A stretch of DNA of 64,000 nucleotides, from positions 1,302,001 through 1,366,000 of the forward strand of contig JAIXWF010000013.1 in assembly GCA_027482185.1 (NCBI GenBank), given 5' to 3'. Both the position numbers and the translations under genes were made by a program. Positions 1-64,000 of this stretch are shown one piece after another. Below the pieces are notes generated by a model. It made no database searches, was not told the origin of the DNA, and saw only the letters and a list, made by a program, of their open reading frames with translations. The stretch comes from Opitutaceae bacterium (GTDB lineage Bacteria; Verrucomicrobiota; Verrucomicrobiia; Opitutales; Opitutaceae). The number at the start of each line of letters is the position of its first letter. Within the stretch, counting starts at the first letter, position 1.

Positions 1-423
1 CCCGCGTGGTTCGATCTCGGCGTGTCCGATTGGACCGCCGCGCCGCAGAACAAATTCTCCGACTTCATGGCGCCCGCTCCCGGCGCCCGTGTCCTCTACG
101 ACCGGATCGCGACCGCCAAGGGGCTCAAGCTGAAGGGCAAGATGATGGAGATGTCCAACCCCACCTTCCGGCTGCTGCTCTCTACGCTCAACCTCCCGCT
201 GACGGGCGTCGGCGGCCAGTACAACCCGCTCGAAGGCGACCCGGTGCTCCGCGGCTGGCTGCAGCTCCAGCAGTACAACCAGGCGAACTCGCTCATCAAC
301 ACCGTCGACGTGTTCGTCGCGCTCACGGTGCCCGGCGACGTGGAGTTCGGCGAGAACCCGGTCGATGTGAACGTCGAAGCCGACGTGCTCTTCTCGACCC
401 TAAACACCGGCACGCTCGCCTGA
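1..423 (+). CDS. Probable phage major tail (tube) protein, 3' part
   Basis: The reading frame is open from the first base of the window, so the true start lies upstream. A GTG at 22 is inside the frame but is not needed as a start. The visible 140 residues are beta-rich, with little charge clustering. The Gly/Asn-rich stretch GVGGQYNPL is followed by a repeated strand pattern ending in DVLFSTLNTGTLA. Position in the operon, upstream of a tail chaperone and a tape measure gene, and this composition fit a tail tube subunit that polymerises into the tail shaft. No family signature is certain, so the name rests mostly on gene order. A minor structural or head-tail protein cannot be excluded. Confidence 0.5.
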   Translation, partial: PAWFDLGVSDWTAAPQNKFSDFMAPAPGARVLYDRIATAKGLKLKGKMMEMSNPTFRLLLSTLNLPLTGVGGQYNPLEGDPVLRGWLQLQQYNQANSLINTVDVFVALTVPGDVEFGENPVDVNVEADVLFSTLNTGTLA

Positions 424-448
424 GCGGCCGAATCCAAAGCTCGCAACC

Positions 449-1282
449 ATGCCGACGCCAAACTTCGCGCACGACAACACGCCGCCGGGCGGTGTGCCCC
501 GCGGGGACCAGACGCCCGCCAACGGCGCGCCGAATGGCGTGACGCTGGCGTCGCATGTCTTCGACAACACCCAGCCGGGGGCTGTGCCCGTAGCCACGGG
601 CGCCCCCGGCAACGGTGCCCCGACCGCAATCGCGCGGCCCTCGCAGGAACAGACCGGCGTGGCACCGGGGCAGGTTGCCGTGGCGACGCCGGAGCCCGCC
701 AACGGCGCGCCAACGGCCATCGCTCGCGTCGACCAGACTCCCCAAAACGGCGCACCGGACGGCGTCGCGGTCTCGACGGCTGCCCACAACAACGCCGCGC
801 CCGGCGCGATCCCGCGCCCCGATCAAACGCCCGGCAACGTCGATGCCGGGGCCGTGCCGGTTGCGAACACGGCAGGCACCGCCTCCACGCCGCAACCCAT
901 CGCGCTCGTCCCTTCCATCCCCGCTCTCTCCGACGAAAACATGCACACCGCCACGCTCTCCGCCGTCGGCAATCTCGCCGTCAACCAGGTCTTCGGCTTC
1001 TACAAGGCGCCCGCCGCCGCCGTGGTCAAAGGCGTGCAACTCGCCGCGCAGAAGGCTCCGGCCGGGGCCGATGTGATCGTCTCCCTGGTCGATGCCGACG
1101 GTATCGCGCTCGGCCGCACGGCCACTCTGCCCGCCGGCCAGGCGTTTGCCGAGGTGACCTTCGGCACGCCGCTGCCGCTGCTCACGGCGGCAGTCGTCCG
1201 CGCCAAGGTCACGCAGATCGGCACCGGCAACACGCCGGGCGCCTACCTCACGGCCAACCTCGTTGTGCAGCTCACCGCCTGA
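449..1282 (+). CDS. Phage structural protein with N-terminal Pro/Gly/Asn repeats
   Basis: Unrecognised 277-residue protein, 26 bases after the tail tube stop. Residues 1 to about 150 consist of around ten imperfect 14-16 residue repeats built on the pattern NGAP-x-x-(I/V)-(A/P), for example NGAPNGV, NTQPGAVP and NGAPTAIA. Charge is low and there are no cysteines. The remaining 120 residues look like a compact beta domain (VFGFYKAPAAAVVKGVQL, then VIVSLVDADGIALG). The organisation suggests a fibre or decoration protein with an extended repeat stalk and a globular head. Its place right after the tail tube gene makes a tail-surface decoration role possible. That role is inference only. Confidence 0.6.
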   Translation: MPTPNFAHDNTPPGGVPRGDQTPANGAPNGVTLASHVFDNTQPGAVPVATGAPGNGAPTAIARPSQEQTGVAPGQVAVATPEPANGAPTAIARVDQTPQNGAPDGVAVSTAAHNNAAPGAIPRPDQTPGNVDAGAVPVANTAGTASTPQPIALVPSIPALSDENMHTATLSAVGNLAVNQVFGFYKAPAAAVVKGVQLAAQKAPAGADVIVSLVDADGIALGRTATLPAGQAFAEVTFGTPLPLLTAAVVRAKVTQIGTGNTPGAYLTANLVVQLTA

Positions 1283-1291
1283 TCTCCCTCC

Positions 1292-2833
1292 ATGAAACGC
1301 CTCCTCGCTCTCTTCATCCTCGCCGCCGCTGTCGCCTCCGCCCAGGTCACGATTGCGTGGGAGGATATCGCGAAGCCTGCTCCGTTGAACGGGACCTCGA
1401 TCCTCGCCGGCAACGGTGCCGGCGGTTTCACGAGCGTCGTCGTCGGTGGCAACCTGTCCTTCACGGGCGGGACGCTGAACCTCTCGGCAACTCCGAATAT
1501 CGGCGCGGCGACCGGGACGAGCGTCTTGCTCAACCCGCTTCATGCCGCCGTGCGGCGCACCGAGATTCAGATCCCGCATACGGTTTCGACTGAGGACTTC
1601 CTCCGGGTGTCTTCGCTGTTCTCCGGCCAGACCTACGGCGCCGAGTACGGCTACGGTCTAACCGCCGGCGGCTCCCCGCAAATCCGCATCAATCGCCTCC
1701 ACGCCGGCGCTTCTACGCCGTGGCTCACGGTCGCGACGCTCGACGGTGCGGGCACCATCGCGGGCGATCTCACCCTTTCTGGCGCAAGCCGCCGCCTCTT
1801 TCTCACGGACGGCACGAACACCCTGACGTTGGGCCAGCACGATGGGTCGACGAACCGGATCGAGTCGAACGGCCGCGACTTGTACCTGACTAGCTACACG
1901 AACGTCATCCGGGCTGGCGGCAGCGGTGCGACGTGGCTGACGCTCAACAGCGCCGGCCTTTCGCTGACCGGCAATCTCTCGCTGACCGGCGGCTCAGGCC
2001 AGATTTCCGTTGCGAACAACGGGGTCGGCCTGTCCGTCGGCACCACACGCCCATTCACGTACAACGGCAGCGGCGTTGCGCAGATTCGAGGAGAAGCCGG
2101 GAACTGGGCGGTCCGTTACGGCTTTGCCGGCAGCGGCGGTACGGCGCGCGGCGGCTTCGGGGCCTACGGGACGGACGACGCTCTCGGATATCTATGGATC
2201 GGCACCGATCACTCGAATTTCTTTGCTCGGATCGACTCCGGGCAGACGCAGTTCACCACCCCTACCTTGTCCGTTGCGAGCAGCTCCGTCGGCCTGTTCC
2301 GAATGGATCGCGTGGGTGTGCGTCAGTGGAACCTGACCAACGACGGCAATATGGTTTGGAGCACTGGCGACGGTGCCGGCTCATTCACGTTCAGTAACAG
2401 CGCGGGCGTCCGGATCACGGGCACCAACAGCAACGACAACGCCGCCACTGGCTACGTCGGCGAGTACGTCGCAAGCACGGTCGCGGCCGGCAGTGCGATC
2501 AGTCTCACGAACAACACGCAGACCAACGCCATGAGCATTACGCTTACGGCCGGGGACTGGAACGTGTTTTTCTTTCCGACTTTCTCCGGGGCGCCCACGG
2601 GAACGGCTCTCACGGCTTCGGCTTCGACAATCTCCGCAACGCTCTCCGGCGCCTCGTTCGAAAACGCCCGCACCCCGACGATGCCGACTTCTGGCAGCGA
2701 CGTGAGCCTAGCCGCTCCGATGCTCCGCGTTTCAATCGGCAGCACGACTACGGTGTACGGCGTTGTGCGCGCAAATTTCACCTCTGGCACCGCTTCTGTC
2801 TATGGGCAGCTCCAAGCCCGCCGCGTCCGCTGA
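1292..2833 (+). CDS. Exported phage tail-fibre-like protein
   Basis: 513 residues beginning with a clear Sec-type signal peptide (MKRLLALFILAAAVASAQ, probable cleavage after SAQ). The rest is rich in Gly, Ser, Thr and Asn, with repeated short motifs such as LSLTGNLSLTGGSG and DGTNTLTLGQHDGSTNRIES. These resemble phage tail-fibre or bacterial surface beta-helix proteins with per-turn GT/GN motifs. No chaperone/S74-type catalytic end is evident. An export signal is unusual in a tail-fibre gene, because virions normally assemble in the cytoplasm. Either the signal is used and the product is a secreted cell-surface protein, or it is a cargo gene within the tail operon. Confidence 0.6.
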   Translation: MKRLLALFILAAAVASAQVTIAWEDIAKPAPLNGTSILAGNGAGGFTSVVVGGNLSFTGGTLNLSATPNIGAATGTSVLLNPLHAAVRRTEIQIPHTVSTEDFLRVSSLFSGQTYGAEYGYGLTAGGSPQIRINRLHAGASTPWLTVATLDGAGTIAGDLTLSGASRRLFLTDGTNTLTLGQHDGSTNRIESNGRDLYLTSYTNVIRAGGSGATWLTLNSAGLSLTGNLSLTGGSGQISVANNGVGLSVGTTRPFTYNGSGVAQIRGEAGNWAVRYGFAGSGGTARGGFGAYGTDDALGYLWIGTDHSNFFARIDSGQTQFTTPTLSVASSSVGLFRMDRVGVRQWNLTNDGNMVWSTGDGAGSFTFSNSAGVRITGTNSNDNAATGYVGEYVASTVAAGSAISLTNNTQTNAMSITLTAGDWNVFFFPTFSGAPTGTALTASASTISATLSGASFENARTPTMPTSGSDVSLAAPMLRVSIGSTTTVYGVVRANFTSGTASVYGQLQARRVR

Positions 2834-2850
2834 CCCGCTGATTTCTTTCC

Positions 2851-3345
2851 ATGAAAAACATCATCCTCGCTCTCGCGCTTACTCTCGCCGCGGTGCTCCG
2901 CGCCGCCGAGCCTACCGTCACGATTGACCTCTACGGCAACGTGTTCCTCAACGGGCAGAATACGAACCGCCAGGTCGCCGATTTCGCCCGCGATCCAGCA
3001 AACTTCGTGCTCGCGCCGCAACTCGATGCCGCCGTGCGCGACGCCGCCACCGCCGCCCGCGCACGCATAGCCGCCGACATTCAGGCCGCGCAGACCGCTG
3101 CGACCGCCGAGAAAACCGCCGCCATCGCCGCCGCCGAGCAGGCGCGGGATTCGGCCATTGCCGCAAACGCCGCGGATCTCGCCGCCGCGAGGGCGGAGGC
3201 GGCTGCCGGGCGCGACGCGCGCACCGAGAACGAATTGCTCCGCGCCCAGGTCGCCGATCTCGCGGCCAGGCTTGCCGCGGCCAACGCCCGCATCGCCGCA
3301 CTCGAAGCCCAGATCCGCAACCTCGGCGCCACGCCGAATCCCTGA
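2851..3345 (+). CDS. Exported Ala-rich coiled-coil protein in phage operon
   Basis: 164 residues starting with a Sec-type signal (MKNIILALALTLAAVLRAAE). A short beta segment follows (PTVTIDLYGNVFLNGQNT). Residues from about 55 to the end form a long alanine-rich heptad region with alternating Glu/Arg/Asp, a predicted coiled coil. The start lies 17 bases after the previous stop, and the next gene starts 6 bases after this stop, so co-transcription is likely. No named family is recognised. With the preceding gene it makes a pair of consecutive phage genes with export signals, possibly an envelope-associated spanin-like or lysogenic-conversion product. That idea is speculative. Confidence 0.6.
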   Translation: MKNIILALALTLAAVLRAAEPTVTIDLYGNVFLNGQNTNRQVADFARDPANFVLAPQLDAAVRDAATAARARIAADIQAAQTAATAEKTAAIAAAEQARDSAIAANAADLAAARAEAAAGRDARTENELLRAQVADLAARLAAANARIAALEAQIRNLGATPNP

Positions 3346-3351
3346 GGCGCC

Positions 3352-3849
3352 ATGACTACGACCACTCCCGCCGCCAAAACGGCGATGATCTTCGCCGGCG
3401 AAACATTCGACGGCTCCGATGCTCAGCATCCCAAGGCGAGCGACGTCGAAGGCAACCTGCACGAGGTCCGGGTGCGGGCGCTGCCGGCCCGCCACCTGGG
3501 TGAGGTGCTGAAGGCGTGCACCGACGAGGCGGCGATGCTGGAACTCGTGTGCGTCCTCGCCGTGCGTGACGACAAGGGCGAGTTGATCGACTGGCTGAAG
3601 GTCGATGCCTCCTTCGTCGACAACCTCGACGACGCCTCGCACGTGATGCTCCTGGAGGCGGCGCAGCGCCTAAATTTTTCCCGCGCCGCGAGCTGGGGCG
3701 AGAGACAGATCGCGGCGAAGCAGTTCCAGGCGCCGCTGCTCCTGAAGGCGGACGAGATGCTGAGTCCGATCGTGGAGCGGATGGCCGGCTTGCTGATCTC
3801 GTCGTTGAAGTTGTCCGCGTCACCGGGCGCACCTTCGACGAAGTCCTAG
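3352..3849 (+). CDS. Putative tail assembly chaperone (gpG-like)
   Basis: 165 residues, acidic and mostly helical, directly upstream of the tape measure gene. This is the conserved position of the tail assembly chaperones (G and G-T in lambda). Residues 20-100 contain a small alpha/beta region (VRVRALPARHLGEVLKACTD); the C-terminal part is helical. After the in-frame TAG at 3847 the -1 frame stays open to 4082 and has coding character but no ATG, GTG or TTG start. This suggests a longer frameshifted product, as in lambda-like tails. Sequence similarity to known chaperones is weak, so gene order carries the call. Confidence 0.6.
   Translation: MTTTTPAAKTAMIFAGETFDGSDAQHPKASDVEGNLHEVRVRALPARHLGEVLKACTDEAAMLELVCVLAVRDDKGELIDWLKVDASFVDNLDDASHVMLLEAAQRLNFSRAASWGERQIAAKQFQAPLLLKADEMLSPIVERMAGLLISSLKLSASPGAPSTKS
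3672..3678 (+). promoter_or_regulatory. Candidate -1 ribosomal frameshift heptamer A-AAT-TTT
   Basis: The zero-frame codons are CTA-AAT-TTT-TCC. The seven bases from 3672 match the X-XXY-YYZ slippery pattern exactly in the phase needed for a -1 shift into the open downstream frame. Against it, the zero frame keeps strong GC-third-position coding character for about 110 bases beyond this site, so the real shift point could lie nearer 3795-3825, where no canonical heptamer is seen. Confidence 0.4.
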
Positions 3850-4082
3850 ACAATTTCACGCTCCAGCAACTGCTGGCCCTTCGCGAGGCGGCGGAACGCG
3901 CCGAGGCCCGACACACCCTGGGCGTTCTCCAATCGCTGCGGCAAGCGATCCCCGCCTCGCTCGACGACAGCACCGGAAGCCGCGAAGCGTTCCTGAAGTT
4001 CGAAGCCCAACTCATCACGAAAGCGAACGGCGCCGCGCCGGAAAAGAAGCGGCGCTGGTCGCGCAGCAAACGCAGCACGTAA
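3678..4082 (+). CDS. -1 frame extension of the tail chaperone (gpG-T-like T part)
   Basis: The -1 frame relative to the chaperone gene is open from before 3663 to the TAA at 4080-4082. From about 3798 it reads as a convincing protein of about 94 residues with helical content (LQQLLALREAAERAEARHTL) and a basic end (KKRRWSRSKRST). It has no ATG, GTG or TTG codon, so it cannot be a separate gene with a normal start. Its stop overlaps the tape measure start (TAATG). A programmed -1 frameshift is the simplest explanation. A sequencing indel near 3795-3825 is the alternative. The N-terminal boundary given here is the earliest possible one. Confidence 0.55.
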   Translation, partial: FPRRELGRETDRGEAVPGAAAPEGGRDAESDRGADGRLADLVVEVVRVTGRTFDEVLDNFTLQQLLALREAAERAEARHTLGVLQSLRQAIPASLDDSTGSREAFLKFEAQLITKANGAAPEKKRRWSRSKRST

Positions 4083-6745
4083 TGGCGAACACCGCACCGA
4101 ACACCATCGACATCCTGATCGATATCCGCGCCAAGCTCGACGAGCTCACGCGGGGACAGACAGCGATGCGTGGGCTCGCGGAGGACACCCGCGATGCCAA
4201 CCGGGAGGCAAACAACCTCGGGGCGTCGTTCAAGACGGGGCTCGGCATCGAGGTTGCCCGGCGCGGCATCGAGCTGCTCACGGGGTCGCTGCGTGAATCG
4301 GTCGCGTTCGCATCGCGCTTGTCCGATGAAGTCGAGCGGGCCGGAGTGCGCGCCGGCCTTTCCGGCGAAGTCTATCAGGCGCTCGGCTTTCACCTGAAAC
4401 AGGCGGGCGGCTCGGCCGAGGAACTCGTCGGGGCGATGGAATTCCTGCGTCGCACGCTCGGCGAGGCCAGCGATCCGAAGAGCGGCCCGGCGAAGACGCT
4501 GAACGAACTCGGGCTTTCGTTCCGCCAACTGCGCGGCCTTGCCGTCGAGGATCAATTCGAGCGGATCGCCCGCGGGCTGGCCAGGGTCGGCGACGAGAAT
4601 CGCCGCGCCACATTGACGGCCGCGCTACTCGGCCGTGGTTCGGCGTCGCTGAACGACCTGCTCGACCAGCTCGCGCGGCGCGGGCTGGGAGCACTCACCT
4701 CGGAGGCCCAGAAGGCGTCGGGCGTCATGTCGAACGACATGTCCCGTGCCATCGACGAGGCGGGAGACCGCGCGGAGGCTGCGCGGGAGAAGTTCGAGAA
4801 GATGCTGGCGCCGTTCACGCTCGGCGCAAAGGAACGCTCGGCCGCGATCAACCAGCTCAAGGCGGACTTGGCCGAAGCGCTGGTCCAGAATCCCGGCAAG
4901 AGCGTTCTCGCCGTGGGCGGCGTCGCGGCGGCGGCCGCGGCGGGAGGCGTCGCTTTGGCGGGCGGGCTCGGCTCGCCGCAGGCGTGGGGATTCGTCGCCG
5001 GCGCGGCGCTCGCGCGCGCGAGTGCCTTGGCGGTGCCGGCTTGGACTGCTATCGGAACCATCGTGGCGGCCGGCGTTCTCGCGGCCATCGTCGAGAGCAA
5101 GCTCCTGGAGGCGGGGCAGATTCGGCGCGACACGGTCAAAGACAGTGAGCAGGCCGACGACGAGCGGCGGCGGTCCCTGGCCAACTCACTCCGCGACGCC
5201 CGCGACCCGGCAATGGTGTCGCGCGTGCAGGCGGAGGCGACGCGCAGGGCGCGCGACCTTTCGCGGCGGTCCGGCGAGCAGGAAGATCCGGCCGAGCGCG
5301 CGCGGCTGGAGGGTTTGTCCAAGGCGTACACGGTAATCGTCGCGCAGGCGCGAACCCAGGGCGCGGAGATCGTAAAAGCGAACCAGGCACTCGATGAGCA
5401 AAAGGCGATCCTCGCGGCCATCCCGAAGACGTGGGACCAACTCACTGAGGAAGAACAGAAGGCCGCCAAGGAACGCGGGGAAGCATTGGCGCAGGAAGCG
5501 AAGGTCGCAGGCCAACAGCTCCTGATCAATCTGGCCAACGTGCGGGCGCTGCGCGAGCAGGCGGAGGCGCGAAAACTCAAGGCGGAGGAGGACGCGAAGG
5601 CGCTCGCCACCGCAGAGCGTGAAGCGGCCATAACGAAAAAGAGTGCCGAGGTTTCGGCCCTCAACGCGGAGGCAGGGCGTATCTCCAGCCGGGCCGATAT
5701 CGATGCCGGAACGAAGCAGTCGAAGTTGGCCGAGATCTACGAACGTATCCGCAAAGCCATCGCTGAGATCGTGACGCTGAAGGAGAAGGAGCTGGCGCTC
5801 ACGGCTGCCACCGATCCGGTGAAGCGCGCCCAAATCGAGGCGGATATCGCTGCTGCGCGCGTCGAGGCGGCCACCCTCGGGATCGGCGATCCGGCAACCG
5901 GGATTGAGGGATACCGCGAGCGTGCGCGCAACCGCATGCGGGGACCGGAATCCATCTCCGCCGGCGATGGCATCGAGGCGGGCGCGCTCAACTTCGTGAC
6001 GTCGCTCGGCTCGCAGGGCGAGCAGGTCGCGGCCGCGATCCAGAACTCGCTCGGCTCGGCGGTGCGGAGCATCGGCGACGGAATCTACGGCTGGATCACC
6101 GGCGCGCAGACGTTCGGGGCCACGATGCGAGATCTCGCCGGCAACGTTCTGCAGACGTTCCTGCAAACGCTCGTAGAGATGGGCGTGCAATGGGTGGTCA
6201 ATGCCGCGCTGGCAAAGGGCTCGTTGATTTCGACCTTCCTAGTCGCTTCGGGCCTGCGCAAAGCCGAGACCGCGGAAGTGATCGCGGGAGAGACCGCGAA
6301 GTCGCCGGCGATTATGGCCAACGCGGCTGGGGCGTCCGTGTCTTCGTTCGGCCTCGCGGCCGCGCTCGGTATCGCGGCCTTGCTGGCGGTCATGGCGGCC
6401 TTCGGCGGATTCCGCGAGCACGGTGGTCCGGTCCAGCCGGGCCGCGCCTACATCGTGGGCGAAAAGCGGCCCGAGGTGTTCGTGCCAGACGTGCCCGGCT
6501 CTATCGTCCCGAGCCTCGACGATCTCGCCATTCCCGCAGCGACCCCGGCGCGGGCCGTGCAGGCGGCCCCGGCGTTCTCGACCGGAGCCGCACTGGCGGC
6601 CGCTGGCGGCGGCGGGTCGAAGCGCGAGCGGGTCTTCGCGGTCGTCGACCGTCCGACCATGAAGCAGATCATGCGTGAAGATCCGGAGGCCGAGAGCGTG
6701 ATTGCCGACGTCATCTACCGCCGCCGCGGCGACCTTTTCTCCTGA
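4082..6745 (+). CDS. Tape measure protein
   Basis: 887 residues, the usual scale for a siphovirus tail length ruler. The N-terminal third is helical. A long Ala/Gly hydrophobic stretch lies at about residues 278-340, a charged coiled coil at about 345-600, and further hydrophobic segments at about 690-780. Near the C-terminus is the motif GGPVQPGRAYIVGEKRPEVF, which matches the G-G-x-V-x-x-G-x-x-Y-x-V-G-E-x-x-P-E box common in tape measure proteins. The start overlaps the stop of the frameshift product, and the stop overlaps the next start (TGATG), so translation is probably coupled. It should set tail length and be threaded inside the tube before DNA ejection. Confidence 0.88.
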   Translation: MANTAPNTIDILIDIRAKLDELTRGQTAMRGLAEDTRDANREANNLGASFKTGLGIEVARRGIELLTGSLRESVAFASRLSDEVERAGVRAGLSGEVYQALGFHLKQAGGSAEELVGAMEFLRRTLGEASDPKSGPAKTLNELGLSFRQLRGLAVEDQFERIARGLARVGDENRRATLTAALLGRGSASLNDLLDQLARRGLGALTSEAQKASGVMSNDMSRAIDEAGDRAEAAREKFEKMLAPFTLGAKERSAAINQLKADLAEALVQNPGKSVLAVGGVAAAAAAGGVALAGGLGSPQAWGFVAGAALARASALAVPAWTAIGTIVAAGVLAAIVESKLLEAGQIRRDTVKDSEQADDERRRSLANSLRDARDPAMVSRVQAEATRRARDLSRRSGEQEDPAERARLEGLSKAYTVIVAQARTQGAEIVKANQALDEQKAILAAIPKTWDQLTEEEQKAAKERGEALAQEAKVAGQQLLINLANVRALREQAEARKLKAEEDAKALATAEREAAITKKSAEVSALNAEAGRISSRADIDAGTKQSKLAEIYERIRKAIAEIVTLKEKELALTAATDPVKRAQIEADIAAARVEAATLGIGDPATGIEGYRERARNRMRGPESISAGDGIEAGALNFVTSLGSQGEQVAAAIQNSLGSAVRSIGDGIYGWITGAQTFGATMRDLAGNVLQTFLQTLVEMGVQWVVNAALAKGSLISTFLVASGLRKAETAEVIAGETAKSPAIMANAAGASVSSFGLAAALGIAALLAVMAAFGGFREHGGPVQPGRAYIVGEKRPEVFVPDVPGSIVPSLDDLAIPAATPARAVQAAPAFSTGAALAAAGGGGSKRERVFAVVDRPTMKQIMREDPEAESVIADVIYRRRGDLFS

Positions 6746-8547
6746 TGCTTTTCCCGTCCGCAACCATCGGCGACCTGCAGCTGCGGCTGCTGCTCATCCA
6801 GCCCGACTTTCAGCCCGATGCGGGTCGGCCCATCGAGATCGCGCAACGTTTCGACACCCTGATCGGCGAGAGCCGCACCAGCGTGGAGGAGCGGCGTGCC
6901 GGCCGCCGTGCGCTGCTGCATACGCAGACCTGCACACTGTTCCTGCGGACGGCCGCGATGGCGGACGATTGGCGGAAAGGACTCGCCGCCCTCGGTGCCA
7001 GGCCGGTCGGAATGCCGCTGTGGGTGGACGCGCTGCCGCCGGCCCGGTGGGACGAGCGGATCTACGACGCGCGGAAGATCGTCGGATGGAACCCGGAGAC
7101 CGGAGCCTTCGCGATCTACGACGGTCCTGGGCTGCCCGGCATCATCGCCTTCCCGCTCTACGCCCCGCTGCTCGTCGGCCGGTGGAAGGAGCGACCGTCG
7201 GCCGACGCGGTGACGGAGGAGCTCGCGTTTGTGCAGGTGACGCTTGCCGAGGCGTCGCCCTGGTCGTGCCGTATTCGGCCGCACACCTTCGGCGCGGGCT
7301 GGGCCGCGGCCCCCGAGTTCCCGTTGCGCGACGAGAGCGAGTACGGGCTCGAAGCGTCGACGATCTCGGCCGCGCGTGAGCCGGCCCTCGACCGCACCAA
7401 CGCCGCCGCCCGCTGGCTGCAGGAGGGCCTGTTCAAGTTCAACGGCCGGACCGCGATCCGGCAGGCGCTGACGCATTTCGAGGCGATGCGGGGCGCACTG
7501 ACCGCCTGGGCGGCGTTGCCCGCGTGGTTTCAGCCGGGAGCGGACACGCCGGCCACGCCCGACACGCTGACCGCGCGCTTCGCGAGCGATTCGCTGAGTC
7601 TGTCTTTCGAGGCCGGCCACGTGGCGCGCGCCACCATCGGTTTCCTGCAGGAAATCGAAACACCGGGTCGGCCGCAGGCGCAGGCGGACGAGTTTCACCT
7701 GTACCAGCTCAAGTACCAGCACGACGCGGGCAACCCGGAGCTCTTCACGGATTGCGACGAACCGCTCGCAACGCCCGAAGGCACGTACCAACCGCGGCAG
7801 ATCTCGCACCAGGAGCTGCGCCGCTCCCTCAAGCCCCAGGACGACAAGGCGACGCTGCGGCTCGACTACGCGGCGGGCACGCTGGCCGGCGATTGGATGC
7901 GCGGCCGCCTCTTCGGTTGGGTGCTGCTCACGGTCTGGAAGTGCAACCCGGCCGATCCGGCAGGGACGCGCGGCGCGCCGATCTACACGGGCTTCGTGTC
8001 GAACGTCGCGCCGGCCGGCAACACGCTGAGCCTGGAGGCGACGCTGTTCGGCCGTCTGTTGAAGGAGCGCGCGCCCGGTGCGGTCTTTGGCCGCCAGTGC
8101 TCCACGTGGGTTTTCTCCCCGCGGTGCGGCCTGGTGGAGGCCGACCACGACGCCGAGGGCACGGCCGCGAGCACCGATCTCTCGACCGACGGCAAGACGC
8201 TCACGGTGCACGGCGTGACGGGCTGGGGCGGGCCGGTCTTCGCGGAAAATTGGTTTGCACAAGGCCTGTTGCGCACCGGTACAGGCCGGCTGCGCATCGT
8301 CGTCACCATCCTTGCCAGCGCCATGGACGGCGCATCGGTCGTCGTGAAGTTGGCGCGGCCGCTGTACGCCGACATGCTGTCCGGCGGGGCAGGTCAGACC
8401 GTGCAGCTCGTGCCCGGCTGCGGCCGGCAGTACGATACGGACTGCGGCGAAAAATTCGGCAACCAGGACAATTTCCGCGGCGAGCCCTTCATGCCGACCT
8501 ACATCGAGCAGCGCGAACTCGGGGCGCCCAAGTCACCGAAGAAATGA
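6745..8547 (+). CDS. Phage BR0599-type (DUF2163-like) tail protein with long N-terminal domain
   Basis: 600 residues. The C-terminal part from about residue 400 resembles the phage BR0599/DUF2163 family seen in gene transfer agents and siphophages. It contains CSTWVFSPRCGL, then PGCGRQYDTDCGEKFGNQDNF and a terminal FRGEPFMP, a pattern of conserved cysteines near a K-F-x-N-x-x-N-F-x-G motif. The first 350 residues form a separate beta-rich region that I do not recognise. In related clusters this protein sits between the tape measure and the NlpC/P60 gene, as here, and is thought to belong to the distal tail or baseplate hub. The start overlaps the tape measure stop by one base. Confidence 0.75.
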   Translation: MLFPSATIGDLQLRLLLIQPDFQPDAGRPIEIAQRFDTLIGESRTSVEERRAGRRALLHTQTCTLFLRTAAMADDWRKGLAALGARPVGMPLWVDALPPARWDERIYDARKIVGWNPETGAFAIYDGPGLPGIIAFPLYAPLLVGRWKERPSADAVTEELAFVQVTLAEASPWSCRIRPHTFGAGWAAAPEFPLRDESEYGLEASTISAAREPALDRTNAAARWLQEGLFKFNGRTAIRQALTHFEAMRGALTAWAALPAWFQPGADTPATPDTLTARFASDSLSLSFEAGHVARATIGFLQEIETPGRPQAQADEFHLYQLKYQHDAGNPELFTDCDEPLATPEGTYQPRQISHQELRRSLKPQDDKATLRLDYAAGTLAGDWMRGRLFGWVLLTVWKCNPADPAGTRGAPIYTGFVSNVAPAGNTLSLEATLFGRLLKERAPGAVFGRQCSTWVFSPRCGLVEADHDAEGTAASTDLSTDGKTLTVHGVTGWGGPVFAENWFAQGLLRTGTGRLRIVVTILASAMDGASVVVKLARPLYADMLSGGAGQTVQLVPGCGRQYDTDCGEKFGNQDNFRGEPFMPTYIEQRELGAPKSPKK

Positions 8548-8651
8548 CTAAGATCCTTTGCTTCCTTTGCGGCGTGAATTGCCTCAGCGCAGGGTGGACG
8601 TTCACCGGGATTCTACTGCTGTGGGTGTGTTTCGGGAAAACGTTCAAATGA
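8544..8651 (+). CDS. 35-residue hydrophobic micro-protein, double ATGA-coupled
   Basis: A short frame beginning MTKILCFLCGVNCLSAGW and ending WVCFGKTFK. Its ATG overlaps the stop of the BR0599-type gene (ATGA at 8544-8547), and its TGA overlaps the ATG of the NlpC/P60 gene (ATGA at 8648-8651). Such precise double overlap argues for real translational coupling. The peptide has one hydrophobic segment (about residues 18-29) and four cysteines, consistent with a single membrane span. It could be a tiny membrane protein or simply a ribosome bridge that allows re-initiation. No homologue is known to me. Confidence 0.5.
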   Translation: MTKILCFLCGVNCLSAGWTFTGILLLWVCFGKTFK

Positions 8652-9133
8652 ACCTTCGCCCCGACTACTTCGCCGTGTGGCCGGTCCGCGTCGCGGCGCT
8701 GCGTGAAGCCTGCGAGAGCTGGCGCAACACTCCGTTTCGCCAGCGCTCCGCGGTCAAAGGGTCGGGCGGCGGCGTGGATTGCGCCGCGTTTATCGGCTGC
8801 TGTTTCCACGAGTGCGGTGCGGTCGATAGCCTGATCGCCGTCCCGCCGTACGAACTCAACCATGCCGAGCACAGCACCGAGAGCGTGTTTCGCTCGTGGT
8901 TCGAGCGCCAAGAAGTCCGGGCGCGCGTGCGCCGCGTCGATGAGTCCGAGGCGCACCTGGACGGGGACATCGTGTTTCCCCAGGTCGGGCGAACCGAACA
9001 CCACGCGGGCCTGAGAATCGGCGCGCTGGTTTACCACATCGCCCGTCCCTCCGGCTGGTGCTGCATGAGCGTCGAGCAGCTCGCGTTTGCGGGCTACGCG
9101 CTGCACGCGAGCCGCTACCGTCTCACCGCATGA
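8648..9133 (+). CDS. NlpC/P60-family tail-associated peptidase
   Basis: 161 residues from the ATG at 8648, chosen because it sits in an ATGA overlap and the frame upstream has no good start. The nucleophile motif is GGGVDCAAFIG at about residue 44. The expected histidine follows in EHHAGLRIGALVYHI near residue 120. This is the arrangement of NlpC/P60 cysteine peptidases that cut peptidoglycan stem peptides. Located between the BR0599-type and host-specificity genes, it matches the gene-transfer-agent order. It probably opens the cell wall locally during DNA delivery. Confidence 0.8.
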   Translation: MNLRPDYFAVWPVRVAALREACESWRNTPFRQRSAVKGSGGGVDCAAFIGCCFHECGAVDSLIAVPPYELNHAEHSTESVFRSWFERQEVRARVRRVDESEAHLDGDIVFPQVGRTEHHAGLRIGALVYHIARPSGWCCMSVEQLAFAGYALHASRYRLTA

Positions 9134-12100
9134 GTTTCCTCGCCAAATCGCCCCAGATGCCGGCCAGCACGGCGCAGGAAGCCGCGCAGTTCTCGACGTA
9201 CCGCGAGGCCGATCCGGTGCCCATCGGATACGGGCGCGACTTCTTTGCCTCGCGGTGGCTGTGCGAACCCTTCAACTGGCGCACCGCCTACGGCGGCCAG
9301 GGGAAGCCCGAGTGGCAGTACTGCAGCATCGCCGCGGAATACTGCGCCGGTCCGATTGATTTCGTCGGCACGATCAAGCGCGACGGGAAGGTCATCGCGA
9401 ATCTCGACTACACCTTCGGCGTCGGGGAGGAGTCGCACGAGTTCACGCTGAACCCGGCGCTCGCGCTCGGTCAGGCGTGGAAGCTGATCGTGCACCGCGG
9501 CACCGAAACTGCGGCCGCCTCGGCAACGCTGATCGCCGGCACCGGCCAACAGCATCCGCCCTACCGAGGCCGGGCGTGGATCGAGTGGATCAACATCGAT
9601 CTCGGCCAAGGTGTGACGGCGCTGCCGGACCTGCAGGTCGAGGTGGGCCGCCACGTGCCGGCAGTGGGCGCGTTTGGCGGCGGTGATTCGCACCCGTACG
9701 GCGTGAACCCCTTTGCTGCCGTCTATGCTCTGCTCACGGACGATTCCGGTTTCGGCGTCGGTACGGAGTACTTCGACGCCGCGCATTGGGGCGCGCAGGC
9801 GGTCGCACTGGAGACGGTCGGCATCGCCGACCGACAGGGCGCGCTCGTGCACTGCCACCCGGTCTTCAAATCGGCCCAGGACGCGGGCGCGTTGTTGAGC
9901 ACGGTCCTCGCCCACGTCGACGGGTTCCTCTACGTCGATGGCGGCAAATTTCGCGTCGGCTGGTTTCCGTCGCAGGCACCCGCCGGCGGCCTGCCTGAAA
10001 TCACCGAAGGCGACCTAGAAGGCGCCCCGAGCGGGGCCGAGTTCCCGGATTGGAATCGCGGGCCGGGGAGCGCGGTCGTGATTTTCCGGGACTTCGCTCG
10101 CGAGTACAACGATACCCCCGCGCTCAGTCCGGCGCCGGCCAATCGCGAGACCGGCGTGACCGCCACGCCGTCCCGTGTAGAGCGGCCGCAGATCCATGCC
10201 GCCGACCAAGCGGCCATGATCGCCGCGGAGATCTCGGCCGGCCGCGGCTCGAGTGAGGCGAGTGTTACCCTCAAAGTGCAGAAGTCGCGCGCGGTGCGCG
10301 GAGACGGTTCGCCGCTCATGCCCGGCGATCTCTTCAGTTGGGACTACGCCCCGCACTCGCTCGACCTGGTCATGCGCGTGGTCGGCCGCCGCATCCGTGC
10401 CGGCGAGACGGCGGACCTCATCGAAGCGATCCCCGAGCGTGGCCAGTTTCCCTTGCCGTACGTGGCGCCGGTCGACGAGCGCGTGCTGCCGACCCCGTCT
10501 GTTCCGGGCGAGATCGCGCTGGGCGACGTGCGCCTGTGGATTCCTCCTTCGGGATTCACGGCGCTCCGTCAAATCGCGCCGCTCGTGAACCGTGCGCACC
10601 GCGGCATCTACCGCGTCGACCTGCACCTCAGCACGAGCGGCGCTGCGCCTTGGTCCGTGATCCTCGACTCGCGTTTCTTCGCCGCAAAGTGTGCGGTCAC
10701 GGCGGGCGGCGTCGGCGCGGCGCCCGCGACCGTCCGCGTGGTTAGCACGAGCGTCGATTTCGCGCGCTTCGCCGCCCAGAACGCGGTGGCGCAGGCGGAC
10801 GACACGCTGTGCGTGCTGATCGACAACGAGGTCTGCAGCGTCGGTGCGATCACAGTCGTGGCCGCCAATACCTACGACCTTGCGGTGCTGCGCGGCCGGC
10901 GTGGCACGGTGGCGGCCGCGCATGCCGACGCGGCCGTGGCCTGGCTTTTCTACCGGGACGAGTTGGCGGCGGTAGAGCACGTCGAGTTCTACCGGGTGCG
11001 CGATGGGGCGAACGCCTACAACGCGGGGATCGCGACGAAGTATTTCAAGCTGCAGCTTTTCACCGTGGAGGTGGACGGTCTGGCGAAGCCGGACGATCCG
11101 GGCATCGCGCTGACCTTGCCCGACCTCACCGCGGACGAGAGCCGCGGTTACACCGTTGTGCTGTCGAACGAGGCGCACTCGGTCGCGGCCGCGAACGACG
11201 GCACGGTCAACGCCGGGCAGCTCGGCGCCGGCAGCCTCGCGAAGACGGTGGTGAAGGTGCTCCGCGGCGGGACTGCGTTGACGGCCGTCATGGCGGGGCC
11301 GAACAGCGACCAGTTCAGCGTGACGGTGGGGACGCTCACAAATACCACTGCGACGAAAGAATCCGCGGACACTGTGCGGGCCGATTCGCTGGCGGCCGAC
11401 ACGGGCACGATTGAGCTGCAGGTGACGGTCGCAGGAGCCTTCGTCGTCACGAAGACGTTCACCCTGTCAAAGGCTCGCGCGGGAGCCGCCGGCGCTGCAG
11501 GGGCGGCCGGGGCACCCGGTCCGGGCATTCAATATGTCGGCGCGTACAACGCCGCGAATGTGTACTACCAGACGGCCACCCGGCGCGATATCGTGAGCCA
11601 CGGCGGGAGCTACTATCTGGCCAACAACGCCGCCAAGAGCGGCACGGCGACCTGGGGAGCGCCCGGCGGCGCCGATTGGTCTGCGCCTGATGCAAGTTAC
11701 CGATTTGTCGCGACGGCGCTGCTCCTGGCCGAGGACGCCACGATCCTGCGCACACTGGTGATGGGCGACGGGGTGACGCCAAACGCCGGCTTGATCCGAA
11801 GTGCCGGCGTGAGCGCCTACGGCACGGGCACTGGCTTCTGGCTTGGCTACGATGGAACCACGCCGAAGTTCCGGATCGGGAACCCTGCCGCCAACCAGCC
11901 GTTTCTGGGCTTTGACGGCGCGACTTTGACCGCCCGGTTCGGTTCGGGCACGAGCCAGGCTTTCTTCAATGGGTCGAATTTCATCTTCGGCAATCCCGCC
12001 GGCTCGCAGTTCCGCACCCAAATGGTGGGAGCCTACGTCGAATGCGGAGCAATCGGCTCCGGAGACTTCCTCTTCGGCAACAATGCCGACGGCGGCTACT

Positions 12101-12486
12101 TTTCGGTCAAATCGGCCGGCGGACCCTCGGTGCTGAGCTTCGAGTGCAACAGCGGGAAGCTTACCTTCACCGGTGACGGCAACGCCGCCTGGTACCGCGC
12201 CTCGGCGGGCCTGCTGAAGAGCGATGGATCGGTGGAGGCCAGCGCCTTTCGGGTCGGCGGAAACGAGGTGGTGCGAGGCCGAAAGGCCGCCGTCGCGGAT
12301 GCTGCGACCAACGCCAACGAGACGATGGCTTCAGGCGACTTTGCGGGCATCGAATCTGTCGACCTCGGCGCCTTGGTGGCGCATCTGAACGCGGTCGACG
12401 TGCGGCTCAACGAGCACGGTTCTCGGATCAACGATCTGAGGGACAGGATGAAAGCGACCGGCGGCCACGGCCTGATCGACGACTAA
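9130..12486 (+). CDS. Phage host-specificity / tail tip protein (J-like)
   Basis: 1118 residues from the ATG at 9130, which overlaps the peptidase stop. The N-terminal 500 residues resemble tail-tip hub proteins (VPIGYGRDFFASRWLCEP, then DGFLYVDGGKFRVGWFP). Around residue 783 a short collagen-like linker (GAAGAAGAAGAPGPG) leads into a segment resembling small carbohydrate-binding modules of tail fibres (GAYNAANVYYQTATRRDIV). The last 250 residues are Gly/Asn/Phe-rich, fibre-like repeats, and the very end (NAVDVRLNEHGSRINDLRDR) is helical. It probably forms the distal tail tip and receptor-binding fibre. The linker marks a plausible domain-swap point. Confidence 0.8.
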   Translation: MSFLAKSPQMPASTAQEAAQFSTYREADPVPIGYGRDFFASRWLCEPFNWRTAYGGQGKPEWQYCSIAAEYCAGPIDFVGTIKRDGKVIANLDYTFGVGEESHEFTLNPALALGQAWKLIVHRGTETAAASATLIAGTGQQHPPYRGRAWIEWINIDLGQGVTALPDLQVEVGRHVPAVGAFGGGDSHPYGVNPFAAVYALLTDDSGFGVGTEYFDAAHWGAQAVALETVGIADRQGALVHCHPVFKSAQDAGALLSTVLAHVDGFLYVDGGKFRVGWFPSQAPAGGLPEITEGDLEGAPSGAEFPDWNRGPGSAVVIFRDFAREYNDTPALSPAPANRETGVTATPSRVERPQIHAADQAAMIAAEISAGRGSSEASVTLKVQKSRAVRGDGSPLMPGDLFSWDYAPHSLDLVMRVVGRRIRAGETADLIEAIPERGQFPLPYVAPVDERVLPTPSVPGEIALGDVRLWIPPSGFTALRQIAPLVNRAHRGIYRVDLHLSTSGAAPWSVILDSRFFAAKCAVTAGGVGAAPATVRVVSTSVDFARFAAQNAVAQADDTLCVLIDNEVCSVGAITVVAANTYDLAVLRGRRGTVAAAHADAAVAWLFYRDELAAVEHVEFYRVRDGANAYNAGIATKYFKLQLFTVEVDGLAKPDDPGIALTLPDLTADESRGYTVVLSNEAHSVAAANDGTVNAGQLGAGSLAKTVVKVLRGGTALTAVMAGPNSDQFSVTVGTLTNTTATKESADTVRADSLAADTGTIELQVTVAGAFVVTKTFTLSKARAGAAGAAGAAGAPGPGIQYVGAYNAANVYYQTATRRDIVSHGGSYYLANNAAKSGTATWGAPGGADWSAPDASYRFVATALLLAEDATILRTLVMGDGVTPNAGLIRSAGVSAYGTGTGFWLGYDGTTPKFRIGNPAANQPFLGFDGATLTARFGSGTSQAFFNGSNFIFGNPAGSQFRTQMVGAYVECGAIGSGDFLFGNNADGGYFSVKSAGGPSVLSFECNSGKLTFTGDGNAAWYRASAGLLKSDGSVEASAFRVGGNEVVRGRKAAVADAATNANETMASGDFAGIESVDLGALVAHLNAVDVRLNEHGSRINDLRDRMKATGGHGLIDD

Positions 12487-12488
12487 TC

Positions 12489-12728
12489 ATGAACACCACC
12501 GATTTCCAAGGCGTCCTTGTGGCCCGTCTGGCCAATTTGCGCGCAAAGCAGGCTCAGGGCAGGGAGCAACTGCTCATGATGGAGGCGAACGTCGTCACCG
12601 CCCGGCGCGTGGTCGACGAGACGACGGGCGAGATCCGCGCTACGGAACAGGCTTTGGCTGACCTTGCATCGGCCGTGCAAGGGACGGAACGACCGCTTGC
12701 ACCGGGTGGCGAACGGTCCGCTTCCTAG
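12489..12728 (+). CDS. Small coiled-coil protein at end of tail operon
   Basis: 79 residues beginning MNTTDFQGVLVARLANL, two bases after the stop of the tail tip gene, so almost certainly co-transcribed. Residues 10-65 are a charged helix with heptad-like Leu/Val/Ala spacing (ANLRAKQAQGREQLLMM, then TEQALADLASAV). There is no signal peptide or membrane span. Small helical proteins at this place in tail operons can be fibre assembly chaperones, but nothing here identifies the function. It is the last gene before the tRNA-Ser. Confidence 0.6.
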   Translation: MNTTDFQGVLVARLANLRAKQAQGREQLLMMEANVVTARRVVDETTGEIRATEQALADLASAVQGTERPLAPGGERSAS

Positions 12729-12819
12729 GCTTTGGGCGGCCCGGCAAACAGCCGGATTATCAAACCAATGGCGCGCTTTGGCAAAGCCCGTGGCGCGGTA
12801 CAGCAGGCCCGGCGAAGGC

Positions 12820-12909
12820 TGGCGGAAGGGGTGGGATTCGAACCCACGGTGAGCTTTCACCCACGCCAGTTTTCAAGACTGGAGCCATAAACCACTCGGC
12901 CACCCTTCC
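12820..12909 (-). tRNA. tRNA-Ser (anticodon UGA)
   Basis: On the minus strand a 90-base class II tRNA can be folded. The acceptor GGAAGGG pairs with CCCTTCC (plus positions 12824-12830). The anticodon stem encloses the loop CTTGAAA with anticodon TGA. A long variable arm and the T-loop GGTTCGAATCC follow, then discriminator G and an encoded CCA at 12820-12822. The phage module ends about 90 bases from its 3' end, which makes it a likely integration target. Confidence 0.95.
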
Positions 12910-12985
12910 GGAACCTTGGCGCGAAGCGTGCGGCGCGAGGGCGGTCGGGCAAGGCCCAAAACCGGCGGTGGCCGGCGACCGCCGA

Positions 12986-13339
12986 TCACGCGACCGGCGC
13001 GGCGCGACGCAGACGCTCCGCCATCACGGCCATCAGCTGCAGGGCGAAGAACGGATTCTGCTGCACGAGAAACTGGAAGCGCCGCCGGTCGATGCGCACG
13101 AGCCGGGCGGCCTCGGTCACGGTCGCCGTCGCGGCGCGGGGATTGTTGTCCACGAGCGCCATTTCGCCGAACACGCCGCCCTTGGTCACGACCTCCACGC
13201 TGCGGCCCTTGATCGTGAGGTCGACCGCGCCTTCCAATACGGCGAACATGTCGGTGCCGGCGTCGCCCTCGTTGAAGACCAAGGCGCCCGCGGCGAACGA
13301 CTCCGGGTTCTGATCCTTGTCAAAAAGGTGTATCTCCAT
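12986..13339 (-). CDS. Cyclic-nucleotide-binding domain protein
   Basis: 117 residues from the ATG at 13339 (MEIHLFDKDQNPESF). A longer frame is possible, but its N-terminus reads like noise. It consists of a single cNMP-binding beta-barrel. ALVFNEGDAGTDMFAVLEG is the first barrel motif. GGVFGEMALVDNNPRAATATV matches the phosphate-binding cassette (G-E-x-A-L, then P-R-A-A). The helical tail is RRRFQFLVQQNPFFALQL. No DNA-binding helix-turn-helix follows, so it is not a complete Crp-type regulator. It more likely acts as a stand-alone sensor partnering another protein. The gene is alone between the tRNA and a secreted protein. Confidence 0.85.
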   Translation of the reverse strand: MEIHLFDKDQNPESFAAGALVFNEGDAGTDMFAVLEGAVDLTIKGRSVEVVTKGGVFGEMALVDNNPRAATATVTEAARLVRIDRRRFQFLVQQNPFFALQLMAVMAERLRRAAPVA

Positions 13340-13441
13340 CCGGCGCAGCTTTCGGGCGCCGAGGTCCGTTACAACTCCGCGGCACGGCCGTTGCACAAAC
13401 GTAACGCGACCCGGCCGGCGGCCGTATCCGCGCGGGCGGGA

Positions 13442-14224
13442 CTACGGCTTGGGCGCGGCCGGCGGGGCGGGGTCGCGGACCACGGTCGGCGTGCCGATCG
13501 TGACCTCGGCTTTGCGGCGGTCGGCGTCCTCGACGAAGACGGGCAGGTCGTTGCGCGTGCCGAAATAGGGCGCGGCGCTTGCGAGCATGACGCGGAGGGA
13601 TTCCGGCAGCGACGTGCGACGGGCGTCGATCGAGATGCGCGTGCGCCAGGCGAGCACGCGCTTCTTCTGGAGGAGTGCGGCGGTGTCGAGGGCGCCGATC
13701 ATGACGTAGAGCCGGTCGGTGCGGGCGGCGTCGTTGATGCGGTCGGCCTCGGAGGTCATCAGCATCTTGCGGGCGGCCTTGTCGGCGCCGACGAGTTCGG
13801 CGATTTCGCGCCGGTTGAAGGCGACGGTCGACGACGTCGTTTCCCCGGTCGTGGGATCCGTGTCGTTCAGCTCGATCGTCGAGAGGTTGGCGGAGCCGTA
13901 GGTGTAGACGATGACCACGGAGGGCGCGGGGCCGCCGAGGACGGCGATCTTGTAACCTTGGGATTCGAGCGCGGCGACCACCGCGGCGCGGATCTCTTCG
14001 GGTTTGGGCATGGGCTCGCCGGCGTAGGCGTCGCCGAGGGTGAATTCCTTGCCGCCCATGAGGTGGACGTAAACGGGGTGTTCCTTGGATGGGCGCAGCG
14101 GGTAAGTCGGGTTCGCCATGGCGTCGGCGACGACGAGCACATCGGGTCCCTCGGGCCGGCGCGGGGCGGCGGCGACGGCCAACGCGGCGGTCAGAATGAA
14201 CACGAGGCTGGCGGAGCGGAACAT
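13442..14224 (-). CDS. Secreted protein of unknown function
   Basis: 260 residues with an N-terminal signal (MFRSASLVFILTAALAVAAA). The mature part is alpha/beta, with VLVVADAMANPTYPLRP, a segment suggesting nucleotide- or sugar-like binding (GYKIAVLGGPAPSVVIVYTYG), and a proline-rich C-terminus (DPAPPAAPKP). I do not recognise a family. It may be a periplasmic or outer-membrane-linked protein, as in many Opitutaceae DUF families. It is probably a single-gene unit. Its 5' leader contains a GGACAGGA-type repeat. Confidence 0.7.
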   Translation of the reverse strand: MFRSASLVFILTAALAVAAAPRRPEGPDVLVVADAMANPTYPLRPSKEHPVYVHLMGGKEFTLGDAYAGEPMPKPEEIRAAVVAALESQGYKIAVLGGPAPSVVIVYTYGSANLSTIELNDTDPTTGETTSSTVAFNRREIAELVGADKAARKMLMTSEADRINDAARTDRLYVMIGALDTAALLQKKRVLAWRTRISIDARRTSLPESLRVMLASAAPYFGTRNDLPVFVEDADRRKAEVTIGTPTVVRDPAPPAAPKP

Positions 14225-14238
14225 GGGACGGCCAAGGC

Positions 14239-14275
14239 AGGGGACAGGAGGGACAGGAAGGACGGCGGGACGGGA
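14239..14275. repeat. GGACAGGA-type degenerate repeat
   Basis: Short words GGGACAGGAG, GGACAGGAAG and GACGGCGGGACGGG follow one another between the sulfatase end and the start of the secreted protein gene. The same family recurs at 37130-37214 and 53712-53991. It lies in the leader region of the minus-strand gene that starts at 14224. Confidence 0.6.
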
Positions 14276-14332
14276 ATTACAGGAAGTAGCGGCAGAGGGC
14301 TGGACGTTGGCGGCGGGAAAAAGGAGCGACGG

Positions 14333-15835
14333 CTACTTGCGGGCGGGGCGTTGGTTGGCGGGGACGGCTTCGGGGTGGCGGGCGAGGATCGCGCGGAGGC
14401 GGGCGACGACCTCGGGTTGGTCGGCGGCAAGGTTGCGGCGCTCGGCGGGGTCGGCTTCGTAGTCGTAGAGTTCGAACTCGGCGGTCTCGGGCGCGGCGCC
14501 GGGGCGTTTCCATTCGACGAGGCGGTGGCGTTCGGTGCGGATGGCGCGGCCCATGCGTTCGGCGCGCGGGTACGCGTGGTAGGCGTGGTCGCGCAGGCGG
14601 ACCGACGGATCGCGCAGGGCGGGCACGAGACTCTGGCCGTCGATGGGCTGCGGGCCGGCGGGGGCGGGCAGGCCGGCGAGTTCGGCGAGCGTGGGGAAAA
14701 CGTCGACGGTTTCGGCAGGCGTGCGGGCGACGCCGCCGGGCCGCGACACGCCGGGGGCGGCGATGACGAGCGGGATGCGGTTGGCCTGCTCGTAGTTGGT
14801 GTGCTTGGTCCAGTAGCCATGGTCGCCGAGATGCCAGCCATGGTCGCCCCAAAGGACGACGATCGTGTTGGCCGCGAGGCCGAGGCGGTCGAGTTCGTCG
14901 AGGACCTTGCCGACCTGCGCATCCATAAAGCTGAGACAGGCATAGTAGGCGTGCAGGAGGGTGCGTTGGGTTTCCGCGGTGCGGAGGCTTTCGACCGTGA
15001 GCGGATCGTAGTTCACGATTTCGCCGCCGCGCTTGCCGGCGTAGGCGGGGGCGCCGACGGGGTCGGATTGGTCGGGGGCAGGTTGGAAAACGGCGGGATC
15101 GTAGAGGTCCCAGTAGCGCTGCGGGGCGGTGAGCGGCAGGTGCGGCTTCACGAAACCGAGGGCGAGGAAGAAGGGCGTGTCCGGTTTCTCGCGCGCGGCG
15201 CGGAGGCGCCGGATGCCTTCGGCGGCGATGCGGCCGTCGGCGTAGGCCTCGTCGGCGACATCGAGTTTTTCCCAGGCGGCGCCGCGGGGCAGGGATTGGA
15301 TTTCACCGAGTTTCTGGTTCGTGAAGAACGCTTCCTCGCGGGTGAGTTGGCCGCCGGCGGAGTTCTTCGGGTCGAGGTATTCGACGACCTTTTCCTTCAT
15401 GGCCGGGACGCTCCACGAGGCATCGTCGTCGTGGTTGCCGTGGCCGGTGTGGAGGATCTTGCCGATGGCTTCGGCGCGCCAGCCGTGGCGCATGAAGTGT
15501 TGCGTGAGGGTGACGGCGTCGGGGACCGCGGTGCGGAAATTGCGGTTGAGGCCGTAGATGCCGAGCGACGTGGAGCGCGAACCGAGCATCAGGTTGTTGC
15601 GCGAGGGGGCGCAGACGGACTGGTTGCAGTAGGCGAGGTCGAAGCGCGTGCCGCGGGCGGCGAGGCGGTCGAGGTGCGGCGTGCGGGCGAGGCGGTCGCC
15701 GTACGCGCCGAGGTTGGGCTTCAGGTCGTCGACGCAGAGCAGGAGGATGTTGGGGCGGGCGGGGGCGGCTAGGGCGGAGGATAGGACAAATGCGACGGAT
15801 AGGACCGATAGGACGGATAGACGGAAGGAGCGCAT
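14333..15835 (-). CDS. Secreted sulfatase, iduronate-2-sulfatase type
   Basis: 500 residues. The signal peptide has a repetitive hydrophobic core (LSVLSVLSVAFVLSS). The metal site begins with CVDDLKPNLG (Asp36/Asp37). The formylglycine signature is CAPSR at residue 75, the cysteine maturing to formylglycine. A further metal motif, GDHGWHLGDHGYW, is typical of iduronate-2-sulfatase-like enzymes (family S1). It probably removes sulfate esters from sulfated polysaccharides in the periplasm. It is followed 5 bases upstream by a second sulfatase on the same strand, so the two form an operon. The exact substrate cannot be read from sequence. Confidence 0.92.
   Translation of the reverse strand: MRSFRLSVLSVLSVAFVLSSALAAPARPNILLLCVDDLKPNLGAYGDRLARTPHLDRLAARGTRFDLAYCNQSVCAPSRNNLMLGSRSTSLGIYGLNRNFRTAVPDAVTLTQHFMRHGWRAEAIGKILHTGHGNHDDDASWSVPAMKEKVVEYLDPKNSAGGQLTREEAFFTNQKLGEIQSLPRGAAWEKLDVADEAYADGRIAAEGIRRLRAAREKPDTPFFLALGFVKPHLPLTAPQRYWDLYDPAVFQPAPDQSDPVGAPAYAGKRGGEIVNYDPLTVESLRTAETQRTLLHAYYACLSFMDAQVGKVLDELDRLGLAANTIVVLWGDHGWHLGDHGYWTKHTNYEQANRIPLVIAAPGVSRPGGVARTPAETVDVFPTLAELAGLPAPAGPQPIDGQSLVPALRDPSVRLRDHAYHAYPRAERMGRAIRTERHRLVEWKRPGAAPETAEFELYDYEADPAERRNLAADQPEVVARLRAILARHPEAVPANQRPARK
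15781..15820. repeat. 40-bp duplicated signal-peptide-coding repeat (copy 1)
   Basis: Nearly identical to 17421-17460, with two mismatches; 31 bases from 15790 to 15820 match exactly. It encodes the LSVLSVLSV core of the downstream sulfatase signal peptide and is built from 9-base units TCCGTCCTA on the coding strand. The units resemble intergenic GTCC/GGAC repeats elsewhere in this window. Confidence 0.75.
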
Positions 15836-15840
15836 GGGAA

Positions 15841-17493
15841 TCAGGGTGTCGCGGGGCGGGTCTTGGGGAGGACCTGGTGGGATTCGGCCCAGGTCTGCCA
15901 GGCGGCGGTGAGATCGCGGAGGCGGTCGGGGTGGTCGGCGGCGAGGTTGCGGAGCTCGGTGCGGTCGGCGGCGAGATCGTAGAGTTCCCAGGGGGAATCT
16001 TTCTCGGCGGGGCGGACTGCCTTCCAGTTACCGTGGCGGACGGCCTGGTTGCCGTACTGTTCCCAGAAGAGCCAGCGGTCGCCGGCGGGCGGCTCGCCGC
16101 GGAGGACGGGGACGAGGCTGCGGCCGGCAAGGGGCGTCAGCGGCTTGCCGTGGTGAGAAGCCGGATACGCGAGGCCGGCGAGCTCGAGGGCGGTCGGCAT
16201 GAAGTCGGTGAGGTAGCCGGGCGCGCGCGCGATCGTGCCGGGGGCGGTGCGCAGGCCGGCGGGCCAATGGGCGATGAGCGGGGTGGCGATGCCGCCTTCG
16301 TGAAGGCGGGACTTGTAGCGGCGGAAAGGCGTGTTGGAGGCGTTGGCCCAGCCAGTGCCGTAGGACGAACCGTTGCGGCCGGCGTTGCGGCCGCCGGAGC
16401 CGGCGGCGGCGGGGTCGTTGATGGCGTCGGAGTGGCCGCCGCCGAGATCGGTGTAGGGTTCGGCGCAGGCGCCGTTGTCGGAGAGGAAGAGGATGAGCGT
16501 GTTGTCGAGCTGGCCCAGAGTGCGGAGGGTTTCGACGAGGCGGCCGATGTTCCAATCCATGCGGTGGACCTGCGCGGCGTAGACGGCCATGCGGTAATCG
16601 AGGTCGGTTTTTTGTGCGGCGGTGAGATCGTCCCAGGCACGGGCGCCGTCGTCGCGGGGCGAGAGCGGGGCGGCGGGGCCGAGGAGTCCGGATTTTTCCT
16701 GGCGGGCGTAGCGCTCGGCCCGGAGGCGGTCCCAGCCGGCGAGGTACTGGCCTTTGAATTTCGCGATGTCGTCGGGGCGCGCGTGCAGGGGCCAGTGCGG
16801 CGCGTTGAAGGCGAGGTAGAGGAGGAAGGGGGCGTTTTTCGGATGCTCGCGGACGAATTGCAGGGCGTGGTCGGTGAAGGCGTCGGTCGTGTAGTAGTCG
16901 GGCGAGGACGGCGTCGGCTGGGGCTCGTTGTCGAGGGTGAGGCCGCGGGGATCCGCGGGGGTGAAGTAGCTCGTGGCGCCGGAGATGATGCCGTAGAAGC
17001 GATCGAAGCCGCGCTGGAGCGGCCACTTCGCGCGGTCGTGGTAGCCGAGGTGCCATTTGCCGGCGAGGTAGGCCTTGTAGCCGGCGGGTTTGAGGGCTTC
17101 GGCGATGGTGACGCAGCGGTCGTTGAGGAATTCCTGGTAGCCGGGGGCGGCGTTGGCGGGGGCGCGTTTGTTGGGGTCTTCGGCGAGCGTGCCCATGCCG
17201 GCGCTGTGCGGGTCGAGACCGGTGAGGAGGGCGGCGCGGGTGGGCGAGCAGCGGGCGGTGTTGTAGAATTGGGAAAACCGCAGGCCGGAGCGCGCGAGGG
17301 CGTCGAGGTGGGGCGTGGGGATTTCCGAGCCGTAACTGCCGAGATCGGAGAAGCCCATGTCGTCGGCGAGGATGATGACGAGGTTGGGTTTGGGGGCGGG
17401 GGCGGCGGGGAGGGAGGAGAATAGGACGGATGCGACGGATAGGACCGATAGGACGGATAGGCGGAGGGGGAGGCGGAAGGGAGGAAGGCGCAT
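15841..17493 (-). CDS. Secreted arylsulfatase (family S1)
   Basis: 550 residues from the ATG at 17493, chosen because it precedes a signal peptide (RLSVLSVLSVASVLFSSLPA). A longer frame would add 28 residues without signal character. The metal residues sit in ILADDMGFSDLGSYG. The formylglycine signature is CSPTR at residue 82. HWPAGLRTAPG and an aryl-sulfatase-type C-terminal region follow. It is the first gene of a two-sulfatase operon. Function: hydrolysis of sulfate esters of algal or host glycans in the periplasm. Its maturation needs a formylglycine-generating enzyme not seen in this window. Confidence 0.92.
   Translation of the reverse strand: MRLPPFRLPLRLSVLSVLSVASVLFSSLPAAPAPKPNLVIILADDMGFSDLGSYGSEIPTPHLDALARSGLRFSQFYNTARCSPTRAALLTGLDPHSAGMGTLAEDPNKRAPANAAPGYQEFLNDRCVTIAEALKPAGYKAYLAGKWHLGYHDRAKWPLQRGFDRFYGIISGATSYFTPADPRGLTLDNEPQPTPSSPDYYTTDAFTDHALQFVREHPKNAPFLLYLAFNAPHWPLHARPDDIAKFKGQYLAGWDRLRAERYARQEKSGLLGPAAPLSPRDDGARAWDDLTAAQKTDLDYRMAVYAAQVHRMDWNIGRLVETLRTLGQLDNTLILFLSDNGACAEPYTDLGGGHSDAINDPAAAGSGGRNAGRNGSSYGTGWANASNTPFRRYKSRLHEGGIATPLIAHWPAGLRTAPGTIARAPGYLTDFMPTALELAGLAYPASHHGKPLTPLAGRSLVPVLRGEPPAGDRWLFWEQYGNQAVRHGNWKAVRPAEKDSPWELYDLAADRTELRNLAADHPDRLRDLTAAWQTWAESHQVLPKTRPATP
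17421..17460. repeat. 40-bp duplicated signal-peptide-coding repeat (copy 2)
   Basis: Second copy of the 15781-15820 repeat, inside the signal peptide of the upstream sulfatase. It suggests that the two sulfatase genes share a duplicated or gene-converted 5' end, since the mature proteins are only distantly similar. Confidence 0.75.
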
Positions 17494-17661
17494 GGGGGGA
17501 TGGGGGCTGACGCCGGAAGCGAGCGGGGCCGGGGCAAGGTGGGGGACGGCGGCGGCGGGGGAAAGCCCGCAGTCCACACGCGGCGGCGACGAATTTCCAC
17601 CTGCGCGGCGGTGTAACTTGGGCGGGCGGGCTGCGTCATCGGGTCCGTTCCAACCGTTACC

Positions 17662-17958
17662 ATGAAAAAATATCTCCTCCTCGCCGCGGCTTCGGCCGCG
17701 CTGTTCACCCTCGAAGCCAACGCCGCCGAAGGCGGCAAGAAGAAGGCGCCCTTCGCGGCCGCCGACACCGACAACGACGGCAAAGTCAGCCAGACGGAGT
17801 TCGTCGCCGCGGTGAAGAACCGCATGGACGAAACCGCCGCGAAGGCGAAGTTCGCCGAGATCGACGCGGACAAAGACGGCTCGTTGACGCGCAAGGAATT
17901 CGCCGGCGCCATCGCCGAAAAGCGCGGCGGCAAGAAGAAGAAAGACGAGGCGAAGTAA
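17662..17958 (+). CDS. Exported EF-hand calcium-binding protein
   Basis: 98 residues with a signal peptide (MKKYLLLAAASAALFTLEANA). Two canonical EF-hand loops follow: DTDNDGKVSQTEF near residues 36-48 and DADKDGSLTRKEF near 74-86. Acidic residues occupy the 1, 3, 5 and 12 positions. A lysine-rich tail follows (GGKKKKDEAK). It probably binds calcium in the periplasm. It is divergent from the sulfatase operon. Sulfatases use a calcium ion, but any link is speculative. A strong palindrome follows the stop. Confidence 0.9.
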   Translation: MKKYLLLAAASAALFTLEANAAEGGKKKAPFAAADTDNDGKVSQTEFVAAVKNRMDETAAKAKFAEIDADKDGSLTRKEFAGAIAEKRGGKKKKDEAK

Positions 17959-18010
17959 GCCGGCGTAGTCGACGGCGCGCCGGCGGCGCGAGGCGCGCCC
18001 CTACGCCGGC
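17959..18010. terminator. Palindrome after EF-hand gene (terminator-like or repeat)
   Basis: GCCGGCGTAG at 17959-17968 is the exact reverse complement of CTACGCCGGC at 18001-18010, with further GGCGCGCC palindromes between. No T-run follows, so it is not a typical Rho-independent terminator. Twenty-one bases from 17989 to 18009 recur at 58328-58348, which points to a repeat family. Confidence 0.5.
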
Positions 18011-18057
18011 GGGGTGCGGCGTTGACTCCGGGAGCGGGGCATTGAGGCTGCGTCCCG

Positions 18058-18987
18058 ATGCCCCTTCCCCGATTTGCCGGCGTGATTTTCGGCGCGAGCC
18101 TCGCCCTCGCGTCCCTGGCCGAAGCCGCGCAGCCCGCGCGGCCGGCCGTCGACGAGCAGTACGTGCTCGGGCCCGATTCCCAGCCGCAGCCCGGTGTGCC
18201 CGAAGGCAAGGTGCTGGAGTTCACGCTGGAGGATTCGAAAACGTATCCCGGCTTCCGGCGCCAGTGGTGGCTCTACATTCCGCCGGGCTACGACGGGAAG
18301 ACGCCGTTGCCGGTCATGGTTTTCCAGGACGGCGGCGGCTACGTGCGGCGCGACGGGCAGTGGCGCGTGCCGGTGGTGCTGGAGAATCTGATGGCGAAGA
18401 AGCAGCTCCCGAAAATGGCGGCGATCTTCGTGAATCCGGGCGACACGCCGCTCGCGCCGGGCGAGCCGCCGCGCAAGCGGCCCGACGGCCGGCCGGCGTC
18501 GCCGCGCAACCGTTCGGTCGAGTACGACACCGTGAGCGACAAGTACGCGACCTTCCTGCTCGAGGAGATATTCCCGCTGGCGCGGCAGCACATCGCGATC
18601 ACGGACGATCCCGCAGGCCGCGGCATCTGCGGCTCAAGCAGCGGCGGCATCTGCGCGTTCAGCGCGGCGTGGTTCCGCCCGGACCAATTCCGCAAAGTCT
18701 ACACGACGATCGGGTCGTTCACCAATATCCGCGGCGGCAACGCGTATCCGGAGATGGTGCGCAAAGCGGACGCCAAGCCGATCCGGGTGTTCCAGCAGGA
18801 CGGCGCCAACGACCTCGTGAACCAGTTCGGCTCTTGGCCCGAGGGCAACAAAGCGATGGCCGCGGCGCTGAAGGAAAAGGGCTACGACCACACCTTCGTG
18901 TTCGGCGAAGGCACGCACAACGCGCGGCACGGCGCGTCGATTCTGCCCTACGCGCTGCGGTGGCTGTGGTACGACTGGCCGCGCTGA
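18058..18987 (+). CDS. Secreted alpha/beta-hydrolase esterase (esterase D / enterochelin-esterase-like)
   Basis: 309 residues with a signal-like start ([23 protein letters not shown]). The fold matches the esterase D family. The motif [10 protein letters not shown] (G-x-S-x-G, nucleophile serine) is at about residue 200. A likely acid residue lies in [10 protein letters not shown], and the histidine is in [11 protein letters not shown] near residue 285. Related enzymes hydrolyse feruloyl, acetyl or siderophore ester bonds. In a polysaccharide-degrading bacterium a carbohydrate esterase is likely, but the substrate is unknown. The start chosen is the first ATG giving a signal peptide. Confidence 0.8.
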
Positions 18988-18990
18988 GGT

Positions 18991-19169
18991 ATAAGACCGG
19001 AATTCGGAAACCGGAAACCGGAGGATGGAAACCGGAACGCGGAAACCGGTGACCGGAGACGAGAGCCGATATCGGAGAGGCGGCTACGGGACCCTCCGTC
19101 GGCGCGACGCCGGCGCTCGGGTGGCCTGTGACTGCTTTCCGGTCTCAGGTTTCCGAATTCCGGTCTTAT
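18991..19169. repeat. Inverted repeat of GGAAACCGGA words, perfect 22-bp arms
   Basis: The 22 bases at 18991-19012 are the exact reverse complement of 19148-19169. Between the arms are further GGAAACCGGA-type words and about 90 unrelated bases. It lies between two convergent genes, so it may form a bidirectional terminator hairpin. The same words occur at 38935-39092 and 50803-50845. Confidence 0.85.
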
Positions 19170-19172
19170 CCA

Positions 19173-20279
19173 TCAGGTGCGCCCCAAAATCGTGCGGAGG
19201 GCGGCGAGGACGAGGTCGACGTTGCGCACGGTGGCGCCGTGGCCCATCAGGCCGATGCGCCAGGCTTTGCCGGCCATCGGGCCGAGGCCGGAACCGATCT
19301 CGATGCCGTACTCCTCGAGCAGCCGCTTGCGGACGCCGGCGTCGTCGGCGCCCGCGGGGATCGAGATGCAGTTGAGCGTGTGCAGGGAGCGCTTCGGGAT
19401 GTAGCACAGGCCCATCGCCTCGAGGCCGGCGCGCAGGCGCTGGTGCATGGCGGCGTGGCGCGCGATCCGGGCGTCGAGGCCTTCCTCGAGCACGATGGTC
19501 AGGGCCTCGTGCAACGCGTAGGTCATGTTGATCGGCGCGGTGTGGTGGTACACGCGGCCGCCGCCGCCGCCGGTGTAATATTTCCGCAACATCGACACAT
19601 CGAGGTACCAGGATTGCACCTTGGTTTTGCGGGCGTCCATGCGGGCGAGGGCGCGCGGGCCGAAGCTGACGGGCGAGAGGCCGGGCGGGCAACTGAGGCA
19701 CTTCTGCGTGCCGCTGTAGATGGCGTCGATGCCCCAGTCATCGACGCGGAGTTCGTGGCCGCCGAGGCTGGTGACGGCGTCGACCGCGAAGAGCGCGCCG
19801 CGGCTGTGGATCAAGTCGGCGAAGCCCTCGAGCGGTTGGTGCGCGCCGGTGCTGGTCTCGGCGTGGACGATGCCGACCAGTTTCACCTTCGGGTGCGCGT
19901 CGAGCGCGGCGCGGAGCTGTTCCAACGTGAAGACATCGCCCCACGTCGTCTCGAGCGCGTGGACGACGGCGCCGCACCGTTCCATGACGTCCTTCATGCG
20001 CGTGCCGAAGACGCCGTTGACGCCGACGATCACTTCGTCGCCCGGCTCGACCAGATTGACAGCGACGCATTCCATGCCGGCCATGCCGGTGCCGCTGACG
20101 GGAAACGTGAGGGGATTGGCGGTGCGGAAGACCTGGCGGAGCATTTCGCAGACCTGATCCATGATCGTGAGGTACTGCGGATCAAGGTGGCCGAGGGTCG
20201 GCGCGCCGAGGGCGCGGAGGACACGTTGCGGGACGGGGCTCGGGCCGGGCCCGAGGAGGATGCGTTCGGCGGGGAACAT
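19173..20279 (-). CDS. Class V aminotransferase (alanine-glyoxylate / serine-pyruvate type)
   Basis: 368 residues. [14 protein letters not shown] is the family's N-terminal signature. The PLP lysine lies in [16 protein letters not shown], with the preceding aspartate in [12 protein letters not shown]. Length and motifs match the alanine-glyoxylate/serine-glyoxylate aminotransferases, which move amino groups to glyoxylate in the cytoplasm, typically for photorespiration-like or C2 recycling pathways. Phosphonate (2-aminoethylphosphonate) transaminases are close relatives and cannot be excluded. A purine-rich repeat tract of about 160 bases lies directly upstream of the start. Confidence 0.85.
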
Positions 20280-20280
20280 G

Positions 20281-20444
20281 GGTAGGAAAAGAAGAAAGAG
20301 GGAAATTGGGAAAGTGGGAAACCTCGGAAGGCGAAAGGCGAAAGGCGGAAGGCGAAAATTGGAAAAACGGGAAATTGGGAAAACGGAAAACGGGGAAAGC
20401 TGAAATCTGAAGATTGGAAAACCGGAAATTGGCGGGACGGGAAA
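20281..20444. repeat. Purine-rich GGGAAATT/GGAAA repeat tract
   Basis: Almost all bases are A or G on the plus strand, with repeated words GGGAAATTGGG, GGCGAAAGGC and GGAAAACCGGAAATTGG. It fills the whole gap between the cupin stop (20445) and the aminotransferase start (20279). On the coding (minus) strand it would be a pyrimidine-rich leader of the aminotransferase gene. Confidence 0.75.
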
Positions 20445-21272
20445 TCAGGATTTCGCGGGGGGCTTCGGGGTTTCGGGGGTGATCAGGCGGATCACGTAGT
20501 AGGTGACGGGGGTGTCGCCGAGGTTGCGCATGCCGTGGAGGTCGTTGCTGGCGTAGAAGCAGACCGAGCCGGCGGGGGCGCGGTGTTTCGTGCCTTCAAG
20601 GTCGATCTCGAGCGTGCCTTCTTTGACGACGATGACTTCGTCGTCGGCGTGGCGGTGGGCGCCGTGCGCGGCGAGGCCGACGTTCACGGTCGTGGCGTGG
20701 AGCGTGAGGCTCTGTATCGTGACGGTGGAGCCGTTGAGGATCTGGCGGCGCGCGCCGGTCTTCGTGACCTGCACGGGAATCTTTTCCCAATCGTGAACGG
20801 CGGACTTCAGCGACGGCGCGGGATTGAATTTCGCGGGATCGTGCGTGAGCGAGGTCGCGAGGTTGATGACCCAGTAGGTGGCGCGGGTGTCGCCGACGTT
20901 CTTCACGGCGTGGGCGTCGTTGGAAAGATAGAGGAAGGCGGAGCCGGGGCCGGCGCGGGTTTCGACGCCGTTGATGTGCACCTCGAGCGTGCCCTCTTTG
21001 ACGATGATGAGCTCCTCCTGCGGGTGGCGGTGCGGGAGGTGCGAGGCTTTGCCGGGATTGAGCGTGGTGATGTGGCACTCGAACACGCCGAGGGTGGGCG
21101 TGGCGTGGTTGGCGACATCGCGGCGTTCGCCGTTGGGCGTGGGCTTGGCGACCATGGCGTCCCAGGCGAATACCTTGGAACCCATTTTCGGTTTCGGGGC
21201 GGGAGCCGGGGCGGCGGTCATGACGGTGGCGCAGGCGAGGGCGAGGGTAAGCGAAACCGAAAGCGGGTTCAT
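20445..21272 (-). CDS. Exported protein with two cupin domains
   Basis: 275 residues with a signal peptide (MNPLSVSLTLALACATVMTAAPA). Two cupin_2 barrels follow. The first has HLPHRHPQEELIIVKEGTLEV (residues about 80-100) and the second GAHRHADDEVIVVKEGTLEI (about 205-225); both keep the His-x-His metal ligands and the downstream Glu. Bicupins of this kind bind a metal and may act as dioxygenases, isomerases or sugar-binding proteins. The export signal points to the periplasm. Substrate unknown. It lies divergent to the spermidine-synthase-like pair with a 94-base shared promoter region. Confidence 0.85.
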   Translation of the reverse strand: MNPLSVSLTLALACATVMTAAPAPAPKPKMGSKVFAWDAMVAKPTPNGERRDVANHATPTLGVFECHITTLNPGKASHLPHRHPQEELIIVKEGTLEVHINGVETRAGPGSAFLYLSNDAHAVKNVGDTRATYWVINLATSLTHDPAKFNPAPSLKSAVHDWEKIPVQVTKTGARRQILNGSTVTIQSLTLHATTVNVGLAAHGAHRHADDEVIVVKEGTLEIDLEGTKHRAPAGSVCFYASNDLHGMRNLGDTPVTYYVIRLITPETPKPPAKS

Positions 21273-21366
21273 GGGGCGCGGGGAGTGAGGCAGCGCGACC
21301 GGGCGGGTGCAACGCGGACTTTCGAGGTGACATCGCCGGAACGAGCAACCACGTTGCCCGCCCCCT

Positions 21367-21972
21367 GTGACGCTCTTCGCTTTCTACGTTGTAGTCATTA
21401 CCCTCGGCATCCTGAGCATGGGGTTCCAGCTGCTCGCCTCGCGGCTGCTGAACCCGCACTTCGGCTCGTCGATCATCGTGTGGGCGTGGCTGATCTCGAC
21501 GTTCCTCGCGGCCTTCAGCATCGGCTCGATGGTCGGCGGTTGGATCAGCAATCTCGGTCCGGCGGGTCGTCGCCGCGGGCAGTTGATCGGCACGGGCGTG
21601 GCGTTGGCGACGCTGGCGCTGACGGCGCTGGCGGCGAAACCGTTGCTCAACCTGATCGAGGAACGCATCACGGACACGAGTTGGTCGCTCTTCGTTTCCT
21701 GCGTGGGGATTTTCTTTCTGCCGGTGACGGCGCTGTCGACCTTCGGCCCGCAGTGCGTGCAGTTCCTCGCCGGCCGCGGGACGCCGCCGGGCAAGGCCTC
21801 GGGTGTCGTGTACGGCGTGAGCACGCTGGGCAACATCGCCGGCGTGATGCTCACGGCCTTCGTGCTGATCCCGCATCTGCCGGTGTCCACGCTGCTCTAT
21901 CTTTGGCTGGGCGTCGCGGCCGTGAGTCTCGCGGCCCTCGTCGCCCTGCTGCGTCCCGCTTCCGCGTCATGA
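21367..21972 (+). CDS. Membrane half of a fused MFS/spermidine-synthase-type protein
   Basis: 201 residues, starting at a GTG that gives a clean first membrane span (FYVVVITLGILSMGFQLLASRLLNP). Five or six hydrophobic segments follow. The motifs LLASRLLNPHFGSSIIVWAW and GKASGVVYGVSTLGNIAG are those of the membrane part of fused MFS/spermidine synthases. Normally this part is joined to a C-terminal synthase domain. Here it stops, and its TGA overlaps the next ATG (ATGA). The two halves are thus separate, coupled genes. Substrate and direction of transport are unknown. Confidence 0.8.
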   Translation: MTLFAFYVVVITLGILSMGFQLLASRLLNPHFGSSIIVWAWLISTFLAAFSIGSMVGGWISNLGPAGRRRGQLIGTGVALATLALTALAAKPLLNLIEERITDTSWSLFVSCVGIFFLPVTALSTFGPQCVQFLAGRGTPPGKASGVVYGVSTLGNIAGVMLTAFVLIPHLPVSTLLYLWLGVAAVSLAALVALLRPASAS

Positions 21973-22889
21973 ACCTGTTCCGCTGCCTGCCCCTTCTGCT
22001 CCTCCCGCTTGCGGCCACGGCCGCCGTGCCGGCCGGCGATTTCGTCGAGAGCTACGACACGACCTACAACAGCCTGACCGTCGAGCGCCGCGGCAACCTC
22101 GTCGAGATGCGCGCGCGGGCCCGCGGTAGCGAGGCCCTCGAGTCTGCCGTCGACCTCACGGATCCGTTGCGGCTCGTGGTGCATTACACGCGTTCGCTTT
22201 ACGGCGCGCTCTTCATCCAGCCGCAGCCGAAACGCGTCCTCATGATCGGCCTCGGCGGCGCGGGCTTCCATCGCCTCTTCGCGGCGTCGTACCCCGATGC
22301 GCTCCTGCACACGGTCGAGTTGGATGCCAAGGTGCTCGAACTCTGCGAAAGCCGCATGGGCTTCAAGCCGACGGCCAAGACGCCGGTCACGATCATGGAC
22401 GGCCGCATGTTCGTGAAACGGAACAAGGAGCAGTGGGATTGGCTGATCCTCGACGCGTTCCGCGGCGGCTTTGTGCCGCCGCACCTCAAGACCGAGGAAT
22501 TCTACCGCGAGTGCGCGGCGCGGCTGAGCGACCGCGGCGTGTTCGTCAGCAACCTGCACGCGACGAGCCAACTTTACTTTTCCGATCTGAAGACGATCCG
22601 CGCGGTGTTTCCGCAGGTGGTGCTCTTCGAGACCCTGGGCCGCGGCAACGTCATCGCCGTCGCCGTGAAGTACAAGGATCCGATCATCACCGATCCTGCG
22701 AAATGGCCGACGGCCGAGGCGCTGACGCTACCGGTGCACGCCGGCCGGCTCGATCTGAAGGAAGTGCGCAACGAGGTGACGCTGTTTCCCGTGGACCGGA
22801 TGAAGACGGCGCGGGTGCTGACGGACGATTTCGCCCCGGTGGAATTTCTGGATACGCTCAAGGCGAACAACACCGACGCGAAGAAGTGA
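21969..22889 (+). CDS. Spermidine-synthase-like methyltransferase-fold protein with signal peptide
   Basis: 306 residues from the ATG at 21969. It begins with a Sec-type signal (MNLFRCLPLLLLPLAATAAVPA). The SAM-like binding motif VLMIGLGGAGFHRLF and the acidic VELDAKVLELCESRMG are in the spermidine-synthase fold, and WLILDAFRGGFVPPHL follows. The aminopropyltransferase active site around D-A-F-R is partly kept. Coupled to the membrane-half gene by an ATGA overlap, so the two products probably work together. The signal peptide places this domain outside the cytoplasm, which is unexpected for an enzyme using decarboxylated SAM. The function could differ from polyamine synthesis. Confidence 0.82.
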   Translation: MNLFRCLPLLLLPLAATAAVPAGDFVESYDTTYNSLTVERRGNLVEMRARARGSEALESAVDLTDPLRLVVHYTRSLYGALFIQPQPKRVLMIGLGGAGFHRLFAASYPDALLHTVELDAKVLELCESRMGFKPTAKTPVTIMDGRMFVKRNKEQWDWLILDAFRGGFVPPHLKTEEFYRECAARLSDRGVFVSNLHATSQLYFSDLKTIRAVFPQVVLFETLGRGNVIAVAVKYKDPIITDPAKWPTAEALTLPVHAGRLDLKEVRNEVTLFPVDRMKTARVLTDDFAPVEFLDTLKANNTDAKK

Positions 22890-22973
22890 GCGGTCCGGTT
22901 CAGGGCGCGGGTCCCGCGTGACGCAGGTCCGGCTTGCTCCGCCGGCGCGAATTTGCGGCGATGCGGCTCACCC

Positions 22974-24494
<1,521 letters not shown>

Positions 24495-24506
24495 GCCGGG
24501 GGTTGC

Positions 24507-24693
24507 GTGGTTCAAAGCGCTGGGCGGCGCGTTGGGCCTGGGAAACGCATTTGAACCACAGAGACACGGAGGACACTGAGCCATTCCGGCCGAAAACACC
24601 CGGAATTGGGATCACCTGCGGGATGAATCGGCCTTTCGATTCACCGTTGGCTCCAGCTTTTCTCCTCTGTGCGCTCTGTGCCTTTGTGGCGAG
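24507..24693. repeat. CACAGAG-type inverted repeat element
   Basis: GTGGTTCAAA at 24507-24516 is the exact reverse complement of TTTGAACCAC at 24550-24559. The left words CACAGAGACACGGAGGACACTG follow from 24557. The right words CTCTGTGCGCTCTGTGCCTTTGTGG at 24665-24689 are largely their inverse. It lies between convergent genes (xylulokinase and AsmA-like) and accounts for most of the 322-base gap. No gene is seen there. Confidence 0.8.
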
Positions 24694-24775
24694 GAGTGTA
24701 TTGCCGAATCCAGGATAGGTCGACTCGCGCAGGCTCGCGGAGGCGGGGGTGTGTCGGTGCAGCCGGGACGCTGCG

Positions 24776-24803
24776 CTCAACTCTCAACCCGGCACTCTCA
24801 GCT
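24776..24803. repeat. CAACTCTCAACTC-type short repeat
   Basis: Words CTCAACTCTCAACCC and CACTCTCAGCTC lie just beyond the stop of the AsmA-like gene (24817, minus strand). The family is found inverted at 32684-32719, 52293-52326, 53596-53625, 54825-54905 and 57917-57932. Confidence 0.6.
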
Positions 24804-24816
24804 CCATCGTTCCGCT

Positions 24817-27800
24817 TCAGCGCCCGAGGGCGCCGAGGCCGGCTTCGAGCAGGAGTTTCCAGAGGGCGGAGTTGTCGGGCTTGGCAGGCGTGCCGCCGAT
24901 CGAGAAATTCCGCGACATCAGGTAGTAGCCCTTTTCGTCCTGGGTGCCGCCGAGTTGGCCGACGCGCTGGAGCAGGAGGGCGAGTTCGCCTTTGGCGCCG
25001 AGCTGGAGCAGCACGTTCATCGGGGCGTCCTTGATCTGCTCGGGGTCCTTGGCGGCGACGCTGCCGTTGCCGGTGAGGCGCAGGATCGGGGAAATGAATT
25101 CGAGGGAAGTGAGCTTGAAGGAAAGGTCGGCGCCGCGCTCGACCTGGAGTTTCACGCTGTCGAACTGGACCTCGTTGAGCGCGCGGGCGAGTTCCGCGAC
25201 GGCGACGGTGGTGTCGGAGCCCTGCTTGGCCCCGAGCATGGCGAGACCGAAGGAGGCGATGTTCACGACGGTGCCGAGGTTTCCCTTGCGCGCGAGGTAG
25301 CGCATCGTGCCCTTGGTGCCGGTGAGCTCGAAACGGCCGAAGGCGTTTTTCGCGAGATCGGCGACGTTGCCGCCGTTGCCGTTGAGTTTGGCGGAAACGG
25401 TGGCCTGGGTCTCGAGGGGGGGCTTTTCGTTGGGGTTGGCGGCGCGCAGGATTTCGCCGATGTCGAGCTGCTGGACGTCGGCGGTGGCCGCGAGGGCGTA
25501 GGGCTGCGGCTGCTGCGCCGAGAAGGTGACGCCGCCGGCGAGCTTGAAGGGGTTCTCCTTGAACCGGCCTTCGAAGCCGTCGAGCGCGAGCCGGCTGTCG
25601 GTGATCGTAGCTGAACCGCGGATACCGCTGATGAAGGCGTCGGCGCCGTAGACGACGCGCTTGAGGTCGAGCTCGACCTTGCCGTTGACGCCCTGCCAGA
25701 AGGGGGCGAGGTCGCGGGTGGGTTTCGGGTCCGCCTTCGCCGTGGGCTTCGGCCCGACAAGCGCGGGCTTGCGGTCGGCCGGTGTGACCGGGGCGGGTTT
25801 GGCGGGTTCGGACGCAGGGGCGAGGGCGGCGAGGGGTTCGAAGTCGGCGACGAAGAGATTGGCGCTGGCGACCTTGCCGTTGAGGACGAAGGTCTTGCCG
25901 GCGGCGGCCTTGCCGAAGGCGGCGTTGACGGTGAGGTCGGATTTGCGCTGCGCATTCGTCAACGTGAGCGGCAGCTGCACGGTGCCGGAGCCGTCGGCTT
26001 TCTGCGCGGCCTTGAGCGTGAACTCGAGATCGCCGAGGGCGCGGTTGTCGGCCTTGGCGACGAGGTTCTTCGCGGAGAAGACGACGTTGGCGAGGTTCTC
26101 GGCGGCGAGGGCGACGTCGAAGGTCGCGGCGATCTGGCCGCGGCTCAGCGTGCAATACGGCGCGAGGCCGGGCTGCAGCATGAGGGCCGGGACGTCGGCC
26201 GAAAGGTTGCCCTTGGCGGCGAGCATGGGGGCGTCGCCGGGCTTGGCGGGCAACTTGGTTTCGCCGACGGCGGAGAAGCCGAGGAGGACGGCGTTGCCCT
26301 GCTTCAATTCGATTTGCTTCACGTCGAAGGTGACGAGCGCGCCGCGTTTCGTCGCGCCGAGCCGGGCGGTGAGATCGAGTTTTTCGAGCTGCGGTCTGCC
26401 TTCGAGGACGGCGCCGATCTGGCGGAGCTGCAGCGGCTCGGTGAACGCGACGGCAAGGTCGTCGAGCGACTTGAGCGTGAGGTCGAGGACGGCGCCGCCG
26501 GCGGTGCCGGAGAACTTGGCGTTGGGCACGAACGCATCGGCCCAGGAGAGCGGAAGGTCGCCGAGGCGGACGCGGGCGGCGACGGCGTCGGGTTTCGCGC
26601 CCGCGAAGGTCTTCGCTTTGAGATCGCCGGCGATCGGCTGCTGGAGCTCGACGGAGACGAGGAGGCCGCCGGCGTCGCGGTTCACCGTCGTGCGGTATTG
26701 GGTGAGCTGCAGGGCATCGCCTTCGAGGCGGCCGGCCGCGGCGAGGTCGAACGTCAATGCGCCGGGATCGAGCGGCAGGTAGGGCTTCAACGCGGCGAGG
26801 AGTTTGCCCTGCAGGGCGGCGGTGAACGCGATCGCGGGCTTGGTCGCCACGTTGGTGACGTCGGCCGTGAGTTTGCCGGCGACGCTGTCGCCGGCCGGCA
26901 GCGAAATCTTCAGATCGGCGAGTTCGGCGAGGACGCGGGTCGCGGAGTAGTCGACGGCCGGGCGGACGGAGACGTTGAGGTTGTCGGCGAGCTTGGTCTG
27001 GCCGTCGCGCACGGTGACGGCGCGGAGCGTGAGCGGCTCGAGCGTGCGGACGCGGACGCGGCTGCCGTCGGGCTCGGCCTCGAGGGCGACGGAGAGCGAG
27101 AGGTCGCCGCTGTCGATCACGAGCGGTTTGGCAACGGGTTGGGCCCAGGCGAGCGGGAGGGCCTGGATCGTGACGCGGGCGAGTTCGGCTTTCGCGTCGG
27201 CGAAGGTCACGCGTTTGCCGACGAGATCGTAGCCGATCTTTTGGGCGGAGACGACCTGGAGGATGCGGCGGCCGTCGGCGGCGGTGGCGTCGAATTCGAG
27301 GCGGTTGAGGTCGGCGCGTTCGCCGGCGAAGGCGCCGTCGAAAGTGAGGCGCGTGGAGACCGAGCCGACGGCCTCGAGGGCGGGCGCGAGCAGGGCGAGT
27401 TTCGAGAGCTGCGCGGTGAGACTGCCGGTGGCGGCAACGGCTTGGTTGACGGGGTTGAAGGTGAAGCGGCCGGTGCCGTTGGCGGCGATTTCCGGCAGGC
27501 CGAACCCGGCGAGGACGGCGGCGAGTTGCTCGCTGCGGACGGCGAGGTTCCAGTCGCCGGCGATGGCCTGCTGGGCGGCCGTGTACTGGGCGTTGACCTT
27601 GAGCAGGGGCTCGACGGCGGTGCCGCGGAGCAGATTGAGGACGGCGGCGTAGGTTTCGTTGCCGGAGGCGGCGGGCTGCGCGATTTTGGCCGTGAGCTGG
27701 ATGCGGTCGGCGGGGAGTTTCGGGCCCATGGCGGCGGCGATGGTGTCGACTTCCACGAGATCGATGCGGCCGTCGGCGGCGATTTGCACGACGGCGGAGC

Positions 27801-28413
27801 CGGTGGCGCGGAGGGCGCGCAGCGGGGCGGCGGGCTTGGCGTCGTCGAAGTCGAGGATCCACTCGATCTTGCCGCGGCGGCCGGTCTCGAGGTCGGAACC
27901 CTTGAGTTCGAAGACGAGTGTCTGCTGCTGCGGGAGCAAGATGCGGCCCTTGGTGGAGAGGGCGGCGAGGCGGACGACCATCGGCAGTTGCGCGGATTGC
28001 AGGAGGCCGGCGAAGGGCGGCTTGGGCGCGGCGGGGGCGGTCGTGGCCGTCGGCGCGGGCGCGGATGCGGCCGGTTTCGGGGTCGGGTTGCGGAGGTCGA
28101 CGACGAGTTCGTTGATGGTGAGGGAGTCGGCGTTGACGCGGTTGCCGGTGAGGTAATCCATCGCGGAGTACTTGGCGGAAACGCCTTTGGCGGTGACGAC
28201 GATGCCGTCCTGGGCATAGCGCAGATCGACAACTTCGGCGTCGGAGAAACCGGCGGCGACGCGGTCGACCTCCACGGTCATGCCCGGCTGGCCGGCGACG
28301 GCCTTCCGGACCGCCCACGTCTGGAGGGCGGGCGTGAGCGCGAGACCCAGAATGATCGCCCCGAGGACGACCACACCGGCAACAACGAGACCCGTGATTT
28401 TGAGCGCTTTCAT
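24817..28413 (-). CDS. Giant AsmA-like envelope protein
   Basis: 1198 residues from the ATG at 28413, selected because MKALKITGLVVAGVVVLGAI gives one N-terminal membrane anchor. A longer frame adds 14 residues of no character. The rest is a long series of beta-strand-rich repeats with few cysteines, and the C-terminal region (LNGNGGNVADLAKNAFGRFELTGTKGTM) resembles the AsmA C-terminal domain with its G-N-G-x-N-x-A-D-L motif. AsmA/TamB/YhdP-type proteins bridge the periplasm and carry phospholipids to the outer membrane. That role is inferred from the family. It probably starts its own transcript; the 272 bases upstream contain only a half repeat. Confidence 0.82.
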   Translation of the reverse strand: MKALKITGLVVAGVVVLGAIILGLALTPALQTWAVRKAVAGQPGMTVEVDRVAAGFSDAEVVDLRYAQDGIVVTAKGVSAKYSAMDYLTGNRVNADSLTINELVVDLRNPTPKPAASAPAPTATTAPAAPKPPFAGLLQSAQLPMVVRLAALSTKGRILLPQQQTLVFELKGSDLETGRRGKIEWILDFDDAKPAAPLRALRATGSAVVQIAADGRIDLVEVDTIAAAMGPKLPADRIQLTAKIAQPAASGNETYAAVLNLLRGTAVEPLLKVNAQYTAAQQAIAGDWNLAVRSEQLAAVLAGFGLPEIAANGTGRFTFNPVNQAVAATGSLTAQLSKLALLAPALEAVGSVSTRLTFDGAFAGERADLNRLEFDATAADGRRILQVVSAQKIGYDLVGKRVTFADAKAELARVTIQALPLAWAQPVAKPLVIDSGDLSLSVALEAEPDGSRVRVRTLEPLTLRAVTVRDGQTKLADNLNVSVRPAVDYSATRVLAELADLKISLPAGDSVAGKLTADVTNVATKPAIAFTAALQGKLLAALKPYLPLDPGALTFDLAAAGRLEGDALQLTQYRTTVNRDAGGLLVSVELQQPIAGDLKAKTFAGAKPDAVAARVRLGDLPLSWADAFVPNAKFSGTAGGAVLDLTLKSLDDLAVAFTEPLQLRQIGAVLEGRPQLEKLDLTARLGATKRGALVTFDVKQIELKQGNAVLLGFSAVGETKLPAKPGDAPMLAAKGNLSADVPALMLQPGLAPYCTLSRGQIAATFDVALAAENLANVVFSAKNLVAKADNRALGDLEFTLKAAQKADGSGTVQLPLTLTNAQRKSDLTVNAAFGKAAAGKTFVLNGKVASANLFVADFEPLAALAPASEPAKPAPVTPADRKPALVGPKPTAKADPKPTRDLAPFWQGVNGKVELDLKRVVYGADAFISGIRGSATITDSRLALDGFEGRFKENPFKLAGGVTFSAQQPQPYALAATADVQQLDIGEILRAANPNEKPPLETQATVSAKLNGNGGNVADLAKNAFGRFELTGTKGTMRYLARKGNLGTVVNIASFGLAMLGAKQGSDTTVAVAELARALNEVQFDSVKLQVERGADLSFKLTSLEFISPILRLTGNGSVAAKDPEQIKDAPMNVLLQLGAKGELALLLQRVGQLGGTQDEKGYYLMSRNFSIGGTPAKPDNSALWKLLLEAGLGALGR

Positions 28414-28549
28414 GTCGAACCTTACACCGGACCAGCAACAAACGCCTGCCGACAAGCGAATTTTTCCGCGGTCGGAGAAGGTGCGCGCAAGGACGCCCGG
28501 TCGAAGGAAAGGTTCCTTGCCTCGCGAGGGGCGGTGTCAGGAGTTTCCG

Positions 28550-28595
28550 TGGGTCACGGAGACCACGGAGGGAATACCGGAGGTCACGGAGCGGA
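28550..28595. repeat. GGTCACGGAG-type half repeat
   Basis: Words GGGTCACGGAG, ACCACGGAGGG and AGGTCACGGAGCGG lie between the SGNH hydrolase stop (28686, minus strand) and the AsmA-like start (28413, minus strand). They are related to the CACAGAG element at 24507-24693. No inverted right arm is evident. Confidence 0.5.
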
Positions 28596-28685
28596 AGGCC
28601 GTGCCGGTCGGCCACGTTGGCCGGCCGTGCCCGGTGTTTCGCCCGCGGGTGCGCGCGGTTGCGCGCAGGGGGCCTGGCCGGAGAT

Positions 28686-29837
28686 TTATTTCTTCAAGGC
28701 GGCGCGGAGCACCGGCTCGAAGCGGTCGGCTTGGCGGACGAAACCGAGATCGCTGGGGTGCGAGCCGTCGGTTGCGCCCTCGGCATCGTCGCCGAGAAGG
28801 TCGTCGCCGCCGAGGTAGAACAGGCCTTTCACGCCTTCTTTCTGCAGCGCGGCGTAGGCTTCCTTGAGGGCGGCGTGGTTGTCCGTGTGATGCTTGTTCC
28901 GCGCGGGCAAGATCCAGGCGTTGGTGTTGCGGCGGTCCTCGACGAGGACGATGGGCGTCTCGGGCCGCGCGGCGCGCAGCTGTTTCACGAGCGGGATGCA
29001 TTTGGCGCGGACATCGGCGGCGCCCATGTTGGGCAGGCAGTCGATGACGTAGACGGCGGCGTCGATCTTGACCAGGAGATCGCCGACGGCGGCGTCCATG
29101 CGGCCATTGCCGGAGAAGCCGAGATTGACGACGGGCAAATCGAGCCGGCGGCCAAGGATGGCGGTGTGGACCATGCCGGGGCGCGAGGCGCTGGCGCCGT
29201 GGGTGATGGAAGTGCCGTAAAAGACGACGGGCTTGGCGGTGCGCGGGGCGACAGGTTCGAATTTCGCGTTCGGGGCGACGCCGAGCTTCAGGTGTTCGAC
29301 GCCGTTGTAGAGCGGCAGGTAGACGGCGTAGTCGCGGAAACCGGGCGCGAGGCCGCCGGAGATTTCCTGCCGGACGAGCTGCTTGGTCGGGCGCGTGGCG
29401 CCGGCCCAACGCCACTTGCCCTGGGCGTCGCGGGCGTAGAGATCGAGGCCGCTGGCACCGATGGCGGTCATGTTGACGCCGGCGAGCTGTTCCTTGTGGA
29501 GACCGTAGTCGGCCCAGATGGTCGGGGAGTCGGTCCGGAAATGCACCAACATGCCGGCGCTGTCGCGGCTGAGGCGCCAGACGGCGGCGGTGACCTTGCC
29601 CTCGGCTTCGGCGGGGAAGCGGTCGAACCAGCGCTTGCGTTCCAGATCGCCGAAGGCGCGGCCTTCCACGCCCCACGTCGTGACATCGTGCCAGACCAGT
29701 TTCGGTTCGCCGCCTTTTTTCTGGTCGGTGACGGGCTCGGCGACGAGCGGCGGCGGCGTGGCCGGCTGGGCGCGGAGGCCGGCGGCACCGGCGAACAGGA
29801 AGGCGAAGGCGGCGAGGCGGAGGAGACGCGGGGGCAT
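28686..29837 (-). CDS. Secreted SGNH/GDSL-type hydrolase
   Basis: 383 residues with an N-terminal signal (PPRLLRLAAFAFLFAGAAGLRA). The C-terminal half has the SGNH blocks: block I FYGTSITHG with the nucleophile Ser, block II GFSGNGRMD with Gly and Asn, and block V DGSHPSDLGF with Asp and His, the catalytic residues. The N-terminal half resembles the beta-sandwich found in secreted SGNH carbohydrate esterases. It probably removes acyl groups from polysaccharides in the periplasm. The substrate is unknown. The next gene on the same strand starts at 31157, with a 54-base gap between them, so they may share a transcript. Confidence 0.88.
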   Translation of the reverse strand: MPPRLLRLAAFAFLFAGAAGLRAQPATPPPLVAEPVTDQKKGGEPKLVWHDVTTWGVEGRAFGDLERKRWFDRFPAEAEGKVTAAVWRLSRDSAGMLVHFRTDSPTIWADYGLHKEQLAGVNMTAIGASGLDLYARDAQGKWRWAGATRPTKQLVRQEISGGLAPGFRDYAVYLPLYNGVEHLKLGVAPNAKFEPVAPRTAKPVVFYGTSITHGASASRPGMVHTAILGRRLDLPVVNLGFSGNGRMDAAVGDLLVKIDAAVYVIDCLPNMGAADVRAKCIPLVKQLRAARPETPIVLVEDRRNTNAWILPARNKHHTDNHAALKEAYAALQKEGVKGLFYLGGDDLLGDDAEGATDGSHPSDLGFVRQADRFEPVLRAALKK

Positions 29838-29891
29838 GGAAATCCGGATACGGGAGGGCGGGGTGGGAAGGCGGACGCGGAGGCGGAGCGG

Positions 29892-31157
29892 TTACTCCGT
29901 CTTCTTCGCGGGCGCGGCTTTGGCGGGGGCGGGCGGGGCGGGTTGGTAGTACGGCGTCATCGCCTCGACGATCTTGGCGATGGCTTCCCTGGGATCGATG
30001 ACGCCGTTGTGGCGCCAGATGATCTCGCCGCCGGGCGCGACCAAGACCGTGTGCGGGATCGGACCGGGCCATTTCGGGTCGAGGACCTTCATGAGTTCTT
30101 CCTGGCTGGCGGCGGCGTAAAGGTAGTGGTTGGTCTTGCGGCCCTCTTTTTCGACGGAGTTCTGTTTCCGCTTGGTGAGCCCGGCGCCTTGCTTCTGGAG
30201 AAACGCCTGCGCCTTCGAAATCTGTTTCGGGTCGTCGAAACTGAGCGTGATCAACTCGAACTCGCGCATGTCGAATTTGCGGGAAATGGCGACGAGGTCG
30301 GGGAACTCCTCGACGCACGGGCCGCACCACGTGGCCCAGATATTGAAGAGACGGTATTTGCCGGTGGGGTTGGCGCGGAGGGCGGCGACACCGGCGGTGT
30401 CGATCGGCTCGATGGTGACAGGAATCGTGGTCCAAGAGGCTTCGAGGGCCTGGTGCTTCTCGCGTTTCTCGCGCCACTTGGTGGAGCAGCCGAAGGGTTT
30501 GGTCTGGGCGACGGCGACGGGGCGGCCGGCGAAGAGGGCCTCGAGGGCATCGCGCACGTAAGGCTTCTTCACCGTTTCCTCCTGCGGGTAGCGGGAATCG
30601 TCGAAGGCGCCGGCGTACCGGAGCTTCCGTTCCTTGTCGAAAATGAACACATGCGGCGTCGCGAGGCAGCCGTAGGCGCGGGCGATCTGCTGCGTGTCGC
30701 CGTCGTACAGATACGGGAAATCCCAGCCGTTCTTTTTGGCGTAGGGTTTCATTTCCTCGAAGGAATCGCCGTACTCGCCGTAGCCGAGTTCGTCGGCGCT
30801 GAGGCCGTCGGGGTGGTTGGGATTGATCGCGACGAGGGCGAAGCTTTTGCCGCGGTAGTCGTTCCGCAGCTTCATGAGGCGGCCCTCGATGCCGTGGGAC
30901 GTCGGGCAATGGTTCGACGTGAAGAGAATCATCAGGACGTCGGGACCGGCGAAGTCCTGCAGCCGGTAGGTGCGGCCGTCGATGCCGGGGAGGGCGAAGT
31001 CGGGCGCGGCGTCGCCGAGGGCGAGGGTTTTGAAGCCGGCGGGATTGCCGTTCTTGTCGAGCAAGGGCGGTTTTGAGGCATCGGCGGCGCGCAGCGGCGC
31101 GGCGACGAGGCAGAGGAACGCGGAAAGACGCAGGAGCAGACGGACGGAACGCGGCAT
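29892..31157 (-). CDS. Secreted protein with two thioredoxin-fold domains
   Basis: 421 residues with a signal (MPRSVRLLLRLSAFLCLVAAPLRA). Domain 1 (about 45-200) is peroxiredoxin/TSA-like with one cysteine in FTSNHCPTSHGIEG, in place of a CxxC. Domain 2 (about 225-400) is TlpA-like with the redox motif FNIWATWCGPCVEEFPD. The two domains in one chain suggest a periplasmic thiol oxidoreductase or cytochrome-c-maturation-type reductant with a partner or regulatory domain. TlpA/ResA-like proteins and Verrucomicrobial AhpC/TSA fusion proteins are the relatives. Electron source and client are unknown. Confidence 0.85.
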   Translation of the reverse strand: MPRSVRLLLRLSAFLCLVAAPLRAADASKPPLLDKNGNPAGFKTLALGDAAPDFALPGIDGRTYRLQDFAGPDVLMILFTSNHCPTSHGIEGRLMKLRNDYRGKSFALVAINPNHPDGLSADELGYGEYGDSFEEMKPYAKKNGWDFPYLYDGDTQQIARAYGCLATPHVFIFDKERKLRYAGAFDDSRYPQEETVKKPYVRDALEALFAGRPVAVAQTKPFGCSTKWREKREKHQALEASWTTIPVTIEPIDTAGVAALRANPTGKYRLFNIWATWCGPCVEEFPDLVAISRKFDMREFELITLSFDDPKQISKAQAFLQKQGAGLTKRKQNSVEKEGRKTNHYLYAAASQEELMKVLDPKWPGPIPHTVLVAPGGEIIWRHNGVIDPREAIAKIVEAMTPYYQPAPPAPAKAAPAKKTE

Positions 31158-31311
31158 GGTGGGGAGGGGAACGACGGGGGAACGACGCCGGCCAACGGGC
31201 TAGACGGCCGGTCCGGGCAACGCAAGCGGAGGGATGGGACGGGTCAAACTTGGGCGGCGGCGGACCGGCGGACAAGTGCGGCGACGCTTTTGGGCCCACG
31301 GTCGGCAGCAT

Positions 31312-31424
31312 GGCCGCAAAGAGACGCAGGGCGCGCAGAAGATCGGAGGCTCGGGTCGATCGATGCAGGGCGCGGATGCAGGCCCGCAGTTTCCGCCTTT
31401 GCGACTTTTGCGCATCTTTGCGGC
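31312..31424. repeat. CGCAAAG-type inverted repeat element
   Basis: GGCCGCAAAGA at 31312 begins the left arm, followed by GACGCAGGGCGCGCAGAAG. The right arm reads CCTTTGCGACTTTTGCGCATC and ends TTTGCGGCC at 31424. The outer 11 bases are exact reverse complements. The family recurs at 58080-58229. It fills most of the 342-base gap (31158-31499); no gene is seen there. Confidence 0.8.
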
Positions 31425-31499
31425 CGCGTCTTCCGTCCGCGGACGCAAATAAGAGTTGCCGCGATTTTCGGGCCGCGCGGATAGTGGCGATTCCCCTCT

Positions 31500-32663
31500 A
31501 TGAAAAACGTCCGCCTCGGCATCGTCGGTCTCGGCAACATCGGCAAGTTCCACACCAGCTACCTGCTGGAGAACAAGATCTCCCGCTGCACCCTGGCGGC
31601 GGTGAGCGACGCGTATGCGCCCGGCCTCGAGCCGTTCAAAAACAAGCCGGGCCTGAAGACCTTCGCGAACTGCGAGGAAATGATCCGTTCCGGCGAGATC
31701 GACGCGCTCGTGATCGCGACGCCGCACTTTCTCCACACCTCGATCGGCATCGACGCCCTGCAAAAGGGTCTGCACGTCATGGTCGAGAAGCCGATCTCGG
31801 CGCACAAGGCCGACGCCGAGCGCCTGATCGCGGTCGCGCAGCAGCACCCGAAGCAGGTGTTCGCGGGCATGTTCCAGATGCGCGTCGAGCCGCGCTACCA
31901 GAAGATCCGCCAGCTCATCGCGAGCGGCCAGCTCGGCCAAGTGGTGCGCGTGAACTGGATCATCACCGACTGGTTCCGCACCGAGGCCTACTACGCGAGC
32001 GGCGGCTGGCGCGCGACTTGGAAGGGTGAGGGCGGCGGCGTGCTGCTCAACCAATGCCTGCACCAGCTCGACATGCTGCAGTGGCTCTGCGGCATGCCGG
32101 CGCGCGTGCGCGGTTTCTGCCAGCTCGGCCGTTTCCACAACATCGAGGTCGAGGACAACGTGACCACGTATCTGGAATGGAAGGACGGCGCGACCGGCGT
32201 GTTCCTTTCCTCCACCGGCGAGGCCCCCGGCACCAACCGTTTCGAGATCTGCGGCACGCGCGGCAAGGTCGTCCTCGAGAACAACAAGCTCAGCTTCACG
32301 CGCAACGACGCCGATATGGTCGAGTTCAGCAAGTCCTCGAAGAGCGGCTTCGCGAAGCCGGACGTGTGGAACGTCGAGATCCCCTTCGATACGGCGAACA
32401 ATCCGCACGGCATCCTCATGCAGAACTTCGTCGACGCCATCCTCGACGGCACGCCGCTGATCGCGCCGGGCGCCGAGGGCATGGGCTCCGTCGAACTGGC
32501 CAACGTGCTGCTGTATTCCTCGCTGATCAACCAGACCGTCGAGCTGCCGATGGACAGCAAGGCCTGGGAAACGAAGCTCAACGAACTCATCGCGAATTCG
32601 AAGCACGAGAAGAAGGTCGTCGCGAACACGAGCGAGGACTTCACGAAATCGTTCCGCCGCTGA
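31500..32663 (+). CDS. Gfo/Idh/MocA-family oxidoreductase
   Basis: 387 residues. The Rossmann NAD(P) motif is VRLGIVGLGNIGKFHTSYLL at the N-terminus. The family signature EKPISAHKADAERL contains the catalytic-site lysine. The C-terminal alpha/beta domain follows (GGGVLLNQCLHQLDMLQWL). These enzymes oxidise or reduce sugars, inositols or biliverdin-like compounds; the substrate is not evident from sequence. No signal peptide, so cytoplasmic. It stands alone after a repeat-filled gap and probably has its own promoter. Confidence 0.9.
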   Translation: MKNVRLGIVGLGNIGKFHTSYLLENKISRCTLAAVSDAYAPGLEPFKNKPGLKTFANCEEMIRSGEIDALVIATPHFLHTSIGIDALQKGLHVMVEKPISAHKADAERLIAVAQQHPKQVFAGMFQMRVEPRYQKIRQLIASGQLGQVVRVNWIITDWFRTEAYYASGGWRATWKGEGGGVLLNQCLHQLDMLQWLCGMPARVRGFCQLGRFHNIEVEDNVTTYLEWKDGATGVFLSSTGEAPGTNRFEICGTRGKVVLENNKLSFTRNDADMVEFSKSSKSGFAKPDVWNVEIPFDTANNPHGILMQNFVDAILDGTPLIAPGAEGMGSVELANVLLYSSLINQTVELPMDSKAWETKLNELIANSKHEKKVVANTSEDFTKSFRR

Positions 32664-32683
32664 GGCGCGGTGCCGGGCGGGCG

Positions 32684-32719
32684 GCTGAAGTTGAGAGTTG
32701 AGTGCTGAGAGTTGAGAGA
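32684..32719. repeat. GTTGAGAG-type short repeat
   Basis: Words GAAGTTGAGAGTTGAG and GCTGAGAGTTGAGAG follow one another directly after the oxidoreductase stop. The family recurs after other plus-strand genes. Confidence 0.65.
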
Positions 32720-32822
32720 CCGGGCCGCGGGGGGCGCGGCCGGTCCGCACTGACATTCTCCGGAGGCCGGTACAGGCGGGAGCGGCCTTGCGCGGGACGG
32801 TGGCGGGGTCTAGCGCAGGCGC

Positions 32823-34196
32823 ATGGATCCTTTGCTTGCCGATGCCGCCTCCCGGGCCGTCCGTTATCTCGAGACTTTGCCCGCGCGGCCCGTGGCGCCG
32901 GCGCCGGTGGCCGTGGCGGCGCTCGCGGGGTTCGATGAACCGTTGCCGGCCGGACCCGGGGCCGCGGCCGACACGCTGCGGCGGCTCGACGAACTCGGCT
33001 CGCCGGCGACGGCGGCGATGGCGGGTCCGCGCTTCTTCGGCTTCGTGATCGGCGGCGCGCTGCCGGTGAGCCTCGCCGCGAATTGGCTCGCGGGGGCGTG
33101 GGACCAGAATGCGGCGCTCTACAAGCCGACGCCCTCGGCCGCGAAGATCGAGGCGGTGGCGCTGCGCTGGCTCGCGGATCTACTCGGGCTGCCGGCGGAC
33201 TGCGCGGGGTCGTTTGTCACGGGCGCCACGGTGGCGAATTTCTGCGCGCTGGCGGCGGCGCGGCACGCGTTGCTCAAACGCGCGGGCTGGGCGGTGGAGG
33301 CCGACGGACTCTTCGGCGCGCCGCCGCTGACGGTGATCGTCGGCGCGGAAATCCATCCGTCCGTCACGAAGTCGCTGGGTCTGCTCGGCCTCGGCCGCAA
33401 CCGCGTGGTCAAGGTGCCGGTCGACGGCCAGGGCCGGATGATCGCGACGGCATTGCCGGAGATCAAAGGCCCGACGGTGGTCTGCACGCAGGTCGGCAAC
33501 GTGAACACCGGGGCCTGCGATCCCGTGGCGGAGATTTGCCGGCGCGCGCAACCGGCGGGCGCGTGGGTGCATGTCGACGGCGCGTTCGGCCTGTGGGCGG
33601 CGGCGGCGCCGTCACGGCAACCGCTTGTGGCGGGAATGGCGGCCGCGGATTCGTGGGCGACCGATGCGCACAAGTGGCTGAATGTGCCGTACGACGCGGG
33701 GCTGGCGTTCGTGCGCGATGGCGAGGCGTTGCGCGCGGCGATGGCGATCACCGCGGAGTACTTACCGACGCAGAGCGAATTCCGGAACCCGGCCGACACG
33801 ACGCCTGAACTGTCGCGCCGCGCGCGCGGCATCGAGATCTGGGCGGTGCTGCGCACGCTGGGGCGCGCCGGGGTCGCGGACTTGATCGAACGCAATTGCG
33901 CGCAGGCAAGGCGGTTCGCGGCGCGATTGCAGGCGGGCGGGGCGGAGATTCTCAACGACGTTGTCCTCAACCAGGTGCTCGTGGCGTTCGGCGACGCGGA
34001 CACGACGCGCCGGACCATCGAAGCGATCCAGGCCGAGGGTACGTGCTGGGCCGGCATCACGGTCTGGCAGGGCCGCACGGCGATGCGGATCAGCGTGTCG
34101 AATTGGTCGACCACCGACGCCGACGTCGACCGGAGCACCGAGGCGATGCTGCGCTGCTGGCGGGCGACCGCGGTGCGGCCGCCGGTTGAAGGCTGA
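32823..34196 (+). CDS. PLP-dependent group II amino acid decarboxylase
   Basis: 457 residues. The PLP-binding motif is WATDAHKWLNVPYD, whose Lys forms the Schiff base. A PLP-contact motif, WVHVDGAFGLW, lies earlier. The family includes aromatic-amino-acid, glutamate and tyrosine decarboxylases. Length and motif spacing fit aromatic-amino-acid or related decarboxylases, but the substrate cannot be fixed. The start at 32823 puts MDPLLADAASRAVRYLE at the N-terminus, which is the usual helical start. A repeat begins before the stop and continues after it. Confidence 0.88.
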   Translation: MDPLLADAASRAVRYLETLPARPVAPAPVAVAALAGFDEPLPAGPGAAADTLRRLDELGSPATAAMAGPRFFGFVIGGALPVSLAANWLAGAWDQNAALYKPTPSAAKIEAVALRWLADLLGLPADCAGSFVTGATVANFCALAAARHALLKRAGWAVEADGLFGAPPLTVIVGAEIHPSVTKSLGLLGLGRNRVVKVPVDGQGRMIATALPEIKGPTVVCTQVGNVNTGACDPVAEICRRAQPAGAWVHVDGAFGLWAAAAPSRQPLVAGMAAADSWATDAHKWLNVPYDAGLAFVRDGEALRAAMAITAEYLPTQSEFRNPADTTPELSRRARGIEIWAVLRTLGRAGVADLIERNCAQARRFAARLQAGGAEILNDVVLNQVLVAFGDADTTRRTIEAIQAEGTCWAGITVWQGRTAMRISVSNWSTTDADVDRSTEAMLRCWRATAVRPPVEG

Positions 34197-34334
34197 AAGT
34201 TGAAGGTTGAAAGCCGGAGTATAAATGCGGCCACGGAAAATGCTCCGGGCGGCGGGCGCACGTTCCCTTTCCGGCAATTCCCAATCCCAAACTCCGAACC
34301 CCGAACTCCGAACTCCAAACTCCGAACCCTGAAT
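34185..34334. repeat. Composite repeat: GTTGAAAG arm plus CCGAACTCC arm
   Basis: GTTGAAGGCTGAAAGTTG and following words start at 34185 and overlap the last codons of the decarboxylase. At 34275-34334 the words CCCAAACTCCGAACC and CCGAACTCCGAACTCC follow. The same pair of arms, in the same order, occurs at 52293-52398 after trpB, which supports a composite mobile-like element. Confidence 0.65.
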
Positions 34335-34350
34335 TCGCCGCGCGGCAAAT

Positions 34351-36537
34351 TCAGAGGATGAGGTCCGGCGGCACGTTGCTGAGGGCTTCCTCGACGGTGG
34401 TGAGGCCCATCTTGACCTTGAGCATGGAGTCCTGGTGGAGGGTCTTCATGCCGTTCTTCATCGCGATGCGCTTCAGTTCGGCGACTTCGACTTCCTTGTT
34501 GATGCCTTCGGTCAGTTCCTCGCTGTTGGTCATCAGTTCGTGGATACCGACGCGGCCCTTGTAGCCGGTGCCGCTGCAGGTCGGGCAACCCTGGGGATTC
34601 GCCTTGTAGATCTGGCCGCTCCAGCCGAGCGCCTTGAGCATGATCTCCTTCTGGCGGCCTTCGGGTTCGTACGGGATCTTGCAGTTCTTGCACACGCGGC
34701 GGAGCAGGCGCTGGGCGCAGACGCACACGAGGGAGGCGGAAATGTTGAAGGGCTCGACGCCCATTTCGCCGATACGCGCGACGGTGGACGGCGCGTCGTT
34801 GGTGTGGAGCGTGGAGACGAGCAAGTGGCCGGTGAGCGCGGCCTCGACGGCGATGCCGGCGGTTTCTTCGTCGCGGATTTCGCCGACGAGAATGATGTCG
34901 GGGTCCATGCGCAGGTAGCAGCGCAGGGCGCGGGCGAAGGTGAGCCCGATCTGCCGGTTCATCTGCATCTGGTTGATGCCGGCGAGCGTGTACTCGATCG
35001 GATCCTCGGCGGTCTGGATGTTGACGTCGGGGGTGTTCACCTCGCCGAGCGCGGAGTACAGCGTCATCGACTTGCCGGAGCCGGTCGGGCCGCAGTGCAG
35101 AATCATGCCGTAGGGCTGGCGGATGCAATCGCGGTACTTGGCGAGATTCTCGTCGGAGAAGCCGAGGGCGGGCAGCGGCAGCGTCGACTTCTGTTTGTCG
35201 AGAATACGCATGACGACCTTCTCGCCGTCCTTCATCGGGCCGGTGGCGACGCGCAGATCGATGTCGATGTTCTTCTTCGTGTATTTCTTGAAAACGATGC
35301 GTCCGTCCTGCGGCAACCGGCGCTCCGAGATGTCCAGGTTGCACATGATCTTGAGACGGGTGACCATCGAGTTGGTCACCTGCTTCGGCAGCCGGAGTTT
35401 TTCCTGGCAGAGACCGTCGATCCGGTAGCGGATCAACAGGTCCTTTTCCATCGGCTCGATGTGGATGTCGGAGGCGCCGGAAACGTAGGCATCCTCGATG
35501 ATGCGGTTGGTGAGCTGGATGATCGGCGCGGAGTCCTCGCTCTCGAGATCCTCGGCGGTGACCTCGCCGACGCCCTCGCCGCTGTAGGCCGTGCTGATGA
35601 CTTCGGCGACGGAGCTGATGTCGACGTCCTCGGAGGTGGCGGGGCCGGCTTTCGTTTCCTTGAAAAACTTCTTCAGCAGCGACTCGAACAGCGTGGCGGA
35701 GACGACGCTGACTTCCTCGATCGACATCTCGGTCGCCTGGGAAAACGACTCGCGTTTGCCGTAGTCGAGCGGGTTGCACATCAGCACCGCCACGGAGTTC
35801 GGGCTCATGCGCTTGTGCGGGAAGATGCCCTCGCGGCGGATTATGGCGTCGCCGGTGACCTCGATCAGTTTGTCGTCGACCTCGATTTCCTCGATCTTGG
35901 TGACGAGGGGCAGGTCGGTGAGCTTGGAAACGAAGCGCGCGGTGTCCTCGGCGTTGGGAACGAACTTCGGATCCACCATGCGGTGGATGAGGGTGGAGGA
36001 GTACTCGGCCACCTCCTGCAGGAGGGCGAGGTCCTTCTCGGTGAATTCGCCCTCGGTGCCGGCGGAGAGCTCCTTGTTGAGGACCTGGATCGCGCCGAGG
36101 GTGATCGTGGTCTTGAGCGGGACTGTGAGCATCGAGCGCACCTCGAAGCCCGTGGTCTGCGCCATCGACTGCATGAACGGCGCCTGGCTGTCGCTGTTGC
36201 GGAAGAAGACGGGTTCGGCGGTCTCGATGACCTTGCCGACGATGCCCTTGCCGATGGGCAGGCGGAGCTGGAGCAGTTTCGCCGCGGTGTCCTGGAATTT
36301 CTTTTCCTTCGCCGCGTCGCCCTCGAAGAGCGTCGGCGAGTAGTACACCTGCTTGAAGGCGATCTCGTTGCCCTCGACGAGGTAGAACGTCATCGACTGC
36401 GCCTGCAGGGCGTCGACGACCTTGGCGGCGGTGAGTTCGATGACCGAAGCGACGTCCTCGCGGCTGGGCGCCGGCTTCGAGATGACCTTGATGAGCAGCG
36501 AGCGGCGCAGGGTGCCGGCGATATGGGAGGAGGCCAT
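34351..36537 (-). CDS. PilB/GspE-type secretion ATPase with GAF-like N-terminal domain
   Basis: 728 residues. The N-terminal 200 residues resemble a GAF domain ([19 protein letters not shown], then [21 protein letters not shown]). The C-terminal ATPase has Walker [12 protein letters not shown] at about residue 483, the Asp-box [13 protein letters not shown], and Walker [16 protein letters not shown]. His/Asp boxes and the four-cysteine zinc site (RRVCKNC, then GCPTCSG) follow, as in type IV pilus and type II secretion ATPases. No pilC, pilT or pilin gene is adjacent. The GAF domain suggests small-molecule control of assembly. A TTGACA at 36572-36577 (minus strand) may be part of its promoter. 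Confidence 0.92.
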
Positions 36538-36626
36538 GGACGAAGCGCGAGGATTGGGGTGAGACGGAGATTGTCAAAGCGCGCCCCGGGCACCCGCAAT
36601 GCGAAATCCCATCCCGGGGCCGGGCA

Positions 36627-37082
36627 ATGTTGCGTATCGGCAATTTCCTTTCGACGCTGTGGCGGCGTTGGCGCGACGTGCGTCCGGACGCCGCACGCAC
36701 GGGCGCGGACGGCGAGCGGCTGGCGGCGGCGTGGCTGCGGCAGGAGCGCGGTTTCCGGATCGTGGCCCGCAATTGGCGCAGCCCGCGCGACCGCCGCGAC
36801 GAAGTCGATCTCGTGGCCCGCGACGGCGCTGTACTCGTCTTCGTCGAGGTGAAGACGCGGGCCGCGGCCGCACTCGTGCCCGGCTACCACGCCGTCGACG
36901 CGCGGAAGAAACGCGTGCTCGCCCGGTGCGTCCGGGCCTACCTCGCGGGCCTCCGCGAGAAGCCGGTAACGGTCCGCCTCGACGTCGTCGAGGTCGCGCT
37001 GCCGCCGAGCGGCTCTACCGCCGGGCCGACGATCCTGCACTTCGAGAACATTCCGCTGCTCCCGAAACACTTTCGGCCGTAA
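36627..37082 (+). CDS. yraN: YraN/UPF0102 family nuclease-like protein
   Basis: 151 residues. The fold is the YraN restriction-endonuclease-like domain: GADGERLAAAWLRQERGFRIVARN at residues 25-50, then DEVDLVARDGAVLVFVEVKTR carrying the PD-(D/E)XK-type D and E-x-K residues (about 60-80). The C-terminal part is helical (LARCVRAYLAGL). A predicted nuclease; biological role poorly known. The gene lies divergent from pilB with an 89-base gap. Confidence 0.88.
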   Translation: MLRIGNFLSTLWRRWRDVRPDAARTGADGERLAAAWLRQERGFRIVARNWRSPRDRRDEVDLVARDGAVLVFVEVKTRAAAALVPGYHAVDARKKRVLARCVRAYLAGLREKPVTVRLDVVEVALPPSGSTAGPTILHFENIPLLPKHFRP

Positions 37083-37129
37083 TCCGGGAAACGGCTCGGA
37101 CGCGTTCCAGCCTCCGGTTCATCCCGGTT

Positions 37130-37214
37130 CGTCTGTCCTGTTTGTCCTGTCCTCGGTTCGGAGGTTTGCGGAAAGGGGACAGGATTTACAGGACGGCAGA
37201 GACAGGAGGGACAG
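37130..37214. repeat. GTCCTGTCC / GGACAGGA inverted repeat element
   Basis: The left arm at 37130-37153 uses words CTGTCCTGTTTGTCCTGTCC. The right arm at 37173-37214 uses GGGGACAGGATTTACAGGAC and GAGACAGGAGGGACAGGA. The arms are largely reverse complements. The family also occurs at 14239-14275 and 53712-53991. Confidence 0.75.
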
Positions 37215-37309
37215 GATGGAGTGGGGCGGCTGCTCGAATCATGAAGGCGTTTCGCGCGAGGAATGAATTGATTTCAGGGCAGCGGCTTGGCCCTCGGCGG
37301 CTGCGGCGT

Positions 37310-37338
37310 TTGACCCGCAAGCGGGACCGTCATAGCCT
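37310..37338 (+). promoter_or_regulatory. Candidate sigma-70-like promoter of zwf
   Basis: TTGACC at 37310-37315, a 17-base spacer, then TAGCCT at 37333-37338, 48 bases before the zwf ATG. The -35 agrees well with the bacterial consensus; the -10 keeps only the TAnnnT frame. TTGACC also appears upstream of the PfkB-family gene (52437) and of the PQQ-propeller gene (59862, minus strand). Confidence 0.35.
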
Positions 37339-37386
37339 CCATTTCCCTTGCCGACGCCGACGACCGACCGAAACACTGCAGCTTCC

Positions 37387-38928
37387 ATGTCCGACACCCA
37401 GCGTCATCCTTTCCTGCACGGACTCAGCAAACACCGCGGCGCGCCGCCGACCGTCGTCATCATCTTCGGCGCCTCGGGCGACCTGACCGCCCGCAAGCTC
37501 ATCCCGGCGGTCTACAATCTGAGCCACGACAACCTGCTGCCGGCGGACTTCTACCTCGTGGGCTACGGGCGCAAGCCGATCCCGGACGACGAGTTCCGCG
37601 GGCTGGCGGCGGATGCGATCAAGGAGTTTTCCCGGCGCGAGCTGAAGCCGGAGATCTGGGACCGGGTGGCCGCGCACACGACGTACGTGGCCGGAGGATA
37701 CGACGACCGCGCGGCCTTCGACCGGCTCGCGGCGCACATCGATGCCCTCGAGAAGAAGCTCGGCCGCGACGTGCAGCGGCTGTTCTACATCTCGACGCCG
37801 CCGTCCGTCTTCGCGCCGATTCTGCTCAATCTCGGCGCCAGCGGCCTGGCCGCGAAGCACCTCGGCCTGCCGCACCACTCGAAGGTCATCATCGAGAAAC
37901 CGTTCGGCAAGGACCTCGTTTCGGCCCGCGAGCTCAACGTCACGATCCGCTCCGTCTTCGAGGAGCACCAGGTGTATCGGATCGACCATTACCTCGGAAA
38001 GGAGACGGTGCAGGACCTGCTCGTGCAGCGTTTCGCCAACGCGATCTTCGAACCGCTCTGGAACCGCAACTTCATCGACAGCGTGCAGATCACGGTGGCG
38101 GAGGAAGTCGGCGTCGGCACGCGCGGCGGCTATTACGAGCAGAGCGGCTGCCTGCGCGACATGATCCAGAACCACACCATGCAGCTGCTTGCCCTCACGG
38201 CGATGGAGCCGCCGGGGTCGCTGCACGCGGAGGCGATCCGCGACGAAAAGGTGAAGGTCCTCAACGCCATCCAGCCGCTGACGATCGGGCCGGCCGGCGA
38301 CGTCGCGCGCGCGCAGTACGCCGCCGGCATGATCGGCGGCAAGGCCGTCCCGGGCTACCTCGAGGAGGAAGGCATCGCGGCGCAGTCGAACACCGAGACG
38401 TACGCGGCGCTCCGCCTATCGATCAACAACTGGCGCTGGCAGGGCGTGCCGTTCTACCTGCGTTCCGGCAAACGCATGGCGCGGCGCGTGTCCGAGATCG
38501 CGATCAACTTCCGCCGCCCGCCGGGCACGTTGTTCGCCGGCGAGACGGCCCGCTTCGACCTCGCGGCCAACACGCTGTCGTTCCAGATCCAGCCCGACGA
38601 AGGCCTCAGCCTGATCCTCAACACGAAGGTCCCCGGCCTCGAGACGCGCACCCAGCCCGTGAAGATGAGTTTCCGGTACGCGACGACCTTCGGTTCCAAC
38701 ACCGCCGAGGCCTACGAGCGCCTCGTGCTGGATGCCATGATCGGCGACGGCACGCTCTTCATCCGCGGCGACGAAGCCGAGGCGTCGTGGAAACTGTGCA
38801 CGCCCGTGCTCGACTACTGGCGCAGCGTGGGCCGCACCGGCATGGACACCTACGCCGCCGGCGGCTGGGGCCCCCCGAGCGCCGATGCGCTGCTCGCGAA
38901 ACAGAACCACTGCTGGAGGCAGCCGTGA
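37387..38928 (+). CDS. zwf: Glucose-6-phosphate 1-dehydrogenase
   Basis: 513 residues from the ATG at 37387. An earlier in-frame start would add 13 residues without support. The NADP motif is IFGASGDLTARKLIPA. The signature RIDHYLGKETVQDLLVQRF contains the catalytic Asp-His and Lys. It oxidises glucose-6-phosphate to 6-phosphogluconolactone, the entry to the oxidative pentose phosphate and Entner-Doudoroff pathways, in the cytoplasm. An OpcA-like assembly protein follows after a 171-base gap. Confidence 0.96.
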   Translation: MSDTQRHPFLHGLSKHRGAPPTVVIIFGASGDLTARKLIPAVYNLSHDNLLPADFYLVGYGRKPIPDDEFRGLAADAIKEFSRRELKPEIWDRVAAHTTYVAGGYDDRAAFDRLAAHIDALEKKLGRDVQRLFYISTPPSVFAPILLNLGASGLAAKHLGLPHHSKVIIEKPFGKDLVSARELNVTIRSVFEEHQVYRIDHYLGKETVQDLLVQRFANAIFEPLWNRNFIDSVQITVAEEVGVGTRGGYYEQSGCLRDMIQNHTMQLLALTAMEPPGSLHAEAIRDEKVKVLNAIQPLTIGPAGDVARAQYAAGMIGGKAVPGYLEEEGIAAQSNTETYAALRLSINNWRWQGVPFYLRSGKRMARRVSEIAINFRRPPGTLFAGETARFDLAANTLSFQIQPDEGLSLILNTKVPGLETRTQPVKMSFRYATTFGSNTAEAYERLVLDAMIGDGTLFIRGDEAEASWKLCTPVLDYWRSVGRTGMDTYAAGGWGPPSADALLAKQNHCWRQP

Positions 38929-38934
38929 GGGGCG

Positions 38935-39092
38935 TGAAAACCGGAGTGCGGAGACCGGAAACCGGAGAACGGGCAGCCGGCTTGGCCCGGGCCCATGAAG
39001 TCCCGGCGCGCTTTGCCGGCGCGAATGCCGATTTTCTCACCCGCAAACTCCAGATGGAATTCCGGTTCCCGGTTTCCGCATTCCGGTCTTAT
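38935..39092. repeat. GGAAACCGGA-type repeat, imperfect inverted arms
   Basis: Left words AAAACCGGAGTGCGGAGACC at 38935-38954 are nearly the reverse complement of right words ending in GGTTTCCGCATTCCGGTCTT at 39072-39091. It belongs to the 18991-19169 family. The right arm ends only 8 bases before the OpcA-like start, in what should be the leader of that gene. Confidence 0.8.
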
Positions 39093-39099
39093 CCTGCCC

Positions 39100-40086
39100 A
39101 TGCCTGAGATTTTCGACGCGCTGCCCGGAATCGAGGTGCCGGTGGGCTCCATCGCGAAGAGTCTGGCCCAGATGTGGTCGGACAACGCCGCCGACGGCAG
39201 GCCGGCGCCCAAGGCCGACGACGCCAAGGCCACGCAGGTCAACTTCGTCCTCCACCTTGGGCTGAACGCCACGCGCGAGGACGCGGCGCGGCAGTTCGCG
39301 ACCGTGGTCGAATTTTCGAAACGCTACCCGAGCCGCATCGTGGTGCTGTGTCCGCTGCAGACGGACGTGCCCGCGCCGACCGTGCGCGCGAAGGTCTACG
39401 GCGAATGCTACCTCGGAAAATCGAAATCCGACAAACGCTGCGTCGAGTTCGTGATGCTGAGTTACTCGCGGAGCGCGCGGCCGTTCCTCGAGAACCAAGT
39501 CTCGATCTCCCTCTCGACGGATCTGCCGCTCTACTACTGGGCGCACCGTTTTTCCGCGAGCGGCAAGCTGGCCGACTATCGCTACCTGCTCAGCCGCGCG
39601 AAACGCGTGCTGATCGACAGCGCGCATGCGCCGGCCGACGCGCTGACGTATCCGTGGCCCAACCCGGCCGCGACGCGCGATCTCGTTTACTGCCGGCTGC
39701 TGCCGGTGCGGCAAAGCCTCGGGCAATTCCTCGCGGCCTATGTGCCCGCGGCCATCGTCGCCGATCTTTCCCATGTCGCCGTGCGCCATGACGCCGGCCT
39801 CGCCGCCGAGGGCCGCGTGCTGCTGGCGTGGCTGAAACGCCGGCTCGCGGCCTGCGGCGCCGCGGAGGCCGTCGAGTTTGCGACCGCGTTGCTCCCGGCG
39901 GGGCAGGGCAGCCTCGCGGTCGAGTTTCGCTACGGCGTCGCCGGACGTTCGTTCCGCTGGCAGGGCGACTTGGCCACGGGGCAGGCGTTGTTCGAGGCGG
40001 ATCTCGGTTCCGGCCGCACGACGTTGGCCGCCGCGGTGAGCTTGCTCGCGCCGGAAAACGCGCTGAGCGAGGCGATGTTCTTCTGA
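39100..40086 (+). CDS. opcA: OpcA-like glucose-6-phosphate dehydrogenase assembly protein
   Basis: 328 residues from the ATG at 39100, chosen because the upstream in-frame residues are the translated repeat. N-terminal MPEIFDALPGIEVPVGSI, then KRYPSRIVVLCPLQT and VEFVMLSYSRSARPFLENQVSISL match the OpcA family. That family promotes assembly or activity of glucose-6-phosphate dehydrogenase in cyanobacteria and actinobacteria. Placement right after zwf strongly supports the call. No catalytic motif is expected. Probably co-transcribed with zwf through the repeat. Confidence 0.85.
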   Translation: MPEIFDALPGIEVPVGSIAKSLAQMWSDNAADGRPAPKADDAKATQVNFVLHLGLNATREDAARQFATVVEFSKRYPSRIVVLCPLQTDVPAPTVRAKVYGECYLGKSKSDKRCVEFVMLSYSRSARPFLENQVSISLSTDLPLYYWAHRFSASGKLADYRYLLSRAKRVLIDSAHAPADALTYPWPNPAATRDLVYCRLLPVRQSLGQFLAAYVPAAIVADLSHVAVRHDAGLAAEGRVLLAWLKRRLAACGAAEAVEFATALLPAGQGSLAVEFRYGVAGRSFRWQGDLATGQALFEADLGSGRTTLAAAVSLLAPENALSEAMFF

Positions 40087-40146
40087 ACCGGTTCGTTTGC
40101 CTTTTTCGCCGTGCCACGGCGGGCGCGTTGCCGCTAGACCTCGCGC

Positions 40147-40671
40147 ATGAGCTCCGGAACGAAGGTCGCGATTTCCGTCCGTGGGTTGGCGCGCTGGTGG
40201 ATCGTGCTGGCGCTTGGTTGGGTGGAATTGGGGGCGGCGGAAACGACCGCAACCGGACCGCGCGCGGCGGACCTCGGTTGGCTGGCCGGGACGTGGGTCC
40301 TCGAGCGCGGCGGCCGCACGGTCACCGAACGTTGGGGCACCCCGGCCGGCGGCATGCTGCTCGGGACCAGCCACACGGTCGCCGGCGACCGTACGGTCGA
40401 GTATGAGTTTTCCGTGATCCGGCCGGGCGCGGACGGCCGCCTCGAATATGCGGCCTCGCCCTCGGGCCAGCCGCGCGGCGTGTTTCCGCTGAAGGAATCG
40501 GGTCCGCGGTTTCTGCTGTTCGAGAACCTGCAGCACGATTTCCCGCAACGGATCCGCTACGAACTGCGAGCCGACGGCACGCTGCTGGCCGCGATCGAAG
40601 GCACGCGGGGCGGGAAGGAACGGCGGATCGAATTCCCCTACCGGCGCGCGCCGCAACCGGCGGCGCTCTGA
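40147..40671 (+). CDS. DUF6265-type small protein
   Basis: 174 residues. A hydrophobic N-terminal segment (LARWWIVLALGWVELGAAE) could be a signal or anchor. The core is DLGWLAGTWVLERGG, then ERWGTPAGGMLLGTSHTV, FLLFENLQHDFPQRIRYEL and EGTRGGKERRIEFPYRR, matching the DUF6265 family. That family is beta-rich and its function is unknown, though it is often found near metabolic genes. It probably acts outside the cytoplasm. No operon partner is obvious; 60 bases separate it from the gene upstream. Confidence 0.75.
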   Translation: MSSGTKVAISVRGLARWWIVLALGWVELGAAETTATGPRAADLGWLAGTWVLERGGRTVTERWGTPAGGMLLGTSHTVAGDRTVEYEFSVIRPGADGRLEYAASPSGQPRGVFPLKESGPRFLLFENLQHDFPQRIRYELRADGTLLAAIEGTRGGKERRIEFPYRRAPQPAAL

Positions 40672-40798
40672 ACGGATCCGGGGAAATTCCCGACGCGGGG
40701 AAATTTCGCCGTGGCCACGGGGGGTGGCGCGCGCCTACGTTTTCGCTTGGCGCCGCGCCGATCGTTTGGGTCGGACCGGCGATTCCGCCCCGACCCCC

Positions 40799-42181
40799 AT
40801 GATGTCCCTGCGTTTCCTTCGCTTCGCGTTGTTTCTCGGCCTGCCCGTGTGGTGCGCGGCAGCCGCGCCCGGTCCCGTGCCGGTCGGCGCGGCGAAGGTC
40901 GACATTACTCCCGAATTGCCGATTCAACTCGCCGGCTACCAGCAGCGCACGGCCGAGGCCGACCGCATCGCGATGCCGCTCACGGCGCGCGCGCTGGCGC
41001 TCGGTGCCGATGCCGACGGCGTCTCCGTCCTCGTCGCGGCCGAGGTCATCGCGGTCAGCGAGGCGCTCAGCGACGCCGTCGCCGCCGCGCTGCGCGCGAA
41101 ACACGGCATCCCCCGCGAGCGCGTCGCGGTCGTCGCGACGCACCAGCACAACGGCCCGGCGATCGCGGGCACGATCCCGTTCATGTTTTCGCGCGACCTG
41201 CCGCCGGAGGCGCAGGCCCGGATAGACCGCTACGCCGCGATGCTGGAAAAGAAATTGATCGAGGTGGCGCTCGCCGCCGTGGCCGCGCGGCAACCGGCGC
41301 AGCTGGCCTGGGCTCAGGGCAAGGCGACCTTCGCGGTGAACCGCCGGAAATTGGTCGACGGCAAATGGACGGGCTACACGGACCAACCCGGGCTCGGCGG
41401 ACCGGTGGACCACGCGTTGCCGGTGCTGCGGGCCGCGGATGCGCAGGGCGGCGTGCGCGCCGTGCTCATGAACTATGCGTGCCATTGCACGGTGCTGAAG
41501 GGCGGCGACAACTACGTGCACGCCGACTGGGCCGGCGAGGCGGCGAAGCAGGTCGAAGCCGCCAACCCCGGCGCGATCGCGCTCGTGTCGATCGGTTGCG
41601 GGGCCGATTCCGACCCGCAGCCTCGCGGCCTGCCGGAAACGGTGAAGCACGGCGCGACCGTGGCGGCGGAAGTCGCCCGCCTCCTGCGGGGACCGATGCG
41701 GCCGGTCGGGCGCGTGACGCACGCGCAATTCCGTCAGATCGACATTCCGGTCGCGCGCACCGTGACCCGCGAGGAACTGGAAGCGCGCCGCAAGGGGCGG
41801 CCCAATGTCGCCTACGCGGCGAACCAATTCCTGAAGCTGCTCGACGCCGGGAAGCCGTTGCCCGCGGGCATCCGTTACCCGGTCCAGACGTGGACGTTCG
41901 GGTCCGAGTTCGCGATGGTGTTTCTCGGCGGCGAAGTGGTCGCGGAGTACGGCCTGCGGCTGAAACGCGAGCTCGGCGCCGGCCGCGTGTGGACCACGGC
42001 CTACGCCAACCACGTGCCGTGCTACATCCCGTCGGCGCAGGTGCTGGCCGAGGGCGGCTACGAGGCGGAGAACGCGATGGACTATTACGGTTTGCCGACG
42101 CGGCTCGCGCCGGATGTCGAGGAACGGATCGTCTCAACGGTGCACGCTTTGCTGCCCGCGGACTTCAAGGCCGCCCGCTGA
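40799..42181 (+). CDS. Neutral/alkaline ceramidase-like secreted enzyme
   Basis: 460 residues from the ATG at 40799, giving the signal peptide MMSLRFLRFALFLGLPVWCAAA. The motif AKVDITPELPIQLAGY is the N-terminal signature of the neutral ceramidase superfamily. Zinc ligands lie in VVATHQHNGPAI and NYACHCTVLKGGDNYVHADW. The length is shorter than eukaryotic ceramidases (about 750 residues), matching the N-terminal-domain-only bacterial form. It may hydrolyse ceramide-like amides or act on other substrates. The stop is 5 bases before the next start, so it forms an operon with the PVC cytochrome. Confidence 0.85.
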   Translation: MMSLRFLRFALFLGLPVWCAAAAPGPVPVGAAKVDITPELPIQLAGYQQRTAEADRIAMPLTARALALGADADGVSVLVAAEVIAVSEALSDAVAAALRAKHGIPRERVAVVATHQHNGPAIAGTIPFMFSRDLPPEAQARIDRYAAMLEKKLIEVALAAVAARQPAQLAWAQGKATFAVNRRKLVDGKWTGYTDQPGLGGPVDHALPVLRAADAQGGVRAVLMNYACHCTVLKGGDNYVHADWAGEAAKQVEAANPGAIALVSIGCGADSDPQPRGLPETVKHGATVAAEVARLLRGPMRPVGRVTHAQFRQIDIPVARTVTREELEARRKGRPNVAYAANQFLKLLDAGKPLPAGIRYPVQTWTFGSEFAMVFLGGEVVAEYGLRLKRELGAGRVWTTAYANHVPCYIPSAQVLAEGGYEAENAMDYYGLPTRLAPDVEERIVSTVHALLPADFKAAR

Positions 42182-42186
42182 ACGCC

Positions 42187-45111
42187 ATGCGCCGCCGTTC
42201 CCTCGGGCTGTTCGTCGCCGCGATCTTGCCGTATCTGGCATTTGGTTACAAGGAAGTGCCGCCGCCGGAGAAGGTCGTGCTGCCGCCGGCGCTCGGTCCC
42301 GCGGAATCGCTGGCGGCCATCCGCGTGCCCGCCGGGTTCACGGTCGAACTGGTGGCCGCGGAGCCGCTGGTCATGGACCCGATCGAAATGGCCTGGGGCG
42401 CGGACGGCCGGCTTTGGGTCGTGGAAATGGCGGACTATCCCAAGGGGATCGACGGCCGCGGCCAGCCCGGGGGGCGGATCCGGTTTCTCGAATCGACGCG
42501 CGGCGACGGGCGCTACGACCGCAGCACGCTGTTTGCGGACGGGCTGAAATCGCCGACGGCGGTGTTTCCTTGGCGCGACGGCGTCATTGTCGTGTCGGTG
42601 CCGAACATCCTTTTCCTCCGCGACACGGACGGCGACGGCCGCGCCGACGCGACCGAGGTGCTTTACCGCGGCTTGGCCGAAGGCAACGAGCAGCACTTGG
42701 CCAACGGGCTGGTCTGGTCGCTCGACGGCTGGCTGCATCTCGCCGACGGCGACAGCGGCGGGAAAGTGCAGTCCGCGAAGACCGGAAAAACGGTCGATCT
42801 CGGCCGGCGCGATTTCCGCATCCAGCCGGAGAGCGGGGACATCGAGGTGCTGACGGGCATGTCGCAGTACGGCCGCACGCGCGACGACTGGGGCAATTGG
42901 TTCGGCGGCAACAATTCGAATCCGCTGTGGCACTACGCGATCGAGGAGCACTACCTGCGCCGCAATCCGCATCTGGTTCCGCCGAACGCCTTCGTGACGG
43001 TCGGCAAAGTCGCAGGCGCGGCGCGGATCTACCCGGCGAGCCGCACGCTGGCGCGGTTCAACGATCCGCACGGTTTCAACCACTTCACCTCGGCCTGCGG
43101 CATAGCGATCTACCGCGACGATTTCCTCGGGGCGGAGTTCGCGGGCAACGCCTTCATCTGCGAGCCCGTGCACAATCTGGTGCACCGCCAGGTGGTGCGC
43201 CCGGCGGGCACGACCTTCGCGAGCGAGCGCGCGCCGGGCGAGCAGGAGTCGGAATTTTTCGCCTCGTCCGACAATTGGTCGCGGTTCGTCGCGGCGCGGA
43301 CGGGGCCGGACGGAGCGCTCTACATCGCCGACATGTACCGGCTCGTGATCGAGCACCCGACCTGGATCCCGGCGGCCTGGCAGAAGGAGCTCGGCGACCT
43401 GCGGGCGGGCGCGGACAAGGGCCGGATCTACCGCGTGCGTCCGGCGGGCGCGGCGTCGCGTCCGGTGCCGCGCCTCGACCGCGCCGACGCGGCCGGACTG
43501 ATAGCGGCGCTGGAGAGTCCCTCGGGGACGGTGCGCGATCTCGCGCAGCAGCAACTGGCGTGGCGACGGCCCGAGGGCGCCGCGCCACTGTTGCGGAAAC
43601 TGGCCGCAAACGCGACGCGGCCGGCCACGCGCGCGCAGGCGCTGTGGAGCCTGCGCACGATGGACGCGCTCGCGGTGGCAGACGTGCGGGCGGCCGTGCG
43701 CGATCCCGATGCGGCGGTGCGTCGGCAAGCGGTGCGGTTGGCGGAAGAGTTTGCGGCGGCGGAGCCGGGTCTGGTCGACGCCGTGATCACGTTGGCCGGC
43801 GACGCCGACGCGGCGGTGCGATTGCAGGTGGCGTTTTCTCTCGGGGCCTGGCGCGACGAGGCGCGGGTGGGGGCGACGCTCGCGAAATTGGTGCTGGAGA
43901 ACAGCGATGCGTTCGTGCGGGCGGCGGCCTTCAGTTCTGCGTTGCCGCAGGCGGAGGCTATGTTGGCGGCCTTGCAGGCGACTCCGGGCGTGCCGGCGGC
44001 GCTGCTGGTCGAGGCGGCGGCGGTGACGGAGAACAGCCGCGCGCTCGCGGGTTTGCTGGAGAATGTGGCGTCGCGGCGGGCGGCCGCGGATCTGCCGGCG
44101 GCGCTGGCGTCGCTCGGGCAATTGCTCGATTGGCTGCAGCGGAACCAGAAATCGCTGGCGCAATTGCAGCGTTTGGCCGATGCGCCGATGCAGCGGGCCC
44201 TGCAGGCGACGGATCTGCTGTTTGCGGACGCGCGCCGCGCGGCGGCGGACACGGCGGCGCCGGCGCAGGTGCGCACGGCGGCGGTGCGCGTGCTGGGCCG
44301 GGACCGCCGCGGGCAGGCGGAGGATTTTGGGCTGTTGGCAACGCTGCTCGGTCCGACGGTTCCGGAGGAGCTGCGGCTCGCGACGGTGGCGGCGTTCGGG
44401 AAAATCAACCGCAGCGAAGTGCCGGAACTGCTCTTGAAGGGCTGGGCCGGATACGGCCGTGCCCTGCGCGCGGCGGTGGTCGAGACGGTGACGAGCCGGC
44501 CGGCGTGGACGCAGGCGTTCTTGGCGGCCGCGGAGGCGGATCCGGCGCTGGCGGCCCAGGTCGAAGCGGGCGCGCGGCAGCGGCTGATGTACCACATCGA
44601 CGCGCGCATCGCGGACCGCGCGGTGAAGGTATTCGCGAGCGGACAGGACCGGAACCGGCAGGCGCTGATCGACCGGATGTTGGCGGCGGTGACGGGAAGG
44701 ACAGGGGACCGTACGAAGGGCGCGGCGGTGTTTGCGCAGAGTTGCCAGAGTTGCCACAGCTTCGGGCGGGCCGGCGGCGGCGCGCTCGGGCCGGACCTTG
44801 CCGTGGTGAAGGACCGCTCTGCGCCGTACCTCGTGACGCATATCCTCGATCCAAACCGCGCGGTGGAGGACCGGTATTTGATGCGCGCGGCGACCTTGCA
44901 GGATGGACGTTCGCTGGCGGGCATGCTCGTGGGCGAGTCGACCAACAGCCTGGTGTTGCGCGGACTCGACGGCACCGAGCACACGATTTTGCGGCAGGAT
45001 CTGAAACTGTTTGTCAGCTCGGAGCGCTCGTTGATGCCGGAAGGGCTCGAAGCGGCGCTGGATGAAACGGCGATGGCGGACTTGATCGCTTACCTCGGCG
45101 GGAATCCGTGA
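42187..45111 (+). CDS. PVC-type heme-binding dehydrogenase with HEAT repeats and cytochrome c domain
   Basis: 974 residues with a signal (MRRRSLGLFVAAILPYLAFG). Residues about 40-420 form a DUF7133/PVC-dehydrogenase beta-propeller (VELVAAEPLVMDPIEMAWGADG). A HEAT-repeat region runs to about 840. Near residue 853 is a heme c motif, CQSCHSFGRAGG, and the downstream methionine of a cytochrome c domain. This architecture is typical of Planctomycetes and Verrucomicrobia. It probably oxidises a sugar or alcohol in the periplasm and passes electrons to cytochromes. The operon partner is the ceramidase-like gene. Confidence 0.9.
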   Translation: MRRRSLGLFVAAILPYLAFGYKEVPPPEKVVLPPALGPAESLAAIRVPAGFTVELVAAEPLVMDPIEMAWGADGRLWVVEMADYPKGIDGRGQPGGRIRFLESTRGDGRYDRSTLFADGLKSPTAVFPWRDGVIVVSVPNILFLRDTDGDGRADATEVLYRGLAEGNEQHLANGLVWSLDGWLHLADGDSGGKVQSAKTGKTVDLGRRDFRIQPESGDIEVLTGMSQYGRTRDDWGNWFGGNNSNPLWHYAIEEHYLRRNPHLVPPNAFVTVGKVAGAARIYPASRTLARFNDPHGFNHFTSACGIAIYRDDFLGAEFAGNAFICEPVHNLVHRQVVRPAGTTFASERAPGEQESEFFASSDNWSRFVAARTGPDGALYIADMYRLVIEHPTWIPAAWQKELGDLRAGADKGRIYRVRPAGAASRPVPRLDRADAAGLIAALESPSGTVRDLAQQQLAWRRPEGAAPLLRKLAANATRPATRAQALWSLRTMDALAVADVRAAVRDPDAAVRRQAVRLAEEFAAAEPGLVDAVITLAGDADAAVRLQVAFSLGAWRDEARVGATLAKLVLENSDAFVRAAAFSSALPQAEAMLAALQATPGVPAALLVEAAAVTENSRALAGLLENVASRRAAADLPAALASLGQLLDWLQRNQKSLAQLQRLADAPMQRALQATDLLFADARRAAADTAAPAQVRTAAVRVLGRDRRGQAEDFGLLATLLGPTVPEELRLATVAAFGKINRSEVPELLLKGWAGYGRALRAAVVETVTSRPAWTQAFLAAAEADPALAAQVEAGARQRLMYHIDARIADRAVKVFASGQDRNRQALIDRMLAAVTGRTGDRTKGAAVFAQSCQSCHSFGRAGGGALGPDLAVVKDRSAPYLVTHILDPNRAVEDRYLMRAATLQDGRSLAGMLVGESTNSLVLRGLDGTEHTILRQDLKLFVSSERSLMPEGLEAALDETAMADLIAYLGGNP

Positions 45112-45118
45112 AAACAGT

Positions 45119-45366
45119 TAACCACTGATGTTCACTGATGGGCACTGATTCAGACGAGGGAGTCGGGGGCGGTTTCCCGATTCCGAATCAGTGGAGATCA
45201 GTGGAATTAAGTGGTTTCTTCCAGGGGTGTTTCGGTCGCTGAACGTCGGCTAAAGTCTCGGAAAGGTGAACCACTGATGGACACTGATGGGCGCTGATGC
45301 AGACGGACGAGAGGATTCCGATCCATTGGTTCCGGATCAGTGGCAATCAGTGTTTGTCAGTGGTTC
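45119..45366. repeat. Two tandem CCACTGATG-type inverted repeat elements
   Basis: Copy 1 spans about 45119-45218 and copy 2 about 45267-45366. Each has left words ACCACTGATG, CACTGATGGGC, CTGAT and right words ATCAGTGG, ATCAGTG, AGTGGTT, the reverse complement. The stretch lies between the convergent PVC-cytochrome and tyrS genes, beginning 8 bases after the stop of the former, so a transcription-termination role is plausible. Confidence 0.85.
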
Positions 45367-45393
45367 CTCTTCTTCCGAGGAACAGCCTGGGCG

Positions 45394-46674
45394 TCACACC
45401 AATTTCAATACGGCGTAGGTCCGCTTGCCTTTGCGGAGCAGAATGTAGTCGCCGAAGATGATGTCGGCCTCGGTGACGGCGCGGGCGATGTCGGCCGCCT
45501 TGACGTTGTTCACGTAGATGCCGCCGCCTTCGATGTCTTTCCGGGCCTGGCCCTTCGAGGGGGCGAGACCGGCGGCGACGAGAGCGTCGATGAGCGACGT
45601 GCCGGTGCCGGCGAGTTTGGCGCGTTCGAATTCCTTGTTGGGGACGTCGGCGACGATGTCCTGGAAATCCTCGGCGCCGAGGCCGTCGAGGCTGCCGCCG
45701 AAGAGCACGTCGGTGGCCTTGAGCGCGCCGGCGAGGCGGGCTTCGCCGTGGACGAGCTTGGTCATTTCGCGGGCGAGGGCTTTCTGCGCGGCGCGGGCGC
45801 CGGGGTTGGCCTTCAGCTCGTTTTCCAAAGCGGCGATTTCTTCCTGCGAGAGGAAGGTGAGCGTCTTGAGCAGTTTGACGACGTCGGCGTCGTCCGCGTT
45901 GACGAAGAATTGGTAGAAGCGGTACGGCGACGTGCGCTTCGGATCGAGCCACACGGTGCCGGTGGCGGTTTTGCCGTACTTCGAACCGTCGGCCTTGGTC
46001 AGCAGCGGGAAGACGAGGCCCCAGACGGTGGCGCCGAGTTTCTTGCGCGTGAGTTCGGTGCCGACGGTGATGTTGCCCCACTGGTCGGTGGCGCCGATCT
46101 GGAGCTCGCAGTTGTAGGCTTTGCGCAGGTGGCAGAAATCGAAGCCCTGGAGCAGCATGTAGCTGAACTCCGTGTAGCTGATGCCGGCCTCGCGGTCCTC
46201 CATGCGGGAGCGCACGGAGTCCTTCGCGATCATGGAATTGACGGTGACGAATTTGCCGACGTCGCGGAGGAATTCGAGAAACGTGACCGGGCCGGTCCAG
46301 TCGTGGTTGTTGACGAGGCGGGCGGGGTTGGCCGGGGCGTCGAAGTCGAGGAACTTGGTCAGCTGGACCTTGATGTGGGCGATGTTGTGCTCGACCTGCT
46401 CGGGCGTCTGGAGATTGCGTTCGGCGGATTTGCCGGAGGGGTCGCCGACCATGCCGGTGGCGCCGCCGGCGAGGGCGATGGGGTGGTGGCCCTGCAATTG
46501 GAAGCGGCGGAGGGCGAGCAGCGGGACGAGGTTGCCGACGTGGAGCGAGTCGGCGGTCGGGTCGAAGCCGCAGTACAGCGTCACCGGGCCTTGGGCGATG
46601 CGCTGCGCGAGCGCGTCGGGGTCGGTGCAGTCGGCCAGGAGGCCGCGCCAGCGGAGTTCTTCGAGGATGTTCAT
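45394..46674 (-). CDS. tyrS: Tyrosine-tRNA ligase
   Basis: 426 residues. Class I synthetase with the HIGH-type motif FDPTADSLHVGNLVPLL near residue 40. YTEFSYMLLQGFDF and QIGATDQWGNI form the tyrosine-specific core. The KMSKS-type motif is DGSKYGKTATG, and the S4 RNA-binding domain forms the C-terminus (GGGIYVNNVKAADIARAV). It charges tRNA-Tyr in the cytoplasm. Its start lies about 190 bases from the peroxiredoxin start on the opposite strand. Confidence 0.95.
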   Translation of the reverse strand: MNILEELRWRGLLADCTDPDALAQRIAQGPVTLYCGFDPTADSLHVGNLVPLLALRRFQLQGHHPIALAGGATGMVGDPSGKSAERNLQTPEQVEHNIAHIKVQLTKFLDFDAPANPARLVNNHDWTGPVTFLEFLRDVGKFVTVNSMIAKDSVRSRMEDREAGISYTEFSYMLLQGFDFCHLRKAYNCELQIGATDQWGNITVGTELTRKKLGATVWGLVFPLLTKADGSKYGKTATGTVWLDPKRTSPYRFYQFFVNADDADVVKLLKTLTFLSQEEIAALENELKANPGARAAQKALAREMTKLVHGEARLAGALKATDVLFGGSLDGLGAEDFQDIVADVPNKEFERAKLAGTGTSLIDALVAAGLAPSKGQARKDIEGGGIYVNNVKAADIARAVTEADIIFGDYILLRKGKRTYAVLKLV

Positions 46675-46862
46675 GACGGGAACGCGGATTGAACGCGGCG
46701 GGGCCGGCGGCGCGCAAGAGCGTTTCTAATGGGCCGGAGCGGGAAAACAGAAACGGCGCTGCTACCCGGAAAAACGATTTGCGGCGGTCCGGTGCGCACC
46801 TCAACGTCGCTCTTCCGTGCCGCGGAACTCCCCGCCGGCCGGGCCAACCTCCTCCTCCTCCC

Positions 46863-47336
46863 ATGCCTATCGCTGTCGGTACCAAAGCCCCGGATTTCAC
46901 CCTCAAGACCAAGGCCGCGGACGGCCTCAAGGACGTCAAGCTGAGCGACCACGCCGGCAAGAACCAGGTCGTGCTGCTCTTCGTGCCCGCCGCGTTCACC
47001 GGCGTTTGCACGCAGGAACTCTGCGACCAGACCGGCGGCCTCGGCGAGTACGAGAAGCTCGGCGCCGTCGTTTACGGCATCAGCGTCGACAACGCTTTCT
47101 CCCAGGAAGCCTGGGCCAAGCAGGCCAAGATCGGCATCACGCTCCTCTCCGACCTCAACAAGACCGTCACCAAGGCCTACGACGTCGTGTTCCCGAACCT
47201 CGCCGGCATCGGCGACACGTCGGCCCGCGCGGCGTTCGTGATCGGCAAGGACGGCGTGGTGAAGTACGCCGAGCAGACGCCGACCCCGAAGGACCTGCCG
47301 AACTTCGCCGCCGTCAAGGCCGCGCTCGCCGGCTGA
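46863..47336 (+). CDS. Peroxiredoxin (AhpE/Prx5-like)
   Basis: 157 residues from the ATG at 46863. The upstream in-frame sequence is low in coding character, so this start is preferred. The peroxidatic cysteine is in [17 protein letters not shown]. Another cysteine lies four residues later. The fold ends APTP-like with VKAALAG. It reduces peroxides in the cytoplasm, likely with thioredoxin or glutathione-type reductants. A strong terminator hairpin follows at 47353. Confidence 0.9.
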
Positions 47337-47352
47337 GTCTTCCCGAAATCCA

Positions 47353-47390
47353 GGGCCGCGCCGGTCGAACCGGCCGGCCCTTGTTGTTTC
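47353..47390 (+). terminator. Rho-independent terminator after peroxiredoxin gene
   Basis: GGGCCGCGCCGGT and ACCGGCCGGCCC form a 12-base-pair stem with one bulged C and a short CGA loop, followed by TTGTTGTTT. The geometry and GC content fit an intrinsic terminator, separating the gene from acnA. Confidence 0.8.
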
Positions 47391-47419
47391 CCTGTTTTCC
47401 GACCACCGCCTTTTCTCCG

Positions 47420-50107
<2,688 letters not shown>

Positions 50108-50277
50108 GCGGGCGCGGCCAGGACCGGACCGGCGCGGGATGAAACCGCGGCCGGTTCCGGCGCCGTGCCATTTGCCGAAAACTTCTTCCCTTGTCGTTGG
50201 GCCCGGGGCATCTGAGCTTCCGGGTCCGGCGGCGACGCTTCAGCCCCAGCCTGTTCGAGCCGAAGTAAATTACCTGC

Positions 50278-50799
50278 ATGCCCGATTCGGTCAGCCAACC
50301 CGTTTTCCTGGTCGATCCGTCGTCCGATCCCGTGAGGGTGCGGATCGAAGGCCGCGCTTCGTTCCAGAACAGCGGCTGCTTGCGCGATTTCTTCACCGCG
50401 TTGACGGCCCAGGGGCGGACGCAGTTCGTCTTGGATTTCCGGAACTGCGGGGGGATGGACAGCACCTTCCTCGGCGTGCTGGCCGGCGCGGCCATCGAGC
50501 TGCGCAAAGTGAAGCAGCCGGCGAGCCTCAAGGTCACGAATCTCACGACCCGCAACCTCGAGCTGATGCGCAACCTCGGGTTGCACCGCCTGGTGACGAT
50601 CGAGACAGCGCCCGCGGCCCCGGCGGCGGCGTCCGCGGCCCCGGCCGCCGCGCCGCTGAACTGCGCGCCGCAGACGGAGCTGGAGAGCGCCCGCATGGTG
50701 CTCGAGGCCCACGAGACGCTGGTGGCCGCCGACGAGGCGAACCGCGCCAAGTTCGAGGACGTGATCACGTTTCTGCGCAACCGGCTCGAGCAAGCCTGA
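50278..50799 (+). CDS. STAS-domain protein (anti-anti-sigma-like)
   Basis: 173 residues. The STAS core runs from the N-terminus to about residue 105: VRIEGRASFQNSGCL, then FVLDFRNCGGMDSTFLGVLAG with a phosphorylatable-type serine in the D-S-T motif. The C-terminal tail is Ala-rich, then helical (TELESARMVLEAHETLVAADE). STAS proteins of this kind control sigma factors through anti-sigma kinases. No kinase (RsbW-like) gene is adjacent. The GAP of 170 bases upstream after aconitase contains an imperfect GC hairpin without a T-run. Confidence 0.85.
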   Translation: MPDSVSQPVFLVDPSSDPVRVRIEGRASFQNSGCLRDFFTALTAQGRTQFVLDFRNCGGMDSTFLGVLAGAAIELRKVKQPASLKVTNLTTRNLELMRNLGLHRLVTIETAPAAPAAASAAPAAAPLNCAPQTELESARMVLEAHETLVAADEANRAKFEDVITFLRNRLEQA

Positions 50800-50802
50800 G
50801 AG

Positions 50803-50981
50803 ATAAAACCGGAATCCGGAAACCGGAGACCGGAATCGGAAAACGCAAATCGGCCGGCGAAGGCCATGCCGGATTCCAGTCCTGTTAATCCTCCGGCTCG
50901 GTTCCTGTATATCCTGTCCCCGGGTTCGGCCGGTTTGCTCGGCGGCAATTCGCATTCCGCAATCCGCGATCCGCAATTGGC
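50803..50981. repeat. GGAAACCGGA words and GCAATTCGCATTCCGCAATCC palindrome
   Basis: Words ATAAAACCGGAATCCGGAAA and CCGGAGACCGGAATCGG start 4 bases after the STAS stop (50803-50845) and belong to the 18991-19169 family. A second element at 50943-50981 reads GGCAATTCGCATTCCGC and ends CGATCCGCAATTGGC, palindromic at its ends. Both lie in the 238-base gap upstream of trpB. Confidence 0.7.
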
Positions 50982-51037
50982 CAGCGCGCACGCCGCACTT
51001 GCTTCGCAACCGCGGCTGCTCTCACTCTTCGGCTTCT

Positions 51038-52261
<1,224 letters not shown>

Positions 52262-52292
52262 GCGGGCGGGCGCGGCGGCCGCGCGACGCCCG

Positions 52293-52398
52293 GGTTGAAA
52301 GGTGAAAGTTGAGAGTTGAAAGCCGGACTTGGGTCGCGAAATCGACCCCGAGTGTCCGGTCTGCCAACTCCAAACCCCAAACCCAAAACGCCAAACCG
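52293..52398. repeat. Composite GTTGAAAG / CCAACTCC repeat after trpB
   Basis: GGGTTGAAAGGTGAAAG and AGTTGAGAGTTGAAAGCC at 52293-52326, then CCAACTCCAAACCCCAAACC at 52363-52382 and similar words to 52398. Same two-arm composition and order as 34185-34334. Confidence 0.7.
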
Positions 52399-52485
52399 CG
52401 CCGCAGCGCGCCGCGCTATCGCGGCGCGATGCGGCGTTGACCCGGGCGGGCCGGCGTTTTCAGCTCGGCGTTCTTTTCCGAACCC

Positions 52486-53583
52486 ATGAGCCTCCAAATC
52501 AAACCCGCCAAGTCGGTCGCCTTCGACCAGATTTCCCTCGGTGAAGTGATGCTTCGCCTCGATCCCGGTGAGGGCCGGATTCGCACGGCCCGCGAATTCA
52601 AGGTCTGGGAAGGCGGCGGCGAGTACAATACCTCGCGCGGCCTGCGCAAATGCTTCGGTTACAAGACGGCCGTCGCCACGGCCTTCGTCGACAACGAGGT
52701 GGGCCACCTCGTCGAGGACTTCATCATGCAGGGCGGCGTCGCCACCGACTTCATCAAGTGGCGCGAGGACGACGGCATCGGCCGCAACGTCCGCAACGGC
52801 CTCAACTTCACCGAGCGCGGCTTCGGCGTGCGCGGCGCCGTCGGCAATCCCGACCGCGGCAACACGGCGGCCTCGCAGCTCAAGCCGGGCGACTTCGATT
52901 GGGACCACATCTTCGGCAAGCTCGGCGTGCGCTGGTTCCACACCGGCGGCATCTTCGCCGCGCTCTCGGCGTCGACGGCGGAGCTGACGGTCGAGGCGGT
53001 CAAGGCCGCGAACAAGCACGGCACGATCGTTTCCTACGACCTCAACTACCGTCCCTCGCTCTGGAAGACCATCGGCGGCCTCAAGAAGGCCCAGGAGGTC
53101 AACCGCGAGATCGCGAAGTACGTCGACGTCATGATCGGCAACGAGGAAGACTTCACGGCTTCGCTCGGCTTCGAGGTCAAGGGCGCCGACCACAACCTGA
53201 GCCACATCGAGACGGATGCGTTCAAGGCGATGATCGAGACGGCGGTGAAGGAGTTCAAAAACTTCAAGGTCGCGGCCACGACGCTGCGCCGCGTGATCAC
53301 GGCGACGAAGAACGACTGGAGCGCCATCCTCTGGCACGACGGCAAGTTCTACGAGAGCCGCAAGTACCCGGAGCTCGAGATCCTCGACCGCGTCGGCGGC
53401 GGCGACAGCTTCGCGAGCGGCCTGCAGTTCGGTTTCCTCGAGTTCAACGACGCGCAGAAGGCGGTCGAGTACGGCGCGGCCCACGGCGCGCTGGCTTCGA
53501 CCACGCCCGGCGACACCTCGATGGCGACCCGCAAGGAAGTCGAGAAGCAGATCGGCGGCGGCGGCGCCCGCGTGGTCCGCTGA
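52486..53583 (+). CDS. PfkB-family sugar kinase (2-keto-3-deoxygluconate kinase-like)
   Basis: 365 residues. N-terminal SLGEVMLRLDPGEGRIRTA and GGGEYNTSRGLRKC are the PfkB substrate motif 1. The C-terminal active site LDRVGGGDSFASGLQFG holds the catalytic Asp in G-G-D-S-F. KDG kinases and related sugar kinases share this pattern. A carbohydrate-rich genome fits KDG kinase, but fructokinase- or ribokinase-like activity is possible. Cytoplasmic. TTGACC at 52437-52442 may be its -35 box; a strong terminator follows at 53665. Confidence 0.87.
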   Translation: MSLQIKPAKSVAFDQISLGEVMLRLDPGEGRIRTAREFKVWEGGGEYNTSRGLRKCFGYKTAVATAFVDNEVGHLVEDFIMQGGVATDFIKWREDDGIGRNVRNGLNFTERGFGVRGAVGNPDRGNTAASQLKPGDFDWDHIFGKLGVRWFHTGGIFAALSASTAELTVEAVKAANKHGTIVSYDLNYRPSLWKTIGGLKKAQEVNREIAKYVDVMIGNEEDFTASLGFEVKGADHNLSHIETDAFKAMIETAVKEFKNFKVAATTLRRVITATKNDWSAILWHDGKFYESRKYPELEILDRVGGGDSFASGLQFGFLEFNDAQKAVEYGAAHGALASTTPGDTSMATRKEVEKQIGGGGARVVR

Positions 53584-53595
53584 GCCCCGGCGGGG

Positions 53596-53625
53596 AGTTG
53601 AAGGTTGAAAGCTGAGAGTTGAAGG
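53596..53625. repeat. GTTGAAGG-type short repeat after sugar kinase
   Basis: Words AGTTGAAGGTTGAAAGC and TGAGAGTTGAAGG follow the stop codon by 13 bases. Same family as 32684-32719. Confidence 0.65.
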
Positions 53626-53664
53626 AACGAGCCCGGTCCCCGAGGCGGCGATTTCCGTTCTTCC

Positions 53665-53692
53665 AAGGCGCCGTGCAAACGGCGCCTTTTTC
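53665..53692 (+). terminator. Rho-independent terminator after sugar kinase
   Basis: AAGGCGCCGT and ACGGCGCCTT form a perfect 10-base-pair stem with a GCAA loop, followed by TTTTTC (the last T's overlap the stem end). This is the best intrinsic terminator in the window. The whole gap 53584-54043 (460 bases) otherwise holds repeats; no gene is seen in it. Confidence 0.9.
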
Positions 53693-53711
53693 GTGGGCGG
53701 AGTTCGGCGTG

Positions 53712-53991
53712 GAGGACAGGAGGGACAGGAGGAAGGTGGCGGATGAACAGGAAGGAAGTGGGGCGGTGAAGAAGGGAAGGTTTGGGTCCTGTTCGTCCTG
53801 TCTCCGCATCCTGTCCGTCCTGTCTCGGGCTTGGAAATCCGGTGCGCCAGACGGGCCGGGTTGGGTTTCGGAAATGCTTCGTTGGGGACAGGAGGAACAG
53901 GAGGCGGAGACAGGATCGACCGGACGTGAATGCCCCGCGGTCCGGTCTCATCCCGGCTCGACCGTCCTGTCTTTCCTGTCCTCGGATAGGG
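53712..53991. repeat. GGACAGGAG / GTCCTGTC repeat cluster
   Basis: Words GAGGACAGGAGGGACAGG (from 53712), then GTCCTGTTCGTCCTGTC and ATCCTGTCCGTCCTGTC (53789-53832), GGGGACAGGAGGAACAGG (53894-53911) and CGTCCTGTCTTTCCTGTCC (53962-53980). At least two left/right arm pairs are interleaved. It fills the space upstream of the esterase gene at 54044. Confidence 0.75.
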
Positions 53992-54043
53992 GGCGGTGCA
54001 GGTTGAGGAAACGGAATCGCGGTCGGCGGCGTCTTGGGGCGGA

Positions 54044-54826
54044 ATGAAAACCAAGCTGCTCGGGTGGGTGTGCTGCTGGCTGGGGTGGACGGCGCTCGCA
54101 GATGCCGCGCCGGTCAAGCTGGAGTGGACGGTCGAGGGCGTGAAGCGCGAGGCCTTGGTCGCGTGGCCGGCCAAGGCGACGGGGGCCGCGCCGTTGGTCT
54201 TCGTGTTCCATGGGCATGGCGGTTCCATGCAGCAGGCGTCGCGCAGCCAGCCGGTGCACGAGCTCTGGCCGGAAGCGATCGTGGTTTATCCGCAGGGACT
54301 GCCGACGCCCGGCCCGTTGACGGATCCGGAGGGCAAGAAAGCCGGTTGGCAATTGGCCCGGGGCGGGCAGGGCGACCGCGATCTCGCGTTTTTCGATGCG
54401 ATGTTGGCCAGGTTGAAACAGGAGCGGCCCGTCGACGCGCGCCGGATCTATGCGACCGGGCATTCGAACGGCGGCGGCTTCACCTACCTGCTCTGGTCGG
54501 CGCGGCGCGAGGTATTCGCGGCGTTTGCGCCGTCGGCCGCCGTGTCCGGCCGCGAGGCGACGAACCTGCGGCCGGCGCCGGTCTTCCACGTCGCGGGCGA
54601 AAAAGACGAGTTGGTCAAATTCGCCTGGCAGGAACGCATGCTCGAGGCCGTGCGGCGCACGAACCAATGCGAAGCCAAAGGGACCAAGGCGGCCGACGGC
54701 ACCGTGACGTATGCGTCAAAGGTCGGTGCGCCCTTGGTGACCTACATCCATTCCGGCACGCACCGCTATCCGCCCGAAGCCACGAAGCTGATCGTCGCCT
54801 TCTTCAAAGCGCAGGTGCGGGGCTGA
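54044..54826 (+). CDS. Secreted PHB-depolymerase-like / LpqC-type esterase
   Basis: 260 residues from the ATG at 54044, giving the signal MKTKLLGWVCCWLGWTALADA. The alpha/beta-hydrolase core has VFVFHGHGGSMQQAS with the oxyanion motif. The nucleophile is ATGHSNGGGFTYLLW, and the terminal His lies in YIHSGTHRYPPEA. The LpqC/poly(3-hydroxybutyrate) depolymerase family also includes feruloyl and acetyl-xylan esterases; a polysaccharide esterase is more likely in this setting. A repeat overlaps its last codon. Confidence 0.82.
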   Translation: MKTKLLGWVCCWLGWTALADAAPVKLEWTVEGVKREALVAWPAKATGAAPLVFVFHGHGGSMQQASRSQPVHELWPEAIVVYPQGLPTPGPLTDPEGKKAGWQLARGGQGDRDLAFFDAMLARLKQERPVDARRIYATGHSNGGGFTYLLWSARREVFAAFAPSAAVSGREATNLRPAPVFHVAGEKDELVKFAWQERMLEAVRRTNQCEAKGTKAADGTVTYASKVGAPLVTYIHSGTHRYPPEATKLIVAFFKAQVRG

Positions 54827-54905
54827 GAGCTGTAAGCTTTAAGCGGTTAGCGGAAAGCGGTAAGCAAAAAGCTGGAGCCTGAAGGCTGAGCTCAACTCTC
54901 AATTT
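54825..54905. repeat. GCTGTAAGC / GGAAAGCGG word repeat ending in CAACTCTCAA
   Basis: Begins at the stop codon of the esterase with GAGAGCTGTAAGCTTTAAGC, then GCGGAAAGCGGTAAGC, then CTGAAGGCTGAGCTCAACTC. The last part belongs to the CTCAACTC family. No gene function is implied. Confidence 0.6.
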
Positions 54906-54915
54906 CCGCCGCAGC

Positions 54916-55119
54916 TCACCCGCGGCGGTTTTGCGCGGTGGCCAATTGCTGCTTGAGCGAGCTCTCGTCGCGCTTGGAATTGCGGCGGAGTTTCTTGGCC
55001 CGCAGTTCGGATTCCTCGAGCTGTTCGGCAAGCCCGGTGTTGGCGAGGGTGAGCGTCGCGACGGCGGCCGTGGCGGTGGCGAGCTGAAGTTCCAACTCGG
55101 CGATGCGTTCTTGCGACAT
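54916..55119 (-). CDS. Small coiled-coil protein
   Basis: 67 residues, MSQERIAELELQLATATAAV and then LEESELRAKKLRRNSKRDES. Heptads of Leu and Ala run over residues 5-35, with a basic C-terminal half. The composition looks like SlyX-type or other small coiled-coil proteins, but no diagnostic motif is present. It is convergent with the esterase and divergent from the TonB receptor. Real-gene status rests on the coherent helix and codon use, so it is uncertain. Confidence 0.5.
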   Translation of the reverse strand: MSQERIAELELQLATATAAVATLTLANTGLAEQLEESELRAKKLRRNSKRDESSLKQQLATAQNRRG

Positions 55120-55452
55120 GCGGCACGCTCCGGGGCCGCGGGGGCAATAGCGACCACCATCGCGGAAATCGTCCGCGGCGGCGCCGGCGTGTCGCTGCGC
55201 CGGCGGGCGGGAAGGTGGCTTTCATGCGTCGCCTCGGCGCAGCGGCGTGAGGAGGACGGCGGCGACCGGTCGCTTTGGTCCTGCCCGGGTCCATCGATCC
55301 AGCGCGGAGGAACCGGTGCGACGGCCCCCGACGAGCCCGGGGAATGCTCCGATGCGCAGGACCGGAACGCGGAACCCGGCTTGATTGTTTTCGGGCGGCG
55401 GTTCCTTTTCCTCGCCCGAGCGTCCGTCAGAACCATAGTCTTTCCGACCCAC
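55120..55452. other. Gap upstream of TonB-dependent receptor
   Basis: 333 bases with no convincing gene, no clear repeat family and no terminator hairpin. It must hold the receptor promoter (plus strand) and that of the small coiled-coil gene, but no strong box can be named. Confidence 0.5.
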
Positions 55453-57891
55453 ATGAGTTACCTCCCCGTCCCCCGTTGCATTGCCCGCGGAATGCTGGTC
55501 TTGGCCGCCGGCGTCGTTGTTCCGCTCGTTGCGCAAGGCGCGGCCCCGACGCCGGCGGTCGGCGCCCCCGGCAAAGTTCTCCTGAGTCCGTTTGAGGTGC
55601 GCAGCCCGCAGGATTACGGTTACCGCGCGGGTTCGGCCGTCACCGGCACGGGAACGGCCGGCCTGATCAAGGACACGCCGTTGAACATCAGCATCGTGGC
55701 GCAGGAACTGATCGCGGACCAGGGCGGCAACCAGCTCATCGACGTGTTGCGCGGGGCCAGCTCCGTCGCGCTGCAGCCGAAAGACGAGACCATGATTCTG
55801 ATCCGCGGCTACACGGGGCCGCAGTTCGTGAACGGCCTGCCGGCCGGCAACGGTCTGACGCTCTACGACGTGGATCGCGTCGAAGTGGTGAAGGGCCCGA
55901 ACGCGGTGTTCGCGGGCATCTCGAATCCCGGCGGCACGGTGAACCTCATCAAGCTGAAGCCGAGTTTCACCCCGCAGAGCTCGGCCGAGGTCAGCTTCGG
56001 ATCGTTTTCGCACCGGCGGGCGGTCTTCCGGACCACGGCCCCGCTGGTGAAGGACAAGCTGGCCTACAGTTTCGTGTTCGGCGCCACGGATGAACAGAGC
56101 GAGATCGACTTCATGTTCACCAAGGAAACGTTCTACAGCCCCGGGCTCACGTGGAAGCCGACGGATCGCCTGACGTTCACGGCGCGCTACAGCAATCTTG
56201 ACCGCGAGGCCGGCCGGCGTCCCCACACGGTGGTCAGCCATCCGCTCTTCCAGCAGCGCGACCGCGAAGCGATCCAGCTCTACGACAAGCTGGGCCTCGC
56301 GCGTCCGGCGACCTATCCGCAGCTGGAGAACGGCGCGGTGCTCAATCCGGCGGGGCAACCGATCGCGACCGGCCGCGCGGCGCCGGAGACGGTCGATGCC
56401 TTCATCGCCCGCACGCTCGGCGCCAATGTCGCGCCGTATCCCGGGGTGTTTTCCCGCGATTTCTTTCCGAGCGATTCCTTCAACTACAACGGCCCCGACG
56501 GGCGCGACAGCTACAAGAACCAGACGACGACCCTCGAGGGCGAATGGATCGCGTCGCGGGAGCTGGCGGTGCGCGCGATTTTCCAGCAGGTGGACAGCAA
56601 CCGCATGCGCCGCGAGTTCAACGGCCTGCGGCCGGTGGCCGGCCAACGGCTCCGCAGTTCCATCTCGGACTTCAAGCCGGGCGGGGTGACGTTTTCCGCG
56701 CGCCTCGAAGCCGCCTCCAAAATCGACCTGCGCGCCGCGGGCAAACACGACCTGCTGGCCGGTGTGCAGCACGACGGGGCCAAGGACGTGATCAGTGCCA
56801 ACACCGTGGCGACGGCGCGCATCCTCACTTACAGTCCGTCGAGCGGTCCGATCCCGAGCCTGCTCCAACTCCTGCGCGATCAATACGGCGCGACCTACAA
56901 CGAGCCCGGCGTCGTGCGCAAAGGTGGCGGCCACTCCAACTCCGCCTACGGCGTGCTCCAGTCTTCCTTTTTCAACGACCGCCTCCGCACGCTGGTCGGC
57001 GGCCGCCGCATCGTGAACCACCGTCCGACGGACGACAACCGCGACGGCAAAGACGAGGATTTCGAGACGTCGAAGGTGCTGCCGCAGTTCGGCGCGCTCG
57101 TGCGGGTCGGGCCGCAGGTCAGCCTTTACGGCAGCATCAGCCGGACCTTTGTGCCGCAGCGCCAGCAGTCGGCCGACCTCGCGGCGATCCGCGCCAGCCA
57201 GGGCGATCCGACGCTGCCGACGTACCGTCCGCCGACGGTGATCCCGCAGACCTTTTTGGCGGCGGATTTGCTGGGCCGCGGCTGGGAACTCGGCACGAAA
57301 CTCGATTTCGGCGACGGCCGCCTGCTCGGCACGGTCTCGTATTTCGCCAACGAGGAATCGTCCCGGCTCGACGTCGATACGGTGAACCAGGTGCTATACC
57401 AGCTCCCCGGGGCCACGGTGCGCATCGCGGCGGGCCAGACGCAGACGCGCGGCGTGGAGAGCGAGTGGGTGTGGACGCCGCTGCCGAACTACCAGGTGCT
57501 CGTGAGCGGCAGCTATTTCTTCCGGAAGAACGAAATCACCAACCCGGCCGAGCGGCGCGAGATCGGCTCCCATCTGGAGTCGGTGCCGCGCTACACGGTT
57601 TCGCTTTGGAACAAATACACGTTCACGACCGGCGCGCTGAAGGGCGCGTATGTGGGCGGCGGATTCACCGCGATGGGCGAGAGCTACGTGCACCCGAGCT
57701 GGACCGTGCCGATCAAGAGCGACCCGGTGGTGCTGCCGGATTTGCTGGCGGGCTATGTGACGAAGATCGGCGGTCTGCCCTTCGATTTCCACGCGAGCGT
57801 GCGCAACCTCGGCGACAAGCATTACCTGAACAATACGTTTCAATACGGCGAACCGCGGACTTACCGCGTGGGCGTGCGGGTGAGGTTCTGA
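55453..57891 (+). CDS. TonB-dependent outer membrane receptor
   Basis: 812 residues from the ATG at 55453. A signal peptide (MLVLAAGVVVPLVAQGAAP) is followed by the Opitutaceae-type start LSPFEVRSPQDYGY. A plug domain lies at about 60-190 with TPLNISIVAQELIADQ, ILIRGYTGPQFVNGLP and VEVVKGPNAVFAGISNPGG. The beta-barrel ends in GVRVRF with the expected terminal Phe. It takes up a siderophore, vitamin or saccharide using TonB energy; FhuA/FecA-like barrels are relatives. Substrate unknown. No TonB box beyond the SPFEV motif could be fixed. Confidence 0.93.
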   Translation: MSYLPVPRCIARGMLVLAAGVVVPLVAQGAAPTPAVGAPGKVLLSPFEVRSPQDYGYRAGSAVTGTGTAGLIKDTPLNISIVAQELIADQGGNQLIDVLRGASSVALQPKDETMILIRGYTGPQFVNGLPAGNGLTLYDVDRVEVVKGPNAVFAGISNPGGTVNLIKLKPSFTPQSSAEVSFGSFSHRRAVFRTTAPLVKDKLAYSFVFGATDEQSEIDFMFTKETFYSPGLTWKPTDRLTFTARYSNLDREAGRRPHTVVSHPLFQQRDREAIQLYDKLGLARPATYPQLENGAVLNPAGQPIATGRAAPETVDAFIARTLGANVAPYPGVFSRDFFPSDSFNYNGPDGRDSYKNQTTTLEGEWIASRELAVRAIFQQVDSNRMRREFNGLRPVAGQRLRSSISDFKPGGVTFSARLEAASKIDLRAAGKHDLLAGVQHDGAKDVISANTVATARILTYSPSSGPIPSLLQLLRDQYGATYNEPGVVRKGGGHSNSAYGVLQSSFFNDRLRTLVGGRRIVNHRPTDDNRDGKDEDFETSKVLPQFGALVRVGPQVSLYGSISRTFVPQRQQSADLAAIRASQGDPTLPTYRPPTVIPQTFLAADLLGRGWELGTKLDFGDGRLLGTVSYFANEESSRLDVDTVNQVLYQLPGATVRIAAGQTQTRGVESEWVWTPLPNYQVLVSGSYFFRKNEITNPAERREIGSHLESVPRYTVSLWNKYTFTTGALKGAYVGGGFTAMGESYVHPSWTVPIKSDPVVLPDLLAGYVTKIGGLPFDFHASVRNLGDKHYLNNTFQYGEPRTYRVGVRVRF

Positions 57892-58079
57892 GCGGGTCTT
57901 GTGCGGTGCAGAGCGCTTGATTGAGAGTTGAGGGGGCGTGCGCTGCCGCACGTCGCGTTCTGCATGACCGCCGTCCGCAGCCTGCGGCGCTTTCTCCGAG
58001 CCTCGTGGAGCCTGCGAAAAACGCCCGGGCGTCCCCGGCAGCGCGCGGCAAGCGCGCGCTCGATCTCCGCTTTGGGGAG

Positions 58080-58229
58080 GGCCGCAAAGAATCTCAAAAT
58101 GCGCAGAAGCGCCCGGTCGCCCGAGACTTCGCGGCCGCGGAGGCAATCACGGTCCCGGTGCCCATGGCGCGGACGTACCCCCCCCGCGAAGACTTCGATT
58201 TCTTGCGCCTTTTGCGCTGTCTTGCGGCG
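58080..58229. repeat. CGCAAAG-type inverted repeat element
   Basis: Left words GCCGCAAAGAATCTCAAAAT and GCGCAGAAGC at 58081-58110 are largely the reverse complement of TTTCTTGCGCCTTTTGCGCT and GTCTTGCGGC at 58199-58227. Same family as 31312-31424. Confidence 0.75.
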
Positions 58230-58318
58230 ATTTCCCCCGCGGCGGTGCGGGGGAGGAATACGGCGGGAATTATTTCAGAGGCTCCTCGACTCTTCGCTCT
58301 CAACGGCCTGATCCCCGC

Positions 58319-58348
58319 GGGCGCGCACGAGGCGCGCCCCTACGCCGG
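58319..58348. repeat. GGGCGCGC hairpin with 21-bp repeat shared with 17989
   Basis: GGGCGCGC (58319-58326) and GCGCGCCC (58332-58339) form an 8-bp stem with an ACGAG loop. The 21 bases 58328-58348 are identical to 17989-18009. Confidence 0.7.
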
Positions 58349-58421
58349 ACTCCTGCCGTCCCGCCGGCAATCGATCCTGTACAAGCCATTCCGGGCAGGC
58401 CGGTTCCGGCCTGGACCGGCC

Positions 58422-59780
58422 TCAATCTTCGCGGATGCAGTAGAGGAACTCGTGGCCGCGGAGGAAGAGTTCGCGGTCGAGGACGACGGGGGAGGCGTCG
58501 ATGCGGTCGTTGAGTTTGTTGGTGGCGACGACTTCGAACTTCGCGGAATCCTTCAGCACCATCACGAGGCCCTCGCGGCCGGCGATATAAACATGGCCGT
58601 TGGCGACGACGGGCGAGGCGTAGATGCCGCGGAGGCCCTCGAGCGGCTGGTCCTGATAGTGGACTTCGCCGGTGAGCGCGTTGACGCAGGAGAGGTAGGC
58701 GTCGTTGCTCTTGCTGAAATAGAGGCGGTCGCCGGAAAGGAGGGGCGAGGGCACGTAGGGCGTGCTCTTGCGCGCGCTCCAGACGATGTCGGGCGTATCG
58801 GTGACGTCGCCCCGGGCGGTGAGCTTGATCGCCTGCACGGCGTTGCCCTGAAAGCCGCTGGTGAGGTAAACAAGTCCGTGCCCGGTGACCGGGCTGGGGA
58901 TGACGTTGGGGGTGAGCCCGCCGGCTTCCCAGACGATATCGCCGGTGACGGGGTCGTAGCTGCGGGTACGCTTGGTGGCGGCGACGATGGCCTGAAGTTT
59001 GCCGCCGACCGAGACGACGAGCGGGGTGGACCAACTGGAGCGTTCCTCGCGGCTTTTGCGCCAGCGCTCGACGCCGGTCTTGCGGTCGAGGGCGACGATG
59101 AACGAGCCGGCCTCGTGATCCCAGGGGACGATGAGGTTCTCGCCGGCGAGGGCGGGAGAAGCGCCTTCGCCGAAGCCGCCGCGGGTGGTCATGTCGCCGA
59201 GGTCCTTTTCCCAGAGAAGTTTGCCATCGAGATCGTAGCAATAGAGGCCGCGGGAGCCGAAGGAGGCGTAGAGGCGCTCGCCGTCGGTGACGGGTGAGCC
59301 GGAGGCGAAGCTATTGGTCTGGTGCTTGCCCTCGTGGGGGACCTCTCGGCGGGCGGTTTTCTGCCAGAGAATCGCGCCGGTGGCGCGGTTGACGGCGACG
59401 ACGACGAATTCGTGGAACTTGGTGGGCTTGGGGCCGCCGCCGAAGCCGCCGCGTTTCCGGCCCTCGGGGCCGCCGCCGGGGGGCGGGGTGGGAGCGACCG
59501 GAGCCGGGGCGGAGTCTTCGGTTGTCTCGACGGCGGAGAGCAGGAAAATACGATCCTGCCAGACGATGGGGGTGGAGAAGCCGAAGCCGGGAATTTTGGC
59601 CTTCCACTTGATGTTTTTTTCCTCGCTCCACGTGAGGGGTGGCTGGGCGGCGGGGGCGACGCCGTCGGCCGAGGGGCCGCGCCACATCGGCCAGGAGGAC
59701 AAACCGGCGGCGAACGCCACGGAGGAGAAGACGAGAGAGCCGGCGGCTCCGAAAACGGACAGGCGGTGGGAGAAGTTCAT
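58422..59780 (-). CDS. PQQ-type beta-propeller protein (BamB-like)
   Basis: 452 residues from the ATG at 59780, giving the signal-like MNFSHRLSVFGAAGSLVFSSVAFAAGLSS (shown in parts). The start SSWPMWRGPSADGV is typical of Verrucomicrobia/Planctomycetes PQQ-binding-like propeller proteins. Repeated blades follow (GAILWQKTARR, YDLDGKLLWEKDLGD, GEVHYQDQPLEG). It is probably a periplasmic eight-bladed propeller; true PQQ ligands are not evident, so it may be a BamB-like scaffold. TTGACC at 59862-59867 (minus strand) is a possible promoter -35. Confidence 0.85.
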   Translation of the reverse strand: MNFSHRLSVFGAAGSLVFSSVAFAAGLSSWPMWRGPSADGVAPAAQPPLTWSEEKNIKWKAKIPGFGFSTPIVWQDRIFLLSAVETTEDSAPAPVAPTPPPGGGPEGRKRGGFGGGPKPTKFHEFVVVAVNRATGAILWQKTARREVPHEGKHQTNSFASGSPVTDGERLYASFGSRGLYCYDLDGKLLWEKDLGDMTTRGGFGEGASPALAGENLIVPWDHEAGSFIVALDRKTGVERWRKSREERSSWSTPLVVSVGGKLQAIVAATKRTRSYDPVTGDIVWEAGGLTPNVIPSPVTGHGLVYLTSGFQGNAVQAIKLTARGDVTDTPDIVWSARKSTPYVPSPLLSGDRLYFSKSNDAYLSCVNALTGEVHYQDQPLEGLRGIYASPVVANGHVYIAGREGLVMVLKDSAKFEVVATNKLNDRIDASPVVLDRELFLRGHEFLYCIRED

Positions 59781-59930
59781 GGGCACGAGGTGAAGGCGGG
59801 GCGGGGCGACTGGCCGCTGAGACGGAACGGACGGCGGGACGTTGCGCAGAGAAAGCGGTCCGGTCAAATGTCGGACAAAATTGGAATCGTCGCTTGATGT
59901 GGTGCGTCTTTTCCGGGCACTTTCCCACCC

Positions 59931-61463
59931 ATGAGTTCCAGCACGACCCCGGCTGCCTCCGGAGCCCCCGCCCTGACGCGCACGGCCTGGCTGATTTGCA
60001 CCATCGCGGCCATCGGCTTCGCGTTCGACATCTACGAGCTGCTCATGCTGCCGCTCATCATCAAGCCGGCGCTGGCGGCGTTGAGCGCGCCGTTGGTCGA
60101 GGCGCTGGTCGCCGGCGGCATGACGCCCGCGCAGGCCGGGGCGCTCTGGGCTCCCGGCGGCGCCGAATACGTGAAGTGGGCGCGCACGCTCTTCTTCGTG
60201 CCGGCGCTGGCGGGCGGCGTATTCGGGCTGCTTGGCGGCTACCTGACGGACTTGTGGGGGCGCCGGCGCGTGCTGACGTTCTCGATTTTGCTGTATGCCT
60301 TCGCGGCGTTCGCGGCGGGTTTTGCGACGACGCTCCCGCAGTTGCTGTTCTTCCGTTGCCTGGTGTTCATCGGCGTGTGCGTCGAGTTTGTGGCGGCGGT
60401 GGCGTGGCTCGCGGAGATTTTCACGCATCCGGCGCAGCGCGAAAAAGTGCTGGGCTACACGCAGGCGTTTTCCTCGTTCGGCGGTTTGCTCGTGGCGGGG
60501 GCGAACATCCTCGCGGCGAAGTGGGCGCTCGATCTGCCCGCGATCCACGGGGGCCACGAGGCGTGGCGCTACACCCTGATCTCGGGCGTGATCCCGGCGC
60601 TTCCGCTGCTCATCATCCGGCCGTTCCTGCCGGAGTCGCCGGCGTGGCAGAAGAAGCGCGAGGCGGGCACGCTGAAGCGGCCGAGCATCGCGGCGCTCTT
60701 CGCGCCGGAGCTGCGCAAGACCACGGTTTTGACGACGCTGATTTTCGCGGGGAGCTACGGCATCGCGTTCGGCGCGATCCAGCAGCTTCCGCAGATCCTC
60801 GGTGCGCAGCGCATCGGCACGCCGACCGAAGCCGGCCATGCGGCCGTGCGCGCGGTGGCCAAAGAAAAGGGCGCCGAGGCGATGGCGGCGGCGAAGGCGG
60901 CGAAGAAACCCGACCCCGTGGCCCAGCGCGAGATGCGGCAGGCGGCAGGCAACGCGAGCGACCAGGCGGTCGCGGGCGTGACCCTGTTCCAGGAGGTCGG
61001 CGGGCTCGTCGGACGCTTCCTGCTGGCGGTGTTGGCGGTCGTGATCGTGAGCCGCCGGACGCTGTTCCGGGTGTTCCAGATTCCGTCGCTCATCTTTGTG
61101 CCGCTGCTGTTTTGGTGGATCTCGGGGCAACTCGGCAACGCCGACAGCCTCGGCATGATCAAGGCCGGCATCTTCGTCGCGGGCGTGCTGACGGTGGCGC
61201 AATTCAGCTTCTGGGGGAATTACATCCCGCTCGTGTTCCCGGTGCATCTGCGCGGCACGGGCGAGAGTTTCGCGGCGAACATCGGCGGCCGCGTGCTGGG
61301 CACGGCGGCGGCGTGGATCACGTTGACACTGTCGGCGTCGGACAAACCCGACCCGGCGCGCGTGGCCATCGTGGGCGCGTGCGTGGCGGGCGTCTATGCG
61401 CTGGTCGGCGCGGTGCTGACGCAGTTTTTGCCGGAGCCGAAGCCGGAAGGGGAGAAGGAGTAA
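59931..61463 (+). CDS. MFS transporter
   Basis: 510 residues with about twelve hydrophobic segments. The N-terminal span is LICTIAAIGFAFDIYELLMLP. The signature between spans 2 and 3 is GLLGGYLTDLWGRRRVLTF (G-x-x-x-D-x-x-G-R-R-x). A charged insert lies at about 300-345. The length and the D-x-x-G-R-R motif fit a sugar, aromatic-acid or metabolite:H+ symporter subfamily. Substrate unknown. It is divergent from the PQQ-propeller gene and starts its own transcript. Confidence 0.88.
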   Translation: MSSSTTPAASGAPALTRTAWLICTIAAIGFAFDIYELLMLPLIIKPALAALSAPLVEALVAGGMTPAQAGALWAPGGAEYVKWARTLFFVPALAGGVFGLLGGYLTDLWGRRRVLTFSILLYAFAAFAAGFATTLPQLLFFRCLVFIGVCVEFVAAVAWLAEIFTHPAQREKVLGYTQAFSSFGGLLVAGANILAAKWALDLPAIHGGHEAWRYTLISGVIPALPLLIIRPFLPESPAWQKKREAGTLKRPSIAALFAPELRKTTVLTTLIFAGSYGIAFGAIQQLPQILGAQRIGTPTEAGHAAVRAVAKEKGAEAMAAAKAAKKPDPVAQREMRQAAGNASDQAVAGVTLFQEVGGLVGRFLLAVLAVVIVSRRTLFRVFQIPSLIFVPLLFWWISGQLGNADSLGMIKAGIFVAGVLTVAQFSFWGNYIPLVFPVHLRGTGESFAANIGGRVLGTAAAWITLTLSASDKPDPARVAIVGACVAGVYALVGAVLTQFLPEPKPEGEKE

Positions 61464-61612
61464 GGCGGCGCGGGGTTCCGCAGTCGCCTGCGACCTGGGA
61501 CACAGGGCGGAGCGAAGGGCCGACCCGGCTCCGCCCCGCCGGGTCACCGGGGCGGCGACGGTTGCCCGCCGAAAGTCGCGAGGAGATTTCTTTTCCGGGT
61601 CCGGATGCCGGT

Positions 61613-64000
61613 CTACGCCGCGGTGCCGCCAAGGCCGGGGCGGAGGTCGCGGATGGACCAGCGGAAGATCAACCAGCCGCACGCGAGATTCAGGACCAAA
61701 ATGCCGGCGAGCATCGCGGCGACCAAGGCGAGGGTGGGGGCGGCAGGCAGGGCGGTGAGGCCGGGGGCGATCGCGACGAGCGAGGCGGCGGCGCCGACGG
61801 CGAGGCCCCAGGCGACGAGGCGGCCGAATTCGGCGAAGACCATCCGGGCGAGCACGGCGGGCGGCAGGCCGATGGCGGAGAGCACGGCAAATTCGCCGCG
61901 GCGCTCCCGCAGGTTGCGCGCGACGACGAGGGCGAGGCCGAGGCTGCCGAGAACCACGCCGAGGGTCCCGAGAACCAGGAAGATCGCGATGTAGGTGTTT
62001 TCGATCCGGTGGAAAGCGGCCAGCACGTCGCGGGTGAGCTCCACCCGGCCGCCGGCATCGGCGACGGAGGCGGCGAGGCGGTCGCGGAGGGCGACGAAGT
62101 CGGCGGCCGGGGTCTTGGCGTCGGCGAGAAAGAGAGAGTAGCCGGGGCTCGACGGGAATTTTTCCAGGAAGAGGGATTCGTCGACGATGACGTGGCCTTG
62201 GAAAATCGAATCGGGCAGCGCGCCGACGAGCTGCACGTCGAAGGCGCGGCCATTCTCATCGGTGTACGCGAGGATGTCGCCGACCTTGCGCTTGAGGGCC
62301 CACAGCAGCGTCGTCTCGTCGACAAAGGCCGGGATCGCGCCGGCGGCCGTGGGTTTTTGGAGCTGGCGCCAGTCGACGGCGGGCTTCACGCGGAAGGCGC
62401 CGCGCGCGGCGAACTTCGCGGCGTCGACCGCGAGCAGGCGCGGCTGCAGCGAGGTGTTGAGGTTGAAGCAATTGACGTTGTCGCCGGCGCCGAGGCGCAG
62501 CGGGACGAGCGCGGCGAGGTCGGCGGAGTGGCGGGCGACGAGTTCGAAACCTTTGCCGGAGCCGTCGCGCGGGTAGTTCTGCGGCACGGTCGTCTCGATC
62601 CAGAAGGCGAAACCGCCGGTGCCGCTGCCGGGCGAGAGCCAATCGGCGCCGACGTGCTTTCGGAACGAGGCGACCGACAGCACCATGAAGACGGCGGTGG
62701 CGATGAGCCCGACGACGGTGAGGTTGCGGGAGCGGCGGGCTTTGAGGTTGAGCGAACCGAGGGCGGCGGCATCGAGCGCGGCATCGGGCCGGGGCGGGCG
62801 GGCGAGCCAGGCCCGGCAGAGGGCGAGGCCGGCGACGAGCGAGGCGAAGCCGGCGAGGTAGAACGCGCCTTGCGCCGGGAGTCCGCGACCCGAGGCGGCA
62901 AGGGCGCCGGCGCCGAGGATGGCCGAGACGGCGGCGACGCGGAGCGAATTGCGGCGGACGGCGGCGGGAGGCGCGGTGATTTCCAATCCGGCGGCGAGAC
63001 GGATGGAAAGGGCGCGCCGGGTTTGGCGGCGGATGGCGAGCCAAAGCGCGGCGAGGGAGCACAGCAGAAAAGCGACGAGGCCGATGGCGACCGTGGCGGG
63101 CTGGGCGGCGAACGTGAAGGTCGCGCCGGCGTCCTGGCCGGCCCAGATGGTTTCCAGGAAGCGGAGGATGCCGCGGGTGTAAAGCGCGGCGAGCGGGAGG
63201 CCGAGGGCGGCGCCGAGGACCAGAATCACGGTGCCCTCGGCGAGCCGCCAGCGGAGCAGCGTTTGGGGCGGCAGGCCGACGGCGCCGAGGAGCGCGTCTT
63301 CGCGGTTGCGTTGGAGCAGGCCGAGCTGGAAGAGCATCGCGACGAGGCCGAGCGCGGCGAGGATCAGGAAAAAACTCAGGCCGAGAAACAGGCCGCCGAA
63401 GTCGACGGCGGATTGGGCGGAGTCGGCGGCGGCGGCGCGGACGTCGCGGAGGAGCAGCTGATTCATCTCGGGGCGGAGCGCGCCGAGCAGCGTGCGCTCG
63501 AGGCCGGCGGCGTCCGTCTCCGGATGGGGGATACGCAGGGCGGTGAGACTGCCCCAGCGGGTGGACCACATCTCGCGGCCTGCTTCCACGGAGAAAAACG
63601 CCTTGGGCGCACCGCGAAAATCGTCCCAGTATTTTTCGTCCTGCGGACGAATGAGTTTCAGGTTGAGCGGGAGGCCGGGATCCCAGTCGGCTTGGTTTTT
63701 GGCGTCGCTGATGCCTGGGAAATCGGGCATCCACGCGGTATCGGCGGCGAGGCCGGCGAGCGGAACGATCGCGCGCACGCGAAATGCGGCGGGCTTTTCG
63801 ATGAGCGCTTCGGCTTCATTGACCTGAAAGTAGGTGACGCGGACTTCGTCGCCGACCTTGGCGCGGAGGTCGTCGGCGAGCCAGCGGTTGAGGACGACCT
63901 CGCGGGGGCCGAGATCGGCGGGCAGAAACGGCGCCGCAGCGGCGGTCGTGGCGGCGGCGACGGAGTAGGGCGCGGTGCGGTCGCCGACGCGCAGCTCGTT
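61613..64000 (-). CDS. FtsX-like ABC transporter permease, 3' part
   Basis: The minus-strand frame is open to the end of the window, so the start lies beyond 64000; at least 795 residues are visible. Membrane spans cluster near the C-terminus (RLVAWGLAVGAAASLVAIAP, LALVAAMLAGILVLNLACGW) and in the middle (LILAALGLVAMLFQLGLLQ, LAALYTRGILRFLETIW). A periplasmic loop precedes VARNLRERRGEFAVLSAIGL, a motif of FtsX/MacB-type permeases. The C-terminal half repeats the permease module, so this is a fused two-module permease. It probably exports a lipid, peptide or lipoprotein with an ATPase encoded nearby. Confidence 0.8.
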   Translation of the reverse strand, partial: NELRVGDRTAPYSVAAATTAAAAPFLPADLGPREVVLNRWLADDLRAKVGDEVRVTYFQVNEAEALIEKPAAFRVRAIVPLAGLAADTAWMPDFPGISDAKNQADWDPGLPLNLKLIRPQDEKYWDDFRGAPKAFFSVEAGREMWSTRWGSLTALRIPHPETDAAGLERTLLGALRPEMNQLLLRDVRAAAADSAQSAVDFGGLFLGLSFFLILAALGLVAMLFQLGLLQRNREDALLGAVGLPPQTLLRWRLAEGTVILVLGAALGLPLAALYTRGILRFLETIWAGQDAGATFTFAAQPATVAIGLVAFLLCSLAALWLAIRRQTRRALSIRLAAGLEITAPPAAVRRNSLRVAAVSAILGAGALAASGRGLPAQGAFYLAGFASLVAGLALCRAWLARPPRPDAALDAAALGSLNLKARRSRNLTVVGLIATAVFMVLSVASFRKHVGADWLSPGSGTGGFAFWIETTVPQNYPRDGSGKGFELVARHSADLAALVPLRLGAGDNVNCFNLNTSLQPRLLAVDAAKFAARGAFRVKPAVDWRQLQKPTAAGAIPAFVDETTLLWALKRKVGDILAYTDENGRAFDVQLVGALPDSIFQGHVIVDESLFLEKFPSSPGYSLFLADAKTPAADFVALRDRLAASVADAGGRVELTRDVLAAFHRIENTYIAIFLVLGTLGVVLGSLGLALVVARNLRERRGEFAVLSAIGLPPAVLARMVFAEFGRLVAWGLAVGAAASLVAIAPGLTALPAAPTLALVAAMLAGILVLNLACGWLIFRWSIRDLRPGLGGTAA

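Follow-up and report, generated by a model that had tools for sequence, protein, structure and literature searches.

Results

A Tail Chaperone Gene with an Overlapping −1 Frame

The window, by which we mean the whole 64,000-nucleotide stretch of DNA that was analysed, contains a phage tail module whose features are collected in Table 1. The chaperone gene and its neighbors are part of a prophage, as indicated by the terminase (phrog_675) and portal (phrog_113) genes upstream. The tail genes extend to 12486, and the tRNA-Ser gene that follows is a likely attachment site. The 40 kb preceding the window contain no exact same-strand repeat (14 to 30 bases) of the tRNA-Ser zone.

Table 1. Features of the Chaperone Locus and Its Surroundings
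Feature	Positions	Strand	Description and basis
Probable major tail protein	22..423	+	Named by inference from position; ORF start ∼116 bases before the window
Zero-frame gene, most likely a tail assembly chaperone (gpG-like)	3352..3849	+	ATG 3352 to TAG 3849, 165 aa
GGAGG, Shine-Dalgarno-like, role doubtful	3654..3658	+	Sequence; 13 nt 5′ of the heptamer
Putative slip site A_AAT_TTT	3672..3678	+	Zero-frame codons AAT TTT, predicted re-pairing on AAA TTT
−1 frame extension	3678..4082	+	With zero-frame residues 1–109 gives a predicted 243-aa fusion (GT-like), length by arithmetic
Post-slip segment readable in both frames	3679..3849	+	57 codons including the stop
Putative stimulatory stem, 5′ arm	3684..3691	+	5-nt spacer from the heptamer
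Putative stimulatory stem, 3′ arm	3710..3717	+	Covariation, folding
T-like domain, conserved in the −1 frame, predicted all-helical	3786..4079	+	Alignments, codon-position pattern, model pLDDT 79
Tape measure protein, 887 aa	4082..6745	+	phrog_1107, tail length tape measure, E 2.2e-15
tRNA-Ser (TGA)	12820..12909	−	Just past the last tail gene

Directly upstream of the tape measure gene, the chaperone frame is overlapped by a second frame that stands in the −1 relation to it. This −1 frame is open over 3603–4079 and closes with TAA at 4080–4082, so that it overlaps the tape measure ATG at 4082 by one base. Over 3672–4079 it comprises 136 codons with neither a stop nor an ATG, GTG, or TTG, in agreement with the initial annotation, which had described a start-less frame running into the tape measure start. 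The heptamer that had been pointed out within the gene is in the correct phase: the zero-frame codons read CTA AAT TTT, and the first A of the heptamer is the third base of CTA.

The probable major tail protein has no match among the protein families searched. Relatives of it are found upstream of the chaperone in four loci (L001, L068, L069, and L071; L numbers denote loci), and the order of probable major tail protein, chaperone, and tape measure is kept among relatives in L001 and L071. Three genes at 449–3345 separate the probable major tail protein from the chaperone. They encode a protein of 277 aa containing NGAPT-like repeats, one of 513 aa whose C terminus is tail-fibre-like (phrog_11393, E 3.9e-10), and a secreted-looking coiled coil of 164 aa. 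At least parts of all three are matched upstream of the chaperone in L001. A 406-aa protein that very strongly matches a family of unknown function (phrog_11143, E 1.3e-150) was observed between the portal and tail genes at L076:15931–17148.

Homologous Loci

Searches with the protein of the window, or with alignments of it, returned matches in 5 of 38 close genomes. At wider taxonomic ranks, the family yielded matches in 20 of 252 genomes, the order in 28 of 372, the class in 12 of 384, and the phylum in 12 of 387; these genome sets overlap, and each includes the window's own genome. Genome and viral contigs contributed L001, L007, L008, and L066–L075, some of them duplicates. Twenty-two loci were removed as duplicates because their last 200 bases were identical to those of another, which reduced the set to 51 (L002 is the locus of the window), and exclusion of L061, which is cut by a contig end, gave 50 usable loci. 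L009 and L018 were dropped for having no profile match, and a weak match with stops in genome G120 was found by the later profile not to be a homologue. Protein identity to the window is as low as 24% in alignment A2. The contig of L001 also occurs in G023, a genome placed in the window's own genus, and for this reason the phage host is taken to be a Verrucomicrobiota bacterium.

In a collection of 50,697 phage records that includes lambda, tblastn returned no match at E 1 to either of the window's two halves and none at E 0.1 to L020, L031, or L017. Each of the 50 usable loci has a −1 frame that extends beyond the zero-frame stop, the excess being 10 to 123 codons (the extension of L048 is cut by the contig end). 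Whether homologues conserve this frame had been raised with the initial annotation as a point on which the idea could fail, and they do so in 50 of 50.

Conservation and Exchange of the Slip Heptamer

At the codons aligned with those of the window, A_AAT_TTY is present in 30 of the 50 loci, the window included (21 AAATTTT and 9 AAATTTC). Among the 43 loci with Asn-Phe at the site, again counting the window, A_AAT before TTY was observed 30 times, against 1.15 expected from codon usage. The corresponding Poisson-binomial tail of 3.6e-44 assumes independent loci and is not to be taken literally, because the loci share ancestry. Codon usage was derived for each locus from the part of the gene preceding the site together with the longest ORF further downstream in the locus, taken as the tape measure, and for the window from the gene up to the site and the whole tape measure. 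The heptamer of the window is kept despite rare codons, CTA accounting for 2 of 96 Leu and AAT for 4 of 24 Asn codons. Across the loci, the codon preceding AAT is mostly CTA and otherwise CAA, ATA, GTA, or TTA.

Ten more loci possess another in-phase heptamer, nine of them 2–3 codons downstream. Seven of the ten have CCCTTTN at +6 or +9 nt from the aligned site; the others, each seen in a single locus, are TTTTTTC at +9, AAATTTT at +6, and AAAAAAG at +51. A strict in-phase X_XXY_YYZ heptamer (Y = A/T) is present in 40 of the 50 loci, including the window. The ten loci without one (L019, L045, L047, L049, L052, L053, L069, and L071–L073) carry only U_UUU, U_UUC, or C_CCU tetramers at the site, possibly at chance level. 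TTTCCCT in L052 and CCCGGGC in L031, in which Y is C or G, were excluded as slip sites.

A survey in E. coli lists H_HHU_UUY among the efficient −1 motifs, and its working tetramers include U_UUC, U_UUU, and C_CCU (Sharma et al., 2014; PMC4066793). Most of the observed slip motifs fit the E. coli rules as given there, because both this class and these tetramers are among them: A_AAU_UUY, C_CCU_UUU, and U_UUU_UUC are members of the H_HHU_UUY class, and CCCTTTA and CCCTTTG (L031 and L058) fall outside it. An AAATTTT slippery heptamer is described for a Wolbachia prophage, where it is shown in a hydrolase, and papers that mention AAAUUUU are, by title, on RNA viruses. A published description of the present Verrucomicrobia slip site was not found in the literature searched.

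The motif classes need 10 changes on a tree of the loci, the minimum possible being 3; the tree (50 rows, 98 columns, 23 of 47 inner branches open) was used for this remark on motif turnover only. Six of the loci, L045, L047, L069, L071, L072, and L073, form one clade (SH-aLRT 98) in which C_AAT_TTT replaces A_AAT_TTT. An 8-bp hairpin is predicted 6 bases downstream in this clade, where slippage may possibly involve the A site only. The distant homologue L060 has A_AAA_AAG at 1764–1770, 17 codons past the aligned site, and with 5 zero-frame codons left is more lambda-like.

Absence of −1 Stops from the Heptamer Onward

The position at which ribosomes would enter the −1 frame was deduced from the distribution of stop codons. 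Over the 50 loci, −1 stops occupy 131/4339 codons before the site and 1/2800 between the site and the zero-frame stop, a region in which the +1 frame has 105/2800. Leaving aside the last 25 overlap codons gives 0/1565 for the −1 frame and 69 stops for the +1 frame. Restricting the count to loci with a strict heptamer (40 loci) leads to the same picture (−1 stops 106/3578 before and 0/1277 after; +1 stops after, 54). The only −1 stop after the aligned site is in L053, immediately before that locus's own site at +9 (G_CCT_TTT), and the site of L053 was set by hand to this position for the 0/1565 count and for the analysis of the −1 coding pattern. In the stop counts and the codon-pattern tests, the aligned column served as the site for the 10 loci that lack a strict heptamer.

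In 10 loci, the last −1 stop is just 3 to 6 bases 5′ of the site. By synonymous resampling, 16.2 of 50 loci are expected to be open in the −1 frame by chance; 49 were found, or 50 with the L053 site moved. From the slip site onward, the −1 frame stays open and is under coding selection. Complete openness over 1565 codons would be required only of a frame entered at the heptamer or before it, and this speaks strongly against entry near 3800. On these comparisons over 50 aligned loci, the best-supported candidate for the shift site is A_AAT_TTT at 3672–3678. The slip heptamer, the open −1 frame, and the gene order together support the layout of a programmed −1 frameshift tail chaperone, as had been proposed initially.

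A Covarying Stem Downstream of the Heptamer

The GC-rich stem listed in Table 1 is paired in 94.3% of cells across 11 loci, and three of its pairs are changed on both sides, a number matched in 10 of 500 shuffles. Its covariation score of 0.248 compares with 0.102 in shuffled alignments (0/500 reach it) and with ≤0.084 in slid registers. The core of the stem was found independently by RNAalifold. The covarying pairs 13/46 and 16/43 both join third codon positions, and changes at these pairs can therefore be synonymous; pair 18/41 links a second and a first position. Weak points of the stem are one mismatch in L007 and the outermost pair, which is unpaired in 4 of 11 loci.

The 63-base segment that follows the site has stronger predicted folding than its synonymous shuffles (mean z −1.16, s.e.m. 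0.16, 49 loci), and the z values at five other offsets are between −0.02 and −0.49. Among the 12 loci listed, individual values are positive in L001 and L008. A structured RNA a few bases 3′ of a heptamer is a signal of the dnaX or IS3 type, and the stem probably stimulates slippage. A hairpin in the L021 and L045 groups is 98.8% paired and provides no covariation support, because its pairs hardly vary. Rfam at gathering scores had no match in 3300–4300.

The GGAGG upstream of the heptamer was considered as a Shine-Dalgarno stimulator. Pairing with the anti-Shine-Dalgarno sequence upstream of the site is slightly beyond that of synonymous shuffles (mean z −0.37, s.e.m. 0.16, 50 loci), and with so weak a signal this role is not claimed.

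Constraint Passes from One Frame to the Other within the Overlap

Zero-frame codon bias was noted in the initial annotation to persist for about 110 bases past the heptamer. This is confirmed, and the bias is explained by the 57-codon stretch that is readable in both frames. The number of zero-frame codons after the heptamer has a median of 52 and a range of 5 to 136 over the 50 loci, with 56 in the window. In three of the four groups tested, the zero frame is dominant first and the −1 frame becomes dominant in about the last 20 codons of the overlap. Before the site, the most variable zero-frame position in group g1 is, taken overall, the third; zero-frame dominance persists for ∼35 codons after it, and the pattern then reverses. 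Over 3808–3837, the differences at zero-frame positions 1, 2, and 3 are 0.25, 0.51, and 0.14 in this group, the third position being here the first position of the −1 codon.

Fourfold sites follow the same course. Those differing in g1 fall from 143/257 before the site to 51/136 in the first part of the overlap and 24/88 in the last 25 codons, those in g3 from 192/350 to 54/149 and 38/112, and g1b changes in the same direction. Group g2 is the exception, with 29/96, 42/85, and 32/97 in the same three segments, and over the last 25 codons its third position still varies most. Past the zero-frame stop, variability is highest at the third position of the −1 codon in g1, g1b, and g3, the three groups tested there, as is normal for coding sequence. 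Amino-acid constraint in the −1 frame is slight over the first ∼35 codons past the site. Because constraint is handed over along the overlap, from the zero frame to the −1 frame, both frames appear to be used in one stretch, which would encode first a tolerant −1 linker and last a zero-frame passenger tail.

The handover bears on the suggestion, made in the initial annotation, of a non-standard slip near 3800. A slip at 3790–3810, with A_AAT_TTT incidental, would place the shift where the codon-position constraint switches, which is not at the heptamer, and TCGTCG followed by TTG or CTG near 3790–3810 is common to four loci (the window's own, L004, L005, and L006). Such a slip leaves unexplained why none of the 1565 codons between heptamer and handover is a −1 stop, why the heptamer is conserved against codon usage, and why in nine loci another slippery heptamer stands in its stead at almost the same position. 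The suggestion was rejected on the absence of −1 stops from the heptamer onward, and we consider this alternative very unlikely. For placing a slip, depletion of −1 stops marks the site, and codon bias marks only the handover of constraint.

Just as improbable is a separate gene in the −1 frame that is translated from an internal start, either a non-AUG codon or an NTG over a conserved Trp codon, with no frameshift at all. The conserved TGG creates a start-like −1 codon at +7 codons in 14 of the 50 loci, ATG in six (L045, L047, L068, and L071–L073) and GTG or TTG in eight (L003, L013, L021, L024, L028, L048, L062, and L067), and the window has CTG. Against this, 11 of the 50 loci, the window included, lack any −1 ATG, GTG, or TTG from the site to 30 nt past the zero-frame stop, and the window lacks them up to 4079. 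Such a start would also offer no explanation for the stem or for the slippery heptamers and the phase in which they lie.

Transcriptional slippage on an A/T run could likewise generate a fusion and is less probable still. The run in the window is A3T5, and runs are short elsewhere, with AAATTTC in nine loci and CCCTTTA in one; An above 7 and Tn above 8 are reported for such slippage (PMC3711429). Maintenance of the heptamer in a single phase also argues against it. An indel from sequencing or assembly, or a decaying gene, has nothing in its favor beyond the frame break itself and is the least credible reading, because the −1 frame passes the zero-frame stop in 50 of 50 usable loci, which is not what an error in one assembly would give, and the substitution pattern in the −1 frame is of the coding type in the three groups tested.

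The Two Predicted Proteins

The zero-frame protein of the window is most likely a tail assembly chaperone, although the direct family evidence for the window's protein itself is weak: it matches phrog_344 ("tail assembly chaperone") at E 0.075. Three of the 23 members of alignment A2 match phrog_1442, also "tail assembly chaperone" (best E 8.4e-8), and the window's own protein has no phrog_1442 match at 0.01. For the two halves of the window, Pfam returned nothing, and for a few relatives it gave only weak unrelated matches and no chaperone family. A PDB sequence search with A2 returned one match, to a ribosomal protein (E 0.53).

The model of the zero-frame protein (mean pLDDT 78) has a compact, well-predicted part to about residue 110, followed by a less certain helix. 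The putative slip point, N108–F109, coincides with the end of the compact part. In a Foldseek search with this model, the HK97 chaperone 2ob9 ranks 2–3, with a nonsignificant E of 0.92. The T-like part is modeled as helical (mean pLDDT 79), and its fold search gave helical matches without meaning (best E 1.2). No PHROG at 0.01 and only weak unrelated Pfam matches were obtained for the T-like domain with 23 members of alignment A3.

Discussion

These observations suggest that a prophage of a Verrucomicrobiota host would make two tail assembly chaperones from one gene. The majority of ribosomes would translate the zero-frame gene to its stop and produce the 165-aa gpG-like protein. In a fraction of ribosomes, both tRNAs would slip back one base on A_AAU_UUU, probably aided by the GC-rich stem 5 bases downstream, and reading would continue in the −1 frame to 4082. 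The predicted 243-aa fusion combines the shared N-terminal domain with an Arg/Gly/Ala-rich linker and the helical T-like domain. The ratio of the two products would set tape measure loading and polymerization of the tail tube, as in lambda. We put the probability of this mechanism as a whole, a programmed −1 slip at A_AAT_TTT that is aided by a stem and yields two chaperones, at about 93%. The analysis demonstrates where the heptamer lies and that it is conserved, that the −1 frame is open and under selection, that the stem covaries, and how the genes are ordered; the occurrence and efficiency of slippage, the stimulating effect of the stem, and the functions of the two proteins are inferred.

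The locus resembles lambda G/GT in several respects. The gene lies between those for the tail tube and the tape measure, a −1 shift would give a short and an extended product, and the end of the extension overlaps the tape measure start; the mode of action of lambda G/GT is taken here as described in a review (PMC5009743). In contrast, the lambda slip site is G_GGA_AAG, whereas A_AAU_UUY is found here, and neither half was matched by tblastn in the phage collection that holds lambda. Lambda has 5 and P2 has 6 zero-frame codons after the heptamer, compared with 56 in the window, a comparison that covers lambda and P2 only. In P2 E/E+E′, the annotated −1 site is likewise just before a putative tail-length gene, and the heptamer T_TTT_TTG ends in UUN, as do most heptamers here, but P2 has a tail sheath. 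HK97 gp13/gp14 is, by annotation, a chaperone with a −1 extension, and 2ob9 is among the top Foldseek matches; at E 0.92, this does not establish a kinship of fold. A strict heptamer could not be placed near the end of HK97 gp13. The locus represents a new family of a known kind, the lambda G/GT type, with an unusually clear recoding signal.

A more specific picture may be drawn tentatively, at a little below even odds. The slip would take place at the end of the globular domain of the chaperone, ∼50 codons before the zero-frame stop, and the same nucleotides would then encode two working C termini: first the helix of the short protein, and then the start of the T domain, over which the zero frame would carry an overprinted Pro/Ser-rich tail. 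The motif would turn over among A_AAU_UUY, C_CCU_UUN, and U_UUU_UUC, jumping by two or three codons with the A-site UUN kept, and the CAATTTT clade may combine A-site-only slippage with a strong hairpin.

Frameshifting by −1 in tail chaperone genes is known in other phages. What is new here is the exact candidate site and its signal in a hardly studied phage family. The start-less −1 half is likely overlooked by gene callers. For phages without a tblastn match in the phage records searched, the locus provides an exact, testable recoding signal, and the natural slip variants at one aligned position would allow the exchange of the slip motif, the hairpin, and A-site-only slippage to be studied.
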